From: Candidatus Altimarinota bacterium
GTDB taxonomy: Bacteria > Patescibacteriota > Gracilibacteria > CAIRYL01 > GCA-016699755
Reading direction: 5' to 3'
Length of the DNA: 48,677 nucleotides
Assembly (NCBI GenBank): GCA_025210675.1
Contig: JAOARU010000020.1
Span: forward strand, 1 to 48,677
In this document: piece after piece, positions 1-48,677 of the stretch
Layout: every line of letters starts with the position of its first letter
Numbering within the stretch: position 1 is the stretch's first letter
Notes under the pieces: generated by a model
Database searches by the model: none
Told to the model about the DNA's origin: nothing
What the model saw: the letters and a program-made list of their open reading frames with translations, nothing else
Program-made: the position numbers and the translations under genes

Positions 1-70
1 AGAAAAGACGGTGCTAAGCGGAATGAATGAGCGAAGCGAATGAATGGAGCGGTGCAAGATTTTTGCAGAA

Positions 71-98
71 AACTTGGAATTTTTAATTCCTAGTTTTT
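71..98. terminator. hairpin terminator near left edge
   Basis: An imperfect hairpin pairs AACT-T-GGAATT (71-81) with AATTCC-T-AGTT (85-95) around a three-T loop, and the plus strand continues with a T run to 98. The minus strand also has a short T run beyond the stem, so it could work both ways. It may end a plus-strand gene lying left of the window. The rest of 1-245 holds no convincing gene; 10-50 contains short imperfect GAATGAATG/GCGAAGCG repeats of unknown meaning. Confidence 0.45.
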
Positions 99-230
99 AA
101 GAAAATCTAGACTTTCCCCTAAGTTATCTCTCAGCGAGAAAAGACTGATGTGGGGCATCGTTTTTTTAATATACGTCATAGAGATGAGAACCCTTGGGTT
201 CGATATTTAAGGAAGCAAGCATCATCAAAG

Positions 231-253
231 AAAAGCAGGGCTTTTTTACTGCT
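231..253 (-). terminator. weak terminator at the end of the DKNYY-like gene
   Basis: On the minus strand AGCAG (253-249) pairs with CTGCT (238-234) across a 10-base loop that includes the stop codon, and is followed by an interrupted T run. The stem is only five base pairs, so efficiency is doubtful. Confidence 0.35.
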
Positions 254-737
254 CTGATAATTCTTTCTTTTTAAGATTTTGAGTTTCTCTTAATTTTCTA
301 TATTCCTCTTCTATGATTTTTTCTCTTTCTCGAGATATTACACTAGCAGAAGGTTCAACATACATTTTTTCACAGTCTTCATCGTTCATAAACCATCTAC
401 CATCTTTACGATAAAAACAACCATTTGGATCAATCACAATTAAATCATTAGCTGCATAAATATGATTCTTGTCTGCAGCATATCTTTCATTAATAATATA
501 AAAAGTTTCTAAATCTGCACCTAAAACAGTCCAAGGATGACAACCCATTACACAAACCCAGTATACCACTTCATTTTCTCGAATTTCATAACCCTCTTCA
601 TGCCAAACTCTGCTATTCATTTCGTGCTCATAGAGCTTTGTAACAATAAATGCAAACAATGCAATAACTACTATTATAGATAATATTACTATTAATAATG
701 CTATCCCGATTTTTTTAAAAACCTTTTTGTAATTCAT
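246..737 (-). CDS. membrane-anchored DKNYY-like protein
   Basis: 163 residues. One hydrophobic segment at about residues 10-34 follows a lysine-rich start, so it is a single-pass or signal-anchor protein whose remainder probably faces outward. The body contains a stretch at about 74-100 (ADLETFYIINERYAADKNHI) that closely resembles the DKNYY repeat (aD..TF..l...YakDknhvY), followed by IDPNGCFYRKDGRW. Three cysteines lie in the exported part. The C-terminal 35 residues are highly charged and probably helical. It lies 49 bases downstream of the next gene on the same strand and is probably co-transcribed with it. Function unknown. The order, a possible secreted enzyme followed by a small membrane protein, is compatible with an effector-immunity pair, but that is inference only. 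Confidence 0.7.
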   Translation of the reverse strand: MNYKKVFKKIGIALLIVILSIIVVIALFAFIVTKLYEHEMNSRVWHEEGYEIRENEVVYWVCVMGCHPWTVLGADLETFYIINERYAADKNHIYAANDLIVIDPNGCFYRKDGRWFMNDEDCEKMYVEPSASVISREREKIIEEEYRKLRETQNLKKKELSEQ

Positions 738-786
738 GAGATTTAATAATTTTTATTATCATACATAAATTATTATGAAATGAATA

Positions 787-1689
787 TTAAATAAATTTTT
801 TAAAAAATCTGCCATTTTTTGAAGAGCCATAGTGAACACTGGAAATACGTGAGTCTCCGTTTATTCTTGCTTTTTCTAGTTTTTTTGCAAAAGATTCAGG
901 ATATTTAATATCTGCGTATTTTAAATACATTTTCCAGTTCAATACGTCATCTACTATATAATCAGTGCAATTATTGCTTATAGACTTGTATTCCTTGAGT
1001 TTTTTTTGATTTTCAAAATCCTTATTAAGCTTTTTTCTGATACCAGAGACTTTTTCGTCTGGTAAATTTAGCGTAAAGAAACTATAGTCATTTCCGTTTC
1101 TATATTGAATATCAAAATTTGTATCCATCATTGTTTTCCAGCTTTGTTTGTGTATTTTTTCTTCGCCTTCATATTCATAAAAGCCATATACATAACCATC
1201 AATTTTGATCATAGTGTGTCCAAAATTACGACTTCCATCACCAGGATGCCTTATGATTATTTCTATGTTGTTTTTATAGTTAGGATCCCAGGTTGAGCCA
1301 AGCATCATTCTAACTTGATGCTGTGTCATGTTCTTTACATCATTTAGTGTTATGGGGGCTCCATTTGCAAAATAAAATGCCTCATTTATTTTTGCATTAT
1401 AGATAGTATCATGAGCAATCTTTTCTTTTCCATTTTTAATATAAGAGCAATCTCCTATAAGTAATTCTATGACTTCTCTGTTTTGATCTACCATCAGTAC
1501 GCCCTTGCTGTTATAAATGAGGCCATTTTTTATCTTAAAACCATTTCCGTAGAGCACTGTTATTGTTTTTTTAGTTTCATTTTTTTGTTTTTTGTTTTTT
1601 AACTTATCAGGAGTATATCCGTCCAAACATTTTAGTCTGTTATCAGATAATCCGTCGTGATGAGAACAGCAGCCTTGCAAGTTTGCCAT
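787..1689 (-). CDS. cysteine-motif protein with possible papain-like (NlpC/P60-type) domain
   Basis: 300 residues, no signal peptide or membrane segment. The N-terminus carries GCCSHHDG...LKCLDGYTP (about 6-27), resembling the small Cys/His motif CSHHGG...C.DGTYSP found at the ends of many secreted bacterial proteins. The C-terminal half has a GHTMIKIDGYVYGFYEY stretch (about 157-173) and then SNNCTDYIVDDVL (about 239-251). A histidine in GHxxI followed by Asn-Cys-Thr is the arrangement of circularly permuted papain-like families (DUF4105 and related peptidase or effector domains), so His and Cys are candidate catalytic residues. The family assignment is my inference. The gene has the best promoter match in the window and no Shine-Dalgarno sequence. 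It heads a unit with the membrane protein at 246-737. Confidence 0.7.
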   Translation of the reverse strand: MANLQGCCSHHDGLSDNRLKCLDGYTPDKLKNKKQKNETKKTITVLYGNGFKIKNGLIYNSKGVLMVDQNREVIELLIGDCSYIKNGKEKIAHDTIYNAKINEAFYFANGAPITLNDVKNMTQHQVRMMLGSTWDPNYKNNIEIIIRHPGDGSRNFGHTMIKIDGYVYGFYEYEGEEKIHKQSWKTMMDTNFDIQYRNGNDYSFFTLNLPDEKVSGIRKKLNKDFENQKKLKEYKSISNNCTDYIVDDVLNWKMYLKYADIKYPESFAKKLEKARINGDSRISSVHYGSSKNGRFFKKFI

Positions 1690-1782
1690 ATTTAAATTAA
1701 GAAAATACTAAAATAAGTAGAAGGTGTTTTTTCTTCATTTCATTTTAATATTTATTTATACCAAGATCTTAGTTTCGTTTTA

Positions 1783-1810
1783 ATTATATCATAAAATTAT
1801 ATATTGTCAA
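1783..1810 (-). promoter_or_regulatory. consensus sigma-70 promoter for the 787-1689 gene
   Basis: Reading the minus strand, TTGACA (1810-1805) is followed after 16 bases by TATAAT (1788-1783), preceded by an extended TGA. Both hexamers are perfect consensus, the only such case found here. The predicted mRNA would have a leader of about 85 bases. Confidence 0.75.
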
Positions 1811-1861
1811 GTACTTATTTTATGAATTATAAAAGAACTACTTGAGTTTATTTTAAGTAAT

Positions 1862-1937
1862 TGGCAGGCGGGACAGGGCTCGAACCTGCGACACTCGGTT
1901 TTGGAGACCGATGCTCTACCAACTGAGCTACCCGCCT
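1862..1937 (-). tRNA. trnW: tRNA-Trp (CCA anticodon)
   Basis: A complete 76-base cloverleaf on the minus strand. Acceptor AGGCGGG pairs with CCCGCCT, the anticodon stem TCGGT/ACCGA holds loop CTCCAAA with anticodon CCA, the T loop is TTCGAGC, the discriminator base is G as expected for tRNA-Trp, and the 3' CCA is encoded. It lies 46 bases after greA on the same strand and may be co-transcribed with dnaG-rpoD-greA. The CCA anticodon agrees with UGG-only tryptophan and with UGA as a stop. Confidence 0.97.
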
Positions 1938-1983
1938 AAAAAGCACTTTAAGATATTATTTTATAAACAATCCAAAGTAAAGC

Positions 1984-2508
1984 TTATTTTAAGTCAACAA
2001 TCTTAAACTCAAAATCACCACCAGGTGCTTTTACTTCTGCGATATCACCTTTTTTCTTTCCTAATAAAGATTTTCCTATTGGGGATTCGTTTGATATACG
2101 AGCAGCAAATGGATCTGCCTCTGTTGAACCAACAATGGTGTATTCTGCTATTTCTTCTGTTTTTGTCAGATTTTCAATCACAACGGTTGTGCCTATGCGA
2201 ACTGTTTTTGCTTTGTGGGCTTTTTTCTCATCAATAATTTCTGCATTCTTAATCATCTTTTCAAGCTCTACAATACGCCCTTCACAGAAAGCTTGTTCGT
2301 TTTTTGCCTCTTCGTATTCTGAGTTCTCAGAAAGATCTCCGTATGATATAGCCTCTTGAAGTCTTTTTGCTACTTCATCTCTTTTTGTGTCTTTTAGGTA
2401 TTCTAGTTCGTCCCGAAGTTTTTGGAGGCCTTCTTCTGTCAAAAGCACCTTATCATCAGGCTGAATGCTTGTATTTGCTGTTTTGGTTTTTTTAACTTTT
2501 TCTGTCAT
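1984..2508 (-). CDS. greA: transcription elongation factor GreA
   Basis: 174 residues. GreA rescues backtracked RNA polymerase by stimulating transcript cleavage through the secondary channel. The N-terminal coiled coil is clear (LTEEGLQKLRDELEYLKDTKR, then ISYGDLSENSEYEEAKNEQAFCEGRI), with the conserved acidic tip DLSENSEY. The C-terminal FKBP-like domain follows (VGSTEADPFAARISNESPIGKSLLGKKKGD). About 18 extra residues precede the usual start, rich in Lys and Thr. There is no Shine-Dalgarno sequence. It follows rpoD by 15 bases and is probably the last protein gene of the dnaG-rpoD-greA unit. Confidence 0.97.
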   Translation of the reverse strand: MTEKVKKTKTANTSIQPDDKVLLTEEGLQKLRDELEYLKDTKRDEVAKRLQEAISYGDLSENSEYEEAKNEQAFCEGRIVELEKMIKNAEIIDEKKAHKAKTVRIGTTVVIENLTKTEEIAEYTIVGSTEADPFAARISNESPIGKSLLGKKKGDIAEVKAPGGDFEFKIVDLK

Positions 2509-2523
2509 GTTCTTTTAATAAAA

Positions 2524-3402
2524 TTAATTTTGTTCTTCAGATTCATTGAAAACATTTTTGAAGCTGATATTTTTCTTGACTCTTTTTGGGAGTTTTTGTG
2601 CCTCTTCTTTTGGGTCTCTTATGCGAACTGAGGCTGGATGTTCTCTAAGTTTTTGCATTACCTTTGCTTCAATCTGACGGATACGTTCACGGGTCACGCC
2701 AAATTCTCTACCTACTTCTTCTAAGGTGTGTCCTACGCCGTCTATAAGTCCAAAGCGCATTTCTATGATTTTTCTCTCTCTTGGGTTTAGAAATTTCAAG
2801 AGATCTCTGATGTTTTCTTTTATTAATTGGCGATTTGTTGCTTCTGCTGGGGATACTGCCTCTTCGTCTTCAATAAAATCAGCCAATTTTGAATCTTCTT
2901 CTGAGCCAACAGGTGCTTCAAGTGATACAATATCTTGAGAAATTTTCAAGATATGACGCACTTTTTTTTGTGGAAGATTCATTTCAGATGCAATCTCTTC
3001 TACTGTTGGATCACGGCCAAGCTCTTGCATTAATCTACGTTGTGTATGAGTCAGTTTGTTAATAGTCTCAACCATATGCACAGGGATACGAATAGTACGT
3101 GCCTGATCTGCAATAGCTCTTGTAATAGCTTGTCTAATCCACCAGGTAGCGTATGTTGAAAATTTAAATCCTCTATTTGGGTCGAATTTTTCAACTGCTC
3201 TAAATAAGCCAATATTTCCTTCTTGGATTAAGTCCAAAAAAGAAAGTCCTCTACCAATGTATTTCTTGGCTATCGATACCACAAGCCTCAAGTTGGCTTC
3301 TGCAAGATGCTGTTTGGCTTTTGCGTCTCCTTTTGCGATTTTTTTGGCTAGGCGAATCTCTTCATCAGCAGAGAGAAGTCCTGTCCTGCCTATCTCTGAT
3401 AG
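2524..3402 (-). CDS. rpoD: primary sigma factor RpoD, regions 1.2-4 (downstream of an in-frame stop)
   Basis: This is the larger part of the housekeeping sigma-70 factor, in the same frame as the N-terminal part at 3403-3843. It holds the rest of region 1.2 ([21 protein letters not shown]), region 2 ([57 protein letters not shown], about 3133-3305), region 3 and the region 4 helix-turn-helix ([22 protein letters not shown]). No ATG start occurs between the stop at 3403-3405 and region 2. The first plausible restart is a TTG at 3291, which would remove region 1.2 and the start of region 2. As one reading frame the gene would give about 439 residues, normal for RpoD. The gene is probably expressed whole and the stop is a sequence error, a population variant or a recoded site. 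Confidence 0.9.
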
Positions 3403-3405
3403 TTA
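3403..3405 (-). other. rpoD: in-frame TAA inside rpoD at a conserved tyrosine position
   Basis: Minus-strand codons read [18 protein letters not shown]. In RpoD proteins the motif is DPVRMY(L/M)REIG, so TAA sits exactly where Tyr (TAT or TAC) is expected. The frame continues open on both sides. One base change (TAA to TAT or TAC) restores the gene. Confidence 0.9.
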
Positions 3406-3843
3406 CATTCTCACTGAGTCGTTTGCTATTTCTGATAAATCCAAGCCTGTTTTTGCATCATCTTCTATTTCATCTATCTCTTCTCTTTCAATTTCATCGA
3501 GTTCTTCGTCCATTGCTGCCTCGTCCATGTCTGCTTTTTCAAGCATTTTCATAAGCGGGTCTTTTTTTGATGATTTTTTGCCGCCTGTTTCTTCTTCTTT
3601 TTTCTTTTCCCAAATTAAAGCGTCCTTCATGTCTACAATCTCCACTCCTATGTTCATAAAGAGCGCAAATGCATCATCAAGTAGCATTAGGTCATTTTCT
3701 GCTTCTGGAAAAGCTTTAACTAATTCTTGCTGGGTTACATAACCCTGTTCACGCCCTTTTTTGACGAGTTCACGGACAGCCTCTGGGAACTTTTCAAGTT
3801 CTTCTACACTTGGTTGCCTGATAAATATTTTACTTTTAGCCAT
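3406..3843 (-). CDS. rpoD: primary sigma factor RpoD, N-terminal part (region 1.1 and acidic linker)
   Basis: 146 residues, starting with the ATG immediately after the dnaG stop codon. Residues about 15-70 are a region 1.1-like helical domain (EAVRELVKKGREQGYVTQQELVKAFP). It is followed by a lysine-rich then very acidic linker (MDEEL...EREEIDEIEDD), and ends in region 1.2 with DLSEIANDSVRM before the TAA at 3403-3405. Alone this fragment would have no core-binding or promoter-binding domain. Region 1.1 normally blocks free sigma from DNA. The junction with dnaG is directly adjacent, so translation is probably coupled. Confidence 0.88.
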
Positions 3844-5562
3844 TTAAAGATTTTTTCTAAGATCTGTTAATTGTTTTATCTTGAGGAGGATATTTTTTTG
3901 TTCTTGTGGAGATGCGCTCTTCAAATCATATGTAAGCTCTTTCTGTGTTCTTATAATGTTTGCTTCGTTGATATTTTTTATTATCTTCTCTAGCTCTTTA
4001 TTTCTAAGGATTTCTGGAATTTTGTCAAGTCTTTCTTCTGCATATATATTTAGAAGGGTAAGTTTTTTGGCTTCATCATCAGACAAAAATCCCTTTAAAC
4101 TTTTTAAGCCAAAATAGCCCACCTCATTATAAACATCTTTTATTTGTTTGAAAATACTTTTTTCAGGAAAATTTGATAAAATGCTTTCAATAAGCCTTTT
4201 TTTGACAATTTCATAAAATTCAGGCTCAGCCAAGATAACTCCCAGTAAATATTGTTCTTGCGTATGGGTGTCTTTGTATGTGCTTTTTGGGTTTTCTTGA
4301 TTGATGGGTTTTTGGGTTTTTGAATTCAATTCCGACTTGATAATCTGAGCAGAGGTAAATATTTTTTCTGCTATTAGATTGCAAAATTCATCTTTTTCCA
4401 AATGTCCCGGAAAAAGCTCTACAAAGGGCTTTAGATTTTCTATGATCTTGCGTTTATTGTCTGATTTTTTAATATCAAGACTGCCTATTGCATCATCTAT
4501 AAGGAATTCTATAACTGATTTTTTATTTTCAATGATATTGGCAAATTCAGCCGGGTTTCTCCTGAGAAGATCGTCTGGGTCTTCGTCCTTGTTCATCAGG
4601 GCTACATACACATTTGCGCCATTTGATATAGTTCTCTCAAGTGCCCTCTTGGTCGCAGAAATGCCAGCTGCATCGCCATCAAGTGCAAATACTATGTTTT
4701 TTGAAAAACGCATAATTTGCTTCACATGATTATCTGTAAATGCAGTTCCACTGCATGCAACGGTATTTAAAAATCCTTTATCATAGCAAGAAAGTACATC
4801 AAATTGACCCTCTACAACTATGCAGTGATCTTTTTTGCGAATCTCTTCCTTGGCAAAATTAAGCCCGTAGAGAAGCTCTGATTTTTTAAAAAGTATGGTA
4901 TCAGGTGAGTTTAGATATTTTGGCTGTCCGTCACCTAAAGCTCTCCCCGAAAAACCAACAGGTGTGCCTGTTCTGGAAAATATAGGGAAAACAATACGAT
5001 TTACAAATTTGTCTCTATTGCCTTCAGGAATTATAAGTCCTGCTTCTAGCATCTCTTTGTGTGAGAATCCTTTTTCTAAGAGGTATTTTTCCATTTCATG
5101 TCCCATTTTAAAGGCAAATCCAAGACGAAATTTGCCGATAGTCTGATCTGATATTTCTCGTTTTTTGACCTCATCTATTGCGTTTCTGTTGATTTTGAAA
5201 TTGTTTTCAAATTTTTCAGTTGCAATCTCCATGAGATCAATTAGGCGATCTTTTTTTTCTTTATTTTTAGAGGTAAAGGCGTCTTGTTTTATCTCTATGT
5301 GCGCTTTTTCGGCTAGGAGTTTTACTGCCTCCTGAAAACTAATATTCTCAATCTGCTGAACAAAAGAAAAAATATCTCCACCACTCTGACAAGCAAAGCA
5401 CCAAGCAAGCCCCTTGTCCTCACTAACAACAAGTGAAGGTCTGGTATCTTGATGAAAAGGACACACGCCTTTTAGATTCTTGCCTGCTGGTCTTAGTTGA
5501 ACATAATCAGATACAACATCTACTATGCTTAGCCGGGATTTGATCTCTTCTACTATATCCAT
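3844..5562 (-). CDS. dnaG: DNA primase DnaG
   Basis: 572 residues, normal length. It makes RNA primers at the replication fork. The N-terminal CHC2 zinc domain has ligands Cys34, His37, Cys55 and Cys58 (CPFH...CFAC). The catalytic core includes FSGRALGDGQPKYLNSPDT (about 204-222), and the TOPRIM domain has VVEGQFDVLS with Glu251 and the metal-binding FALDGDAAG with Asp295 and Asp297. The C-terminal part (about 420-572) is helical and presumably binds DnaB. The gene begins the dnaG-rpoD-greA cluster, the classical macromolecular-synthesis arrangement without rpsU. Only a weak AAGG precedes the start. Confidence 0.98.
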   Translation of the reverse strand: MDIVEEIKSRLSIVDVVSDYVQLRPAGKNLKGVCPFHQDTRPSLVVSEDKGLAWCFACQSGGDIFSFVQQIENISFQEAVKLLAEKAHIEIKQDAFTSKNKEKKDRLIDLMEIATEKFENNFKINRNAIDEVKKREISDQTIGKFRLGFAFKMGHEMEKYLLEKGFSHKEMLEAGLIIPEGNRDKFVNRIVFPIFSRTGTPVGFSGRALGDGQPKYLNSPDTILFKKSELLYGLNFAKEEIRKKDHCIVVEGQFDVLSCYDKGFLNTVACSGTAFTDNHVKQIMRFSKNIVFALDGDAAGISATKRALERTISNGANVYVALMNKDEDPDDLLRRNPAEFANIIENKKSVIEFLIDDAIGSLDIKKSDNKRKIIENLKPFVELFPGHLEKDEFCNLIAEKIFTSAQIIKSELNSKTQKPINQENPKSTYKDTHTQEQYLLGVILAEPEFYEIVKKRLIESILSNFPEKSIFKQIKDVYNEVGYFGLKSLKGFLSDDEAKKLTLLNIYAEERLDKIPEILRNKELEKIIKNINEANIIRTQKELTYDLKSASPQEQKNILLKIKQLTDLRKNL

Positions 5563-5618
5563 AGAACCTTATTTTTGCATAATATAATCCTTTTTAAAAG
5601 TTTTTTCCAGAAAAAGTG

Positions 5619-5647
5619 TTGACTTAGTTATTAAAAATAAATACAAT
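5619..5647 (+). promoter_or_regulatory. strong sigma-70 promoter with no gene directly behind it
   Basis: TTGACT (5619-5624), a 17-base spacer and TACAAT (5642-5647). Transcription would start near 5654 and run into a strongly structured region without an open reading frame. Confidence 0.65.
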
Positions 5648-5703
5648 ATATACAAGCTTTTTTAATACCAGCCCCTTTAGAGTTCCTAAAATTATTGGTA
5701 TTA

Positions 5704-5740
5704 GTATACTACATATTGACTAGCTTAATATGTAGTATAC
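5704..5740. repeat. perfect 14-bp inverted repeat
   Basis: GTATACTACATATT (5704-5717) and its exact reverse complement (5727-5740) flank a 9-base loop. No T run follows, so it is not a typical terminator. It may be an RNA stem or a binding site. Confidence 0.8.
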
Positions 5741-5749
5741 ACCATGCTA

Positions 5750-5779
5750 ATATTTTTATTTACTAATAAATAAAAATAT
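5750..5779. repeat. perfect 13-bp A/T inverted repeat
   Basis: ATATTTTTATTTA (5750-5762) and its reverse complement (5767-5779) flank a CTAA loop. It lies ten bases after the preceding inverted repeat. Confidence 0.75.
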
Positions 5780-5826
5780 CCATGAATTGCTTAGATTAAT
5801 AATTTATTTATTTTGATTTTTGCCAG

Positions 5827-5853
5827 CTCTTTTGATTAACAAGAGGTTTTTTT
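5827..5853 (+). terminator. weak terminator-like hairpin
   Basis: CTCTT (5827-5831) pairs with AAGAG (5841-5845) around a nine-base loop and is followed by G and seven Ts. The stem is short. It may end the transcript from 5619-5647. Confidence 0.4.
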
Positions 5854-5992
5854 GTACTAAAATTTTGAACAAACTAGGGGCTGAACATTAACAATACAAA
5901 AAAAGAGAACAGGAGGAGGGATCATAATTGTAAAAAAATTACTATTGTTGGTCGCAGCGCTTTTTTTTGATTTTGGCTCTTATTAGCTGCTG

Positions 5993-6096
5993 GTGCCGAC
6001 AAAAGGCACACAGCCTGCTAGAGCAGGCGCACAATAAAGGTCAAAGGCAGATCTCCAGAAGGGTTTCTCGGCAAAACGCCGAGCCTCTCCTTTTTT
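5993..6096 (+). promoter_or_regulatory. cluster of stem-loops ahead of the PrsW-type gene
   Basis: Three clear stems follow each other: GTGCC/GGCAC (5993-5997 and 6005-6009), GCCTGCT/AGCAGGC (6013-6019 and 6022-6028) and CTCGGC/GCCGAG (6067-6072 and 6078-6083). The last is followed seven bases later by six Ts (6091-6096). The block is more GC-rich than its surroundings. It may be a terminator or attenuator; I recognise no known riboswitch motif. Confidence 0.4.
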
Positions 6097-6107
6097 CTGT
6101 GTTTTTA

Positions 6108-6116
6108 TGATATAAT
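6108..6116 (+). promoter_or_regulatory. extended minus-10 element for the PrsW-type gene
   Basis: TGATATAAT ends six bases before the GTG start at 6123. Transcription would start at or beside the start codon, giving a leaderless mRNA. The minus-35 region is weak, as is common with extended minus-10 promoters. Confidence 0.55.
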
Positions 6117-6122
6117 GGTCAT

Positions 6123-6989
6123 GTGAATAAATATCTAATATATTTATTTTGTGGCGTACTTGCTTTTATTCCAGCTCTGATTTGGCTAATTATCTGGTAC
6201 AAAAAAGACTCAGAGCAGCCAGAGCCAAAGAAGATGATTCTTGAGAGTTTTTATCTGGGGTGTCTTTCGGTGATGCCTTTTTTTGGGATTAAATATGCTA
6301 TGAATCAGGCTGATGATTTGCAGGATTTGTGGTACGAATTTGCCAAAAATACACTCTATTTGTCTCAGGTTATTTTGATTTTACTGCTTGCTTTTCTTGA
6401 GGAGAGTATTAAGCATTTTGCTGTCCTTAGGCTTGGTAAAAGCCTGAAAATTGAATTTGATCAGATAGTAGATGGGGTTATTTATTCAGTATCTTGCGCT
6501 TTGGGATTTGCATTTATGGAAAATATTATCTATTTTGCAAATAATTTTTATGGAGAAATTAATGCAAGTTTTTTGTATTTGTTTGCATTTAGAAGCTTGG
6601 GAACAATGCTGGGGCATGCTATATTTTCCGGAATATTTGGGCTGTTTTGGGGTTTTGCTTTTTTGAGTATGAGTATTACCAATAAGCACAATTTTTCAGT
6701 ATCAAATATCTGGCACAAGCTCACAGACACGCTCAGGCTGCATATCATTAGAGATCATGTACTAAGGGGTAGATCTTCTACAAAAGGTCATGAAAAAGGT
6801 GATTTGGTCAGAGAAGCCCTAATAGTAGCTACCCTGCTTCATGGGCTTTTTAATATATTTGTAAGTTTTGAAATAATGGGGAAATCATTGACTTTTATGG
6901 TAGTTCCGCTTTTGATGGGTGGATTTGTATTTTTGTCTCATTCGTTCCTGCAAAAGAAAAATTTAAAAATTTGGAAAAAGGCGATTTGA
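6123..6989 (+). CDS. PrsW-family intramembrane metalloprotease
   Basis: 288 residues with about seven or eight hydrophobic segments. The PrsW signature residues are present: Glu93-Glu94-x-x-Lys97 (FLEESIKH), Glu133 (FMENIIYF), His165 (LGHAIFSG) and His240 (LLHGLFN). These form the proposed metal site in the membrane. PrsW of Bacillus cleaves the anti-sigma factor RsiW, but most relatives have unknown substrates. The start is GTG with no Shine-Dalgarno; TGATATAAT six bases upstream suggests a leaderless transcript. A soluble, charged insert lies at about 185-230. No anti-sigma or alternative sigma gene lies beside it, so the substrate cannot be inferred. Confidence 0.88.
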   Translation: MNKYLIYLFCGVLAFIPALIWLIIWYKKDSEQPEPKKMILESFYLGCLSVMPFFGIKYAMNQADDLQDLWYEFAKNTLYLSQVILILLLAFLEESIKHFAVLRLGKSLKIEFDQIVDGVIYSVSCALGFAFMENIIYFANNFYGEINASFLYLFAFRSLGTMLGHAIFSGIFGLFWGFAFLSMSITNKHNFSVSNIWHKLTDTLRLHIIRDHVLRGRSSTKGHEKGDLVREALIVATLLHGLFNIFVSFEIMGKSLTFMVVPLLMGGFVFLSHSFLQKKNLKIWKKAI

Positions 6990-7014
6990 TTTTTTAAAGA
7001 AATTTTGAGAAAAT
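6986..7014 (+). promoter_or_regulatory. promoter with GAAAAT minus-10
   Basis: TTGATT (6986-6991), 17 bases, then GAAAAT (7009-7014) preceded by TGA. The ATG at 7022 follows seven bases later, so the mRNA would be almost leaderless. It overlaps the end of the preceding gene. Confidence 0.5.
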
Positions 7015-7021
7015 TTAGCCA

Positions 7022-7393
7022 ATGACTCAGGCAGACGACAAAACTAAAGGCTTAATAATATCAGAAGATGCTAGATTACTGCATCCTGATCTTGTGAATA
7101 TGATTTCAAAAAGTGTATCTATGGATACTGACGAGAAGAATTACTGGTTATCAGTACTTTCAATGATGTCAGATGAGCAGATAGGCGAGCTAACGTCTAT
7201 CTTGGAAGACGAAGCAAAAAAACTCAATGAAATAGGACACCAATACGAAGAAAAACTCACAGAAGAAGAACAAAAACGCTTAATGGAAGAGCGAGAAGAA
7301 AGAAAAAAACAAAGAATCCAAGAAGAGGCACAGCACAAAGCTGAATCAGAGGAGCAAATGGAGGACTTGTTGGATCAATTGGAAAATTTATGA
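7022..7393 (+). CDS. small charged coiled-coil protein, unknown function
   Basis: 123 residues. Residues 1-65 look like a small helical domain (LLHPDLVNMISKSVSMDTDEKNYWLSVLSMMSDEQIGELTSIL), and residues 66-123 form a long charged helix rich in Glu, Lys and Arg, ending in acidic residues. There is no signal peptide or membrane segment. The stop codon overlaps lspA by ATGA, so the two are translationally coupled. I do not recognise the family. Confidence 0.75.
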   Translation: MTQADDKTKGLIISEDARLLHPDLVNMISKSVSMDTDEKNYWLSVLSMMSDEQIGELTSILEDEAKKLNEIGHQYEEKLTEEEQKRLMEEREERKKQRIQEEAQHKAESEEQMEDLLDQLENL

Positions 7394-7839
7394 TGCCTAT
7401 ATTTTTATTGACGGTTTTGTTTTTTGGAATTGATTTAATAAGCAAATATTTGCTTGTTGAGTTTTTAAAAAATGAAGAAGTGCAAATAGTCGGCGATTTT
7501 CTAACGATCAAAATAGTCAAAAATCCTGATTTGGCATTTTCAATCCCCTTTCCACACTTAGCAAAAATTATCTTGTCGATTGTTATAATTGGTGTTTTTG
7601 TGTACTTTGTATACTTGGAAAGACCATTAAGCAAATTAAAGACCTTGGCAGTCAGTATGATACTTGGTGGGGGTTTGGCGAATTTCTTAGAAAGATTAGC
7701 ATTTGGTGAAGTTGTTGATTTTATTGATTTTAGTTTTTATCCGTCTTTTAACTTAGCTGACACATTTATAGTGCTTGGTGTAGGGATATATCTATGGAAT
7801 GATATTAAGACAAAATCTATTGAAAAAAAACCAGAATAA
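7390..7839 (+). CDS. lspA: lipoprotein signal peptidase LspA
   Basis: 149 residues with four membrane segments. This signal peptidase II cleaves the signal peptide of diacylglyceryl-modified prolipoproteins. The family motifs are visible: KNPDLAFSIP (about 44-53), GGGLANFLERL (93-103), and the catalytic pair Asp110 (EVVDFIDF) and Asp124 (FNLADTFI). The GNxxDR motif is altered to ANFLER. Its start overlaps the preceding stop. It works after Lgt, encoded at 13150-13959, on lipoproteins such as those at 31081 and 43161. Confidence 0.95.
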   Translation: MMPIFLLTVLFFGIDLISKYLLVEFLKNEEVQIVGDFLTIKIVKNPDLAFSIPFPHLAKIILSIVIIGVFVYFVYLERPLSKLKTLAVSMILGGGLANFLERLAFGEVVDFIDFSFYPSFNLADTFIVLGVGIYLWNDIKTKSIEKKPE

Positions 7840-7869
7840 GAGTAAAATATAAAGAATAAGTAAAAATAA

Positions 7870-8475
7870 ATGGATCAAAAAACCTTTAACATATCAGACA
7901 TGGTTCTAAGAGTGTTTCCGGCTCTTGCGGGAGGATTTTTAGGTACTGGAGTTTTCTTGCTGATGTTTCTCTTTTTGCAAAGTCCTGCTAATGAAAATAT
8001 TGAAAATATTGTCTTTTCTATATTTTCAATTATTGTTATTTCTTTTGTGGGAGGCATATCTAGCAATGTACTGGCGTCAGTATTTCTCACTATTGCAGAT
8101 GGTGGAAAATTTCAAAACAAGGCAACATCAGTCATAAATGTTTTTTTCTTGAATATATTGATATTTTTGGCGACATTGCCATTTTTAATCATCAGCAAGG
8201 AGAATGCGCTTTATATTTCGGGGATTTATTTTATATTTTCTGCTATGATAAGCGCTTTGGTTCTTAGTATTGACAGCAATGGCAGATTGTCAGTTATGGA
8301 GAGTGCTGGGGTTGTGTTTTCAGGATTTTTTTTGATGCTTGGTTTTATTAAATTATTTGAATCAGGAGGAGAGGCAATGCTTGCGATTTTGCTTTTTATT
8401 ATCCCATTTAGCTGGTTGATTATATCGCTTTTTATGGGACTTGGAGAGCTTTTTGAGAGTTTACTCAGGAGATAA
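7870..8475 (+). CDS. multi-pass membrane protein, unknown function
   Basis: 201 residues with five or six hydrophobic helices separated by short loops, and an N-terminal cytoplasmic stretch (MDQKTFNISDMVLRVFP). It lies between lspA and yidC in a run of envelope genes. No motif pointing to catalysis is visible and I do not recognise a family. There is no Shine-Dalgarno sequence. Confidence 0.75.
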   Translation: MDQKTFNISDMVLRVFPALAGGFLGTGVFLLMFLFLQSPANENIENIVFSIFSIIVISFVGGISSNVLASVFLTIADGGKFQNKATSVINVFFLNILIFLATLPFLIISKENALYISGIYFIFSAMISALVLSIDSNGRLSVMESAGVVFSGFFLMLGFIKLFESGGEAMLAILLFIIPFSWLIISLFMGLGELFESLLRR

Positions 8476-8504
8476 TTGCAAAAAAAACCTATTTGTGAGA
8501 GAAT
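8476..8504 (+). promoter_or_regulatory. yidC promoter with GAGAAT minus-10
   Basis: TTGCAA (8476-8481), 17 bases, GAGAAT (8499-8504) preceded by TGA. The yidC ATG lies 21 bases downstream of the minus-10. Confidence 0.5.
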
Positions 8505-8525
8505 TTATGAGATTTTTTCACAAAA

Positions 8526-9752
8526 ATGGATCAAGAAAGAATGAAAAAGACAATGCAAGACGCTTTTAAGAGCACTGTAAATATGTTGCTCATATTTTTT
8601 GTTGCTTATTTTTTAGTGGGTTTATTTTTGCCAAGTGAAGAGGAAAAAAAGGCTCAAGAATCATCTCCAATCATAGTATCAACACATAAAGATGATTGGG
8701 TAAAATATCAGCTTGTGGATTTTACAATCAAAAACAACACAGATCAGCCAATAGTTATTGCTGAATCACAAAATCCTTCTGAAAAAATTACATTTGAAAA
8801 AGAAAATCAACAAAGCAAGGAGTTTGAAGAAATCCAAATCCAAAGAGATCAAATCAGCGAAGTAAGGACACTCGAACCAAAACAATCAATTACTCTGAGC
8901 TTTTCAAGATGGAATAATGAGCTTTTTGGTGAAGAAGGAGATTATAAAATCTGCCTCAATAGTCAAAGTGAAAAATACTGCACAAAATTTGCCTTGGAAA
9001 ATCCAGGGGTATTTCGAAGTGTATGGAGAGGGATTTTCTTTAAGCCAATTTTTAATATATTGATTTTTTTTGTAAGTTTTTTGCCAAATCATAGTCTGGC
9101 TTTGGCTATATTTATCTTGACCTTAATCATTAAGATAATTCTGATTGGACAAAGCAAAAAAGCTCTTGTACAGCAAAAAAAGATGCAAAAAGTTCAAGAG
9201 GAAATTGAAAAAGTTAGAAAAAAACACGCAGGAGATCAACAAAAAATAGCAGAAGAGACGCTTTCTGTCTGGAAAAAGCACAAGGTAAATCCAGTTGGTT
9301 CTTTTATGCCTATGTTTATTCAGTTTCCTGTTATGATTGCGCTTTTTTATGTGGTAAAAGATGGATTAATGCCTCATAATTCTGTTTATTTATGGCCATT
9401 TTTGAGTGATTTTTCATTGGATATAGTGTCTAAGGAGTTTTTTGGAATATTTAGCTTAGACGATAGAAATATATGGTATCTGGCTGTTTTTATTGGTTTA
9501 TTGCAATTTGTATCTATGAAGCTCACGATGCAGAAAAGTAAAAAAGTAAAAGAGCTAAAAAAAGAGACTACCAAAAAACAAGATCAGATGGCAGATCAAA
9601 TGAAGATGATGAATACAAGTATGATGTATGTAATGCCTTTGTTGATAGTATTTTTCTCGTATAATATGCCTGCCGCAGTTGGCATATATTGGGGTATATC
9701 TACACTGTTTTCAATAGGACAACAATTGGTGCTAAATAGGGAAAAACATTAA
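8526..9752 (+). CDS. yidC: membrane protein insertase YidC
   Basis: 408 residues. YidC/Oxa1 inserts and folds membrane proteins. Residues about 16-34 are a first transmembrane helix, followed by an exported domain (about 40-160), shorter than the P1 domain of E. coli. The conserved insertase core starts near 175, with the cytoplasmic coiled-coil hairpin (KKALVQQKKMQKVQEEIEKVRKK..., about 212-245) and KVNPVGSFMPMFIQFPVMIALFYVV (about 255-280). The last helices include MMYVMPLLIVFFSYNMPAAVGIYWGIS. No Shine-Dalgarno precedes the ATG. Confidence 0.95.
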   Translation: MDQERMKKTMQDAFKSTVNMLLIFFVAYFLVGLFLPSEEEKKAQESSPIIVSTHKDDWVKYQLVDFTIKNNTDQPIVIAESQNPSEKITFEKENQQSKEFEEIQIQRDQISEVRTLEPKQSITLSFSRWNNELFGEEGDYKICLNSQSEKYCTKFALENPGVFRSVWRGIFFKPIFNILIFFVSFLPNHSLALAIFILTLIIKIILIGQSKKALVQQKKMQKVQEEIEKVRKKHAGDQQKIAEETLSVWKKHKVNPVGSFMPMFIQFPVMIALFYVVKDGLMPHNSVYLWPFLSDFSLDIVSKEFFGIFSLDDRNIWYLAVFIGLLQFVSMKLTMQKSKKVKELKKETTKKQDQMADQMKMMNTSMMYVMPLLIVFFSYNMPAAVGIYWGISTLFSIGQQLVLNREKH

Positions 9753-9782
9753 TCGAAGAGGGTTTAGATTTTTTGAGACATT

Positions 9783-9811
9783 TTGCAGCAATTAGCTAAA
9801 AGTGTTACAAT
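9783..9811 (+). promoter_or_regulatory. relA promoter, leaderless geometry
   Basis: TTGCAG (9783-9788), 17 bases, TACAAT (9806-9811). The ATG at 9818 begins six bases after the minus-10, so the predicted transcript starts at the start codon. Confidence 0.5.
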
Positions 9812-9817
9812 CAGTAT

Positions 9818-10591
9818 ATGATCTCCATTGAGAAAATCATAAACAAGGCCAAGAAAAAAATTCCATCACTCAATGAACAAAGAGTATTGGACGCTTATAA
9901 TTTTGCCAATTTGTGCCACAGTGGACAAAAGAGAGCATCTGGAGAGGATTATATATATCATCCTCTTGCTATTGCTGATATTATACTAGATTTCCTGCCC
10001 GATGAAGATGCGCTTCTAGCGACACTGTTGCATGATGTAACGGAAGACTGTGGGATAAAAGTAGAAGAAATCAAAAAAAGATATGGTCCTGTGGTAGCTG
10101 AGCTTGTTAGTGGCATGGAGAAATTGTCTCATGTAAAAGCATATGGACAAGAGCGCCAAATCGGGAGCTTGAGAAAGATGTTTCTGGCAATGGCAAAAGA
10201 TATAAGAGTGGTTATTATTAAGCTTGCAGATAGGCTTCACAATATGCAATCTCTGCATTTTTTAAGACCAGATAAGCAAAAACGCATAGCAGAAGAAACG
10301 TTGACAATATACGCTCCTATTGCTGCTAGGCTGGGTATCTATGACCTCAAGAGTCCACTTGAAGATTTGTCGTTTTTTTATTTACAACAAGATAAATACA
10401 CGCTCGTAGCTGAGCAAATGAAGAAGCACGAGCCATATAGAACTCGTATATTAAAAAATGCTAAAAAATATCTCTCAAGTACACTGCATCAAGACGGAAT
10501 CAAAGGCGAAATAACAGGAAGAATCAAGCATTATTATAGTATTAATAAGAAAATGGAACGTAAAAGTATGGAGAGCATAGATGATCTATGA
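9818..10591 (+). CDS. relA: RelA/SpoT family (p)ppGpp enzyme, N-terminal part (HD hydrolase, start of synthetase)
   Basis: 257 residues. The HD-type ppGpp hydrolase domain is complete and looks active: YIYHPLAIA (about 46-54), LLHDVTED (67-74) and KLADRLHNM (about 141-149). The last part, GEITGRIKHYYSINKKMERKSMESIDD, is the beginning of the synthetase domain, so the break falls inside the synthetase fold. The frame ends at TGA 10589-10591, while the rest of the protein continues in the +1 frame from 10581. Restoring two bases (CTATGAT to CTATATGAT) would give the expected DDLYDIFALRII and a normal protein of about 718 residues. Confidence 0.9.
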   Translation: MISIEKIINKAKKKIPSLNEQRVLDAYNFANLCHSGQKRASGEDYIYHPLAIADIILDFLPDEDALLATLLHDVTEDCGIKVEEIKKRYGPVVAELVSGMEKLSHVKAYGQERQIGSLRKMFLAMAKDIRVVIIKLADRLHNMQSLHFLRPDKQKRIAEETLTIYAPIAARLGIYDLKSPLEDLSFFYLQQDKYTLVAEQMKKHEPYRTRILKNAKKYLSSTLHQDGIKGEITGRIKHYYSINKKMERKSMESIDDL

Positions 10592-11969
10592 TATATTTGC
10601 ACTTCGTATTATTGTGCCTAGTGTAAAGGATTGCTATGTGGTTTTGGGGCGTATTCATCAGTATTGGACACCACTTGCTAAGAGGTTTAAGGATTATATA
10701 GCAGTTCCAAAGCCAAATGGGTATAGATCGCTTCATACGACTGTGATTGGGCTTTCAGGCATTAAAAACAAATCAGTTCCAATAGAAATCCAGATCAGAA
10801 CTCAGAATATGCAACACGAAGCCCAATACGGTATCGCTGCTCACTGGGCGTATAAAGAAGACAAGAAAAAAACCGAAGAAAAAAGCGTATGGGTACAGCA
10901 TTTGGTTGAACTTGAAAATAAAATCAAAAGCAATAAGGAGTTTGTGGCTGATTTAAAATTAGACACATTTTCTGATCGCATATTTGTCCTGACTCCAAAT
11001 GGAGATATTAAAGATATGCCTAGAAATGCTACTCCTATTGACTTTGCTTTTGCTGTGCATACAGACATCGGACTCAGGACAAAAGCTGCCAAAGTAAATG
11101 GCAATATAGTACCGCTTGATCACACATTAAAGAATGGTAACGTAGTGGAAATAATAACCTCTAAGAAAAATGAGGTCAATCAAAACTGGATTTCTTTTGT
11201 AAAGACTGCTGCTGCTAAAAATAGGATTAAAAATTATCTAAAATCACAAAACAAGGACAAGATAATAAGAGACGGAAAAGAAGCACTCAATAAAGAATTG
11301 ATAAGGTTTGACATAGGAGAAATGGATCCTCATATGCATATCCTCAAGAATATCAACGGACAAAAAAGAAACATTAAAGAGCGTGAAGAAGTCTTGGAAA
11401 GAATAGGTAATGGCTCGCTCTCTCCGCTAATCATAGTTAAATCTATCTTAAAAGATCAGGGTAAATATCAAGAACAAGAATACATAGGTAAAAGCACAGA
11501 TGATGTAGCAGAAGACAAAAAACCAGGAGAAATATTGATCTCAGGGGAAAAAGAAATTCCAATCAAAATTTCAAATTGTTGTAATCCAATGGAAGGAGAG
11601 CCAATTATTGGCTTTACTACAAGGGGCGGACATGTAAGTATCCATCATGTAAAATGCAAAATGATCCTAGGACTTGATCCGCATAGGCTCATAGATGCTA
11701 AATGGACTTCAGATAAATCAGAAATAGTGGAGCTGATAGTTAAAACTAATTCAAATAGAATAGGGCTTCTAAAGGATATAATAGATGTATTTGTGCGCTA
11801 TAATATCAGTATTGAAAAATTTTCATATTCTGAAAGAATAAATCCCCTCACTTCAAATATACATTTGCAAATTACTGTATCGGATTTTTCAAAAATAGCC
11901 CTAATTATGGACAAGCTAGAAGATGTAAATGGTGTTGCAGAGGTTATGAAATCCAATATATTAAACTAG
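10581..11969 (+). CDS. relA: RelA/SpoT family (p)ppGpp enzyme, C-terminal part (synthetase, TGS, ACT)
   Basis: 462 residues read in the +1 frame relative to the upstream part, overlapping it by 11 bases. Synthetase motifs are present: YDIFALRIIVPSVKDCY, PKPNGYRSLHTTV (about 43-56), VPIEIQIRTQNMQHEAQYGIAAHWAYK. The TGS domain follows (DRIFVLTPNGDIKDMPRNATPIDFAFAVHTDIG, about 130-162), then a zinc-finger-like SNCCNPM...HHVKC segment, and a C-terminal ACT domain (VELIVKTNSNRIGLLKDIIDVF). Together with the upstream part it makes one bifunctional stringent-response enzyme. The ATG at 10581 could in principle be a coupled restart, but the split would cut the synthetase domain, so a sequence error or recent mutation is more likely. 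Confidence 0.9.
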   Translation: MIYDIFALRIIVPSVKDCYVVLGRIHQYWTPLAKRFKDYIAVPKPNGYRSLHTTVIGLSGIKNKSVPIEIQIRTQNMQHEAQYGIAAHWAYKEDKKKTEEKSVWVQHLVELENKIKSNKEFVADLKLDTFSDRIFVLTPNGDIKDMPRNATPIDFAFAVHTDIGLRTKAAKVNGNIVPLDHTLKNGNVVEIITSKKNEVNQNWISFVKTAAAKNRIKNYLKSQNKDKIIRDGKEALNKELIRFDIGEMDPHMHILKNINGQKRNIKEREEVLERIGNGSLSPLIIVKSILKDQGKYQEQEYIGKSTDDVAEDKKPGEILISGEKEIPIKISNCCNPMEGEPIIGFTTRGGHVSIHHVKCKMILGLDPHRLIDAKWTSDKSEIVELIVKTNSNRIGLLKDIIDVFVRYNISIEKFSYSERINPLTSNIHLQITVSDFSKIALIMDKLEDVNGVAEVMKSNILN

Positions 11970-12971
11970 ATCATGCGATAAATTCATCTCTGTGTTTTTA
12001 TAGTTCCAGTCGCTTTTTAGGTGATTGTATTTAAAATATCCAGCTGAAGCAATCATGGCACCATTGTCAGTTGAGAGTATTTTTTGAATTGGGCAATAAA
12101 GCTCTACGCCAATTTTATCGCAATAATTTTTGATAATTTGCTGCAAACGCTCATTGCAGGAGACGCCACCAGATAGGTAAATGGTAGTTGTTTTGTGGAT
12201 TTTATGAGCTTTTTTTAGTTTAATTAAAAGTGATTCAACTACTGCCTCCTGAAAAGAAGCAGCGAGATCAGCCCTAACCTGATCTGTTAATTCGGGTATT
12301 TTTCTTAGCTGATTAACCATGGCCGTCTTGATGCCTGAATATGAAAAATCAAGATTGCTTTTTTGTGCCATTGGACGAGGAAAGTCAAAAGCTTTTGGAT
12401 TGCCTTTTTTAGCTAATTTTTCAATTTCGGGTCCACCAGGAAAATCAAGCCCTAGCATTTTTCCAACTTTATCAAAGGCCTCCCCGCTCGCATCATCAAG
12501 CGTTTCTCCTAGTAGTTCAAATTCAAAATAATTTTTCCAGAGGATTAAATTATTGTGTCCACCAGATACAGTCAAAACCAATACAGGAAATCGGGGTATG
12601 TCTCTACCTAGTACATTTGAATACATGTGTCCTGAAATATGCTGAACAGGCACAAGTGGTTTATCATAAATATATGCGAGTGTACGAGCAGTTTCAATAC
12701 CAACCATAAGAGATCCTGCAAGCCCAGGTCCATTTGTACAGGCCATAATGTCAATATCTGCCCAGGTGCAATTTGCCTCACTAAGCGATGTATCAACCAC
12801 GCTCAAGATCTTTGAAAAAGCATCTCTAGCAGCCACTTCTGGCACTACGCCTTGCGTCTTTTTGTGCAAAATAAGAGATGATTGAATAGTATTTGAAAGT
12901 ATTTCTGTGCCGTTTTTAACTATACCGACCGCTGTTTCATCACAGGAGGTCTCTATTCCCATTGTAATCAT
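11961..12971 (-). CDS. tsaD: tRNA N6-adenosine threonylcarbamoyltransferase TsaD
   Basis: 336 residues. TsaD transfers the threonylcarbamoyl group to A37 of ANN-decoding tRNAs with TsaB and TsaE. It has the ASKHA fold with GIETSCDETAVGIV at the N-terminus, the metal-binding HISGH (His111, His115), VLTVSGGHNNLILW, EAFDKVGKMLGLDFPGGPEIEKLA, and LSGGVSCNERL followed by STDNGAMIASAG. It ends convergently with relA, overlapping by nine bases. TAAAAT lies six bases before the ATG, another possible leaderless start. Confidence 0.97.
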   Translation of the reverse strand: MITMGIETSCDETAVGIVKNGTEILSNTIQSSLILHKKTQGVVPEVAARDAFSKILSVVDTSLSEANCTWADIDIMACTNGPGLAGSLMVGIETARTLAYIYDKPLVPVQHISGHMYSNVLGRDIPRFPVLVLTVSGGHNNLILWKNYFEFELLGETLDDASGEAFDKVGKMLGLDFPGGPEIEKLAKKGNPKAFDFPRPMAQKSNLDFSYSGIKTAMVNQLRKIPELTDQVRADLAASFQEAVVESLLIKLKKAHKIHKTTTIYLSGGVSCNERLQQIIKNYCDKIGVELYCPIQKILSTDNGAMIASAGYFKYNHLKSDWNYKNTEMNLSHDLV

Positions 12972-13021
12972 ATTTTAATTTTACTTTAAATGGTATAAAA
13001 TAGAAGCGATTTTTTAAAAAA

Positions 13022-13153
13022 ATGGATACAGGATTAATAATTGCAATTATAGTAATCCCTTTACTGATTTATATTGTAGTATTTAATGGGCTCGTAAAAG
13101 CTCACCAAAAACTCAAAGGGCTTTGGAGCGGTATTGATATGCAGCTCATATGA
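13022..13153 (+). pseudogene. truncated LemA-like remnant, 43 residues
   Basis: A short reading frame encodes one membrane helix (LIIAIIVIPLLIYIVVF) followed by NGLVKAHQKLKGLWSGIDMQL. This matches the N-terminus of LemA proteins (hydrophobic helix, then YNxLV...V..AWS.ID.QL) and stops just where LemA continues with the RRxxLIPNLV segment. The TGA overlaps the lgt ATG. It is either a decayed lemA whose body was deleted, leaving a leader peptide ahead of lgt, or a small membrane protein kept for translational coupling. TATAAA lies upstream near 12993. Confidence 0.6.
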
Positions 13154-13959
13154 TTACCTTAAAATGCTATGATATTTTTCCGAAAGTTCTATTTGATTTA
13201 GGATTTATTCAAATCCATAGCTATGGTGTGCTTGCTGGGATTGGGCTTTTGTTTGCGTTTTTTGTGGTCAAACACCTGAATGATGTAAAGCAAAACTTTA
13301 CTTCAGATGAGTTATTTGACATTATTTTTTATGCTTTTTTGGGTGGGATAATAGGCGCTAGGCTGTTTTATGTACTTTTTTATAATCTTGAGTTTTATTT
13401 ACAAAATTCCCTACAAATATTTGCAATCCACAAAGGCGGACTCAGTGTGCATGGCGGGATATTAGGAGGATCAATAGCGACACTGATCTATGCCCGTAGG
13501 AAGTATTATTTTTTCCTGGATCTGGCTGACGTACTTGCTCCGTCATTGGCACTAGCACTTGCTGTCGGGCGTATTGGTAATCTTATCAATGGTGAATTAA
13601 TCGGCAGAGAGACGGATTTTCCTTTGGGCTGTAATTATGGAGACGGCCTGCATCGCTGGATATATCAACCTATTGACTCATTTAAGAATTTTTGTATATT
13701 TTTGGTGCTTTTTTATCTTTATAAAAATTTTGATTTCAGAAGAGGTGTTATATCTGCATTTTTTCTTATTATGATCGGCTCTTTTAGATTTTTAACTGAA
13801 TTTATTAGACAACCAGATGAAAACCTAGGCTTTATAATAGCTAGTTTTAGCATGGGGCAGATTTTGGCATTTAGTACAGTTTGTTTAGGAATAATGATTT
13901 TGATATTTATTTATATTTTTAAATATGATATAATTATACGAAATATAAATAAAAAATGA
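13150..13959 (+). CDS. lgt: prolipoprotein diacylglyceryl transferase Lgt
   Basis: 269 residues with about seven membrane helices. Lgt transfers diacylglycerol from phosphatidylglycerol to the lipobox cysteine, the first step of lipoprotein maturation. Family motifs are present: HSYGVLAG (23-30), the HGG of LSVHGGILGG (His101), and the Lgt signature VGRIGNLINGELIGRETDFPLG (139-160) with Arg141. The C-terminal membrane part has FLTEFIRQPDE. The gene overlaps the LemA remnant upstream and a 44-codon ORF downstream, both by ATGA. Confidence 0.97.
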   Translation: MITLKCYDIFPKVLFDLGFIQIHSYGVLAGIGLLFAFFVVKHLNDVKQNFTSDELFDIIFYAFLGGIIGARLFYVLFYNLEFYLQNSLQIFAIHKGGLSVHGGILGGSIATLIYARRKYYFFLDLADVLAPSLALALAVGRIGNLINGELIGRETDFPLGCNYGDGLHRWIYQPIDSFKNFCIFLVLFYLYKNFDFRRGVISAFFLIMIGSFRFLTEFIRQPDENLGFIIASFSMGQILAFSTVCLGIMILIFIYIFKYDIIIRNINKK

Positions 13960-14090
13960 TCCAATCATTAACCAGAAAAGAAAAATACGAAATATTACAA
14001 AATGTCCTCAAAAAAACGCAATTGAATTATGTGCGCCTTGTTGAGATGCGAGAAGTTGAAGAGGCAGAAGAGATTCTTTCAGATTTTTAA
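13956..14090 (+). CDS. small coupled ORF, 44 residues
   Basis: The ATG overlaps the lgt TGA (ATGA), the usual coupling seen through this window. The product is a charged, probably all-helical peptide (LTRKEKYEILQNVLKKTQ...VEMREVEEAEEILSDF) with no membrane segment. It ends eight bases before the next gene. Its placement and composition support a real small gene, but I recognise no family. Confidence 0.55.
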   Translation: MIQSLTRKEKYEILQNVLKKTQLNYVRLVEMREVEEAEEILSDF

Positions 14091-14098
14091 ATAAACCT

Positions 14099-15445
14099 AT
14101 GCCAGAAACACCAGAGCAAAATTTTGATGCACAAGAGGCCCAAAAAGACATAATAGACAAATTAGACGGCAAAAATGATGATGCGCTTGATGGTGTATCT
14201 CTTGATGAAATTTCAGATACAGGCTCAAGAATCCAGGAGTATCTAAATGGCGACCCAGAACAACAAGAGGCCATAAAAAAATCTATCAGAGAGGTTTCAG
14301 GAGAGATGAGTGTTTCTGAAGCTCAGATATATGCAATAATCAATCAGGAGCAAGTGGTAAGCGCTATTAATGAGTTAGGTGATGATTTTAATTTTCAAAA
14401 ATTATTAAGCGACCCAAAATCTCAGGAATCTGCTATTAAATTATTTCAAGGCCTTGGATATAATATAGTAGATCTGGGAAAAACAGCCGGAAATGAAGCA
14501 AGAGGGTTAAGCGGGGAAGGTTTGGGTGAAAGTGGCTTATTTGCTGCTGTTAGAGATCTCCAAAAATCAATGGGCTTTTCAGGAAAAAACCTAGACGGAT
14601 ACCTGGGAGTATCAACCTTGGAAAATATAAAATTATTGATTAGAGAGAAGCAAGAAGCAAGTACAGAACAAGATTCCCAACAGGATAAATGGTATTCAGA
14701 AATGAGATCTGCAGAGGCTGAATTTAAGAATTTGGATACACAAACAAGTGAGACAGTTGTAGCAGTAGCTGAGGATAGCTCTAGGACTGAGTATAGCAGT
14801 GATGAAAGTCCTGTTGTTATTGATGAACCTGAGAAGGAGGCAGTAATTACAAGGGATCAAATAGACCAAGACACACAAAGGGCAGCCATAGACATAGAAG
14901 ATGATAAGAGTTCTGACACAGCAAGTGAATTAGAAGGCCGAACAACAAAACTTGATGAAGCTTTTACAGAACTTAGCGACATACTAAATAGCTCAACTAC
15001 TCAAATTAATCAAGCCAGGCAAAAAATTACAGACACACAAATGGCAAAACCAGCGCCAGAAGTACCCACAGCTCCACAGGTAGATTTGCCACAATCAAAA
15101 GGCATATTAATGGCAGATGCTAGCAATACAGCAACACAGACAAGCCAAATAACAGCCGAAGAGGCAGAGAGGCTTTTAATGAAAGATTTTGAAGGGCAAA
15201 AAAATAAACCAATAATAAAACCAGATACTGGAATAGTAGATGAAGATAGCCTAAGACACGATAATATCTTGCATGAACAGCAGCAGCAGCAGAGACCTTC
15301 ACTGCCTACCTTTGATGGAATAAGTGTAACACCAACAAGAGACACCATAGAAGATCCAGACGCAAAAAGCACTGACACTAAAAAAGAAGGCGTCTTGTTG
15401 CCAAAACAACCTTCACAAAAACCAACAATAAAGAGATATACTTAA
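14099..15445 (+). CDS. acidic, low-complexity protein with a possible peptidoglycan-binding-like segment
   Basis: 448 residues, rich in Asp, Glu, Gln, Ser and Thr, with no signal peptide or membrane helix. Residues about 150-185 (FAAVRDLQKSMGFSGKNLDGYLGVSTLENI) resemble a peptidoglycan_binding_1 repeat (V..LQ..LG...G..dG.fG..T..av), followed by a long probably disordered region with helical patches and a basic tail. The gene is four bases from the following HD-domain gene, so they are probably one unit. The match to a peptidoglycan-binding fold is tentative and the lack of an export signal argues against a wall role. Confidence 0.65.
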   Translation: MPETPEQNFDAQEAQKDIIDKLDGKNDDALDGVSLDEISDTGSRIQEYLNGDPEQQEAIKKSIREVSGEMSVSEAQIYAIINQEQVVSAINELGDDFNFQKLLSDPKSQESAIKLFQGLGYNIVDLGKTAGNEARGLSGEGLGESGLFAAVRDLQKSMGFSGKNLDGYLGVSTLENIKLLIREKQEASTEQDSQQDKWYSEMRSAEAEFKNLDTQTSETVVAVAEDSSRTEYSSDESPVVIDEPEKEAVITRDQIDQDTQRAAIDIEDDKSSDTASELEGRTTKLDEAFTELSDILNSSTTQINQARQKITDTQMAKPAPEVPTAPQVDLPQSKGILMADASNTATQTSQITAEEAERLLMKDFEGQKNKPIIKPDTGIVDEDSLRHDNILHEQQQQQRPSLPTFDGISVTPTRDTIEDPDAKSTDTKKEGVLLPKQPSQKPTIKRYT

Positions 15446-15448
15446 TAC

Positions 15449-16564
15449 ATGAATCCCTTAGAGCTCAGAAACAGGATCCAAAAAGAAGCTCCTCCGCAAA
15501 AAAGAGCTCTAATAACAAGTTTTAGCATTTTAAAGTCAATACTTAATATCAGAGCAATTGTAAATGCTGAAATCTGGTCAAGCAACAAAGATTATTACAA
15601 TGGTAATCCTGATGTTGATTTGTACATTCAGGAAGCCCGGATTAGTTTTCGTGAATTAATTAATCAAAACGATAAAATGATTTTAAATGAAGGCGTCAAT
15701 AGACACGCCTTTAATCATTTTTTAATAGTTGCAGAAACAGCTATTAGGCTTTATATAATAGCTCAAAATTCAAATGATATAAGAAAAATGGTACTAATAG
15801 CCCTTGCGGGGTTATTTCATGACAATGGCTATGATATATGCAATGAAAAGATTAAAAACGGCGATCCTAAATCAAAATACAACCTGCACGCCAAAAAAGG
15901 CGCAGAGAGAGCTGAGCTTATACTAAAAGCATTTTCTAAATATGAACCAGATGTACTTAGGAGTTTTTTTAATAAAAATATCCAAAAAGCACTGGGTAGT
16001 AATTTTTTTACAGAAAATAATATCCAGATAATCAAAGAAGCTATCATGTTTCATTCTTTTTCAGGAGGAAAAAGCAGCACAGAACAACAAGAAATAGATG
16101 AATCACTTGAGCCTCAGCTTAATTATATATTAATTTTAGCTGATAAGCTGCACGGTTGCTGCAAAGAGAGGGCGCCAAAAAAACTTCTAGAGAAATATGT
16201 CAACGAAATAGCAAGTGATCATAATTCAAAAAATCCGGAAAACATACAAGCCTGGTACGTAGAATTGGCTTATATGAGCAGTCTTAAAGGAGTGGAAATG
16301 CAAAACAACAAACTGTCATGCTTGTTGAGCGTAGATATTAACAGAATCAAGCATTTTATTGAGGAGAATCAGGAAGTAAGTCATTATTCGGAAGATTTAT
16401 TTATTGATAAATCTACAAAAACATATGCAAGTGAAAAAAACCTAAAAAGACTAAGAAATGCTACCAAAAGGGTGTATGGTGATAATTTTGAATTTAGTTT
16501 TAGGCTTGATTTTGGAGAATTTGTAGTTGAAATACCAGAAGCAGAAAAGACTAAAGTAGCATAG
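15449..16564 (+). CDS. HD-domain phosphohydrolase-like protein
   Basis: 371 residues. An HD-type metal site is visible: NRHAFNHFLIVAETAIRLY with His90, FHDNGYD with His124-Asp125, NLHAKKGAERAELIL with His147, IMFHSFSGG and YILILADKLHGC with a late Asp. These are the H...HD...H...D ligands of HD-domain nucleotidases and phosphodiesterases. The substrate cannot be told. It begins three bases after the acidic protein gene and has no Shine-Dalgarno sequence. Confidence 0.75.
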   Translation: MNPLELRNRIQKEAPPQKRALITSFSILKSILNIRAIVNAEIWSSNKDYYNGNPDVDLYIQEARISFRELINQNDKMILNEGVNRHAFNHFLIVAETAIRLYIIAQNSNDIRKMVLIALAGLFHDNGYDICNEKIKNGDPKSKYNLHAKKGAERAELILKAFSKYEPDVLRSFFNKNIQKALGSNFFTENNIQIIKEAIMFHSFSGGKSSTEQQEIDESLEPQLNYILILADKLHGCCKERAPKKLLEKYVNEIASDHNSKNPENIQAWYVELAYMSSLKGVEMQNNKLSCLLSVDINRIKHFIEENQEVSHYSEDLFIDKSTKTYASEKNLKRLRNATKRVYGDNFEFSFRLDFGEFVVEIPEAEKTKVA

Positions 16565-16621
16565 GTTTACTAAGTTACTTGAGGCTATTTTGATTATCAA
16601 AACTAGATAAGCAAGTCTTGT

Positions 16622-16658
16622 GTTTTAAATTGAACAAAAAATTTGTTCAATTTAAAAC
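16622..16658. repeat. 17-bp perfect inverted repeat, copy 1 of a repeated palindrome
   Basis: GTTTTAAATTGAACAAA (16622-16638) and its exact complement (16642-16658) flank AAA. The central 29 bases (16628-16656) recur identically at 16761-16789. It lies 57 bases after the HD-domain gene. The gap 16565-16936 otherwise holds a promoter-like sequence (16801-16830) and the terminator at 16895-16921. Confidence 0.85.
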
Positions 16659-16760
16659 GGGTCATGATAAAGATTCCTGTTGTGATTTTGAGAAGATTTA
16701 ATTTGCTATTTTTTTATGATCTTGTTTTTGGGGTATGTTTTTTAAGATTTGTTTTAAGAT

Positions 16761-16789
16761 AATTGAACAAAAAATTTGTTCAATTTAAA
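16761..16789. repeat. palindromic repeat, copy 2
   Basis: The same 29 bases as 16628-16656, with an 11-bp perfect inverted repeat (16761-16771 with 16775-16785) around AAA. The copies are 133 bases apart with no reading frame between them. Confidence 0.85.
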
Positions 16790-16800
16790 GTTAAAAAAAT

Positions 16801-16830
16801 TTGACTTTATATATCTAATTTTGATATAAT
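16801..16830 (+). promoter_or_regulatory. orphan sigma-70-like promoter
   Basis: TTGACT (16801-16806), 18 bases, TATAAT (16825-16830). It points towards the 3' end of a minus-strand gene, so it would give a short RNA or an antisense transcript. The region is very AT-rich, so chance is possible. Confidence 0.35.
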
Positions 16831-16894
16831 TATTATATAAGCTTAGTTTGTTAGATATGCGCACATTGGTGGGTGTTTTTTATTTTATGCATAC

Positions 16895-16921
16895 AAAAAA
16901 AGCGGAGTCTTGACTCCGCTT
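16895..16921 (-). terminator. rho-independent terminator of the NIF3-like gene
   Basis: AAGCGGAGTC (16900-16909) pairs with GACTCCGCTT (16912-16921) across a two-base loop. On the minus strand it is followed by seven Ts, directly after the stop of the gene starting at 17914. Confidence 0.85.
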
Positions 16922-16936
16922 AATATTTAAATCAAA

Positions 16937-17914
16937 TTAGATTCTACTTACTCTAATCATTCCTGAACAAGGAATTATTTCTATGCCTTTTTTTTCGTAT
17001 TCATCAAGGATATAATTCATTCCAAGAGAATCTGATGCCATATGAGAACAGACTATCACATTTATATGATGTTTTTCGGCTTCTTTTTTGTAATCCTCGC
17101 TCATGTGCATAGTCAAAATAGTACCAACGCCACTACGAGATAAGTGCTCATAGATGTCTTTGTTGCCGCTTGTGCCACCTGTAAATCCAGTTGCTACAAT
17201 CTTGCCAGGCTTAGATGAATTTGAGCCTGAGATGATCACAGGCGGATTGCCGTATTCAGCAGAGAGTCTATACTCATCAATTTTCATAAGAGCATCTACT
17301 ATCTCGCCTAAATTATCAAATTCCTTGTTACATATATGCTTTGTGACGTGCTGATAAGCGCAGTTGTCGGCTGGAGTATGAGTATTGAAGTATGGAATAT
17401 CTAAAAGTTCAGCATTTCTTGTATTTCTTTGGATATTGTCAGCATGAAGCGCTCTATCAATCTTGCCAACTCTATCGGCAAGCAATTTTTCTGCTATATT
17501 TATAGGTACGCCCAGCTCTCCAGCAATAGTTTCTTGCAAATCCATCACTCCTGTTAGATTTAACAAGGCTCTGCCTTCTGGATGATGAGCCATAATTGCG
17601 TCTATTTTTTGACCATTTTTGTTTAATTCATTTGCAAGTAAAAGCTCTGGGGTCTCCATATCAATACCTACTATGATTTTTTTAATCTTGCGGTCTTTTT
17701 TGCCGTACAAAATACGAGAATCGGAATAAATATGGTGCAGTGTCTCTGTGTCAAAGTATTTCTTTTTCTCTTTGTCTAGTTTTTTATAGCTTTTTTCTCT
17801 TTTTGTGAGAATCTTTTGAATTTCTTTTTTGCCTCTTGGGTCATTTTTTACACCCAATTCAACGGCAATATCAAAAAGTTGTCCTAAATTTTGCATCTTA
17901 GTATCAAAAATCAT
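16937..17914 (-). CDS. NIF3-like dinuclear metal-centre protein
   Basis: 325 residues. NIF3/DUF34 proteins carry a two-metal site; their biochemical role is unsettled. Metal-ligand motifs are visible: IMAHHPEGRAL (about 108-118), FNTHTPADNCAYQHV (about 177-191) and the C-terminal MHMSEDYKKEAEKHHINVIVCSHMASDSLGMNYIL. The N-terminal 60 residues are a helical, lysine-rich extension not usual in the family. A strong terminator follows. No gene on the same strand lies close, so it is probably monocistronic. Confidence 0.8.
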   Translation of the reverse strand: MIFDTKMQNLGQLFDIAVELGVKNDPRGKKEIQKILTKREKSYKKLDKEKKKYFDTETLHHIYSDSRILYGKKDRKIKKIIVGIDMETPELLLANELNKNGQKIDAIMAHHPEGRALLNLTGVMDLQETIAGELGVPINIAEKLLADRVGKIDRALHADNIQRNTRNAELLDIPYFNTHTPADNCAYQHVTKHICNKEFDNLGEIVDALMKIDEYRLSAEYGNPPVIISGSNSSKPGKIVATGFTGGTSGNKDIYEHLSRSGVGTILTMHMSEDYKKEAEKHHINVIVCSHMASDSLGMNYILDEYEKKGIEIIPCSGMIRVSRI

Positions 17915-17947
17915 AGATATTTTCTCATGAAAACATTATAAACACAA

Positions 17948-17976
17948 TTGATATTGAGCCTTTTTTGTGAGAGAAT
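17948..17976 (+). promoter_or_regulatory. promoter with GAGAAT minus-10 for the transketolase half
   Basis: TTGATA (17948-17953), 17 bases, GAGAAT (17971-17976) preceded by TGA. The ATG at 18002 is 25 bases downstream. Confidence 0.5.
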
Positions 17977-18001
17977 ATATACGAACTGTAAAATTTAAAA
18001 T

Positions 18002-18931
18002 ATGGAAGAAGCAACAAGAAATGCTTTTGGTAAAGCTATTTTGGAATTTAGCAAAGATCATCCTGAAATAGTTACTATTGATGCAGATTTATCAGGCAGT
18101 ACAAAAACTCAAGATTTTGCCAAAGAAAACCCTAATAAGGCTTTTAATGTGGGTATTGCAGAACAAGATTTAATAGGCACAGCAGCTGGGCTTGCTTTAA
18201 GTGGCAAACGTCCTTTTGCTTGCAGTTTTGCTGTTTTTGCAACTGGCAGAGCTTGGGAGCAAATCAGAAATACTGTTTGTGTATCACATTTGCCTGTGGT
18301 TGTAGTTGGCTCTCATGCTGGTATATTGACAGGTGAAGACGGTGAAACGCATCAGGCACTTGAAGATGTTGCTATCATGCGTGTATTGCCACATATGAAT
18401 GTCTATTCGCCTGCTGATAGTACTGAAACTAGAGCAATTGTAAAATATATTCTTGAGCATGAAAAAGGACCTTGCTATCTGAGATTAGGTCGTGAAAAAG
18501 TACCTGTAATATTTAATAAAGATGAAAATTTTGATTTTCCAAAAGTTAGACAGCTAACAGATGGAAATGATTTGGTGATTTTTGCCACTGGTTCAGTCGT
18601 AGGACAAGCTCTAATGGCAGCCAATAAAATCAAAGAAGATGGCGTAAATGCCTCAGTTGTAAATGTATCATGCCTAAAACCAGTTGATCGTGATGGCATC
18701 ATTAATCAACTCAAAAAATCAAGCAAATGTGTATCGTGCGAAGATCATAGTGTAATTGGCGGATTGGGAAGCATTGTCTCAGATATTATTGCAGAAGAGG
18801 GTATTGATTCAAGAATTCTCAAGATTGGCATGCACGGTTTCGGAGAAAGCGGCACGCCGTATGATCTCTATGCAAAATATGGACTGGATGCAGAGGGTAT
18901 TTATGAAAAAATCAAACAATTTTTAAAATAA
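18002..18931 (+). CDS. transketolase, C-terminal subunit
   Basis: 309 residues covering the pyrimidine-binding and C-terminal domains of transketolase as a separate chain. Seen: IDADLSGSTKT, NVGIAEQDLIGTAAGLALSGKRPF (with the Glu that activates thiamine diphosphate), SHAGILTGEDGETHQALEDVAIMRVLP and the C-terminal domain ending at KIKQFLK. The N-terminal diphosphate-binding subunit normally precedes it in split transketolases but is not in this window. The next gene starts two bases after its stop, so it is co-transcribed with malic enzyme. A 1-deoxyxylulose-5-phosphate synthase half is less likely from the motifs. Confidence 0.92.
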   Translation: MEEATRNAFGKAILEFSKDHPEIVTIDADLSGSTKTQDFAKENPNKAFNVGIAEQDLIGTAAGLALSGKRPFACSFAVFATGRAWEQIRNTVCVSHLPVVVVGSHAGILTGEDGETHQALEDVAIMRVLPHMNVYSPADSTETRAIVKYILEHEKGPCYLRLGREKVPVIFNKDENFDFPKVRQLTDGNDLVIFATGSVVGQALMAANKIKEDGVNASVVNVSCLKPVDRDGIINQLKKSSKCVSCEDHSVIGGLGSIVSDIIAEEGIDSRILKIGMHGFGESGTPYDLYAKYGLDAEGIYEKIKQFLK

Positions 18932-18932
18932 A

Positions 18933-20057
18933 ATGGATCCAATAAAATCACATAAAGATTTAAAAGGAAAAATAGAAATAAGCTCAAAATCAAGCCTTTC
19001 AAATAGCGAGGCTTTGAGTGTTTTTTATACACCGGGAGTGGCACAAGTCTCAAGTGAAATAGCAAAAGACAGGGATAAAAGTTTTGAATATACTTGGCGC
19101 AAAAATACTATCGCCATAGTGTCTGATGGCACAGCAGTACTAGGACTTGGCGATATTGGCCCTGAGGGAGCGCTTCCTGTAATGGAGGGCAAAAGCGCTA
19201 TTTTTAAGGAATTTGGCGGAATAAATGCAATACCACTTTGTATAAACACAAAAGATACAGATGAAATAGTAAAATTTTGCCAACAAATAGCACCTACTTT
19301 TGGCGGAATAAACTTAGAAGATATTTCAGCGCCTAGGTGTTTTGAGATTGAGCGAATATTAAAAGAAACGCTTGATGTTCCTGTTTTTCATGATGACCAA
19401 CATGGTACAGCCATAGTCACAATGGCAGGACTTTTAAATGCTTTAAAAATAGTAGATAAAGATATTACAACAGCTAAAATAGTCATCTCAGGGGCTGGAG
19501 CAGCTGGTATCTCCATAGCGAGACTACTTGTAAAAGCAGGTGCAATCAATATAGTAACATGTGATTCAAAAGGGGCAATTTATGCAGAAAGGGAAAGTCT
19601 AAATTCTGATAAAATGCAGGTTGCAAAATACAACCTAAATAATGAAAAAGGCCATATCCATGATATAATTAAAAATGCAGATATATTTATAGGGGTTTCA
19701 AAGGGTGGTATATTGAGCTCAAGTGATATTGAGAATATGGCAGATGATGCGATAGTTTTTGCTATGGCAAACCCAACACCAGAGATATTGCCAGATGAGG
19801 CCAAAAAAAGCGGAGCAAGAGTGATTGCAACAGGTCGTAGTGATTTTCCGAATCAAGTTAACAATGCTTTGGTGTTTCCAGGAATATTTAAGGGGATACT
19901 AAATAGTAAATACACACAATTCACAGATGATATGTTTTTGACTAGTGCAAAAGCTCTAGCAGACATGGTGGAAAATCCATCAGAACAAAACATACTTCCT
20001 AAAGTTTTTGATAAAAAAGTAGCAGATATAATCGGTGGTGCAATTTTAAGCCTTTAA
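18933..20057 (+). CDS. malic enzyme (NAD(P)-dependent)
   Basis: 374 residues, the short bacterial form without a phosphotransacetylase domain. It converts malate to pyruvate and CO2 and reduces NAD(P). The N-terminal malic domain has VFYTPGVAQVSSEIAKD, VSDGTAVLGLGDIGPEGALPVMEGKSAIFKEFGG, and INLEDISAPRCFEIE with metal ligands, then VPVFHDDQHGTAIV. The dinucleotide-binding domain has ISGAGAAGISIARLL (about 186-200), and FAMANPTPEILPDEA is conserved. It sits between the transketolase half and a reductase. With the fumarase alpha subunit at 33866-34708 it suggests a fumarate-malate-pyruvate route. Confidence 0.95.
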   Translation: MDPIKSHKDLKGKIEISSKSSLSNSEALSVFYTPGVAQVSSEIAKDRDKSFEYTWRKNTIAIVSDGTAVLGLGDIGPEGALPVMEGKSAIFKEFGGINAIPLCINTKDTDEIVKFCQQIAPTFGGINLEDISAPRCFEIERILKETLDVPVFHDDQHGTAIVTMAGLLNALKIVDKDITTAKIVISGAGAAGISIARLLVKAGAINIVTCDSKGAIYAERESLNSDKMQVAKYNLNNEKGHIHDIIKNADIFIGVSKGGILSSSDIENMADDAIVFAMANPTPEILPDEAKKSGARVIATGRSDFPNQVNNALVFPGIFKGILNSKYTQFTDDMFLTSAKALADMVENPSEQNILPKVFDKKVADIIGGAILSL

Positions 20058-20065
20058 AAAACTTA

Positions 20066-20620
20066 ATGAAAAAACTCATAATCAAAGCCCACCCCTCACC
20101 TCAAGGCCTTACTCACAGACTCGTTGATGAATTTGTGCTAGAGGCTGAAAAATCATTTCATCAAGTCAAAATCCTAGACTTATATGCTGAGGATATGGAT
20201 TTTTTGAAATTTGAAAATGAATCAGAACTGCCAAGAAAGCCAGAAATGAAGAAATACAGGGAGCTTTTGGCTTGGGCTGATGAATTTGTATTTTTCTTTC
20301 CTGTGTGGTGGTATGATTCACCGTCAATAGTAAAGAATTTTTATGATTCAGCTTTTGTTAGTCATTTGGCATTTGTCTATGAAAGCAGCTTGCCTACACC
20401 TTTATTTAAAGATAAGCAAAGTCAGTTTATCTGTACGTCTGGAGGTCCTGGTTTTTTGTATGATTTTAGACTTTTGCCTTTAAAAAGAGTGTGGCATCAT
20501 AGAATGGCATTTTGTGGGGCAAAAATCAGAAATTTCTTGGTACTTGGTCCAAAAAGCAGACGCGCAGAAGAAAGAATTGAAAAATTTATCTGCAAAATTA
20601 AAAAAATAGCTCAAAAATAA
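20066..20620 (+). CDS. NAD(P)H-dependent oxidoreductase, flavodoxin-like fold
   Basis: 184 residues, matching the NQO1/KefF-type quinone reductase family. The N-terminus IIKAHPSPQGLTHRLVDEF is the FMN/FAD phosphate-binding loop, and FFFPVWWYDSPSIVKNFYDSAFVSHLAFVY is the conserved flavin and substrate segment, followed by CTSGGPGFLYDF. It starts eight bases after malic enzyme. It probably reduces quinones or a similar acceptor in the cytoplasm; the real substrate is unknown. Confidence 0.85.
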   Translation: MKKLIIKAHPSPQGLTHRLVDEFVLEAEKSFHQVKILDLYAEDMDFLKFENESELPRKPEMKKYRELLAWADEFVFFFPVWWYDSPSIVKNFYDSAFVSHLAFVYESSLPTPLFKDKQSQFICTSGGPGFLYDFRLLPLKRVWHHRMAFCGAKIRNFLVLGPKSRRAEERIEKFICKIKKIAQK

Positions 20621-20633
20621 TGGATATTTAATA

Positions 20634-21425
20634 TTGTTCACCCTCGGTCTTTTTGTTGGAAGCTTTATTGGAGTGCTTGTCTCAAGATTGCATTCCAGGG
20701 AAGGCGGCATATTAAATGGCAGATCACACTGCGATCATTGTGATTATATGCTTAGTGCTTGGGATTTGATACCTGTTTTTTCATGGATTTTTTTAGGTGG
20801 TGCTTGCCGAAAATGCAGAACAAAACTCTCAATCGAACATCCCCTTAGAGAGATTTTGACAGGGGTGCTTTTTGCAGGAGTTGGCATCTTTGCGGGTACT
20901 GACAATAAGTTTATTTTGATTTGGATGCTTTTTATCACAAGCATACTTTGGATATTGGCTTTGTATGATTTTTATTATATGGAGATAGCTGATGAGATAG
21001 CTATTCCAAGTATATTTATACTTACTGGAGTTTCTATTACTGATACATTTTATAATTTGGGGATACCTGACATCTTTGATGCATTGTTGGGTGCACTGAT
21101 TATTGGCGGGTTTTTTTTCTTGCAGATTTTGATACCACATCTATTGAGACTCAAAAAAGAATGGATAGGTGGAGGAGATCTGCGCTTAGCTGCAATAATA
21201 GGTATTGTGCTTGGCTGGAAAGTTTCTATTTTAGCATTATTTTTAGCATATATACTTGGAGCAATTATTTCTCCGATCTTGCTATTGCTCAAGAAAAAAG
21301 AAGTGCCATTTGGACCTTTCTTGGCTCTTAGTTGCTATATATCATTGTTTTACGGAGCAAGGCTGGCTAATATGTGGCTTGATTTTACTGGACTTGGTTC
21401 ACTTTACAATATTCATCTCAGTTGA
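20634..21425 (+). CDS. pilD: prepilin peptidase PilD
   Basis: 263 residues. The membrane aspartyl protease cleaves and methylates type IV prepilins. Two CxxC pairs (Cys33, Cys36, Cys58, Cys61) form the N-terminal zinc or disulfide domain, and the catalytic aspartates are Asp112 (ALYDFYYM) and Asp182 in GGGDLRLAA. In the present sequence the only start is TTG 20634. An ATG at 20620 is out of frame and would give MDILILFTLGLFVGSF if one T were added to the TTT at 20626-20628, which is a better N-terminus, so a one-base deletion is suspected. It overlaps the convergent FAD oxidoreductase gene by 27 bases. Confidence 0.9.
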   Translation: MFTLGLFVGSFIGVLVSRLHSREGGILNGRSHCDHCDYMLSAWDLIPVFSWIFLGGACRKCRTKLSIEHPLREILTGVLFAGVGIFAGTDNKFILIWMLFITSILWILALYDFYYMEIADEIAIPSIFILTGVSITDTFYNLGIPDIFDALLGALIIGGFFFLQILIPHLLRLKKEWIGGGDLRLAAIIGIVLGWKVSILALFLAYILGAIISPILLLLKKKEVPFGPFLALSCYISLFYGARLANMWLDFTGLGSLYNIHLS

Positions 21426-22433
21426 AAGTAGTCCTGAAGAAAAGATCACACTACGCCAAAAATTAGAATACATAATATGAGATTTAATTTGGTTTTTTAA
21501 AATGCTTCGTTTAAATGAATTAGTCTTTTTGAGGTAATTATTAATAGAAAAGCCTTTATTTAAGCTATCTGCAAGAAAATATCCACTCAAAAGCGCATAG
21601 CTAATCCCCTCAGCTGAAGAAGGGGAAATGAGTCCTGCACTTTCTCCAATAAAAGCCAGATTGTTTTTGCCAAGATATACGTCTTTGTGGCTTGGTCTTG
21701 TTATGATTGCACCTGTTCTTTTGAGTGGCTTTATGTCATCAATCAAGCCAAGCTTTTGGTATGATTTTTTAAGTAGTTCAAATTTTTCGTTTGGCTGATC
21801 TGCAAGCGCAGATCCAACCAAAAGTCGTCCGTCCTTAGGAATAATCCAAGAGTAAAAATCCGTTACCTTAGAGTCAAAAGAGGCAAGATGATATGGCATG
21901 TCTTTGTTTGATTTGAATTCCTCTTGAATCGCAGTATAATAAGACGAACAAGGTTTGTAAAAGTGCCTTCTCAGCATGGAGCTTGCACCCTCTGCACTCA
22001 CTAGGAATTTTGTTTTGATTGTACCTGATTTTAGCTCAAGTTTTATATGATCTTTTTGAAATTGGGCTGACTTTAAGTAGTCCTCTTCTCTGAAATCAAT
22101 ATTTGGAAGGGATTTTTCTAGTAAATAATAATCAAACTCCTCTTTTTTGAAATTAAAATAACGCTTTTGATAAAATCGCTCTTTGTTTGAATCAAAATCA
22201 ATAGCCCTAATTCCAAAAACCTGTTCTTTTGCCAAACAGGAAGATGGCAACTCAAGCCCAAGAGAAAGCATTGCTTTTTGTCCACGCTCAGATAAAAGCC
22301 CTCCGCATGTTTTTGCTGTGGTTTTTTGTGTGATATTTCTACGATCTACCAAGAGAATTTTGTATTTTTTGTCTATAAATCTACAAAATGCACTCCCTGA
22401 AACTCCTGCTCCAATCACAACAATATCAAACAT
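21399..22433 (-). CDS. FAD-dependent oxidoreductase of the geranylgeranyl-reductase type
   Basis: 344 residues from the ATG at 22433; an upstream TTG would add three residues, but the dinucleotide-binding fold begins directly at MFDIVVIGAGVSGSAFCRFI, and a short GAGG sits ahead of the ATG. Motifs: GxGxxG for FAD, CGGLLSERG, FLVSAEGASSMLRR, and the second FAD motif LAFIGESAGLISPSSAEGISYALLSG. The family includes geranylgeranyl and digeranylgeranyl lipid reductases and FixC-like enzymes; the substrate here is unknown. It is convergent with pilD. Confidence 0.85.
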   Translation of the reverse strand: MFDIVVIGAGVSGSAFCRFIDKKYKILLVDRRNITQKTTAKTCGGLLSERGQKAMLSLGLELPSSCLAKEQVFGIRAIDFDSNKERFYQKRYFNFKKEEFDYYLLEKSLPNIDFREEDYLKSAQFQKDHIKLELKSGTIKTKFLVSAEGASSMLRRHFYKPCSSYYTAIQEEFKSNKDMPYHLASFDSKVTDFYSWIIPKDGRLLVGSALADQPNEKFELLKKSYQKLGLIDDIKPLKRTGAIITRPSHKDVYLGKNNLAFIGESAGLISPSSAEGISYALLSGYFLADSLNKGFSINNYLKKTNSFKRSILKNQIKSHIMYSNFWRSVIFSSGLLSTEMNIVK

Positions 22434-22486
22434 GATCCTCAATAAATATAAATTATTTTAAACCTGATTGTATTTTTTGAAAAGGA

Positions 22487-22750
22487 TTAAAAAGTACTCA
22501 AGTAGCCAGATATTGGGTCATTGTAGCCATAAGGAATATATCCTTTTGTTTTTTCCCTGATCTGACTAGAAAATTGAGCATGTCTATCAATTCTTTCAGG
22601 GTCTGGCTTTTTTTCGGTTTTATCAAAATCCCCTCTTTGAATAGCCTCTTTCCATGCCACTAATCCTCCTTCTAAAAAAGCATTGTATTTCTTATTTTCA
22701 GGCTTTTCCTGCTTCTTATCCTTATCTGCATCAAAATTTTCAAATTCCAT
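22487..22750 (-). CDS. small charged protein, unknown function
   Basis: 87 residues from the ATG at 22750 (MEFENFDADKDKKQEK); an upstream TTG start is less likely because it overlaps the end of the preceding gene. The sequence is charged at first, then has YNAFLEGGLVAWKEAIQRGDF and a Tyr/Pro/Gly-rich end (KGYIPYGYNDPISGYLSTF). No membrane segment. It begins seven bases after the 22758-23114 gene and is probably co-transcribed with it. Confidence 0.65.
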   Translation of the reverse strand: MEFENFDADKDKKQEKPENKKYNAFLEGGLVAWKEAIQRGDFDKTEKKPDPERIDRHAQFSSQIREKTKGYIPYGYNDPISGYLSTF

Positions 22751-22757
22751 ATTTTTA

Positions 22758-23114
22758 TTAAATATTATCAATTTGCTGTTCAATTAAACGAAGCTCTTTG
22801 GCTTCTTCTTTTTGATCTTGCTTTTTGTAAATCTCAAAAGACTCCTTTTCGTAATTGTCACTAAGTGTTTTTATTTCTTGCATTAGGCTTGGATTTTCTT
22901 TGGCAATTTTCTCAAAAACATACATTTGTTCATCAAATGCCTTGTCTAGTTCTCTATAAAGACCATCACATTCCTGATCACTCATTGTAGGCAGTTTTTC
23001 AACTATTGTTCTTTGCACACTTTCTTCTAATAAAAAAATAGAAAAAAACCTTTTAAGTACTTTTTGTTGCTTCTCTGTCAATTTGCCATTTTCTTGAATA
23101 AGCATATTGCTCAT
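22758..23114 (-). CDS. small helical protein, unknown function
   Basis: 118 residues from the ATG at 23114. An earlier in-frame start would lie inside the terminator hairpin at 23121-23150 and is rejected. The protein is predicted all-helical (LTEKQQKVLKRFFSIFLLEESVQRTIVEKLPTMSDQECDGLYREL...) with a charged C-terminus. Its MSDxE/Q pattern and layout recall the 123-residue protein at 7022-7393, but homology cannot be claimed. Confidence 0.65.
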   Translation of the reverse strand: MSNMLIQENGKLTEKQQKVLKRFFSIFLLEESVQRTIVEKLPTMSDQECDGLYRELDKAFDEQMYVFEKIAKENPSLMQEIKTLSDNYEKESFEIYKKQDQKEEAKELRLIEQQIDNI

Positions 23115-23120
23115 AAAATT

Positions 23121-23150
23121 AAAAACTCTGGTTATTATACCAGAGTTTTT
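23121..23150. terminator. bidirectional terminator after rpsC
   Basis: A 12-bp perfect stem AAAAACTCTGGT (23121-23132) with ACCAGAGTTTTT (23139-23150) and a six-base loop gives T runs on both strands. It ends the rplV-rpsC transcript on the minus strand. Confidence 0.85.
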
Positions 23151-23174
23151 ATAAATAATCAAAGTATAAATATG

Positions 23175-23819
23175 TTAACTTCTTTTATTGTTTTTGAATA
23201 TTTCTCCTCTAAACACCCAAACCTTGATACCGATTGCACCAAATCCTGTGCGAGCTGTATCAGTAGCATATGATATATCTGCACGAAAAGTATGTAAAGG
23301 CACTGTGCCTTCTGAAAAAGTCTCTGTACGAGCAATTTCAGCTCCTTGTAGACGTCCTGACATTTGTACTTTTACACCTTTTGCGCCTGCTTCCATACCT
23401 TTTTGAATAGCCATTTTTGCTACTCTTCTGAAGGGCATTCTTCTTTCAAGTTGGCGACCTACAAAATCAGCCAAATTTCCTGCTTCTAGTTCAGGTTTTT
23501 TGATTTCTTTGATGCTAACATCAAAATTGTCGTTAAAAGTCTTTTTTAGGTCAGATTTTAAAGCTTCGATGCTATCACCTTGTCTACCAATAATAATACC
23601 TGGACGAGAAGAGTAAATATCTAAATGAATAAGTTCATTTTTTCTTTCAATTTCAACTCTTATAAGACCTGCTTCTTGCAATTTTTTAGCAAGATAGTTT
23701 CTGATCTCCAAATCTTTCTTGATGTTCTTAGCGAATACTTTTCCACGAGCAAACCACCTAGAACTCCAGTTCTGTGTTATGCCGATTCTAATACTTGTTG
23801 GATTTACTTTTTGTCCCAT
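23175..23819 (-). CDS. rpsC: 30S ribosomal protein S3
   Basis: 214 residues. It begins MGQKVNPTSIRIGITQNWSSRWFA, the S3 signature. The KH domain (RPGIIIGRQGDSIEALKSDL) and the C-terminal domain (AGAKGVKVQMSGRLQGAEIARTE...TVPLHTFRADISYATDTARTGFGAIGIKVWVFRGE) are complete. S3 is at the mRNA entry of the small subunit. It follows rplV by 13 bases, but the usual next gene rplP is absent; a strong terminator follows instead. No Shine-Dalgarno sequence. Confidence 0.98.
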   Translation of the reverse strand: MGQKVNPTSIRIGITQNWSSRWFARGKVFAKNIKKDLEIRNYLAKKLQEAGLIRVEIERKNELIHLDIYSSRPGIIIGRQGDSIEALKSDLKKTFNDNFDVSIKEIKKPELEAGNLADFVGRQLERRMPFRRVAKMAIQKGMEAGAKGVKVQMSGRLQGAEIARTETFSEGTVPLHTFRADISYATDTARTGFGAIGIKVWVFRGEIFKNNKRS

Positions 23820-23832
23820 AATGATTAAAAAA

Positions 23833-24156
23833 TTATTCTGTTACCTCTACGGTAATATGAGAAGTGCGTTTCAAGATTGGAGCTACTCTACCACGAGAAG
23901 CTGGCACACCTCTTTTGTAAGTAGGTCCTTTTGTGACTAAGATACTTGAAATTTTCAAGTTTGCTTTGTCTTTATTAAAATTATTTTCAGCATTTGCTAT
24001 TGCTGATTGAATCACTTTGTATAAAATCTTGGCTGATTTTTTTGGAGTAAAACGTAAGAAGTCAAGAGCATCTGTAGCCTTTTTGCCTCTTACTATTCCC
24101 GCAACTAGATTAGCCTTTTTTGGAGAGATTCTAACGCGTCTTAAAATTGCTTTCAT
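23833..24156 (-). CDS. rplV: 50S ribosomal protein L22
   Basis: 107 residues, compact L22. RRVRISPKKANLVAGIVRGKKATDALDFLRFTPKKSAKILYKVIQSAIANAENN is the conserved core, and the beta-hairpin that lines the exit tunnel ends at KRGVPASRGRVAPILKRTSHITVEV. The usual upstream neighbour rpsS is missing; a divergent ribE lies 123 bases away. A TATAAAAT element with an ACTTGA box upstream (about 24177-24207, minus strand) may be its own promoter. Confidence 0.97.
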   Translation of the reverse strand: MKAILRRVRISPKKANLVAGIVRGKKATDALDFLRFTPKKSAKILYKVIQSAIANAENNFNKDKANLKISSILVTKGPTYKRGVPASRGRVAPILKRTSHITVEVTE

Positions 24157-24279
24157 AATTAAAAAAATGCTTACTTATTTTATAGAATCACATCATTAAG
24201 TCAAGTATTTTTTATAAAAAAGTTAAAATTTACATTTTTAGGTTTTTTTTGTAGATTAAGTTATACTTATCCACAACTA

Positions 24280-24834
24280 ATGTTTACAGGAATAATAGAG
24301 GCAAAGGTAGAAGTCATAGAAAGAGGTAATGGGATTTTGAAAATATCTCGTCCTCCTATATATAAAGACTTGGCATATGGTCAAAGCATAGCCATAAATG
24401 GAGCTTGCTTGACGCTGGCTAGATTTGATGAGGATTTTTTAGAATTTGATGTATTGGACGAGACTTTTGCTAAAACTAATCTAGGGGAATCCAAAATAGC
24501 AAATACAGAAAGAGCGCTTAAGGCAGATGGGCGCTTTGAAGGGCATGTGGTTCAGGGGCATGTAGATGGAGTAATAAAATTTCTTAGAAAAGATGGCGAG
24601 AGGCATTATTTTTCTAAGCCTGAGGGGTTTGACCAGTTTTTTGTTTACAAGGGCAGCATATCCTTAAATGGTGTATCGCTAACTATTGCAGAAGATTTAG
24701 ATGATCAATTTTGTGTAGCGCTTATTCCCCATACTCTTGAATTAAGCAATCTTGGCGATTTAGAACCAGAAGATGGGATAAATTTTGAATGTGATATATT
24801 TGCAAAACTTCTATACAAATGGCAAAAGAAATAA
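24280..24834 (+). CDS. ribE: riboflavin synthase alpha subunit
   Basis: 184 residues with two lumazine-binding repeats. It dismutates two 6,7-dimethyl-8-ribityllumazine to riboflavin. The start MFTGIIEAKVEV, the first-repeat INGACLTL, GHVVQGHVDG and the second-repeat SLNGVSLTIAE are all present. No FMN riboswitch is visible upstream and none of the earlier riboflavin genes (ribA, ribB, ribD, ribH) are in the window. It overlaps the RibL-like gene by 16 bases, which links riboflavin formation to FAD formation. Confidence 0.95.
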   Translation: MFTGIIEAKVEVIERGNGILKISRPPIYKDLAYGQSIAINGACLTLARFDEDFLEFDVLDETFAKTNLGESKIANTERALKADGRFEGHVVQGHVDGVIKFLRKDGERHYFSKPEGFDQFFVYKGSISLNGVSLTIAEDLDDQFCVALIPHTLELSNLGDLEPEDGINFECDIFAKLLYKWQKK

Positions 24835-25226
24835 TTGTAATGACCTTTGGGACTTTTGATTTTTTTCATCAAGGTCATCAGTATTTTTTGAAAAAGGCGA
24901 AAAAATACGGCACAAAATTAATAACAGTTGTGGCAAGGGATAAGAATGTCGAGCTTCAAAAGGGCTATAAGCCAGAACATGATGAGATAAAACGAAAAAA
25001 TACAATTAAGGAATCAAGATTAGTAGATGAGGTGATATTGGGTAATACAAAAGACAAGTTTAAGGTTATTAGGGAAAAGACACCCAATATAATAGTGCTA
25101 GGATATGATCAAAAAGCACCTATTTATGAAATTCAAAAAGAATTTCCTGAAATTAAAATAAAAAGGGTAGATTCTCACTTTCCTGAAAAGTTTTCTTCAA
25201 GTATTATAAGAAAAAATCACAAATGA
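24819..25226 (+). CDS. cytidylyltransferase-like FAD synthase (archaeal RibL type)
   Basis: 135 residues of the small nucleotidyltransferase fold. TFGTFDFFHQGHQYFLKKAK contains the HxGH motif (His17, His20). VVARDKN, KRKNTIKESRLVDEVILGN, IIVLGYDQKAP and the final SSSIIRKN match the archaeal FAD synthase RibL and glycerol-3-phosphate cytidylyltransferase-like proteins. It is not the bifunctional RibF of most bacteria. Overlap with ribE supports an FAD role, but a cytidylyltransferase for a lipid or glycan precursor cannot be excluded. It overlaps ftsX by ATGA. Confidence 0.82.
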   Translation: MAKEIIVMTFGTFDFFHQGHQYFLKKAKKYGTKLITVVARDKNVELQKGYKPEHDEIKRKNTIKESRLVDEVILGNTKDKFKVIREKTPNIIVLGYDQKAPIYEIQKEFPEIKIKRVDSHFPEKFSSSIIRKNHK

Positions 25227-26188
25227 AAGCATCAATCACAGTTAGGGCACAAAGGGCTTTTAAAAAAGCTATAAACTCAATCAAAAGAGCAAAATGGTCA
25301 AACACTATGAATATAGTGGCATTGAGTCTTGTTTTTATATTGGTTCATACCACAGGAGCGCTTGTATCAAGTGCTGAGAGTGTTATCCAAAATCTCCAAA
25401 GAAAGGTTGATATTGGGGTGTTTTTCCTGGATGAGGCTAGTGAATACGATATAAAAATATTTCTTGAGCAATTAGATGAGAAAAAATCTGAAAATGAAAT
25501 CAAGGATTACAGATATTATTCAGAAGATGAAGAATTAGCTGAGTTTGAAAAAAGGTATCCTGGAAGAATGGTTTTTTTGCGGAAAAACAATCTGGAAAAT
25601 CCGCTTGTGGGAATGGTTGAAATAGTGCCTCACAATGAAAAAAGTGATCAGTTGATTGATTTTTTATTTAGAGAGGAGTTTGCAAATGTAATTGACCAAT
25701 CAACTCTAAGAAAGGACGAATCAGAAAGAATCAGGATAAAGAGATTTTTGAGTGTGGCAAATTTTGCAGAAAAATCAGGTATTTATATATTTTCATTTTT
25801 CTTGATTATAGCTACGGGGCTTTTATTTCATGCAATTAGCACAGCCTGTAAGGGTTATGAAAAGGAGATCTCTATTATGAAATTAGTGGGGGCAAGACTA
25901 AATCATGTCAGGATGCCATTTATTATAGAGGGTGTAGCCTTGGCGTCTGTTGCTTTTGTGATAAGTTTTATAATAGCTTTTTTCTTGTTTTTCTTGTTTT
26001 CATTGGCTATTAAAGGTCTATTTCCTGATGAGCCAACACTTAGGGAGGGGGTTGTTAATTTTATCAACAATCTTAGAAATATGATCTATTATGATGTAGT
26101 CAAAAATGCCGTCATAGTGTTGATATTGTCCTTTATTGGTAGTTTTTTTGGAATTGAAAAATATCTCCGCAAAAAGCAGATTTTATAA
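25223..26188 (+). CDS. ftsX: cell division protein FtsX
   Basis: 321 residues with the FtsX layout: a cytoplasmic N-terminus, one membrane helix at about 28-50, an extracellular domain (about 55-180), then three helices at about 190-210, 235-260 and 290-312. The conserved EKEISIMKLVGARLNHVRMPFIIEG stretch is the FtsX/MacB permease signature. FtsX works with the ATPase FtsE to control peptidoglycan hydrolases at the septum. No ftsE lies beside it, which is unusual, so the ATPase must be elsewhere. Confidence 0.9.
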   Translation: MKASITVRAQRAFKKAINSIKRAKWSNTMNIVALSLVFILVHTTGALVSSAESVIQNLQRKVDIGVFFLDEASEYDIKIFLEQLDEKKSENEIKDYRYYSEDEELAEFEKRYPGRMVFLRKNNLENPLVGMVEIVPHNEKSDQLIDFLFREEFANVIDQSTLRKDESERIRIKRFLSVANFAEKSGIYIFSFFLIIATGLLFHAISTACKGYEKEISIMKLVGARLNHVRMPFIIEGVALASVAFVISFIIAFFLFFLFSLAIKGLFPDEPTLREGVVNFINNLRNMIYYDVVKNAVIVLILSFIGSFFGIEKYLRKKQIL

Positions 26189-26191
26189 AAT

Positions 26192-26917
26192 ATGCGTACT
26201 CAGAAAATTCATGCTTTCATATTAAAGAAAACTCCATACAAAGAATCTGATTTTATATTGCAGCTTTTTACTTTAGAAAAAGGGCTTTTGTCCTGCCTAG
26301 TAAAAGGTGTCAGAAAAAATAATAAGTGGAAGTCTGATTTTGAGCTTTTTACGCTTATTGAGGCGGAGTATATAATCCCAAAGGATAAAAATTCTCTCAG
26401 AAAGATAATAAGTATCGAAGGTTCATCTCCAATAGAAAAAGATTTTGGTTATAATGAGCTTTTGTCTATTTCTGTGATTTCTGAAATATGCCTCAAAAAC
26501 TGCCCGGAACATCACCCCATTGAGCGTATTTTTAATCTATTGTACTACACAAGATTGTCGCTTAATGCAGATAATAAGAGATTTTTGATTATATTTTTAG
26601 TAAAATTTTTTAGTATTATTGGGCTATTTCCAGAGTTTAAGCACTGCGGAGTTTGCAATCAGCAGATAAGCTCAAATGTGCTCTGGAATAAGCAAATAAT
26701 CTGCTCAAAATGCAATAATGTCCAAGAAGAAAATCTTGATTTTACTGAAGTTAAGGTGCTGTATTTTTTTCAGATGAATGATTTTCAAAATTGCCTTAAA
26801 GTAAAGATGGATCAAGAGCTGAAAAACAAGCTGTTTAATAAGGTTTGTAAAGAGTTTTTGCATCATACCGAAAAGTCAATCAAAACACTTGATTTACACA
26901 ATGACGATTTTATGTAA
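26192..26917 (+). CDS. recO: DNA repair protein RecO
   Basis: 241 residues. RecO loads RecA on SSB-coated DNA with RecR. The N-terminal OB fold (AFILKKTPYKESDFILQLFTLEKGLLSCLVKGVRK) and a helical domain with a zinc site, Cys152-x2-Cys155 and Cys171-x2-Cys174, are typical. It starts three bases after ftsX and precedes ftsK by 20 bases, so it is probably in the ribE-RibL-ftsX-recO-ftsK unit. Confidence 0.93.
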   Translation: MRTQKIHAFILKKTPYKESDFILQLFTLEKGLLSCLVKGVRKNNKWKSDFELFTLIEAEYIIPKDKNSLRKIISIEGSSPIEKDFGYNELLSISVISEICLKNCPEHHPIERIFNLLYYTRLSLNADNKRFLIIFLVKFFSIIGLFPEFKHCGVCNQQISSNVLWNKQIICSKCNNVQEENLDFTEVKVLYFFQMNDFQNCLKVKMDQELKNKLFNKVCKEFLHHTEKSIKTLDLHNDDFM

Positions 26918-26937
26918 TAATCCATAAAAAAGACTAT

Positions 26938-29085
26938 ATGCCAAGAAAAAAACGAACCACCACCACAACTACAAAAAAAAGAAAATCCACAACAGCCATA
27001 ACAAGAAGGAAAAAGGCTTCTATTAAGATAGATGCCAACAAGACTAGGGAGGTTTATGCTGTTGTATTTGCCACATTGGCGACACTTGTTTTGCTTGGAC
27101 TTTATGATAAGTTGGGCTATTTTGGGTATTATTTTAAGGAGGTATTGCTAAATTTCTTTGGGCAAGGAGCAGTGTCAATACCTGTTATATTTGGATTACT
27201 TTCGGTTTCATTTTTTACTTACAAGAAAATAAGCTTTGATGGGGCTAGGATTCTTGGCTTATTTTTGATATTTTTTGGGTTTTTGGGTTTTTTACACACT
27301 TTTTTGCCTGACACAGAAGCAGTTGATGCACCACATAAAGGTGGTGGATATATTGGTTTTGCTTCTAGTGTTTTATTTATGATTTTTTTGGGAGAAATAG
27401 GTTCAAGAGTTGTGCTTTTTAGTATATTTTTAGTTGGAGTGGTTTTTGCATTTCCTTTTTCTCTGATGAATATCTTTTCGGAGAGCTTGAGATTTGTACT
27501 AAATCTTCTAAAACCAGATTCAAAATCAAAAGAATCAAAGAAAGAGCCGCTTAAAATAAAGGTCAAAGAATCAAAACCGCAAGAAGTAAAAATTGTGCGT
27601 CCTGATTTTGAAGAAAAAGTAAAAGAAAGTTCAAATAAACCAGAAAAGAAAGAAGCAAAAAAGCCGCTTATTTATAAAACAGATGAGGACTGGGAGTTTC
27701 CTAGTCTTGATCTATTATCTAGTGATACTTCAAAAATCCATAGCAATGAAAAACTACTAATGAAGCAAGCGGAAAGTATTAAGGGGAAATTAATGGAGTT
27801 TGGGGTAGATGTGGAAATGGGCAATGTGCATACAGGTCCAACAGTTACACAATTTACATTGAAACCGTCAGAGGGGGTCAAGCTGACCAAGATAACAAAC
27901 CTAAAAACAGACCTTGCATTAGCTCTTTCTGCAAAATCACTGCGTATAGAAGCACCAATCCCAGGAAAAGACCTGGTAGGAATTGAGATACCAAATGAAA
28001 AACGCACAATAGTAAGACTCAGAGAAATACTTGAGAGTAATTCATTTTTGGAGCTTGAGAGCAATTTGCGTTTGGCGGTAGGGCGAGACGTATCAGGAGA
28101 ATCTATAAGTTATGATCTTGCTGAGATGCCACACTTGTTAATGGCTGGTGCAACTGGTGCTGGTAAATCAGTTGGGATGAATACTTTTTTGCTTTCATTG
28201 CTTTTTCAGAATTCTCCAAATCAGCTAAAAATGATCCTGATTGATCCAAAAAGAGTAGAATTAGCTCCCTATAATGGCGTACCTCATCTGCTTACTCCTG
28301 TGATCACAGAAGCTGATAAGGCGCTTTCTGCACTTAAATGGTCAGTAGCAGAAATGATGAGGCGTTATACTGAAATGAGCGAAAAAGGTTTTAGGAATAT
28401 TGCTGAATACAATGCCTCTGAGGAGGAAAAAATGCCAAATATCATCATAGTTATAGATGAGTTAGCTGACTTAATGATGAGACAGTTCAAAAAAGAGACA
28501 GAAGCTGCAATTTGCCGTATTGCCCAAATGGCTCGAGCTGTGGGTATGCACTTGATTATAGCCACTCAGAGACCGTCTGTTGATGTTATCACTGGGCTAA
28601 TCAAGGCCAATATACCAACTCGTATATCTTTTGCTGTAACAAGTAGTATTGACTCAAGAACTATATTAGACGCCACAGGAGCAGAGGATTTATTGGGAAA
28701 AGGAGATATGCTTATCACAAGCCCAAAACTAGCCAAGCCTCAAAGAGTTCAAGGTATCATGGTAGACGGCGAAGAGATCAACAAAGTTATTAACAGGATT
28801 AAATTAACAAAAGAGCCTGAATTTGATGAAAGCATTCTACAAGAACAAAATCCAGCACCAAATAACGGTCAACCTATATTTACAGGTTCTGACTCAGGGG
28901 ATAGTGATGACTTACTAGAAGAGGCAATAGAAGTGGTACGCTCAACAGGCAAGGCCTCTGCCTCTCTTCTTCAAAGACGTCTATCAGTTGGATATGCAAG
29001 AGCAGCTCGCATACTAGATATAATGGAAGAAAAAGGCATGATAGGCCCTGCAAAGGGTGCTAAAGCAAGAGAAATCTACTTATAG
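26938..29085 (+). CDS. ftsK: DNA translocase FtsK/SpoIIIE
   Basis: 715 residues. A basic N-terminus (RKKRTTTTTTKKRKS) precedes about four membrane helices (about 38-190), then a charged linker, the alpha and beta motor domains with Walker A GATGAGKS (404-411) and Walker B IIIVIDELADLM (Asp507), and a C-terminal winged-helix gamma domain (SDDLLEEAIEVVRSTGKASASLLQRRLSVGYARAARILDIMEEKGMI) that reads oriented KOPS-like sites. It pumps chromosomal DNA at the division septum. It ends convergently with the DUF3276 gene, overlapping six bases. Confidence 0.97.
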   Translation: MPRKKRTTTTTTKKRKSTTAITRRKKASIKIDANKTREVYAVVFATLATLVLLGLYDKLGYFGYYFKEVLLNFFGQGAVSIPVIFGLLSVSFFTYKKISFDGARILGLFLIFFGFLGFLHTFLPDTEAVDAPHKGGGYIGFASSVLFMIFLGEIGSRVVLFSIFLVGVVFAFPFSLMNIFSESLRFVLNLLKPDSKSKESKKEPLKIKVKESKPQEVKIVRPDFEEKVKESSNKPEKKEAKKPLIYKTDEDWEFPSLDLLSSDTSKIHSNEKLLMKQAESIKGKLMEFGVDVEMGNVHTGPTVTQFTLKPSEGVKLTKITNLKTDLALALSAKSLRIEAPIPGKDLVGIEIPNEKRTIVRLREILESNSFLELESNLRLAVGRDVSGESISYDLAEMPHLLMAGATGAGKSVGMNTFLLSLLFQNSPNQLKMILIDPKRVELAPYNGVPHLLTPVITEADKALSALKWSVAEMMRRYTEMSEKGFRNIAEYNASEEEKMPNIIIVIDELADLMMRQFKKETEAAICRIAQMARAVGMHLIIATQRPSVDVITGLIKANIPTRISFAVTSSIDSRTILDATGAEDLLGKGDMLITSPKLAKPQRVQGIMVDGEEINKVINRIKLTKEPEFDESILQEQNPAPNNGQPIFTGSDSGDSDDLLEEAIEVVRSTGKASASLLQRRLSVGYARAARILDIMEEKGMIGPAKGAKAREIYL

Positions 29086-29367
29086 AGAAGATCTAACATC
29101 TTCCAAAATAGACATGAATTCAGTAACGTCTTCAACGTCCATAATGATTGTTGATTTTCTACCTCTAGATTTTTCTGAGATTTTCAAGAACTTACCATGT
29201 ACGCTCTTTTTCAAATCAATGTAGAAAGTGCGATTTCTTGCTTCTAGTCTATGAGACACAATTTCCTCTGAGAAATTTCCGTCATCACTAGCTGTTTTTG
29301 GTTCGTTAGTAGTTGTCTGAGGGGCTAGGGCTACTTCATCGAATTCTGCAAAAGGGTCATGCGACAT
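29080..29367 (-). CDS. PUR-like DUF3276 nucleic-acid-binding protein
   Basis: 95 residues. After a disordered acidic and Thr-rich N-terminus, residues about 45-93 (RTFYIDLKKSVHGKFLKISEKSRGRKSTIIMDVEDVTEFMSILEDV) match the PUR/DUF3276 fold, in which a beta-sheet binds single-stranded DNA or RNA. Many CPR and Bacteroidetes genomes have one such small protein. The exact role is not known. Confidence 0.75.
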   Translation of the reverse strand: MSHDPFAEFDEVALAPQTTTNEPKTASDDGNFSEEIVSHRLEARNRTFYIDLKKSVHGKFLKISEKSRGRKSTIIMDVEDVTEFMSILEDVRSSL

Positions 29368-29424
29368 GATTAATGTAAAAAATTTAAATGGATTTTGGCA
29401 TATATCCCAAAAAATAGCAAGGGG

Positions 29425-30114
29425 CTAAGCTGGTTTTTTTTGGCGGTTATGGATATCTCCCTTAGCAAGGCAAATTGCCTCAATCTTCTCAAATCCTGCT
29501 TTCCTTAAACACTTAGCACACTCGTTAATGGTCGAATTTGTCGATGTGACATCATCTATTATAACAAATTTTTGGTTTACTTTTATAAATTTCTCCTTGA
29601 CACAAAAGGCATTTTGCATATTCTGAGTACGATCTGCCGCCTTTAATTTTGCCTGTGGTGCAGTATTTCTTATGCGTATAAGCACATCTTGCACCTGTAA
29701 ATCTAAAATTTGTCCAATTTTTTGTGCCAAAAGCTCACTTTGGTTAAAGCCTCTTGATTTTAAACGCCGAGAATGAAGTGGTACTGGTACAAGAATAGCA
29801 TTACTTATTTCCACTTTCTCGAGCGCTTTTTTCAATAGAGAGTCCATATCCTCTATTAAGCCCTTAGCATAATAAAATTTGATTTTTTTAATGATTTTTT
29901 GAACTAATTTGTCCTCCCAAGAAAAAAGCACATGCACCCTGTCTAAATACGGTGTCTTGTAGGTATTTCTTGAAGATGGATTGATCTCGCTGGCACATTT
30001 TTTACACAAAAAAGAGCCTTCATGCTGACATGCAATGCACTCTTTCGGAAACAGCCAATCTGCAATAGTACTAAAAATCATCCTGGAAAATATGCTCTTT
30101 TCATTATAATACAT
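29425..30114 (-). CDS. comF: ComF-family phosphoribosyltransferase-like protein
   Basis: 229 residues. An N-terminal four-cysteine zinc motif (CIACQHEGSFLCKKC) is followed by the type I phosphoribosyltransferase fold: VPVPLHSRRLKSRGFNQSELLAQKIG, and the PRPP loop VIIDDVTSTNSTINECAKCLRKAG. In ComF the loop is often VLLVDDVYTTGAT; here it reads DDVTSTNST. ComF helps DNA uptake in competent bacteria. With PilD this fits a type IV pilus uptake route. Confidence 0.9.
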   Translation of the reverse strand: MYYNEKSIFSRMIFSTIADWLFPKECIACQHEGSFLCKKCASEINPSSRNTYKTPYLDRVHVLFSWEDKLVQKIIKKIKFYYAKGLIEDMDSLLKKALEKVEISNAILVPVPLHSRRLKSRGFNQSELLAQKIGQILDLQVQDVLIRIRNTAPQAKLKAADRTQNMQNAFCVKEKFIKVNQKFVIIDDVTSTNSTINECAKCLRKAGFEKIEAICLAKGDIHNRQKKPA

Positions 30115-30140
30115 GAATATGAAAAAAGTATTAACTGGGG

Positions 30141-30491
30141 TTATAGAATTATTGCATTTTTGATATGTTCCAGCTTAAAATCATTATCAATCATAATAAA
30201 AACCGCATCTATACGCCAATCTACATTATCAAGATTTTTTTTATTTAAATAGTTAATTGCTGCGTTTATTAAAAATTTTTGTTTTTTTTCTGTAATTTGC
30301 TCGTATATAGAGCCGTAATTTTCATTTGTGCGTGTTTTTACTTCAACAAAAACAATTTGGTCGTCTTTTTTGGTAATCAAGTCTATTTCGCCACCCCTAA
30401 TGTAAAAATTTCTCTCCAAAATCTCGTATCCGCAAGACTTTAGGTAGCTTTCTGCTATTTTTTCGCCCTTATTGCCAAGCTTTCTGCTCAT
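30141..30491 (-). CDS. YraN/UPF0102 family endonuclease-like protein
   Basis: 116 residues from the ATG at 30491, which overlaps the preceding stop by ATGA; an upstream in-frame start would extend further into that gene. The family pattern is clear: NKGEKIAESYLKSCGYEILERNFYIRGGEIDLITKKDDQIVFVEVKTRT, with the PD-(D/E)xK-like nuclease residues E (GEIDLI), D and ExK (VEVKTR). The cellular role of YraN is unsettled. Confidence 0.9.
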   Translation of the reverse strand: MSRKLGNKGEKIAESYLKSCGYEILERNFYIRGGEIDLITKKDDQIVFVEVKTRTNENYGSIYEQITEKKQKFLINAAINYLNKKNLDNVDWRIDAVFIMIDNDFKLEHIKNAIIL

Positions 30492-31081
30492 TGCATTAAC
30501 AAAAATAGGCAAATGGCCGATGAGATCGGGATAATAATATTGTCATCTATTTTGACTCCCATGATTCTAATTGTGGGAAATTCAAGCAACATAGCGACAA
30601 TGCTAGCAATTAATCCAATATAAAATGGCACAAAAAATGAAGCTGCGATCGCTGAAATAAGGATTCCAAAAATTGATCCTTCAATATGTTTTTTTGCGTG
30701 AAATGGTGTCTTAATGCCACCAAAGTGTCTTCCAAAAACATGGGACACAGAATCCCCAAAGGCTAATATCAAAATTGAGGAAATGGCGATATTGACAGGA
30801 AAAATAAGTGATACAACCGCAGAACCAAGCAAAAATGACAAAAGTCCTTTTCCTGGTAAGCTCTCTAGGTCTTTTTTGCGTTCAAATATGTCCAAAAAAT
30901 GACAAAAAACAGGTATTCGCATACATTTTGCCAGTAATGACAAAAAAAGAGCAAAAAAGAATGCTCCTACCAAAAAAATCCCATCAATATAGCCATTTAA
31001 AAGTAAAAATACCAAGAAAAAGCCAAATAAAAGATGAGCTGATTGCCTACGGATTTCTAGTAATTCAATTTCTTTTTTCAT
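30488..31081 (-). CDS. dolichol-kinase / phosphatidate-cytidylyltransferase-like membrane protein
   Basis: 197 residues with about six or seven membrane segments. Residues about 105-140 (LILAFGDSVSHVFGRHFGGIKTPFHAKKHIEGSIFGILISAI) match the SEC59/DGK1-type CTP-dependent lipid kinase motif (GD..A...G...G.....KS.EGS). It probably phosphorylates a polyprenol or diacylglycerol. It is coupled by overlaps at both ends (TAATG with the lipoprotein gene, ATGA with yraN). Confidence 0.78.
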   Translation of the reverse strand: MKKEIELLEIRRQSAHLLFGFFLVFLLLNGYIDGIFLVGAFFFALFLSLLAKCMRIPVFCHFLDIFERKKDLESLPGKGLLSFLLGSAVVSLIFPVNIAISSILILAFGDSVSHVFGRHFGGIKTPFHAKKHIEGSIFGILISAIAASFFVPFYIGLIASIVAMLLEFPTIRIMGVKIDDNIIIPISSAICLFLLMQ

Positions 31082-32340
31082 TAATCAAAACTTATTTGAC
31101 CTTCAAGTTTAACTGAATTTGTCTTGTATATGCCTTTTATTGCCATTTTTTTTATGTCTTTTATAAAAGGAGATGTAAAAATCCTATCCATGTACCCAAT
31201 CATTAAAAAATCACCATTTAGTAAGCTCTCGGAGTCTAGTAATGGAGTATTTGAAAATATTTTTGATATATTGGGCATAGTTGATACCACAAGATACTCA
31301 TCATCATAGATGCCAAAAGTTAGATTATGAAAATTATATTTATCCTCAAACACATCTTTGAATTGATATGAATACAGATACATTTCAGGTTTTTGCCTTT
31401 TGGTTTTGCCTATGAAGTTTTTGTCCATTTTTACCCAAAGATTCAATATCTCATCTATTTTTTTGAGTAGGTCAGTCGCTTTTTTCTTGTTTGATTCTAT
31501 TTTAAATATTACAGTTAGGTATGGTGTTTGAACTTGAGATTTGTGGGTCATTATTGCAAAAGAATCTTTTGTCCAAGAGTACACATCACTTGTCCAAGAT
31601 ATTCCTAGGGATTTCCTTAGGTCGTTTTTTTGCTGATTGTAAAAATCAGCCCATTTGTAATTAGCATTGCTAAGTAATGACAAAACAAATTCTTCAGTGC
31701 TTTGCAGTGAAAAGCTTTCAAAATAAAGAATTAGATCATCTTGAGCAATTTTCTTGTAAATCTGAAATGGTTTTTTGTGGGTCTTTGATTGCATATCGCC
31801 CTTTAAAACAACCTCTCCATCAATTAAAACTCGATCATCACTAAGGGGCAAATACATAAAAACATACCTCAAAACATCGCTCAAATAAGGTATGTTATAG
31901 TTTTCAGGTAAAAAAACTAGATACATATCATCAGTCTCAGGAAATACTTTTTTTATGTCTTGTAGGGTGGTGTTTTCTTTTATATTGTCAGGTTTTGTTA
32001 CTAAAATATCCTGATTTGTTGAGGCTAATTCAGGAAATCCTTCTTTGTAAAAAAGTCCCTGCTGTGAGTTTTTGATATCTTTTGCTGCAAAAATTAGATC
32101 ATCAGCAAAAAATGAAATAATGGCCTCACCATCTAGAAAATCAGTAATACTAGCTGTCTGATCTGCTTTTTTTGATCTTAAAAACAAATAAGAGTTGCTT
32201 GGGATATATTCTTCAAAGTTTATTTTTTTCTCTTTTTGTGAAGCTGGGCTATCTGCATCAGGGCTATGATCTGTGTCTTCTTTTTGCCAAAAACAAGCCG
32301 TCAAACTCAATGCAATCAAGAGAGAAAATATTTTTTTCAT
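31081..32340 (-). CDS. lipoprotein, unknown function
   Basis: 419 residues. MKKIFSLLIALSLTAC is a lipoprotein signal with Cys16 as the modified residue, followed by an acidic linker (about 20-40). The body alternates strands and helices and has EYIPSNSYLFLRSKKADQTASI, a pattern that recalls DUF3352-type surface proteins (a measure of solute or cell-wall state), but I cannot confirm the family. It heads the lipoprotein-lipid kinase-yraN-comF run on this strand. Confidence 0.8.
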   Translation of the reverse strand: MKKIFSLLIALSLTACFWQKEDTDHSPDADSPASQKEKKINFEEYIPSNSYLFLRSKKADQTASITDFLDGEAIISFFADDLIFAAKDIKNSQQGLFYKEGFPELASTNQDILVTKPDNIKENTTLQDIKKVFPETDDMYLVFLPENYNIPYLSDVLRYVFMYLPLSDDRVLIDGEVVLKGDMQSKTHKKPFQIYKKIAQDDLILYFESFSLQSTEEFVLSLLSNANYKWADFYNQQKNDLRKSLGISWTSDVYSWTKDSFAIMTHKSQVQTPYLTVIFKIESNKKKATDLLKKIDEILNLWVKMDKNFIGKTKRQKPEMYLYSYQFKDVFEDKYNFHNLTFGIYDDEYLVVSTMPNISKIFSNTPLLDSESLLNGDFLMIGYMDRIFTSPFIKDIKKMAIKGIYKTNSVKLEGQISFD

Positions 32341-32379
32341 TTATTGTCTAATTAGGTTTGTAAGTATTTTTTCATTTTT

Positions 32380-32408
32380 TTGTAAATTTCTCAAGTTTAT
32401 GAGAAAAT
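32380..32408 (+). promoter_or_regulatory. promoter with GAAAAT minus-10 for the trmD fusion
   Basis: TTGTAA (32380-32385), 17 bases, GAAAAT (32403-32408) preceded by TGA. The ATG at 32415 is six bases further, so the mRNA would be leaderless. Confidence 0.5.
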
Positions 32409-32414
32409 TTAACC

Positions 32415-33626
32415 ATGAAATTCATGATACTGACACTTTATCCTGATATGTTTAATTGCTCTTTTTCAGATAGCATATTAAAGAGGGCGCAGGAAAATGG
32501 CTTAATAGAGATAAGAACTAAAAATATAAGGGACTTCGCAGAAGGAAAAAGACGCAATGTAGATGACACTCCATTTGGAGGAGGTGCAGGCATGCTGATG
32601 AGCCCAAAACCTCTTCATGGAGCTATATCATGGGCAAAAGAACAAAATCCAAACTCAAAAGTAATATACCTAAGCGCTCAAGGTAAAAGATTTGATCAAG
32701 AAAAAGCCTTGAAAATAGCCCGAGAACAAAAAGACCTCATTTTAGTAACTGGACATTTTGAAGGAATAGATGAGCGTATAGTTGATAGTATGGTAGATGA
32801 AGAAATTTCTATTGGGGATTTTGTATTAACCGGAGGAGAGATACCTGCAATGTGTATCATTGATTCTGTATCTAGGCTGCTGCCAAATGTGATCAATGAA
32901 AAAAGTACAGAACAAGAAAGCTATTCGGAAGAGCTTTTTTTTCAAAGAGAGTATCCCCAGTACACCCGCCCTGCTGATTTTATGGGGCAAAAAATACCAG
33001 AAGTATTGCTTTGTGGTGATCATCAAAAAATAGAAGACTGGAGAATGTCTCATATAAAAGGGCTTTCACAGGCTGAAAAAAGAGTGTTTAACTGGAGATT
33101 GAGTAATTTTCCAAAAAAGGGGCGCAAGGTTGAATTGAGGATATTTCACAGAAGCGATATAGACCACTGGCTAAAATACCTAAACGATGAGGAGGTGTGT
33201 AGGTTTTTGACGATTTCTCCACCATTTACCCATGAAATTGAGGAAGAATTTTATCTAAGTTCAATTAAGGATCTAAATATTATACCGCTTTCGATATTGG
33301 ACAAAAAAAACTCTGTGCCAATCGGTACGCTTAGTCTGGAAATCACAAAAACAAACCCGCACTGCGCAAGACTTGGGATCTGTATATTTAATAAGGATTA
33401 TTGGAATAATGGCTATGGTACTGATGCTCTGAAAACTGCTATTGATTTTGTATTTAATGATGCTGATTTAAAAAGAGTTGAATTAATGGTTTTTGAGGAT
33501 AATAAGAAAGCCAAACACGTCTATGAAAAAGTCGGATTCAAGGAGGTCGGACTAGCTAATAAAAAAACTCTAAAAAACGGTAAATTTATTAATACTTATA
33601 TAATGGAATTGATTAAAGATGAATGA
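32415..33626 (+). CDS. trmD: fusion of tRNA (guanine37-N1)-methyltransferase TrmD and a GNAT acetyltransferase
   Basis: 403 residues in one uninterrupted frame. Residues 1 to about 232 are a complete TrmD: GGGAGMLMSPKPL (56-68), YLSAQGKRFDQ, LVTGHFEGIDERI (110-122), the trefoil-knot SIGDFVLTGGE (132-142), YPQYTRPADFMGQKIPEVLLCGDHQKIEDWR (180-210). Residues about 238-403 are a GNAT domain of the RimJ/RimL type, with the acetyl-CoA loop in IFNKDYWNNGYGTDALKTAIDF (325-346) and ENKKAKHVYEKVGF-type ending. TrmD makes m1G37 in the nucleus of the anticodon loop to prevent frameshifting. The acetyl acceptor is unknown. The usual neighbours rimM and rplS are absent. Confidence 0.93.
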   Translation: MKFMILTLYPDMFNCSFSDSILKRAQENGLIEIRTKNIRDFAEGKRRNVDDTPFGGGAGMLMSPKPLHGAISWAKEQNPNSKVIYLSAQGKRFDQEKALKIAREQKDLILVTGHFEGIDERIVDSMVDEEISIGDFVLTGGEIPAMCIIDSVSRLLPNVINEKSTEQESYSEELFFQREYPQYTRPADFMGQKIPEVLLCGDHQKIEDWRMSHIKGLSQAEKRVFNWRLSNFPKKGRKVELRIFHRSDIDHWLKYLNDEEVCRFLTISPPFTHEIEEEFYLSSIKDLNIIPLSILDKKNSVPIGTLSLEITKTNPHCARLGICIFNKDYWNNGYGTDALKTAIDFVFNDADLKRVELMVFEDNKKAKHVYEKVGFKEVGLANKKTLKNGKFINTYIMELIKDE

Positions 33627-33879
33627 AGAATTACTCAAGGAAATAGAGGAATTGCCTCATTATATAAAGGTAAAAGCAGTTCCAAATGCTCCAAAGACAT
33701 ACATCAAAGAAAAAATGGCAGATGGAGCATGGAAAATCTATATCCAAGCTATACCTGACAAAAATAAAGCGAATTTAGAACTTAAAAAATTTTTTAAAAA
33801 AAGCCTAGGATTTGAGATTGAGATAATCTCAGGCGACAAAGATCGCACAAAATTAATTAAAATCTATGAGAAAAATTAA
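33619..33879 (+). CDS. DUF167/UPF0235 (YggU-like) protein
   Basis: 86 residues. YIKVKAVPNAPKTYIKEKMADGAWKIYIQAIPDKNKANLELKKFFKKSLGFEIEIISGDKDRTKLIKI matches the DUF167 family (small alpha/beta protein, function unknown), including the typical conserved A.P..GKAN...i and G..sr.K segments in altered form. It overlaps the trmD fusion by eight bases and the fumarase gene by 14. Confidence 0.88.
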   Translation: MNEELLKEIEELPHYIKVKAVPNAPKTYIKEKMADGAWKIYIQAIPDKNKANLELKKFFKKSLGFEIEIISGDKDRTKLIKIYEKN

Positions 33880-34708
33880 AGCCCAAGATATCCATAATCT
33901 AGCAAAAAAACTAATCAGAGAAGCAAGTTTTATACTGCCAGAGGAAGTAAGAAGTAAGCTTGATGAATTAAATAAAAAAGAGCAAAACACTTTGTCTAAA
34001 AAAGCGCTCTCTGAAATAACTGAAAATTATAAAATCGCAGAACAAGAAAGTTTGCCACTATGTCAGGATACTGGTTGTGCTTGTTTTTTTATTAAAATGG
34101 GGCATCAGGTGGAGCTAGAAGAAGTACTAGAAATCACCCTAAACAAAGCCACATCTGAGGCTTATGCAGAATACTATCTCAGAAAATCAATTTGTGAAAA
34201 ACCTCTCTTTAAAAGGGTTAATACAGGAGACAATACACCCTGCTTCGTGCATATCGAACAAGTAGAGGGTGATCAGTTTGAAATCGTTTTTTTGCCAAAA
34301 GGAGGAGGTGCAGAAAACAAAAGCAGATTCACAATGTTAGCCCCATCAAAAGGCGTTCAGGGGGTAATGGAGTTTATCAGAGAAACGCTTGAGTTGGCTG
34401 GCGGTAGTGCTTGTCCTCCTTTTTTGGTTGGAGTCGGGGTTGGTGGCATGTTTGATACAGTTGGATCACTCGCTAAAAAAGCCATAATCAGAGGAATCGG
34501 CACAGACAATCTGGATAGTGATTTTGCAAAACTAGAACAAGATATAAAAAAAGACCTATCTTCATTAAAAATGGGAGCAATGGGACTAGGGGGCAATGAG
34601 ACCATACTTGATTTAAATATAGAATACTCACCTTGCCATATTGCATCGCTTCCAGTTGCAGTAAATATCCAGTGTCATTCAGCTCGTATTAGCAAAGGAT
34701 CTCTTTAA
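33866..34708 (+). CDS. class I fumarate hydratase, alpha subunit
   Basis: 280 residues of the two-subunit iron-sulfur fumarase/tartrate dehydratase alpha chain. It interconverts fumarate and malate. Three cysteines fit the 4Fe-4S cluster ligands: Cys66 (LPLCQDTG), Cys183 (GGSACPPFLVGVGVGG) and Cys270 (NIQCHSARISKG). PKGGGAENKSRFTMLAPSKG is also typical. The beta subunit, which normally follows, is not downstream; a convergent gene overlaps its end. The beta gene must be elsewhere or missing. Confidence 0.93.
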   Translation: MRKIKAQDIHNLAKKLIREASFILPEEVRSKLDELNKKEQNTLSKKALSEITENYKIAEQESLPLCQDTGCACFFIKMGHQVELEEVLEITLNKATSEAYAEYYLRKSICEKPLFKRVNTGDNTPCFVHIEQVEGDQFEIVFLPKGGGAENKSRFTMLAPSKGVQGVMEFIRETLELAGGSACPPFLVGVGVGGMFDTVGSLAKKAIIRGIGTDNLDSDFAKLEQDIKKDLSSLKMGAMGLGGNETILDLNIEYSPCHIASLPVAVNIQCHSARISKGSL

Positions 34709-37700
34709 GCTGCCATGTAAGGATTGCCGCCGCTTTCTTTAACGTCATCTCTACCTCCAATAGACCAATCCCATTTTCTAAATTTCTGACCTTTGTGGTC
34801 ATCTGCGTACAGCTTTACGCATTTATCTACTGAAGCCTGCAATCTATCAGGATCATGCTCAAATAATCTTTGTGTAAAGGTATGAATAAACTCATAATAC
34901 CAATCAATATTAGCGGGATTACTTCCCTCTGGGATATCATTTATGTCTTTTTTTGTAAGTTTACCATTTTCGTCTATGCTTTCTGGGTCATAAAGAGTAA
35001 ACCAAAAATCATTTTCTAAGATATTTTTTAATTTATCAAAATCTGGCTTTTTTGAAAATAATTCATTAAAAAATTCAGGACAAGCAGCACGTGTAATCTC
35101 CCTTAGATGCTCTGCTGTTTGACCAGTAGATAATCCTGCACCATAACCATCAGCCCTAGGAGGGTAGTTTATATCATCAGCTGAAAATCTAAACAGCTTA
35201 TAGTCTCCTTTTTTGACCTTATTGAATAGGATGCCTTCAAGATTCATGGCGTACCCCATCTGTCTCGCAAACTCTTCCTTTAGATCATCATATGATATGT
35301 CTTCTTTGTGGCGAGCCACACTTGTAAAATGATGCAATATGCCATTTAGAGCATTTGGATAAGCAGTAGCTTGATACTTTGGTGTACCATCTATCTTGCT
35401 AGTAATATTGGATGCCATACTTGTACTTCCTATGGCTGCAATCATCTGCATCCAGTCATGATCCCATTTAGCACTCATCTGACCCGCAGATTTGAATGTG
35501 CGTTCATAGACTGATTTTTCTGTCATCCAGTTTACATGAAACCACTCTATATATTCACTTGGCACACTACCATCAGAGGTTTCGAACATGGCTCCCCATT
35601 TACACCATTCTTCAATTGTTGGTTTTTTCTTGTCTATTAGCTCAAGAGGTGGAACATTATTGGATTGTCCAGCAAAAACAACCGGCCTCTCAGGAGACAA
35701 GATCCCCTCATAAACACCCTGTATTAAGTAATAAAGCATTGTCTCTACGTCCATTTTTCCCGCCTCAATCGCATAATCTAAAAACATCTCATAACGATGA
35801 GGGTCAACTTTTTTGCCTTTTTTGGTGTCTGTAAGCATTTTTTTAACGTGATTTGTAAGATAATTTTGACAATTAATAGCATCACGCTTGTATTCTGATT
35901 TTTTAGAATCAAGATTTGAATTATTTAACCTTTCCCATTCTGAAAAAGTATCACCATCATAAAGAGATGTGATTACTTTATTTAACTTTTGATAAAGCAC
36001 AACTAGGTCATCTCCATCACTCGGACGAAAACAAACCGACGACTGCAGCCTATGAAAAGCACCCCAAAGCCTCTCATCTCTCCAGTTAATACGCCCTATA
36101 TTGGCTAATTGACCAAGGCAAGCTTTTAGTTCATCTTTGTTATTGGTTTTTTCAATTACATCATAGATTTGCCATGCGTCTTTATTGCTAAGTGCATCTT
36201 CATATTTTGAAACCTCTTCTTTTTCTGCGGACTCAGAAAGAAGGTCGTATTCAGAGGCGAGCTGAGCATTAATACCATCAAACACGGCCGAACCAACTGC
36301 ACCTGCACGAGCCTTTGAGTTTCTTTGGTGTTTTCTTTCCATGTACTCCATAAAAGTAGACCAAATAGTCTTCATATCTGCCATAGACACAAAGGTGGTC
36401 TCATTGTATAATTTCATGAAATAATTTTCGCTATTTTCACATTCTTCAGCTATACGAGCCAAAATACCGGAGCAATCATCTGCTAATTTGGTCATATCGC
36501 TATTAATATCTACAAATGTAGATTCGTCAACTTCGCCTAATTTGGCCATATCTTCAAGTTGAGCAACATAATCTTTTATCTTTGCTATAAAAATATCTCT
36601 ATCTGTGACATCTTTTGAAGCAGCAATATTTTCTAGTTTTTTGTTTAAAATTGTCTTTTTATTTTCAAAAATTGACCTTTGCTTGTTATATCTTTCTTCA
36701 GAAAGCGGGTTTTTGTTTTTAATTTCAACCCCTAAAGAGCCTTTTGCAAATTTTTGTTCAGATGAAGCAAAAAAACTATTTTTGTTCAAATGTTCACCCG
36801 CAGATGACCTAAAACTCTCATCAGTCGGAAGAGATCCTTCTAAGATAAGATCCAATTCAGATTGAGAAAAATATTGCTTGATTAATCTAATCATTGCGCC
36901 AACAGGTATAGTAACTGTATCTCCCGCAAGATAATGTGCCAAAATCTCATCAGGAAGGTCTTCTTTTGCATATATTTTTTCAAAAGCCTTTTTTTGACGC
37001 TGAAAGCTTAGGTCGTCTTTAAGTCTTGCATGAACCTCTTTATAAAAAGCCTTTGAGAGTTTTTTGTTACTCAAAAAATCAACAATATGCACTGCCTCAT
37101 GCGAAATAATATCAGAATTGTCCTGAAACGCCTCTTTTACATATAAATGAAGTTTTTTTTGTCCAAGTGTAGAATTTTTGAAATCTACAAAAGCTTTAGC
37201 TTCATGTCCGTATTTTTTTTCAAATTGCTCATTCGGCAAAACACAAAACACATCTGAACCATCAGGATTTTTGAGTCTTTTTATGAATTCAATATCAACA
37301 CTGCCCTTTAAGATAGAGTTTTTGAGGTTAATAAAATCATCTAAACATTTAGCATTTCTGTCTTCCTGGATTTCTTTGATTGAAATAGGTTTTATAGGTT
37401 TTGCAAGAGCTTCATTTTTTGATTTTATTTGATCAAAAAAATCTCTATTCTTGCCAAGTCCCTGCTCAACAGAATCCAGAGCAAGGCTAAGATCAGCCCT
37501 AAGCAATGGATCTGATTCTATAACAGTATCCAGCTCTGAGCTAGGAATCTGAGCAACATTTCTTATCGCATCTTCTGTCTCATTAATGGCTTCATTTGGA
37601 GCATTTCTCTCATTTAAAAGCTTTAATCTATCTTGAAGTGATGTTTTTAGTTCAAATATTTTTGAATTTGCATCATTTGTCTCCTGTTTGAGTTTTTTGA

Positions 37701-39321
37701 ATTTTTCAGATAAGACTTCATTTGACTCAGCAAAAAGCATACTGAGAGCTTCTGACTCATCTTTTTTAGCATCATAAAAAAGTCTCCTTAGTAATTCTGC
37801 CTGCATTCCGCTGGATTTTTTAGAGAAAAAATCTTGTAAAAATTCACTATTAGCAAATATTTCTCTCTCATTTGAATCTAATGTTTTTTCTAAAAATTGC
37901 TCATGTGATGCTAGATTTAATTTATCAAAATTTACTAGCTCATCAACCATTAAGCCGTATTCAGAAGACAGCTCCTCGGATTCATTAAAAAAAGCATCAT
38001 CAAGTTCACTAATGCCATGGGCTAACTCTTTTTTTAGTTCTTTTATGCCAATAGGCTGCCCTTGTTCATCTCGCACAGCTATATGATCCTTGAGTCCAAA
38101 TATCTCTTGAAGCTCTGAAATATCTACATCTTCATTGTGCAATAAAGATCTAGCTCCTGCTTCATGTAGGCTGCTTAGTTCTTTTTTTAATTCTTGTTTT
38201 TTTAGCTGAAATCTTGCTAGTTTTGATTTAAAATCAGCAACTCTATTGTGAATTTTTTTAGCTAATTCATACTCCTCTTCTTGTATCCATTTATTTTGAT
38301 TTAGTTTTTCTGCTATCTCTGATTCAGTTTCTGATTGCCTAATAATATCAAGCTGCTTTGATCTGATCTGTGATTTTTTTAAGTAATTTATAAAAATCTC
38401 TTTATGGTCATGTGAAAACTCCTGCTCAGATAAATATTCAATAAAATTTGAGTCTTTTAAGTTTGCGCTATCTATGAGATCCAAAGTCGCTCTATGTTCA
38501 CCAAAAACAAGTATCAAAACCTTTGTAATAAGATGATTCATATCATCAAGAATCTCTTGTGCTTGCTCAACAGAATCACTCAGGGCTTCTTTGAATTTAC
38601 GCATAGCATCTTGCTGAATCATATCAACAAAAGCTTGCTTGCTTTCATAGGTCTCTAATTGAAGTAGTTTTTTTGCTTCTTTTAAATGCTCGTCCGAAAG
38701 TACCCCAGAAATAGCGGAAATTATCTCGTCGTGTTTTTCTGCTTGAGTTTTGTTGCTTGAATCAATATCGCTAATAATCGCTGAAAGCTCCCTGGAATCA
38801 CGCATTTTGCGTGATGATTCTTCTACAAAGTCTTCATTTAGCCTAAGTCTCACCTCTTCATGTAATTCTTTTACAACTGGAAAAGCTTTTGTTTTGTTTA
38901 AAAAATCAACATCAAGCTCACTCTTTAATTCAAAACAAAAGTTTTTGTTTTTTGCCAGTGTTCTAATATGGTTAATGAATTTCGGAAAAAGAGGACTAGG
39001 AAGCTCAGAAAAGGCATAATCAAGAGGTGTGTTCATCAAAAGCTCTTTGTCATTATCTCCGATCTCTTTCTTCTTGCAAGCTGCAATTAATTCTGATTTT
39101 TCTGATTCGATATAGGCAGAAAAAGCCGCTTTTTCTTGAGGAGAAAGCCTTGTGGAATTTAGGTGTTTTTTGATTTTCTTTTTTTGAGATAAGCTTGGAG
39201 ATTTAGATGATTTCAAAAGATCTCTAAGTTCTTGTATCTCAGATTTACTTGATCTTATAAACTCAGGATTATGAGCTTTGTTAAAGATTAGCCTCTGATG
39301 TAAGAAAAAATCCCCTATCAT
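34705..39321 (-). CDS. giant 1538-residue protein with an internal HEAVH zinc-metalloprotease motif
   Basis: The longest gene here. There is no signal peptide and no membrane helix visible. Residues 1 to about 650 are highly charged, mainly helical and coiled-coil-like. At 741-745 the motif HEAVH occurs in DIISHEAVHIVDFLSNKKL, a HExxH zinc site, with Glu792 (LPDEILAHYL) a candidate third ligand as in gluzincins. Residues about 850-1538 contain further helical regions, a Trp-rich stretch (KWDHDWMQMIAAIGSTSMASN) and end with GGRDDVKESGGNPYMAA. I know no family for the whole protein. It stands alone behind its own promoter and ends convergently with the fumarase gene. A cytoplasmic or non-classically exported protease, possibly for contact with a host, is only inference. 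Confidence 0.8.
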   Translation of the reverse strand: MIGDFFLHQRLIFNKAHNPEFIRSSKSEIQELRDLLKSSKSPSLSQKKKIKKHLNSTRLSPQEKAAFSAYIESEKSELIAACKKKEIGDNDKELLMNTPLDYAFSELPSPLFPKFINHIRTLAKNKNFCFELKSELDVDFLNKTKAFPVVKELHEEVRLRLNEDFVEESSRKMRDSRELSAIISDIDSSNKTQAEKHDEIISAISGVLSDEHLKEAKKLLQLETYESKQAFVDMIQQDAMRKFKEALSDSVEQAQEILDDMNHLITKVLILVFGEHRATLDLIDSANLKDSNFIEYLSEQEFSHDHKEIFINYLKKSQIRSKQLDIIRQSETESEIAEKLNQNKWIQEEEYELAKKIHNRVADFKSKLARFQLKKQELKKELSSLHEAGARSLLHNEDVDISELQEIFGLKDHIAVRDEQGQPIGIKELKKELAHGISELDDAFFNESEELSSEYGLMVDELVNFDKLNLASHEQFLEKTLDSNEREIFANSEFLQDFFSKKSSGMQAELLRRLFYDAKKDESEALSMLFAESNEVLSEKFKKLKQETNDANSKIFELKTSLQDRLKLLNERNAPNEAINETEDAIRNVAQIPSSELDTVIESDPLLRADLSLALDSVEQGLGKNRDFFDQIKSKNEALAKPIKPISIKEIQEDRNAKCLDDFINLKNSILKGSVDIEFIKRLKNPDGSDVFCVLPNEQFEKKYGHEAKAFVDFKNSTLGQKKLHLYVKEAFQDNSDIISHEAVHIVDFLSNKKLSKAFYKEVHARLKDDLSFQRQKKAFEKIYAKEDLPDEILAHYLAGDTVTIPVGAMIRLIKQYFSQSELDLILEGSLPTDESFRSSAGEHLNKNSFFASSEQKFAKGSLGVEIKNKNPLSEERYNKQRSIFENKKTILNKKLENIAASKDVTDRDIFIAKIKDYVAQLEDMAKLGEVDESTFVDINSDMTKLADDCSGILARIAEECENSENYFMKLYNETTFVSMADMKTIWSTFMEYMERKHQRNSKARAGAVGSAVFDGINAQLASEYDLLSESAEKEEVSKYEDALSNKDAWQIYDVIEKTNNKDELKACLGQLANIGRINWRDERLWGAFHRLQSSVCFRPSDGDDLVVLYQKLNKVITSLYDGDTFSEWERLNNSNLDSKKSEYKRDAINCQNYLTNHVKKMLTDTKKGKKVDPHRYEMFLDYAIEAGKMDVETMLYYLIQGVYEGILSPERPVVFAGQSNNVPPLELIDKKKPTIEEWCKWGAMFETSDGSVPSEYIEWFHVNWMTEKSVYERTFKSAGQMSAKWDHDWMQMIAAIGSTSMASNITSKIDGTPKYQATAYPNALNGILHHFTSVARHKEDISYDDLKEEFARQMGYAMNLEGILFNKVKKGDYKLFRFSADDINYPPRADGYGAGLSTGQTAEHLREITRAACPEFFNELFSKKPDFDKLKNILENDFWFTLYDPESIDENGKLTKKDINDIPEGSNPANIDWYYEFIHTFTQRLFEHDPDRLQASVDKCVKLYADDHKGQKFRKWDWSIGGRDDVKESGGNPYMAA

Positions 39322-39338
39322 ATGATAAAAATCATATT

Positions 39339-39367
39339 ATTTTATCATAAAATAGAGAAAAAAGCAA
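39339..39367 (-). promoter_or_regulatory. promoter of the giant protein gene
   Basis: On the minus strand TTGCTT (39367-39362), 17 bases, TAAAAT (39344-39339) preceded by TGA. The ATG is 17 bases downstream. An ATCATATGAT palindrome (39317-39326) covers the start codon, with a further ATGAT...ATCAT repeat beside it, possible regulatory features. Confidence 0.5.
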
Positions 39368-39475
39368 AAACAACTAGGCTATCTTTTTTGAACTTGACTT
39401 GATGTCAATTAAATAAGCCTGAGCTGCAAATGAAAATTGTTCAGGGGCATCTTTTTTATTGGTAGTTTTTTAATA

Positions 39476-39508
39476 TACAAAAAAAACGAGTGTAAATAAT
39501 ACTCTCGT
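39476..39508 (-). terminator. terminator of the 23S-5S rRNA operon
   Basis: On the minus strand ACGAGAGT (39508-39501) pairs with ACACTCGT (39493-39486), with one A-A mismatch, and is followed by a long T run. It lies 48 bases after the 5S gene. Confidence 0.75.
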
Positions 39509-39555
39509 TTTATTTAAAAATCAATCATTTTAGCTATAACCGATTGAATGCAATA

Positions 39556-39673
39556 TTCTTGGCATCGACCTACTCTCGCACTGCTGAACAGCACTACCAT
39601 TGGCGCTGAAAGGCTTAACTACTGTGTTCGAAATGGGAACAGGTGTACCCCTTTCGCTACAGACACCAAGAAT
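39556..39673 (-). rRNA. rrf: 5S ribosomal RNA
   Basis: About 118 bases on the minus strand. The core GGGTACACCTGTTCCCATTT, CGAACACAGTAGTTAAGCCT and the end GCGAGAGTAGGTCGATGCC are typical 5S sequences, and the first and last bases pair (ATTCTTGG with CCAAGAAT). The pairing continues beyond the mature ends to 39551-39562 and 39666-39677, giving a 12-bp processing stem. Confidence 0.95.
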
Positions 39674-39703
39674 ATTGAACTCAATCAGTATAGTAATTTC
39701 CGT

Positions 39704-39724
39704 AGAATACACGTCAAACAAGGT
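39704..39724 (-). other. 23S processing stem, 3' arm
   Basis: Twenty-one bases complementary, with three G-U pairs, to the 5' arm at 42776-42796. Together they close a long stem around the 23S rRNA, the expected substrate for RNase III-type processing. Confidence 0.75.
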
Positions 39725-39762
39725 GTATAAACGTATTGCATAAACACAAAGGTTTATAACAA

Positions 39763-42774
<3,012 letters not shown>

Positions 42775-42775
42775 A

Positions 42776-42796
42776 ACCTTGCTTGACATGCATTCT
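42776..42796 (-). other. 23S processing stem, 5' arm
   Basis: Pairs with 39704-39724 as described there. It lies directly before the mature 23S 5' end and shows that 23S is excised from its own precursor without a 16S partner. Confidence 0.75.
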
Positions 42797-42972
42797 TCAG
42801 AAATTGCTATATCTGATTGATAATTTATTTCAATTTAAATTTAAATTTAGTTTATTTTAGATGTCGTTTCTAAATTTAATATCCTGTGATTTCAAGGGAC
42901 AGTAGTGAATTTTATCCACCCCGTAAATAATAAGGTTTTACAATCTACTGGGTGGAAAAAATGATCTCTTCA

Positions 42973-42983
42973 TGTAAAGAGCA
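42973..42983 (-). promoter_or_regulatory. boxA antitermination element in the rRNA leader
   Basis: TGCTCTTTACA on the minus strand matches the rRNA boxA consensus TGCTCTTTAACA except for one missing A. It lies just after the predicted transcription start. A CTCTT/AAGAG hairpin overlaps it. NusB/S10-dependent antitermination of the 23S-5S transcript is expected. The rest of 42797-43160 holds a leader with CCACCC/GGGTGG and GTAAA/TTTAC stems and no gene. Confidence 0.7.
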
Positions 42984-42988
42984 GAAAC

Positions 42989-43016
42989 ATTTTATACGTC
43001 TGAGGGAAAAAGTCAA
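42989..43016 (-). promoter_or_regulatory. promoter of the 23S-5S operon
   Basis: On the minus strand TTGACT (43016-43011), 16 bases, TAAAAT (42994-42989). It lies about 215 bases before the 23S gene, ahead of boxA. Confidence 0.7.
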
Positions 43017-43160
43017 CACTTTTTTTATACTTTTTTTAAGTTTTTGATATCGGCGTTATTATTAAGCCACAAAAATCTTTTTGTTAGGTATAAAGGCTAT
43101 TTTCTCTCAGAAATTAAAAGAACTTAGTGCAGTATATTAATTTTTAAGAATAATGCAAGT

Positions 43161-45518
43161 TTATTTTTTAAAAAATTGCAAATCTAAATTTGACCTAAGC
43201 CTTTTTATTGACTCCTCTGGTCGATCTGCGTAGTTTTTCCTTTGAAGGTATTTGCCTTGCCAGAGCCTATGGTTATAATCTGCAAAATCTCCATATTGTC
43301 TACGAAAATCCCTAATCATTTCTCTATAATCCTTCTTATGAAGTATATCGGAAGCTCTCTGAAAATACTGACTTAACTCATCATTGGTCATGTTTTCAAA
43401 GGTGTAGTAAATCAGATTATTATAAGAGGAATCTCTCTGGCGTACAAAATTTAAAAAACTCTGTTCATCAACAGGATTAGCATGGATAAAGGCAATATCA
43501 GCGTCCCACATAGCAAAACCCCATTTCTCAGTATCACTATCCATATATACATAAAAATTATGCGTCAAAGAGTCATAAGCATCAGACAAATAAAGCAAAA
43601 AGGCATAATCAAATATATTTTGTTTGTTAATTGAATTAATCAAATCAGGATCTTTGCGATCGAGAGCATCAATTAAATCCAGGAGGGCATCTGGCTCTTT
43701 TTTGATTTTGTAATTTTCCAGAGTGGTTGCTTTGTCTTTTTGAAATGAAAGGTTGCTAGGATAAATTGAGTCTATATTTTTAGCATAAAAATAATAATCA
43801 TAATTTATATTTCTTGAGTGAAAGAAGTGCTTCTTGATAGCTTCTGTCATTTGATACATGCCCATCTGTACGCCGTTTAAATCAACCATTACAGGTGTAT
43901 AATCTGGTGCTGGATTGCCCAAATCATTAAACATTGTGTACATCACTTTTTCTTGCATTCTGGTTTCATCAGAGATCAGGCTTCTGAGTTTAAACTCATT
44001 GCGATCCTCTATAAACTCATCTAATTCACTTGGGGTTTTGGCGAAATCTTTAAAGCTCTCGATAGTAAAGGATTGTTTGATATAGCTTCTACTAGAATTA
44101 CCTCTGGTTTTTAAAAGTATGGAGTAGCCCCTCACGTCACCATTTGGATAGAGCATTTCAAGGTAGGCTCTTTTTCTTTGATTTGACTCCCTGTTTAAGA
44201 AAAAATCTTCAAAAGATTTATTTTCTGTGTATATCCTGAGTCTCAAAATATCACCATTAGGTGCTTTTTCTTGATTCGGCAAGAGTGCGGCAGAGCTTAA
44301 AAATTCTATTTCCCTTGATGAGTCTATGTCTTTAAATTCTGCGAATCTATGACGAGGAATCTTATTTTTTAACATCAAGATCTTGCCATCATTAAATTTG
44401 ACTTTAATTTCAAAATCAAATCTTTCAAATTCTACATTTAATTTTGCATATTCTATGTCTTTCAATCTTACCCCCTCTATATTGTAAAGATAGAAATAAA
44501 TCCCATTATTAATCTTGTAATAAATATCGACACCATTTTCCGACTGTTCTAGTTGAGCATTTATATACTCATCATCATTGAACCCATTGCTCTCTTCAAA
44601 GCTAAGCACAAGATCATCTCTTATATAGACAGGCTCAAGCTCTGAGGCTTTTTCTGGTTTTTTATAATCCTTGAGCGCTTCTCCGTCCTTATAAGTCAGG
44701 AAATTATCCAATATAACAGATATGTCCTCTCTAAAAAGAGTCTTGTTTGCCCATATTGTATCTTTTTCGATCTGATCGAATATGCCTTCATAAAAAGCTT
44801 TGCTAATCAAATCGTAATCCACATGATTTTTACTGAATTTTTCAAAGTAGATATTTTCTAGATATTTTTGATCAAAATCAAAATCATTTATCTCAAATGC
44901 CTTAAACAAAAACTTTAAAAATCCCCACAAGTTGACCGAGAGCTCACCATGAAATTCACCTCTTATGCCTTTTACTATGCCTTTTTCCTTGGCAAAACAA
45001 ATTCTAGGATCATTTTCATCACTAAAACAATCTGTATAAATAGAAAAATCATCATTTGGATAAGCTAAGTCAATCACTCTAATCAAGGCTTCTCTTCTGG
45101 TAATAGGTGTTAGATCACGCTCTTTTGAGAATTTTTCAAAACTTAGATTAAAAACCACACCCTGGTTATTGGCATTAAAACAATAATCAGGCGCACATAA
45201 AATCCCTTTTTTGTACTGGATATTGCTATTTTTTAGGAAAATCAAAAAATAAGGCTCCTTCGAAGTAGCACTCTGCACATAATATATATCCTGAAATTTC
45301 TTTACCTCAAAATTATTTGGATAATAAAAGCTAAAATCACCATTAATATGCTGAAAATAATTTAATTCACTGGTGTTTTCTTGCTCAAAATAAATTGTCT
45401 TTATCTCTTCTGCCTCCTGTGCCTTTTTTTTTGTCTCTTGTTGCTTCTTGTCATGAAAACTGCAAGCAGAAAAGCCAATTATAAAAACAATAAGTGTATA
45501 AATTAGGTATTTTTTCAT
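43161..45518 (-). CDS. CotH-kinase-family lipoprotein with SLH-like N-terminal region
   Basis: 785 residues. MKKYLIYTLIVFIIGFSAC is a lipoprotein signal with Cys19 as lipidation site, followed by a charged linker. Residues about 130-185 (LTPITRREALIRVIDLAYP...DCFSD...RICFAKEKGIVKG) resemble an S-layer homology repeat, and a second weaker one follows near 255-275. The CotH kinase domain spans about 400-785: RGNSSRS (from Arg472), the region around MYQMTEAIKKHFF and the metal-binding WDAD (671-674). CotH proteins are atypical protein kinases that phosphorylate secreted proteins; here it would sit on the cell surface. It is coupled to the VTC gene upstream by a shared base. Confidence 0.9.
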   Translation of the reverse strand: MKKYLIYTLIVFIIGFSACSFHDKKQQETKKKAQEAEEIKTIYFEQENTSELNYFQHINGDFSFYYPNNFEVKKFQDIYYVQSATSKEPYFLIFLKNSNIQYKKGILCAPDYCFNANNQGVVFNLSFEKFSKERDLTPITRREALIRVIDLAYPNDDFSIYTDCFSDENDPRICFAKEKGIVKGIRGEFHGELSVNLWGFLKFLFKAFEINDFDFDQKYLENIYFEKFSKNHVDYDLISKAFYEGIFDQIEKDTIWANKTLFREDISVILDNFLTYKDGEALKDYKKPEKASELEPVYIRDDLVLSFEESNGFNDDEYINAQLEQSENGVDIYYKINNGIYFYLYNIEGVRLKDIEYAKLNVEFERFDFEIKVKFNDGKILMLKNKIPRHRFAEFKDIDSSREIEFLSSAALLPNQEKAPNGDILRLRIYTENKSFEDFFLNRESNQRKRAYLEMLYPNGDVRGYSILLKTRGNSSRSYIKQSFTIESFKDFAKTPSELDEFIEDRNEFKLRSLISDETRMQEKVMYTMFNDLGNPAPDYTPVMVDLNGVQMGMYQMTEAIKKHFFHSRNINYDYYFYAKNIDSIYPSNLSFQKDKATTLENYKIKKEPDALLDLIDALDRKDPDLINSINKQNIFDYAFLLYLSDAYDSLTHNFYVYMDSDTEKWGFAMWDADIAFIHANPVDEQSFLNFVRQRDSSYNNLIYYTFENMTNDELSQYFQRASDILHKKDYREMIRDFRRQYGDFADYNHRLWQGKYLQRKNYADRPEESIKRLRSNLDLQFFKK

Positions 45519-46258
45519 TAGAGGTATTTTTTAAAGATATGTTTCCATTTGGCTTTTTTTAAGTCTTTATTTAAAAGACAAAGTGCTATGCAGTATTTAG
45601 AAAAGCCGTTTTCCTGTACTCTGTAATTTGTTTTGAGGAATTTTGCGATTTTTTTAGGAAAAGAACGGGATTTCACTTCTAGGATAAAATAATTGCCCAA
45701 AAAACTTACTTCTCCGTTTTGATTTTGAGCATTTAAATCAAAATCAAGTGTTACTTTTTCTGATAAGTCATTTGAGATAAGATTGATCCTATTATAGTTA
45801 ACTGTGGTTTCTTTTTTTAAATCTGCAAATTTCAAGCCGTGTTTTAAGAGCTCACCTTCAAATAAATCAGGATCAAGGATCTGATCTCCCTCTATTTTGT
45901 AACGATATTTTTCAACTTTCAAGCTAGATAGCTTTTTCTTGCATTCTATGAATTGATCACCAAAACCGCCCTTGTATAAACGAGTTCTGATCTTGATACG
46001 CTTAAGCTTGCCAACCCTGTGTAAATTAAAAAACAAATAATCCTCTGTATCCAGATACACGCTCTCATAGGCAGAGGTCAATGAGTCATCATCAGCCACC
46101 ACAAAACAAAAGTCATCTCTCAAAAAATTAAGTACATCTAGCATGTGCTTCTTTTGAATTATAAATTTATATTCCTTTCTGGCAGAGAAAAATGAGTCAT
46201 TTTTAACTAATTCTTTGAGGTTTATTTTTTTTAAATTCTTAATCTGCAAGCTTTTCAT
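45518..46258 (-). CDS. VTC-domain polyphosphate polymerase-like protein
   Basis: 246 residues. RKEYKFII near residue 27, YESVYLDTEDYLFFNLHRVGKLKRIKIRTRLYKGG, FIECKKKLSSLKVEKYRYKI and FILEVKSRSFPKKI are the basic and acidic tunnel residues of the VTC/CYTH-like polyphosphate polymerase domain. It probably makes or binds polyphosphate. It overlaps the DUF4956 gene by 20 bases and the CotH gene by one base. Confidence 0.88.
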   Translation of the reverse strand: MKSLQIKNLKKINLKELVKNDSFFSARKEYKFIIQKKHMLDVLNFLRDDFCFVVADDDSLTSAYESVYLDTEDYLFFNLHRVGKLKRIKIRTRLYKGGFGDQFIECKKKLSSLKVEKYRYKIEGDQILDPDLFEGELLKHGLKFADLKKETTVNYNRINLISNDLSEKVTLDFDLNAQNQNGEVSFLGNYFILEVKSRSFPKKIAKFLKTNYRVQENGFSKYCIALCLLNKDLKKAKWKHIFKKYL

Positions 46259-46790
46259 AAGTTATGTCCATTCTAATAGTCTCTTTTAAATTGTCTATTT
46301 TGACTATTTGTATTGATAATGGATTTATATTATACCTTTTTTTGATATCCTCACGCAAGGACTCAGTAGATAAATCCTCAGGAATATCATCAAACACAAT
46401 CCCCATAGAAAGCACTTCTCTTTTAAAAACAAGCGGCATCACCAAAAGCAGAGCCGTCAAAATAGCATCTATAAATAAGGAAGTTGTAATATCTGAAACA
46501 GAGGCATTTATAAGTCCAATAGAAATCGCGTAAAACACAAAAGCAATATCAATCAAGCTCTCTAGGTTTGACCTTAAACGAATCAGGCTCAAGATACCAA
46601 GAAGCCCTATCCCTAAGCCAATATTGCTCTCAAAAGACACAAAATAAACTATACTAAATATAAGCTGTGAATATATCACAATAGAAATAGCCAGATCACG
46701 CTTTTGAAATTTTTTATAGTAAAAAGAAGCTACAATAAGCGAAAATACTAAAGTTATCCCAAAAAGTAGCAGAAAAAATACAAAATTCAT
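46239..46790 (-). CDS. DUF4956 membrane protein
   Basis: 183 residues with four or five membrane helices and a cytoplasmic C-terminal domain. LLGILSLIRLRSNLESLIDIAFVFYAISIGLINA matches the DUF4956 core motif (G.....RF...........Ylf..i..G...A). DUF4956 proteins are repeatedly encoded with VTC and CotH proteins, as here. The function is unknown; a channel or membrane partner for the VTC enzyme is likely by context. Confidence 0.85.
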   Translation of the reverse strand: MNFVFFLLLFGITLVFSLIVASFYYKKFQKRDLAISIVIYSQLIFSIVYFVSFESNIGLGIGLLGILSLIRLRSNLESLIDIAFVFYAISIGLINASVSDITTSLFIDAILTALLLVMPLVFKREVLSMGIVFDDIPEDLSTESLREDIKKRYNINPLSIQIVKIDNLKETIRMDITYEKLAD

Positions 46791-46861
46791 TAACTAGTTA
46801 AATCAAAAAAGAAAATACAATTTTTAAGCCAAAATGTAAAGCTTTTTTGCTTTTTTATAGA

Positions 46862-46890
46862 TTGATTTTGCTGTTAAAATATGAGAAAAT
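46862..46890 (+). promoter_or_regulatory. sortase promoter with GAAAAT minus-10
   Basis: TTGATT (46862-46867), 17 bases, GAAAAT (46885-46890) preceded by TGA. The ATG at 46911 is 20 bases downstream. Confidence 0.5.
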
Positions 46891-46910
46891 AAAAGGATAA
46901 TTAAACCCAA

Positions 46911-47981
46911 ATGAACGACGAACTAAAAAGATTGGCGGATAAGCAGCTCTCAGACAGGGTGCATCATGCAATGAGGCACACAGAAAAAATTCATAACATG
47001 ACTCATAGCAGCAAAGAACAAGAGGCTCAAGTAGCTAGTAGAGATGAGATAGCCAGAAAATTTAAAGTTATCAAAGAAGAGTCACAAAAAAAAGAAACAA
47101 AAAATGAGATGATTAAAATCAAGGTAGAATCCGAAGAAGAACCTACTAAGAGCTTTGCGAATATACAAAATATAAAAAATGAAGAAAAAAAATCAGAAAC
47201 TTTAAATATTCCTTATAAAAATAAGGTAATTGTAAAATCAAAACAAAAAACGAACTCTTTAATTGAATGGATGAAAGAAATATGGAGGTTTGGGGTAACA
47301 GCAGGTACGATTTTTGCTGTACTTTTTGTGGGCATGAATTTTCAGGCTTTTTCACAAATTTTAGACAAAAAAATCAACAGTGACAAATACACTGAAGCTA
47401 GGATTGAGTTAGAAAAAATCACGAAAGAGTCAGATACACATAGGGCAAAAAGGCTGCCAACAGCAGGTATTAAGCGTGATAATGTAAAGGAATTTCCTAA
47501 TTTGAATATACCTATATATCCACTAGAAAAAAGGATAGTGATTCCAAAAATTGCAAAAAATATCCCCATCGTAGAAATATCAGACGAATCATTAGTCAGT
47601 GAAGACTGGAAAAAGCTCGAAAAAGATGTTCAAGATGGACTCAAGAATGGCGTAGTGCATTATCCAGGAACAGCTGAGCCAGGACAGATTGGAAATGTTT
47701 TTATAACTGGACATTCGTCTTATTATATATGGGACGATGGAAAGTACAAAGATGTATTTGCTTTATTGCACGACTTAGATGAAGGTGATGAATTTACTAT
47801 TTATTGGGGACAAAATAAATTTGACTATAAAATTAGCGAAATCAAGGTCGTAAGCCCAAAGGACACAACCGTACTAGATCAGCCAAAAAGCCAAAAAATA
47901 GCAACACTGATGACTTGTACGCCAGTTGGCACATCAAAAAACCGTCTTATATTAACAGCAGAGCAAATTTCAAAAAGCTAA
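46911..47981 (+). CDS. sortase (class E/D-like)
   Basis: 356 residues. A long charged cytoplasmic N-terminus (1 to about 115) precedes a single membrane helix (about 124-145), then the sortase fold. The catalytic residues are visible: His268 (FITGHSSY), Cys336 (ATLMTCTPVGT, the TLxTC motif) and Arg345 (KNRLIL). It cleaves sorting-motif proteins and links them to the surface. No protein with a clear LPxTG-type end is in the window. The cytoplasmic extension, rich in Lys and Glu, is longer than usual. It ends convergently with pth with a four-base overlap. Confidence 0.92.
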   Translation: MNDELKRLADKQLSDRVHHAMRHTEKIHNMTHSSKEQEAQVASRDEIARKFKVIKEESQKKETKNEMIKIKVESEEEPTKSFANIQNIKNEEKKSETLNIPYKNKVIVKSKQKTNSLIEWMKEIWRFGVTAGTIFAVLFVGMNFQAFSQILDKKINSDKYTEARIELEKITKESDTHRAKRLPTAGIKRDNVKEFPNLNIPIYPLEKRIVIPKIAKNIPIVEISDESLVSEDWKKLEKDVQDGLKNGVVHYPGTAEPGQIGNVFITGHSSYYIWDDGKYKDVFALLHDLDEGDEFTIYWGQNKFDYKISEIKVVSPKDTTVLDQPKSQKIATLMTCTPVGTSKNRLILTAEQISKS

Positions 47982-48520
47982 TTCATAAGCCAATCAGAGA
48001 TTTTTTCTTTACATGCAGGAAAAATCTCTTTTTTTAATGTATTTAACTCTTCTTTTGTAAAACTAGAAAGCACAAAATCAGCAGTCTCTATTCTGCTCTC
48101 CTCATTCCTCGACTCTACGCCTATCTTGAGTCTCGCAAATTCTTGAGTTTTTAATTTTGCAATAATATCTCTGATGCCATTATGCCCTCCATGACTGCCT
48201 TTTTCTCTGAATCTCAAATTTGAAAACTGCATATCTTTATCATCTTGCACTATTAATATGTCATCTTTTTTTATTTTATAAAAATTCATCACTTTTATTA
48301 CACTATCACCAGACAGATTCATATATGTCTGAGGTTTTATAAAAACAAGCTTTTCAGTGTTTAAAAATCCTTCAGCAATTTTAGAGTTTAGTTTTTTTTC
48401 ATCTCTAAAAGAGCCAAGATTCCATTCATCACATAGGAAATCTGCTAACAAAAACCCTGCATTGTGTCTTGTAAAATGATATTTATCGCCTTTGTTTCCT
48501 AAAAAGAAAATCGCTTTCAT
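47978..48520 (-). CDS. pth: peptidyl-tRNA hydrolase
   Basis: 180 residues from the ATG at 48520; a GTG at 48535 would add five residues but the family starts at MKAIFFLGNKG. It releases peptides from dropped-off peptidyl-tRNAs. Seen: catalytic HNAGF (His19, Asn20), KPQTYMNLSG (about 60-70), QDDKDM with the catalytic Asp, and SHGGHNGIRDII. The normal GLGNPG start is altered to FLGNKGDKY. The right edge (48521-48677) has no recognisable gene. Confidence 0.95.
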   Translation of the reverse strand: MKAIFFLGNKGDKYHFTRHNAGFLLADFLCDEWNLGSFRDEKKLNSKIAEGFLNTEKLVFIKPQTYMNLSGDSVIKVMNFYKIKKDDILIVQDDKDMQFSNLRFREKGSHGGHNGIRDIIAKLKTQEFARLKIGVESRNEESRIETADFVLSSFTKEELNTLKKEIFPACKEKISDWLMN

Positions 48521-48677
48521 GTGGGAATTATACACGATTTACCCTAATTTCAAAATATATCTATACCATAAAAATTAATTAACACCACCGCAAGTAGTTG
48601 CATGAAAACAAAAATTTTTGTAGAATGATATGAATTCTTGATCAGGAACTCAAAAAAGAAAAATAAAAAAATAAAAA

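Follow-up and report, generated by a model that had tools for sequence, protein, structure and literature searches.

How does a bacterium make its primary sigma factor when the rpoD gene carries an in-frame stop codon? The question is raised by contig JAOARU010000020.1 of the Candidatus Altimarinota assembly GCA_025210675.1, positions 1 to 48,677 of which are the window analysed here. A sequence-only reading of this window had offered four answers for a TAA found inside rpoD: a base error, a minority variant, a suppressed or read-through codon, or a split sigma factor. We have examined the gene, its relatives and the rest of the genome, and a base or strain-mixture error fits best. The suppression and split-sigma options found no support beyond the fact that the stop falls on a tyrosine codon.

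The interrupted rpoD frame

Translation of positions 2400-3960 on the minus strand gave one frame from an ATG at 3843 to a terminal TAA at 2526-2524, with a sole internal stop at 3405-3403, so the frame is indeed open apart from a single TAA, as had been read. The features concerned are the following:

2524..3843, minus strand: rpoD, primary sigma factor frame, 439 codons plus its own TAA, with one interruption (translation, Pfam, NCBIfam)
3403..3405, minus strand: in-frame TAA, codon 147 of 439, in region 1.2, tyrosine in relatives (translation and comparison with relatives)
3406..3843, minus strand: upstream piece, 146 codons, region 1.1 and the start of region 1.2 (Sigma70_r1_1, E 1.9e-11)
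2524..3402, minus strand: downstream piece, 292 codons plus stop, the remaining region 1.2 and regions 2-4 (Pfam)
3844..5562, minus strand: dnaG (primase), directly upstream of rpoD, its TAA abutting the rpoD ATG
1984..2508, minus strand: greA/greB-type elongation factor, directly downstream of rpoD (Pfam)
1862..1937, minus strand: tRNA-Trp (CCA), further downstream of rpoD, with an anticodon that makes it no suppressor

Sigma-70 regions 1.1, 1.2, 2, 3 and 4 follow one another in order across the two pieces, all above the Pfam cut-off, and the protein exceeds the NCBIfam RpoD_Cterm cut-off (372 bits vs 354). The identification of the gene as the primary sigma factor is therefore upheld by translation and Pfam. 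What departs from the continuous frame of such a factor is the one TAA at 3403-3405, which lies between DSVRM and [10 protein letters not shown]. The stop was said to cut region 1.2, and it does so: region 1.1 is upstream and the rest of region 1.2 is downstream, where the Pfam match begins at profile position 7. The local DNA, ATG TAA CTA, holds no homopolymer and requires no frameshift, and the base directly 3' of the TAA is a C. Frameshifting or hopping was rejected, since the frame is identical on both sides of a single stop.

Elsewhere in the window, always on the minus strand, we noted a 1538-aa open frame at 34705-39321 for which Pfam gave no match at E 0.001, 23S and 5S rRNA genes at 39557-42773, with no 16S rRNA reported by Rfam in the contig, and a 134-aa frame at 22758-23162 that has no Pfam match and lies directly after rpsC (S3) in the same frame.

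Relatives, restart sites and other sigma factors

A class-wide search with rpoD covered 353 genomes, 328 of them matching, and we used the best 150 rows. Base by base and on both strands, 49 other class genomes were compared at the site. All of them have tyrosine (34 TAT and 15 TAC), which confirms the conserved tyrosine proposed in the sequence-only reading; none has TAA, and conservation of a stop at this position, as looked for in programmed read-through, was found in 0 of the 49. Regarding the genome_contigs loci, retrieved with a pattern that left the tested site free, 77 of 80 show tyrosine (TAT or TAC) and the other three misfit the search pattern; the best relatives there are labelled Peregrinibacteria and Peribacteria. 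In G001, the only other genome of the family in the comparison, the site is a tyrosine codon rather than a stop, and the identity is 71%. The genome of the window is the sole representative of its genus in the comparison.

The two pieces of rpoD are otherwise intact and open, so one may picture a split sigma, in which region 1.1 would form an N-terminal protein and regions 2-4 a second one, started inside rpoD. The restart sites speak against this arrangement. In-frame starts after the stop are a TTG at 38 codons (at 3291), a GTG at 41 and an ATG at 110, and Pfam places region 2 at residues 33-103 of the downstream piece. The earliest restart therefore begins inside region 2, five residues into the Sigma70_r2 match, and the first ATG lies past that region, so the earlier observation that no ATG restart precedes region 2 stands. 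Besides, the interval that would be skipped before the TTG still encodes a normal RpoD segment (mean identity of 68% to the 49 relatives), which agrees either with uninterrupted translation or with a change of very recent date, and none of the 49 relatives examined is split at the same place. Given these starts, we regard a split sigma as extremely improbable.

According to a DNA search of the assembly, rpoD is present as a single copy, with no second one found. A protein search of the genome with RpoD returned rpoD and one region-4-like match only. Four genes carry Sigma70_r2, and the three besides rpoD occupy open frames of 189-200 codons; they appear to be of the ECF type and are shorter than a primary sigma. 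We also considered a backup primary sigma, since a further sigma of 282 aa exists in G001, and rejected it because the RpoD query matched nothing comparable in the genome of the window. rpoD is this genome's only primary-type sigma.

The region-4-like match lies in L003 (G000:C6:47366-50572, where G000 is the genome of the window), at 1414-2565, where the N-terminal part of a protein of ~383 aa is similar to sigma region 4 (36% identity over 69 aa). This protein is not a full sigma factor and has a counterpart match in G001 (L007).

From the established role of the primary sigma, an rpoD that is incompletely translated is expected to be lethal, and this favours an error in the record. It also bears on the minority-variant option in the form of a real nonsense mutation carried by part of the population, in dead or dying cells, and picked as the consensus. 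A draft in 64 contigs would hide such mixtures. However, with only one primary sigma in the genome, a null allele of its gene would not be expected to reach a high frequency, and no second rpoD copy was found in the assembly; we consider this origin unlikely.

Stops and decoding machinery in the genome

The assembly comprises 982,222 bases and is listed as 99.78% complete. We built a codon-usage score from 196 long frames and scanned 411,343 bases (41.9% of the genome, window included), taking as candidates every stop flanked on each side by 40 open codons (431 in all). By two-sided score, the rpoD TAA ranks first of the 431, with the nearest start 38 codons on. Apart from it, only L129:8483 reaches a score of 2 without a start inside 10 codons, and it was rejected as a second interruption because it reads as an antisense shadow. 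Seven further top-40 sites, once translated, could be put down to the end of a gene, to a junction between two genes or to shadows; the inspected sites include what we take, from reading the sequence, to be the end of a purine-synthesis-type enzyme, the end of a recombinase and a trpE-trpG-type junction where the next start comes 3 codons after the stop. Sites L135:8429 and L128:2989 also score above 2, with starts 4 and 8 codons on. In the scanned 411 kb (42% of the genome), the rpoD TAA is the only convincing interruption, with a scan in which ~40% of interior positions reach a score of 2 without a start inside 10 codons.

Of the 196 long frames, 119 close with TAA, 49 with TGA and 28 with TAG, so TAA is a working stop. 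With one convincing site in 411 kb and TAA closing 119 of 196 long frames, genome-wide recoding or reassignment of a stop codon was discarded. No other strain turned up when viral_contigs was searched for exact 30-base matches.

Two release-factor genes of the RF-1 family are present, fitting RF1 and RF2. An Rfam search found 32 tRNA genes, and ARAGORN read the anticodons of all of them; 32 of 32 carry ordinary anticodons. Running ARAGORN on 20 longer stretches added no tRNA genes. Genes for Phe and Glu tRNAs are absent from the 32 listed, though the genome is given as 99.78% complete, so the list is incomplete, with some tRNAs either overlooked or located in gaps. The search for a suppressor tRNA suggested in the sequence-only reading thus returned no UUA anticodon, which would read UAA, among the 32 genes of a list that lacks Phe and Glu. 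The tRNA-Tyr has anticodon GUA and, by reading of its sequence, a normal 5-bp anticodon stem. As for a stable RNA element 3' of the internal TAA, the sequence there folds no better than its shuffles (z -0.16).

These data bear on the possibility that the UAA is real and read through, with tyrosine inserted by the near-cognate tRNA-Tyr (GUA) or by an unseen suppressor, in a way that would limit the amount of sigma. The stop sits exactly at the tyrosine codon and is followed by a C. In Vibrio cholerae, queuosine loss in tRNAs with GUN anticodons is reported to raise UAA read-through (PMC11703503). Against this stand the ordinary anticodons of all the tRNA genes found (in a list without Phe and Glu), the two release-factor genes, the normal anticodon stem of tRNA-Tyr, the shuffle-like folding after the stop and the absence of the stop from all 49 relatives examined. 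Moreover, with TAA as the main stop of the genome, a suppressor acting generally would lengthen the majority of proteins. Taken with these observations, read-through is very unlikely, and its narrower form, in which the UAA is real and fixed and the amount of the only primary sigma is governed by how often ordinary tRNA-Tyr reads it, is slightly less probable still. Were tRNA-Tyr read-through true, translation fidelity would control global transcription; and a real TAA would make an essential gene dependent on UAA read-through, which would be remarkable.

Origin of the TAA and comparison with known systems

In order to contextualize the lone stop, we looked at how often mid-gene stops occur in the class. 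Among the best 150 rpoD rows, 31 contain a stop, 30 of which were located (G296 is the one outside these 30). In 28 of the located rows the stop is at or past the C-terminal end, and these were dismissed as companions; a mid-gene stop is found only in the genome of the window and in G241. The rpoD of G241 (L189; G241:C5:2900-4250) is interrupted once, by an in-frame TAG; this falls at query position 315, a glutamate in the protein of the window's genome, and is likely another lone error. As a control we used a 600-residue SecA core from the same genome as the window. With 341 class genomes searched, 320 matched and the best 150 used, a stop was found in 0 of 150 rows. Pooling 1 of 149 other rpoD genes with 0 of 150 SecA cores gives a background of ~1 mid-gene stop per 140,000 codons (the genome of the window excluded), an estimate from ranges that rests on one event. 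A genome of this size holds close to 300,000 codons by estimate, and at such a rate one or two lone stops per genome would be ordinary.

The isolation of the interruption, the use of TAA as the commonest stop and the lone stop of G241 together make a base (or strain-mixture) error the best fit. The TAA is very probably a single wrong consensus base, which would stem either from a mistake in sequencing or assembly or from a base of a minority or of mixed strains that entered the draft consensus, and we infer that reads would not support it. In living cells, the primary sigma factor would then be an unbroken protein bearing tyrosine at codon 147. An error of the record, rather than a new decoding of the code, is the most likely account.

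One could argue that a random error would seldom strike a tyrosine codon. Elsewhere in the rpoD frame, only 6 of the 194 single-base changes that create a stop hit tyrosine codons, which makes the coincidence roughly 1-in-25 to 1-in-30 and mildly favours a reading with tyrosine insertion over an error. This is outweighed, in our judgement, by the low prior of read-through and the absence of other support for it.

Caution is thus advised with a draft genome that is alone in its genus: even its essential genes may contain an isolated stop, from which gene callers will report two false genes. Literature searches returned nothing, judged by titles, on rpoD premature stops in metagenome-assembled genomes, and no match on premature stop codons as assembly errors in such genomes or on the rpoD sigma factor in the Candidate Phyla Radiation.

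Compared with RpoD/SigA, the group 1 sigma-70 factors, the protein is alike in its complete and ordered regions and in its RpoD_Cterm score above the cut-off, and differs in the one in-frame TAA in region 1.2. It shares with the rpoD of G241, from the same class, a single mid-gene stop in an otherwise normal gene, with TAG at residue 315 there and TAA at codon 147 here. Single-base nonsense errors occur in draft and metagenome assemblies, and the present case resembles them as a lone stop, with no frameshift, in an essential gene that is otherwise intact and whose stop is unshared by the relatives examined; it differs in that the error is deduced here from the consensus sequence and not from reads. 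Finally, recoding of UGA to glycine occurs in Gracilibacteria/Absconditabacteria. The two cases have in common that a stop codon lies within genes in candidate-phylum bacteria. PMC13092985 mentions 53 genomes of Gracilibacteria/Absconditabacteria with this recoding, whereas here a single UAA in one gene is concerned, in a genome where TAA, TGA and TAG all end long frames.

What the first reader, a model, noticed from the sequence alone, without database searches (positions are those of the whole stretch)
34705..39321. 1538-residue protein with a buried HEAVH metalloprotease motif
Seen: HEAVH at 741-745, Glu792 as candidate third ligand, long charged helical flanks, no signal peptide, own promoter. 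It takes nearly a tenth of the window. No known family covers it. Inference: an intracellular or non-classically secreted protease, perhaps for a host or prey interaction.
Basis: partly seen in the sequence, partly recalled or inferred. Interest (0 to 1): 0.75.

Follow-up and report, generated by a model that had tools for sequence, protein, structure and literature searches.

The report
Secretion-linked giant protein with metallopeptidase domain
This window of a Peregrinibacteria genome (ultra-small bacteria, most of them thought to live on other cells) encodes a very large protein of a so far unnamed, class-wide family that carries a real zinc-peptidase-type domain and whose relatives are often encoded right next to type IV secretion genes, so it may be part of, or cargo for, the machine these bacteria use to reach other cells.

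Summary
The ORF (34705-39321, minus strand, 1538 aa) and its HEAVH at 741-745 are real. The motif is not chance: His741, Glu742, His745 and Glu792 are the only invariant columns among 19 homologues that carry the domain (12-26% identity to the window), and a homologous domain folds confidently (pLDDT 87, pTM 0.82) with HExxH on a helix after three strands and the Glu on a later helix. No Pfam, NCBIfam, PHROGs or PDB sequence match covers it. The conserved part of the protein is an all-helical C-terminal module (about 962-1430), found usually once per genome in 157 of 288 genomes of its class and in none of about 343 other Patescibacteria genomes. In 34 of 68 relatives (12 families) the gene lies directly 3' of a VirB6-like gene; in a 13th family it lies directly 3' of a VirB3-like gene. 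The peptidase domain is optional: present in about 28 of 68, absent or degenerate in the rest. Best reading: a class-specific giant protein tied to the Patescibacteria type IV secretion system, most likely a substrate or docked component with a variable N-terminal payload that here includes a zincin. Delivery and substrate are inferred, not shown.

The parts
34705..39321 (-). gene for the 1538-aa protein; single copy in this genome
35032..36438 (-). conserved all-helical C-terminal module (residues about 962-1430); near-invariant D1063, G1076, G1188, P1224, R1274, D1287, H1288
   Evidence: A1 profile match E 3.7e-163 (the window is one of the rows of A1); conservation; pLDDT 80-90 over most of it
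36808..37389 (-). zincin-type metallopeptidase domain (residues about 645-838)
   Evidence: A2 and A8 alignments, model of homologous domain pLDDT 86.7
37087..37101 (-). HEAVH, residues 741-745: His741 and His745 as zinc ligands, Glu742 as general base
   Evidence: invariant in 19 homologues; helix in model
36946..36948 (-). Glu792, candidate third zinc ligand, in the motif [DES]-E-[LIF]-[FLY]-A
   Evidence: invariant column in A2; motif seen in nearly all domain-bearing members
39280..39300 (-). N-terminal motif HQRLIFN (residues 8-14), of the R-phi-phi-F type seen in many family members
   Evidence: strict form in 17 of 65 giants against 2 of 456 control ORFs; the window fits the looser form, 38 of 65 against 63 of 456; motif defined post hoc
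37402..39240 (-). N-terminal charged region, poorly conserved in sequence and length
   Evidence: alignment occupancy and lack of conserved columns
39468..39515 (-). terminator-type hairpin and T run between the 5S rRNA and the gene
   Evidence: z -3.3

Best explanation
The protein belongs to a giant-protein family restricted to the class Gracilibacteria (GTDB sense, including Peregrinibacteria) and tied to that class's type IV secretion system (T4SS). Its helical C-terminal module (962-1430) is the family-defining part. I infer that it docks on, or is recognised by, the VirB3/VirB6/VirB4-type inner-membrane machine. The long N-terminal part is a variable payload, which in this lineage includes a zincin metallopeptidase domain (about 645-838; zinc ligands His741, His745, Glu792; general base Glu742). 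I infer that the protein is passed by the T4SS to a contacted cell or acts at the contact, where the peptidase cuts a target protein or processes the giant itself. Shown by computation: the domain, its conserved site, the class restriction and the T4SS gene linkage in relatives. Inferred: zinc binding, catalysis, docking, delivery, target.
For: Site residues are the only invariant columns in 19 domain-bearing homologues and are seen again in most of about 28. The domain is confidently modelled with the expected element order; the best PDB fold match, though weak, is a metallopeptidase (4l7a; MATCAP further down) and viral matches include IrrE, SprT-like and 'lethal factor' proteins. C-terminal module: 157 of 288 class genomes, nearly always one copy; 0 of about 343 other Patescibacteria. 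Gene order: 34 of 68 giants lie directly 3' of a VirB6-like gene in 12 families, and f5 giants lie directly 3' of a VirB3-like gene, including peptidase-bearing ones (L035, L040, L122, L131). The VirB6-like family also occurs in other classes, where the three members inspected sit beside PrgI and VirB4 genes. The window's own genome holds the VirB3-like/VirB6-like cassette (G000:C56) and a VirB4-type ATPase (G000:C29). Fixed C-terminal module with variable N-terminal part is a common layout of T4SS substrates (general knowledge).
Against: In the window's own family and in f2 and f10 the gene is not next to T4SS genes, so the link is carried over from relatives. Usually one copy per genome and wide conservation suit a machine part as well as an effector. 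No T4SS secretion signal was identified. Some class genomes have the VirB6-like gene but no detectable giant. The window's own domain is less confidently modelled around Glu792. No significant structural match.
Confidence: 0.45

Rival explanations
1. It is a non-translocated cytoplasmic or membrane-proximal component of the class-specific T4SS (scaffold or assembly factor); the peptidase domain, where present, processes T4SS subunits or regulates assembly.
For: Usually one copy per genome, operon position after VirB6-like, conservation across 12-13 families. Peptidase optional, as expected of a regulatory add-on.
Against: Very variable N-terminal length and sequence; T4SS genes also occur in genomes without a detectable giant.
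Confidence: 0.32
2. It is an ordinary intracellular protease or helical scaffold of this class with no functional tie to secretion; the operon adjacency is old but not functional.
For: No signal peptide or TM segment; in its own lineage the gene stands alone after the rRNA genes.
Against: The adjacency is kept in 12 families at 20-30% protein identity, which non-functional gene order rarely survives.
Confidence: 0.17
3. It is a domesticated or degenerate polyvalent protein of a conjugative element or phage: a zincin-bearing giant once delivered with DNA.
For: T4SS-linked polyvalent proteins commonly carry zincin-like peptidases (PMC5512222); fold matches include a phage polyvalent protein.
Against: Conserved, nearly always single copy and class-wide; no hit in phage or plasmid records or viral contigs; no relaxase or phage gene recognised in the inspected neighbourhoods.
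Confidence: 0.04
4. HEAVH is a chance match with no zinc site.
For: 8% of shuffles contain HExxH; no significant structural match.
Against: The four site residues are the only invariant columns; confident domain model.
Confidence: 0.02

Closest known systems
Zincin metallopeptidases with HExxH + Glu (clan MA; for example DUF4344, the 4l7a type, ImmA/IrrE-like and WLM/SprT-like groups)
   Same: HExxH on a helix preceded by strands, downstream Glu on a later helix; weak DUF4344 matches for 4 of 19 members (best 1.4e-4); weak fold matches to 4l7a, IrrE and SprT-like proteins
   Different: No family model matches the window's domain; buried inside a giant protein; no significant structural match
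Polyvalent proteins of conjugative elements and phages (PMC5512222)
   Same: Very large multidomain proteins, T4SS-linked genes, zincin-like peptidase domain
   Different: Here class-wide and nearly always single copy, no relaxase recognised nearby, and a C-terminal module with no known relative
Patescibacteria T4SS (MPF-FATA-like; PMC12102498; reported there as essential for epibiotic growth in Ca. S. epibionticum)
   Same: VirB3-like, VirB6-like and VirB4-type genes in the same genomes, and VirB3/VirB6-like genes in the same operon as the giant in many relatives
   Different: No mention of such a giant or of a protease was found in the parts of that paper searched; the paper reports VirB6 as absent in Gracilibacteria, whereas a VirB6-like family is found here
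C-terminal-signal T4SS effectors (BID-domain and XVIPCD types; from general knowledge)
   Same: Conserved C-terminal module after a variable N-terminal payload
   Different: The module is about 470 aa and unrelated by any search made here; translocation untested

Membership tests
Zincin metallopeptidase (clan MA) | HExxH conserved in homologues that carry the domain | tested here: met
   invariant in 19, which were chosen for carrying the domain; one f5 member has EEKEH instead, a degenerate copy
Zincin metallopeptidase (clan MA) | downstream third ligand (Glu792) conserved | tested here: met
Zincin metallopeptidase (clan MA) | zincin fold with HExxH helix and ligand helix | tested here: inconclusive
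   element order fits in a confident model, but no significant Foldseek match and no coordinates to measure the site
Zincin metallopeptidase (clan MA) | zinc binding and proteolysis | not testable with these tools
   needs protein
DUF4344 or other named Pfam peptidase family | match above curated cut-off by the window protein | tested here: not met
   0 Pfam families for the window protein; only weak hits for other members
T4SS-associated protein | gene in operon with T4SS components | tested here: met
   met for the family: 34 of 68 after VirB6-like plus f5 after VirB3-like; not met at the window's own locus
T4SS substrate or effector | T4SS-dependent translocation into another cell | not testable with these tools
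   no assay; no known signal recognised
Polyvalent protein of a mobile element | encoded in a phage or conjugative element with relaxase or packaging genes | tested here: not met
   no relatives in phage, plasmid or viral records; class-wide distribution

The most novel reading that the evidence does not exclude
A class-wide giant protein, usually one per genome, is the main T4SS-delivered protein of Gracilibacteria/Peregrinibacteria: a new helical C-terminal translocation or docking module carries lineage-specific N-terminal payloads into host or prey cells, one of them a zincin peptidase.
Probability: 0.33. Interest if true: 0.8.

Novelty: new variant of a known kind. Interest (0 to 1): 0.57.

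Why it matters
How Gracilibacteria and Peregrinibacteria act on other cells is largely unknown, and a T4SS is reported as essential for epibiotic growth in a Saccharibacteria relative (PMC12102498). A conserved giant protein tied by gene order to that machine in this class gives a concrete candidate cargo or component with a testable active site. The work also turns up a VirB6-like family in a class where VirB6 was reported missing.

Tried and rejected
Pfam, NCBIfam, PHROGs and PDB sequence searches with the protein or with family profiles gave no family. Foldseek of the 914-residue model returned only generic helical-repeat matches, rejected as uninformative. A viral-contig scan and phage and plasmid searches found nothing, which argues against a mobile-element origin. 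The alignment of 28 C-terminal modules was too diverse for the contig scan; a 9-row alignment worked. A copy of the peptidase domain outside the giant was sought in 60 genomes; all 19 genomes with hits had them inside the giant. HEPIH in L134 was set aside as chance: its sequence context does not fit. A split-off peptidase in the upstream gene of peptidase-less members was checked and no HExxH was seen.

Full report
Observation. The ORF at 34705-39321 on the minus strand encodes 1538 aa. HEAVH is at 741-745. By composition a protein of this size has about 0.09 such motifs, and 8% of shuffles contain one, so the motif alone proves little. There is no signal peptide and no transmembrane segment by hydropathy. 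The gene lies after a 23S-5S rRNA pair, from which a terminator-type hairpin separates it. Promoter-like sites are at the shuffle level. Nothing in Pfam, NCBIfam, PHROGs or the PDB sequences covers the protein.

Family. A whole-genome search finds a homologue in 30 of 60 genomes (own included), mostly 1050-2030 aa where complete. The strongest matches are to the C-terminal third. A profile of that part (A1, residues about 960-1440) finds 157 of 288 genomes of the class, usually one copy each, and none of about 343 Patescibacteria genomes of other classes. Named records are Candidatus Peregrinibacteria, Gracilibacteria and unnamed Patescibacteria. Two of the Peregrinibacteria contigs have the lengths of G001:C32 (same family as the window) and G003:C160 (same order), so the window is most likely from Peregrinibacteria. 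The module is predicted all-helical, with pLDDT mostly 80-90, and has near-invariant D1063, G1076, G1188, P1224, R1274, D1287 and H1288. It has no recognisable relative.

Peptidase domain. Nineteen homologues from the first search carry a domain in front of the module whose only invariant columns are His741, Glu742, His745 and Glu792; these 19 were chosen because they carry the domain. The context is strand, HExxH helix, then a helix with [DES]-E-[LIF]-[FLY]-A. AlphaFold2 on a homologue's domain (L057), with the window's domain among the 11 aligned sequences, gives pLDDT 86.7 and pTM 0.82, with elements helix-helix-strand-helix-strand-strand-HExxH helix-helices-Glu helix. The window's own model shows the same strands and HExxH helix (block means mostly 64-85) but is poor around Glu792. 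Foldseek gives no significant match, but its top PDB hit is a metallopeptidase (4l7a, E 0.3; MATCAP further down), and viral hits include IrrE-type, SprT-like, 'lethal factor' and polyvalent proteins (E 0.016 or worse). Four members hit DUF4344 weakly. I take this as a divergent zincin with HExxH + Glu ligands; zinc and activity are untested.

The domain is optional. In a sample of 68 giants about 28 have it (families f1, f2, f5, f10, f12 and probably f25) and the others do not; one f5 member has a degenerate EEKEH. On a tree of the C-terminal module the label needs 5 changes against 21 in shuffles (that count includes L134, later set aside), so it is inherited in blocks with gains or losses. 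In 60 genomes the domain profile hits only giants.

Surroundings. In the window's lineage the gene stands alone. Elsewhere it often does not. In 34 of 68 giants, from 12 families, it follows directly (2-359 bp) a gene for a VirB6-like polytopic protein on the same strand, and in f5 it follows a VirB3-like gene directly (L035, L040, L122, L131, L140; L034 and L045 by coordinates). The cassette is VirB3-like, one or two unknown proteins, VirB6-like, giant. The VirB3-like protein of the window's genome matches Pfam VirB3 at E 0.0015 (below cut-off). The VirB6-like profile reaches other classes, where three inspected members sit immediately before PrgI and VirB4-type genes, and one of them matches TrbL/VirB6 at 0.007. 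The window's genome has the VirB3-like and VirB6-like genes at G000:C56 and a VirB4-type ATPase at G000:C29. Quinonero-Coronel et al. 2025 (PMC12102498) describe the Patescibacteria T4SS, note that VirB3 and TrsD of Gracilibacteria lie away from VirB4, and report VirB6 as absent there, suggesting extreme divergence; a search of its main text for protease, metallo and Peregrinibacteria found none.

Mechanism. Gene order kept over 12-13 families at 20-30% protein identity points to a functional tie with the T4SS. A fixed C-terminal module with a variable N-terminal part resembles T4SS substrates; usually one copy per genome also fits a machine component. I weigh substrate or docked cargo at 0.45 and non-translocated component at 0.32. 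The peptidase would act on a target-cell protein or on the giant itself, as proposed for zincins in polyvalent proteins (PMC5512222). Delivery, docking and target are inference.

Novelty. The peptidase domain is a new divergent branch of a known kind. The family, its C-terminal module and its T4SS link were not found described in the databases or papers searched, which does not exclude description elsewhere.

Noticed in passing
32415-33626 (+): 403-aa fusion of TrmD (tRNA guanine-N1 methyltransferase, E 3.6e-52) with a GNAT acetyltransferase (E 7.6e-20)
   Followed up: no
39557-42773 (-): 23S-5S rRNA pair with no 16S rRNA in the window: rRNA genes unlinked, or the 16S lies outside
   Followed up: no
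L106 (G000:C56) 6192-11714 and homologues: VirB6-like family in 54 of 60 relatives although a 2025 study reports VirB6 absent in Gracilibacteria; it sits with a VirB3-like gene and two unknown proteins (about 500-1000 and 200-400 aa)
   Followed up: partly
window 39280-39300 (-) and N-termini of L029, L117-L156: N-terminal R-phi-phi-F/Y-x-A motif, often followed by a low-complexity linker: 17 of 65 giants against 2 of 456 other ORFs; also in a T4SS-cassette protein (L109:6948-8849). Possible targeting signal; the motif was defined after the fact
   Followed up: partly
L023, L030, L031, L032, L048: An exported protein with a C-terminal TM segment (cohesin match, weak Fn3 match in L023) is encoded directly upstream of the giant in five order-level relatives; a homologue is elsewhere in the window's genome (G000:C29)
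   Followed up: partly
L044, L047, L038: About 2600-aa ORF with a signal-type N-terminus (in L047 with weak GH2, FG-GAP and invasin matches) directly after the giant in family f7
   Followed up: no
43161-45518 (-): 785-aa protein with a C-terminal CotH kinase domain (E 7.6e-30) encoded upstream of the 23S rRNA gene on the same strand
   Followed up: no
G018:C17 and G018:C38 (f12): VirB6-like and cohesin-type genes hold in-frame TGA codons, suggesting TGA reassignment, while the giant of the same genome (L033) has none
   Followed up: no
39310-39352 (-): AT-rich inverted repeat overlapping the start of the giant gene (z -2.2), possible regulatory element
   Followed up: no
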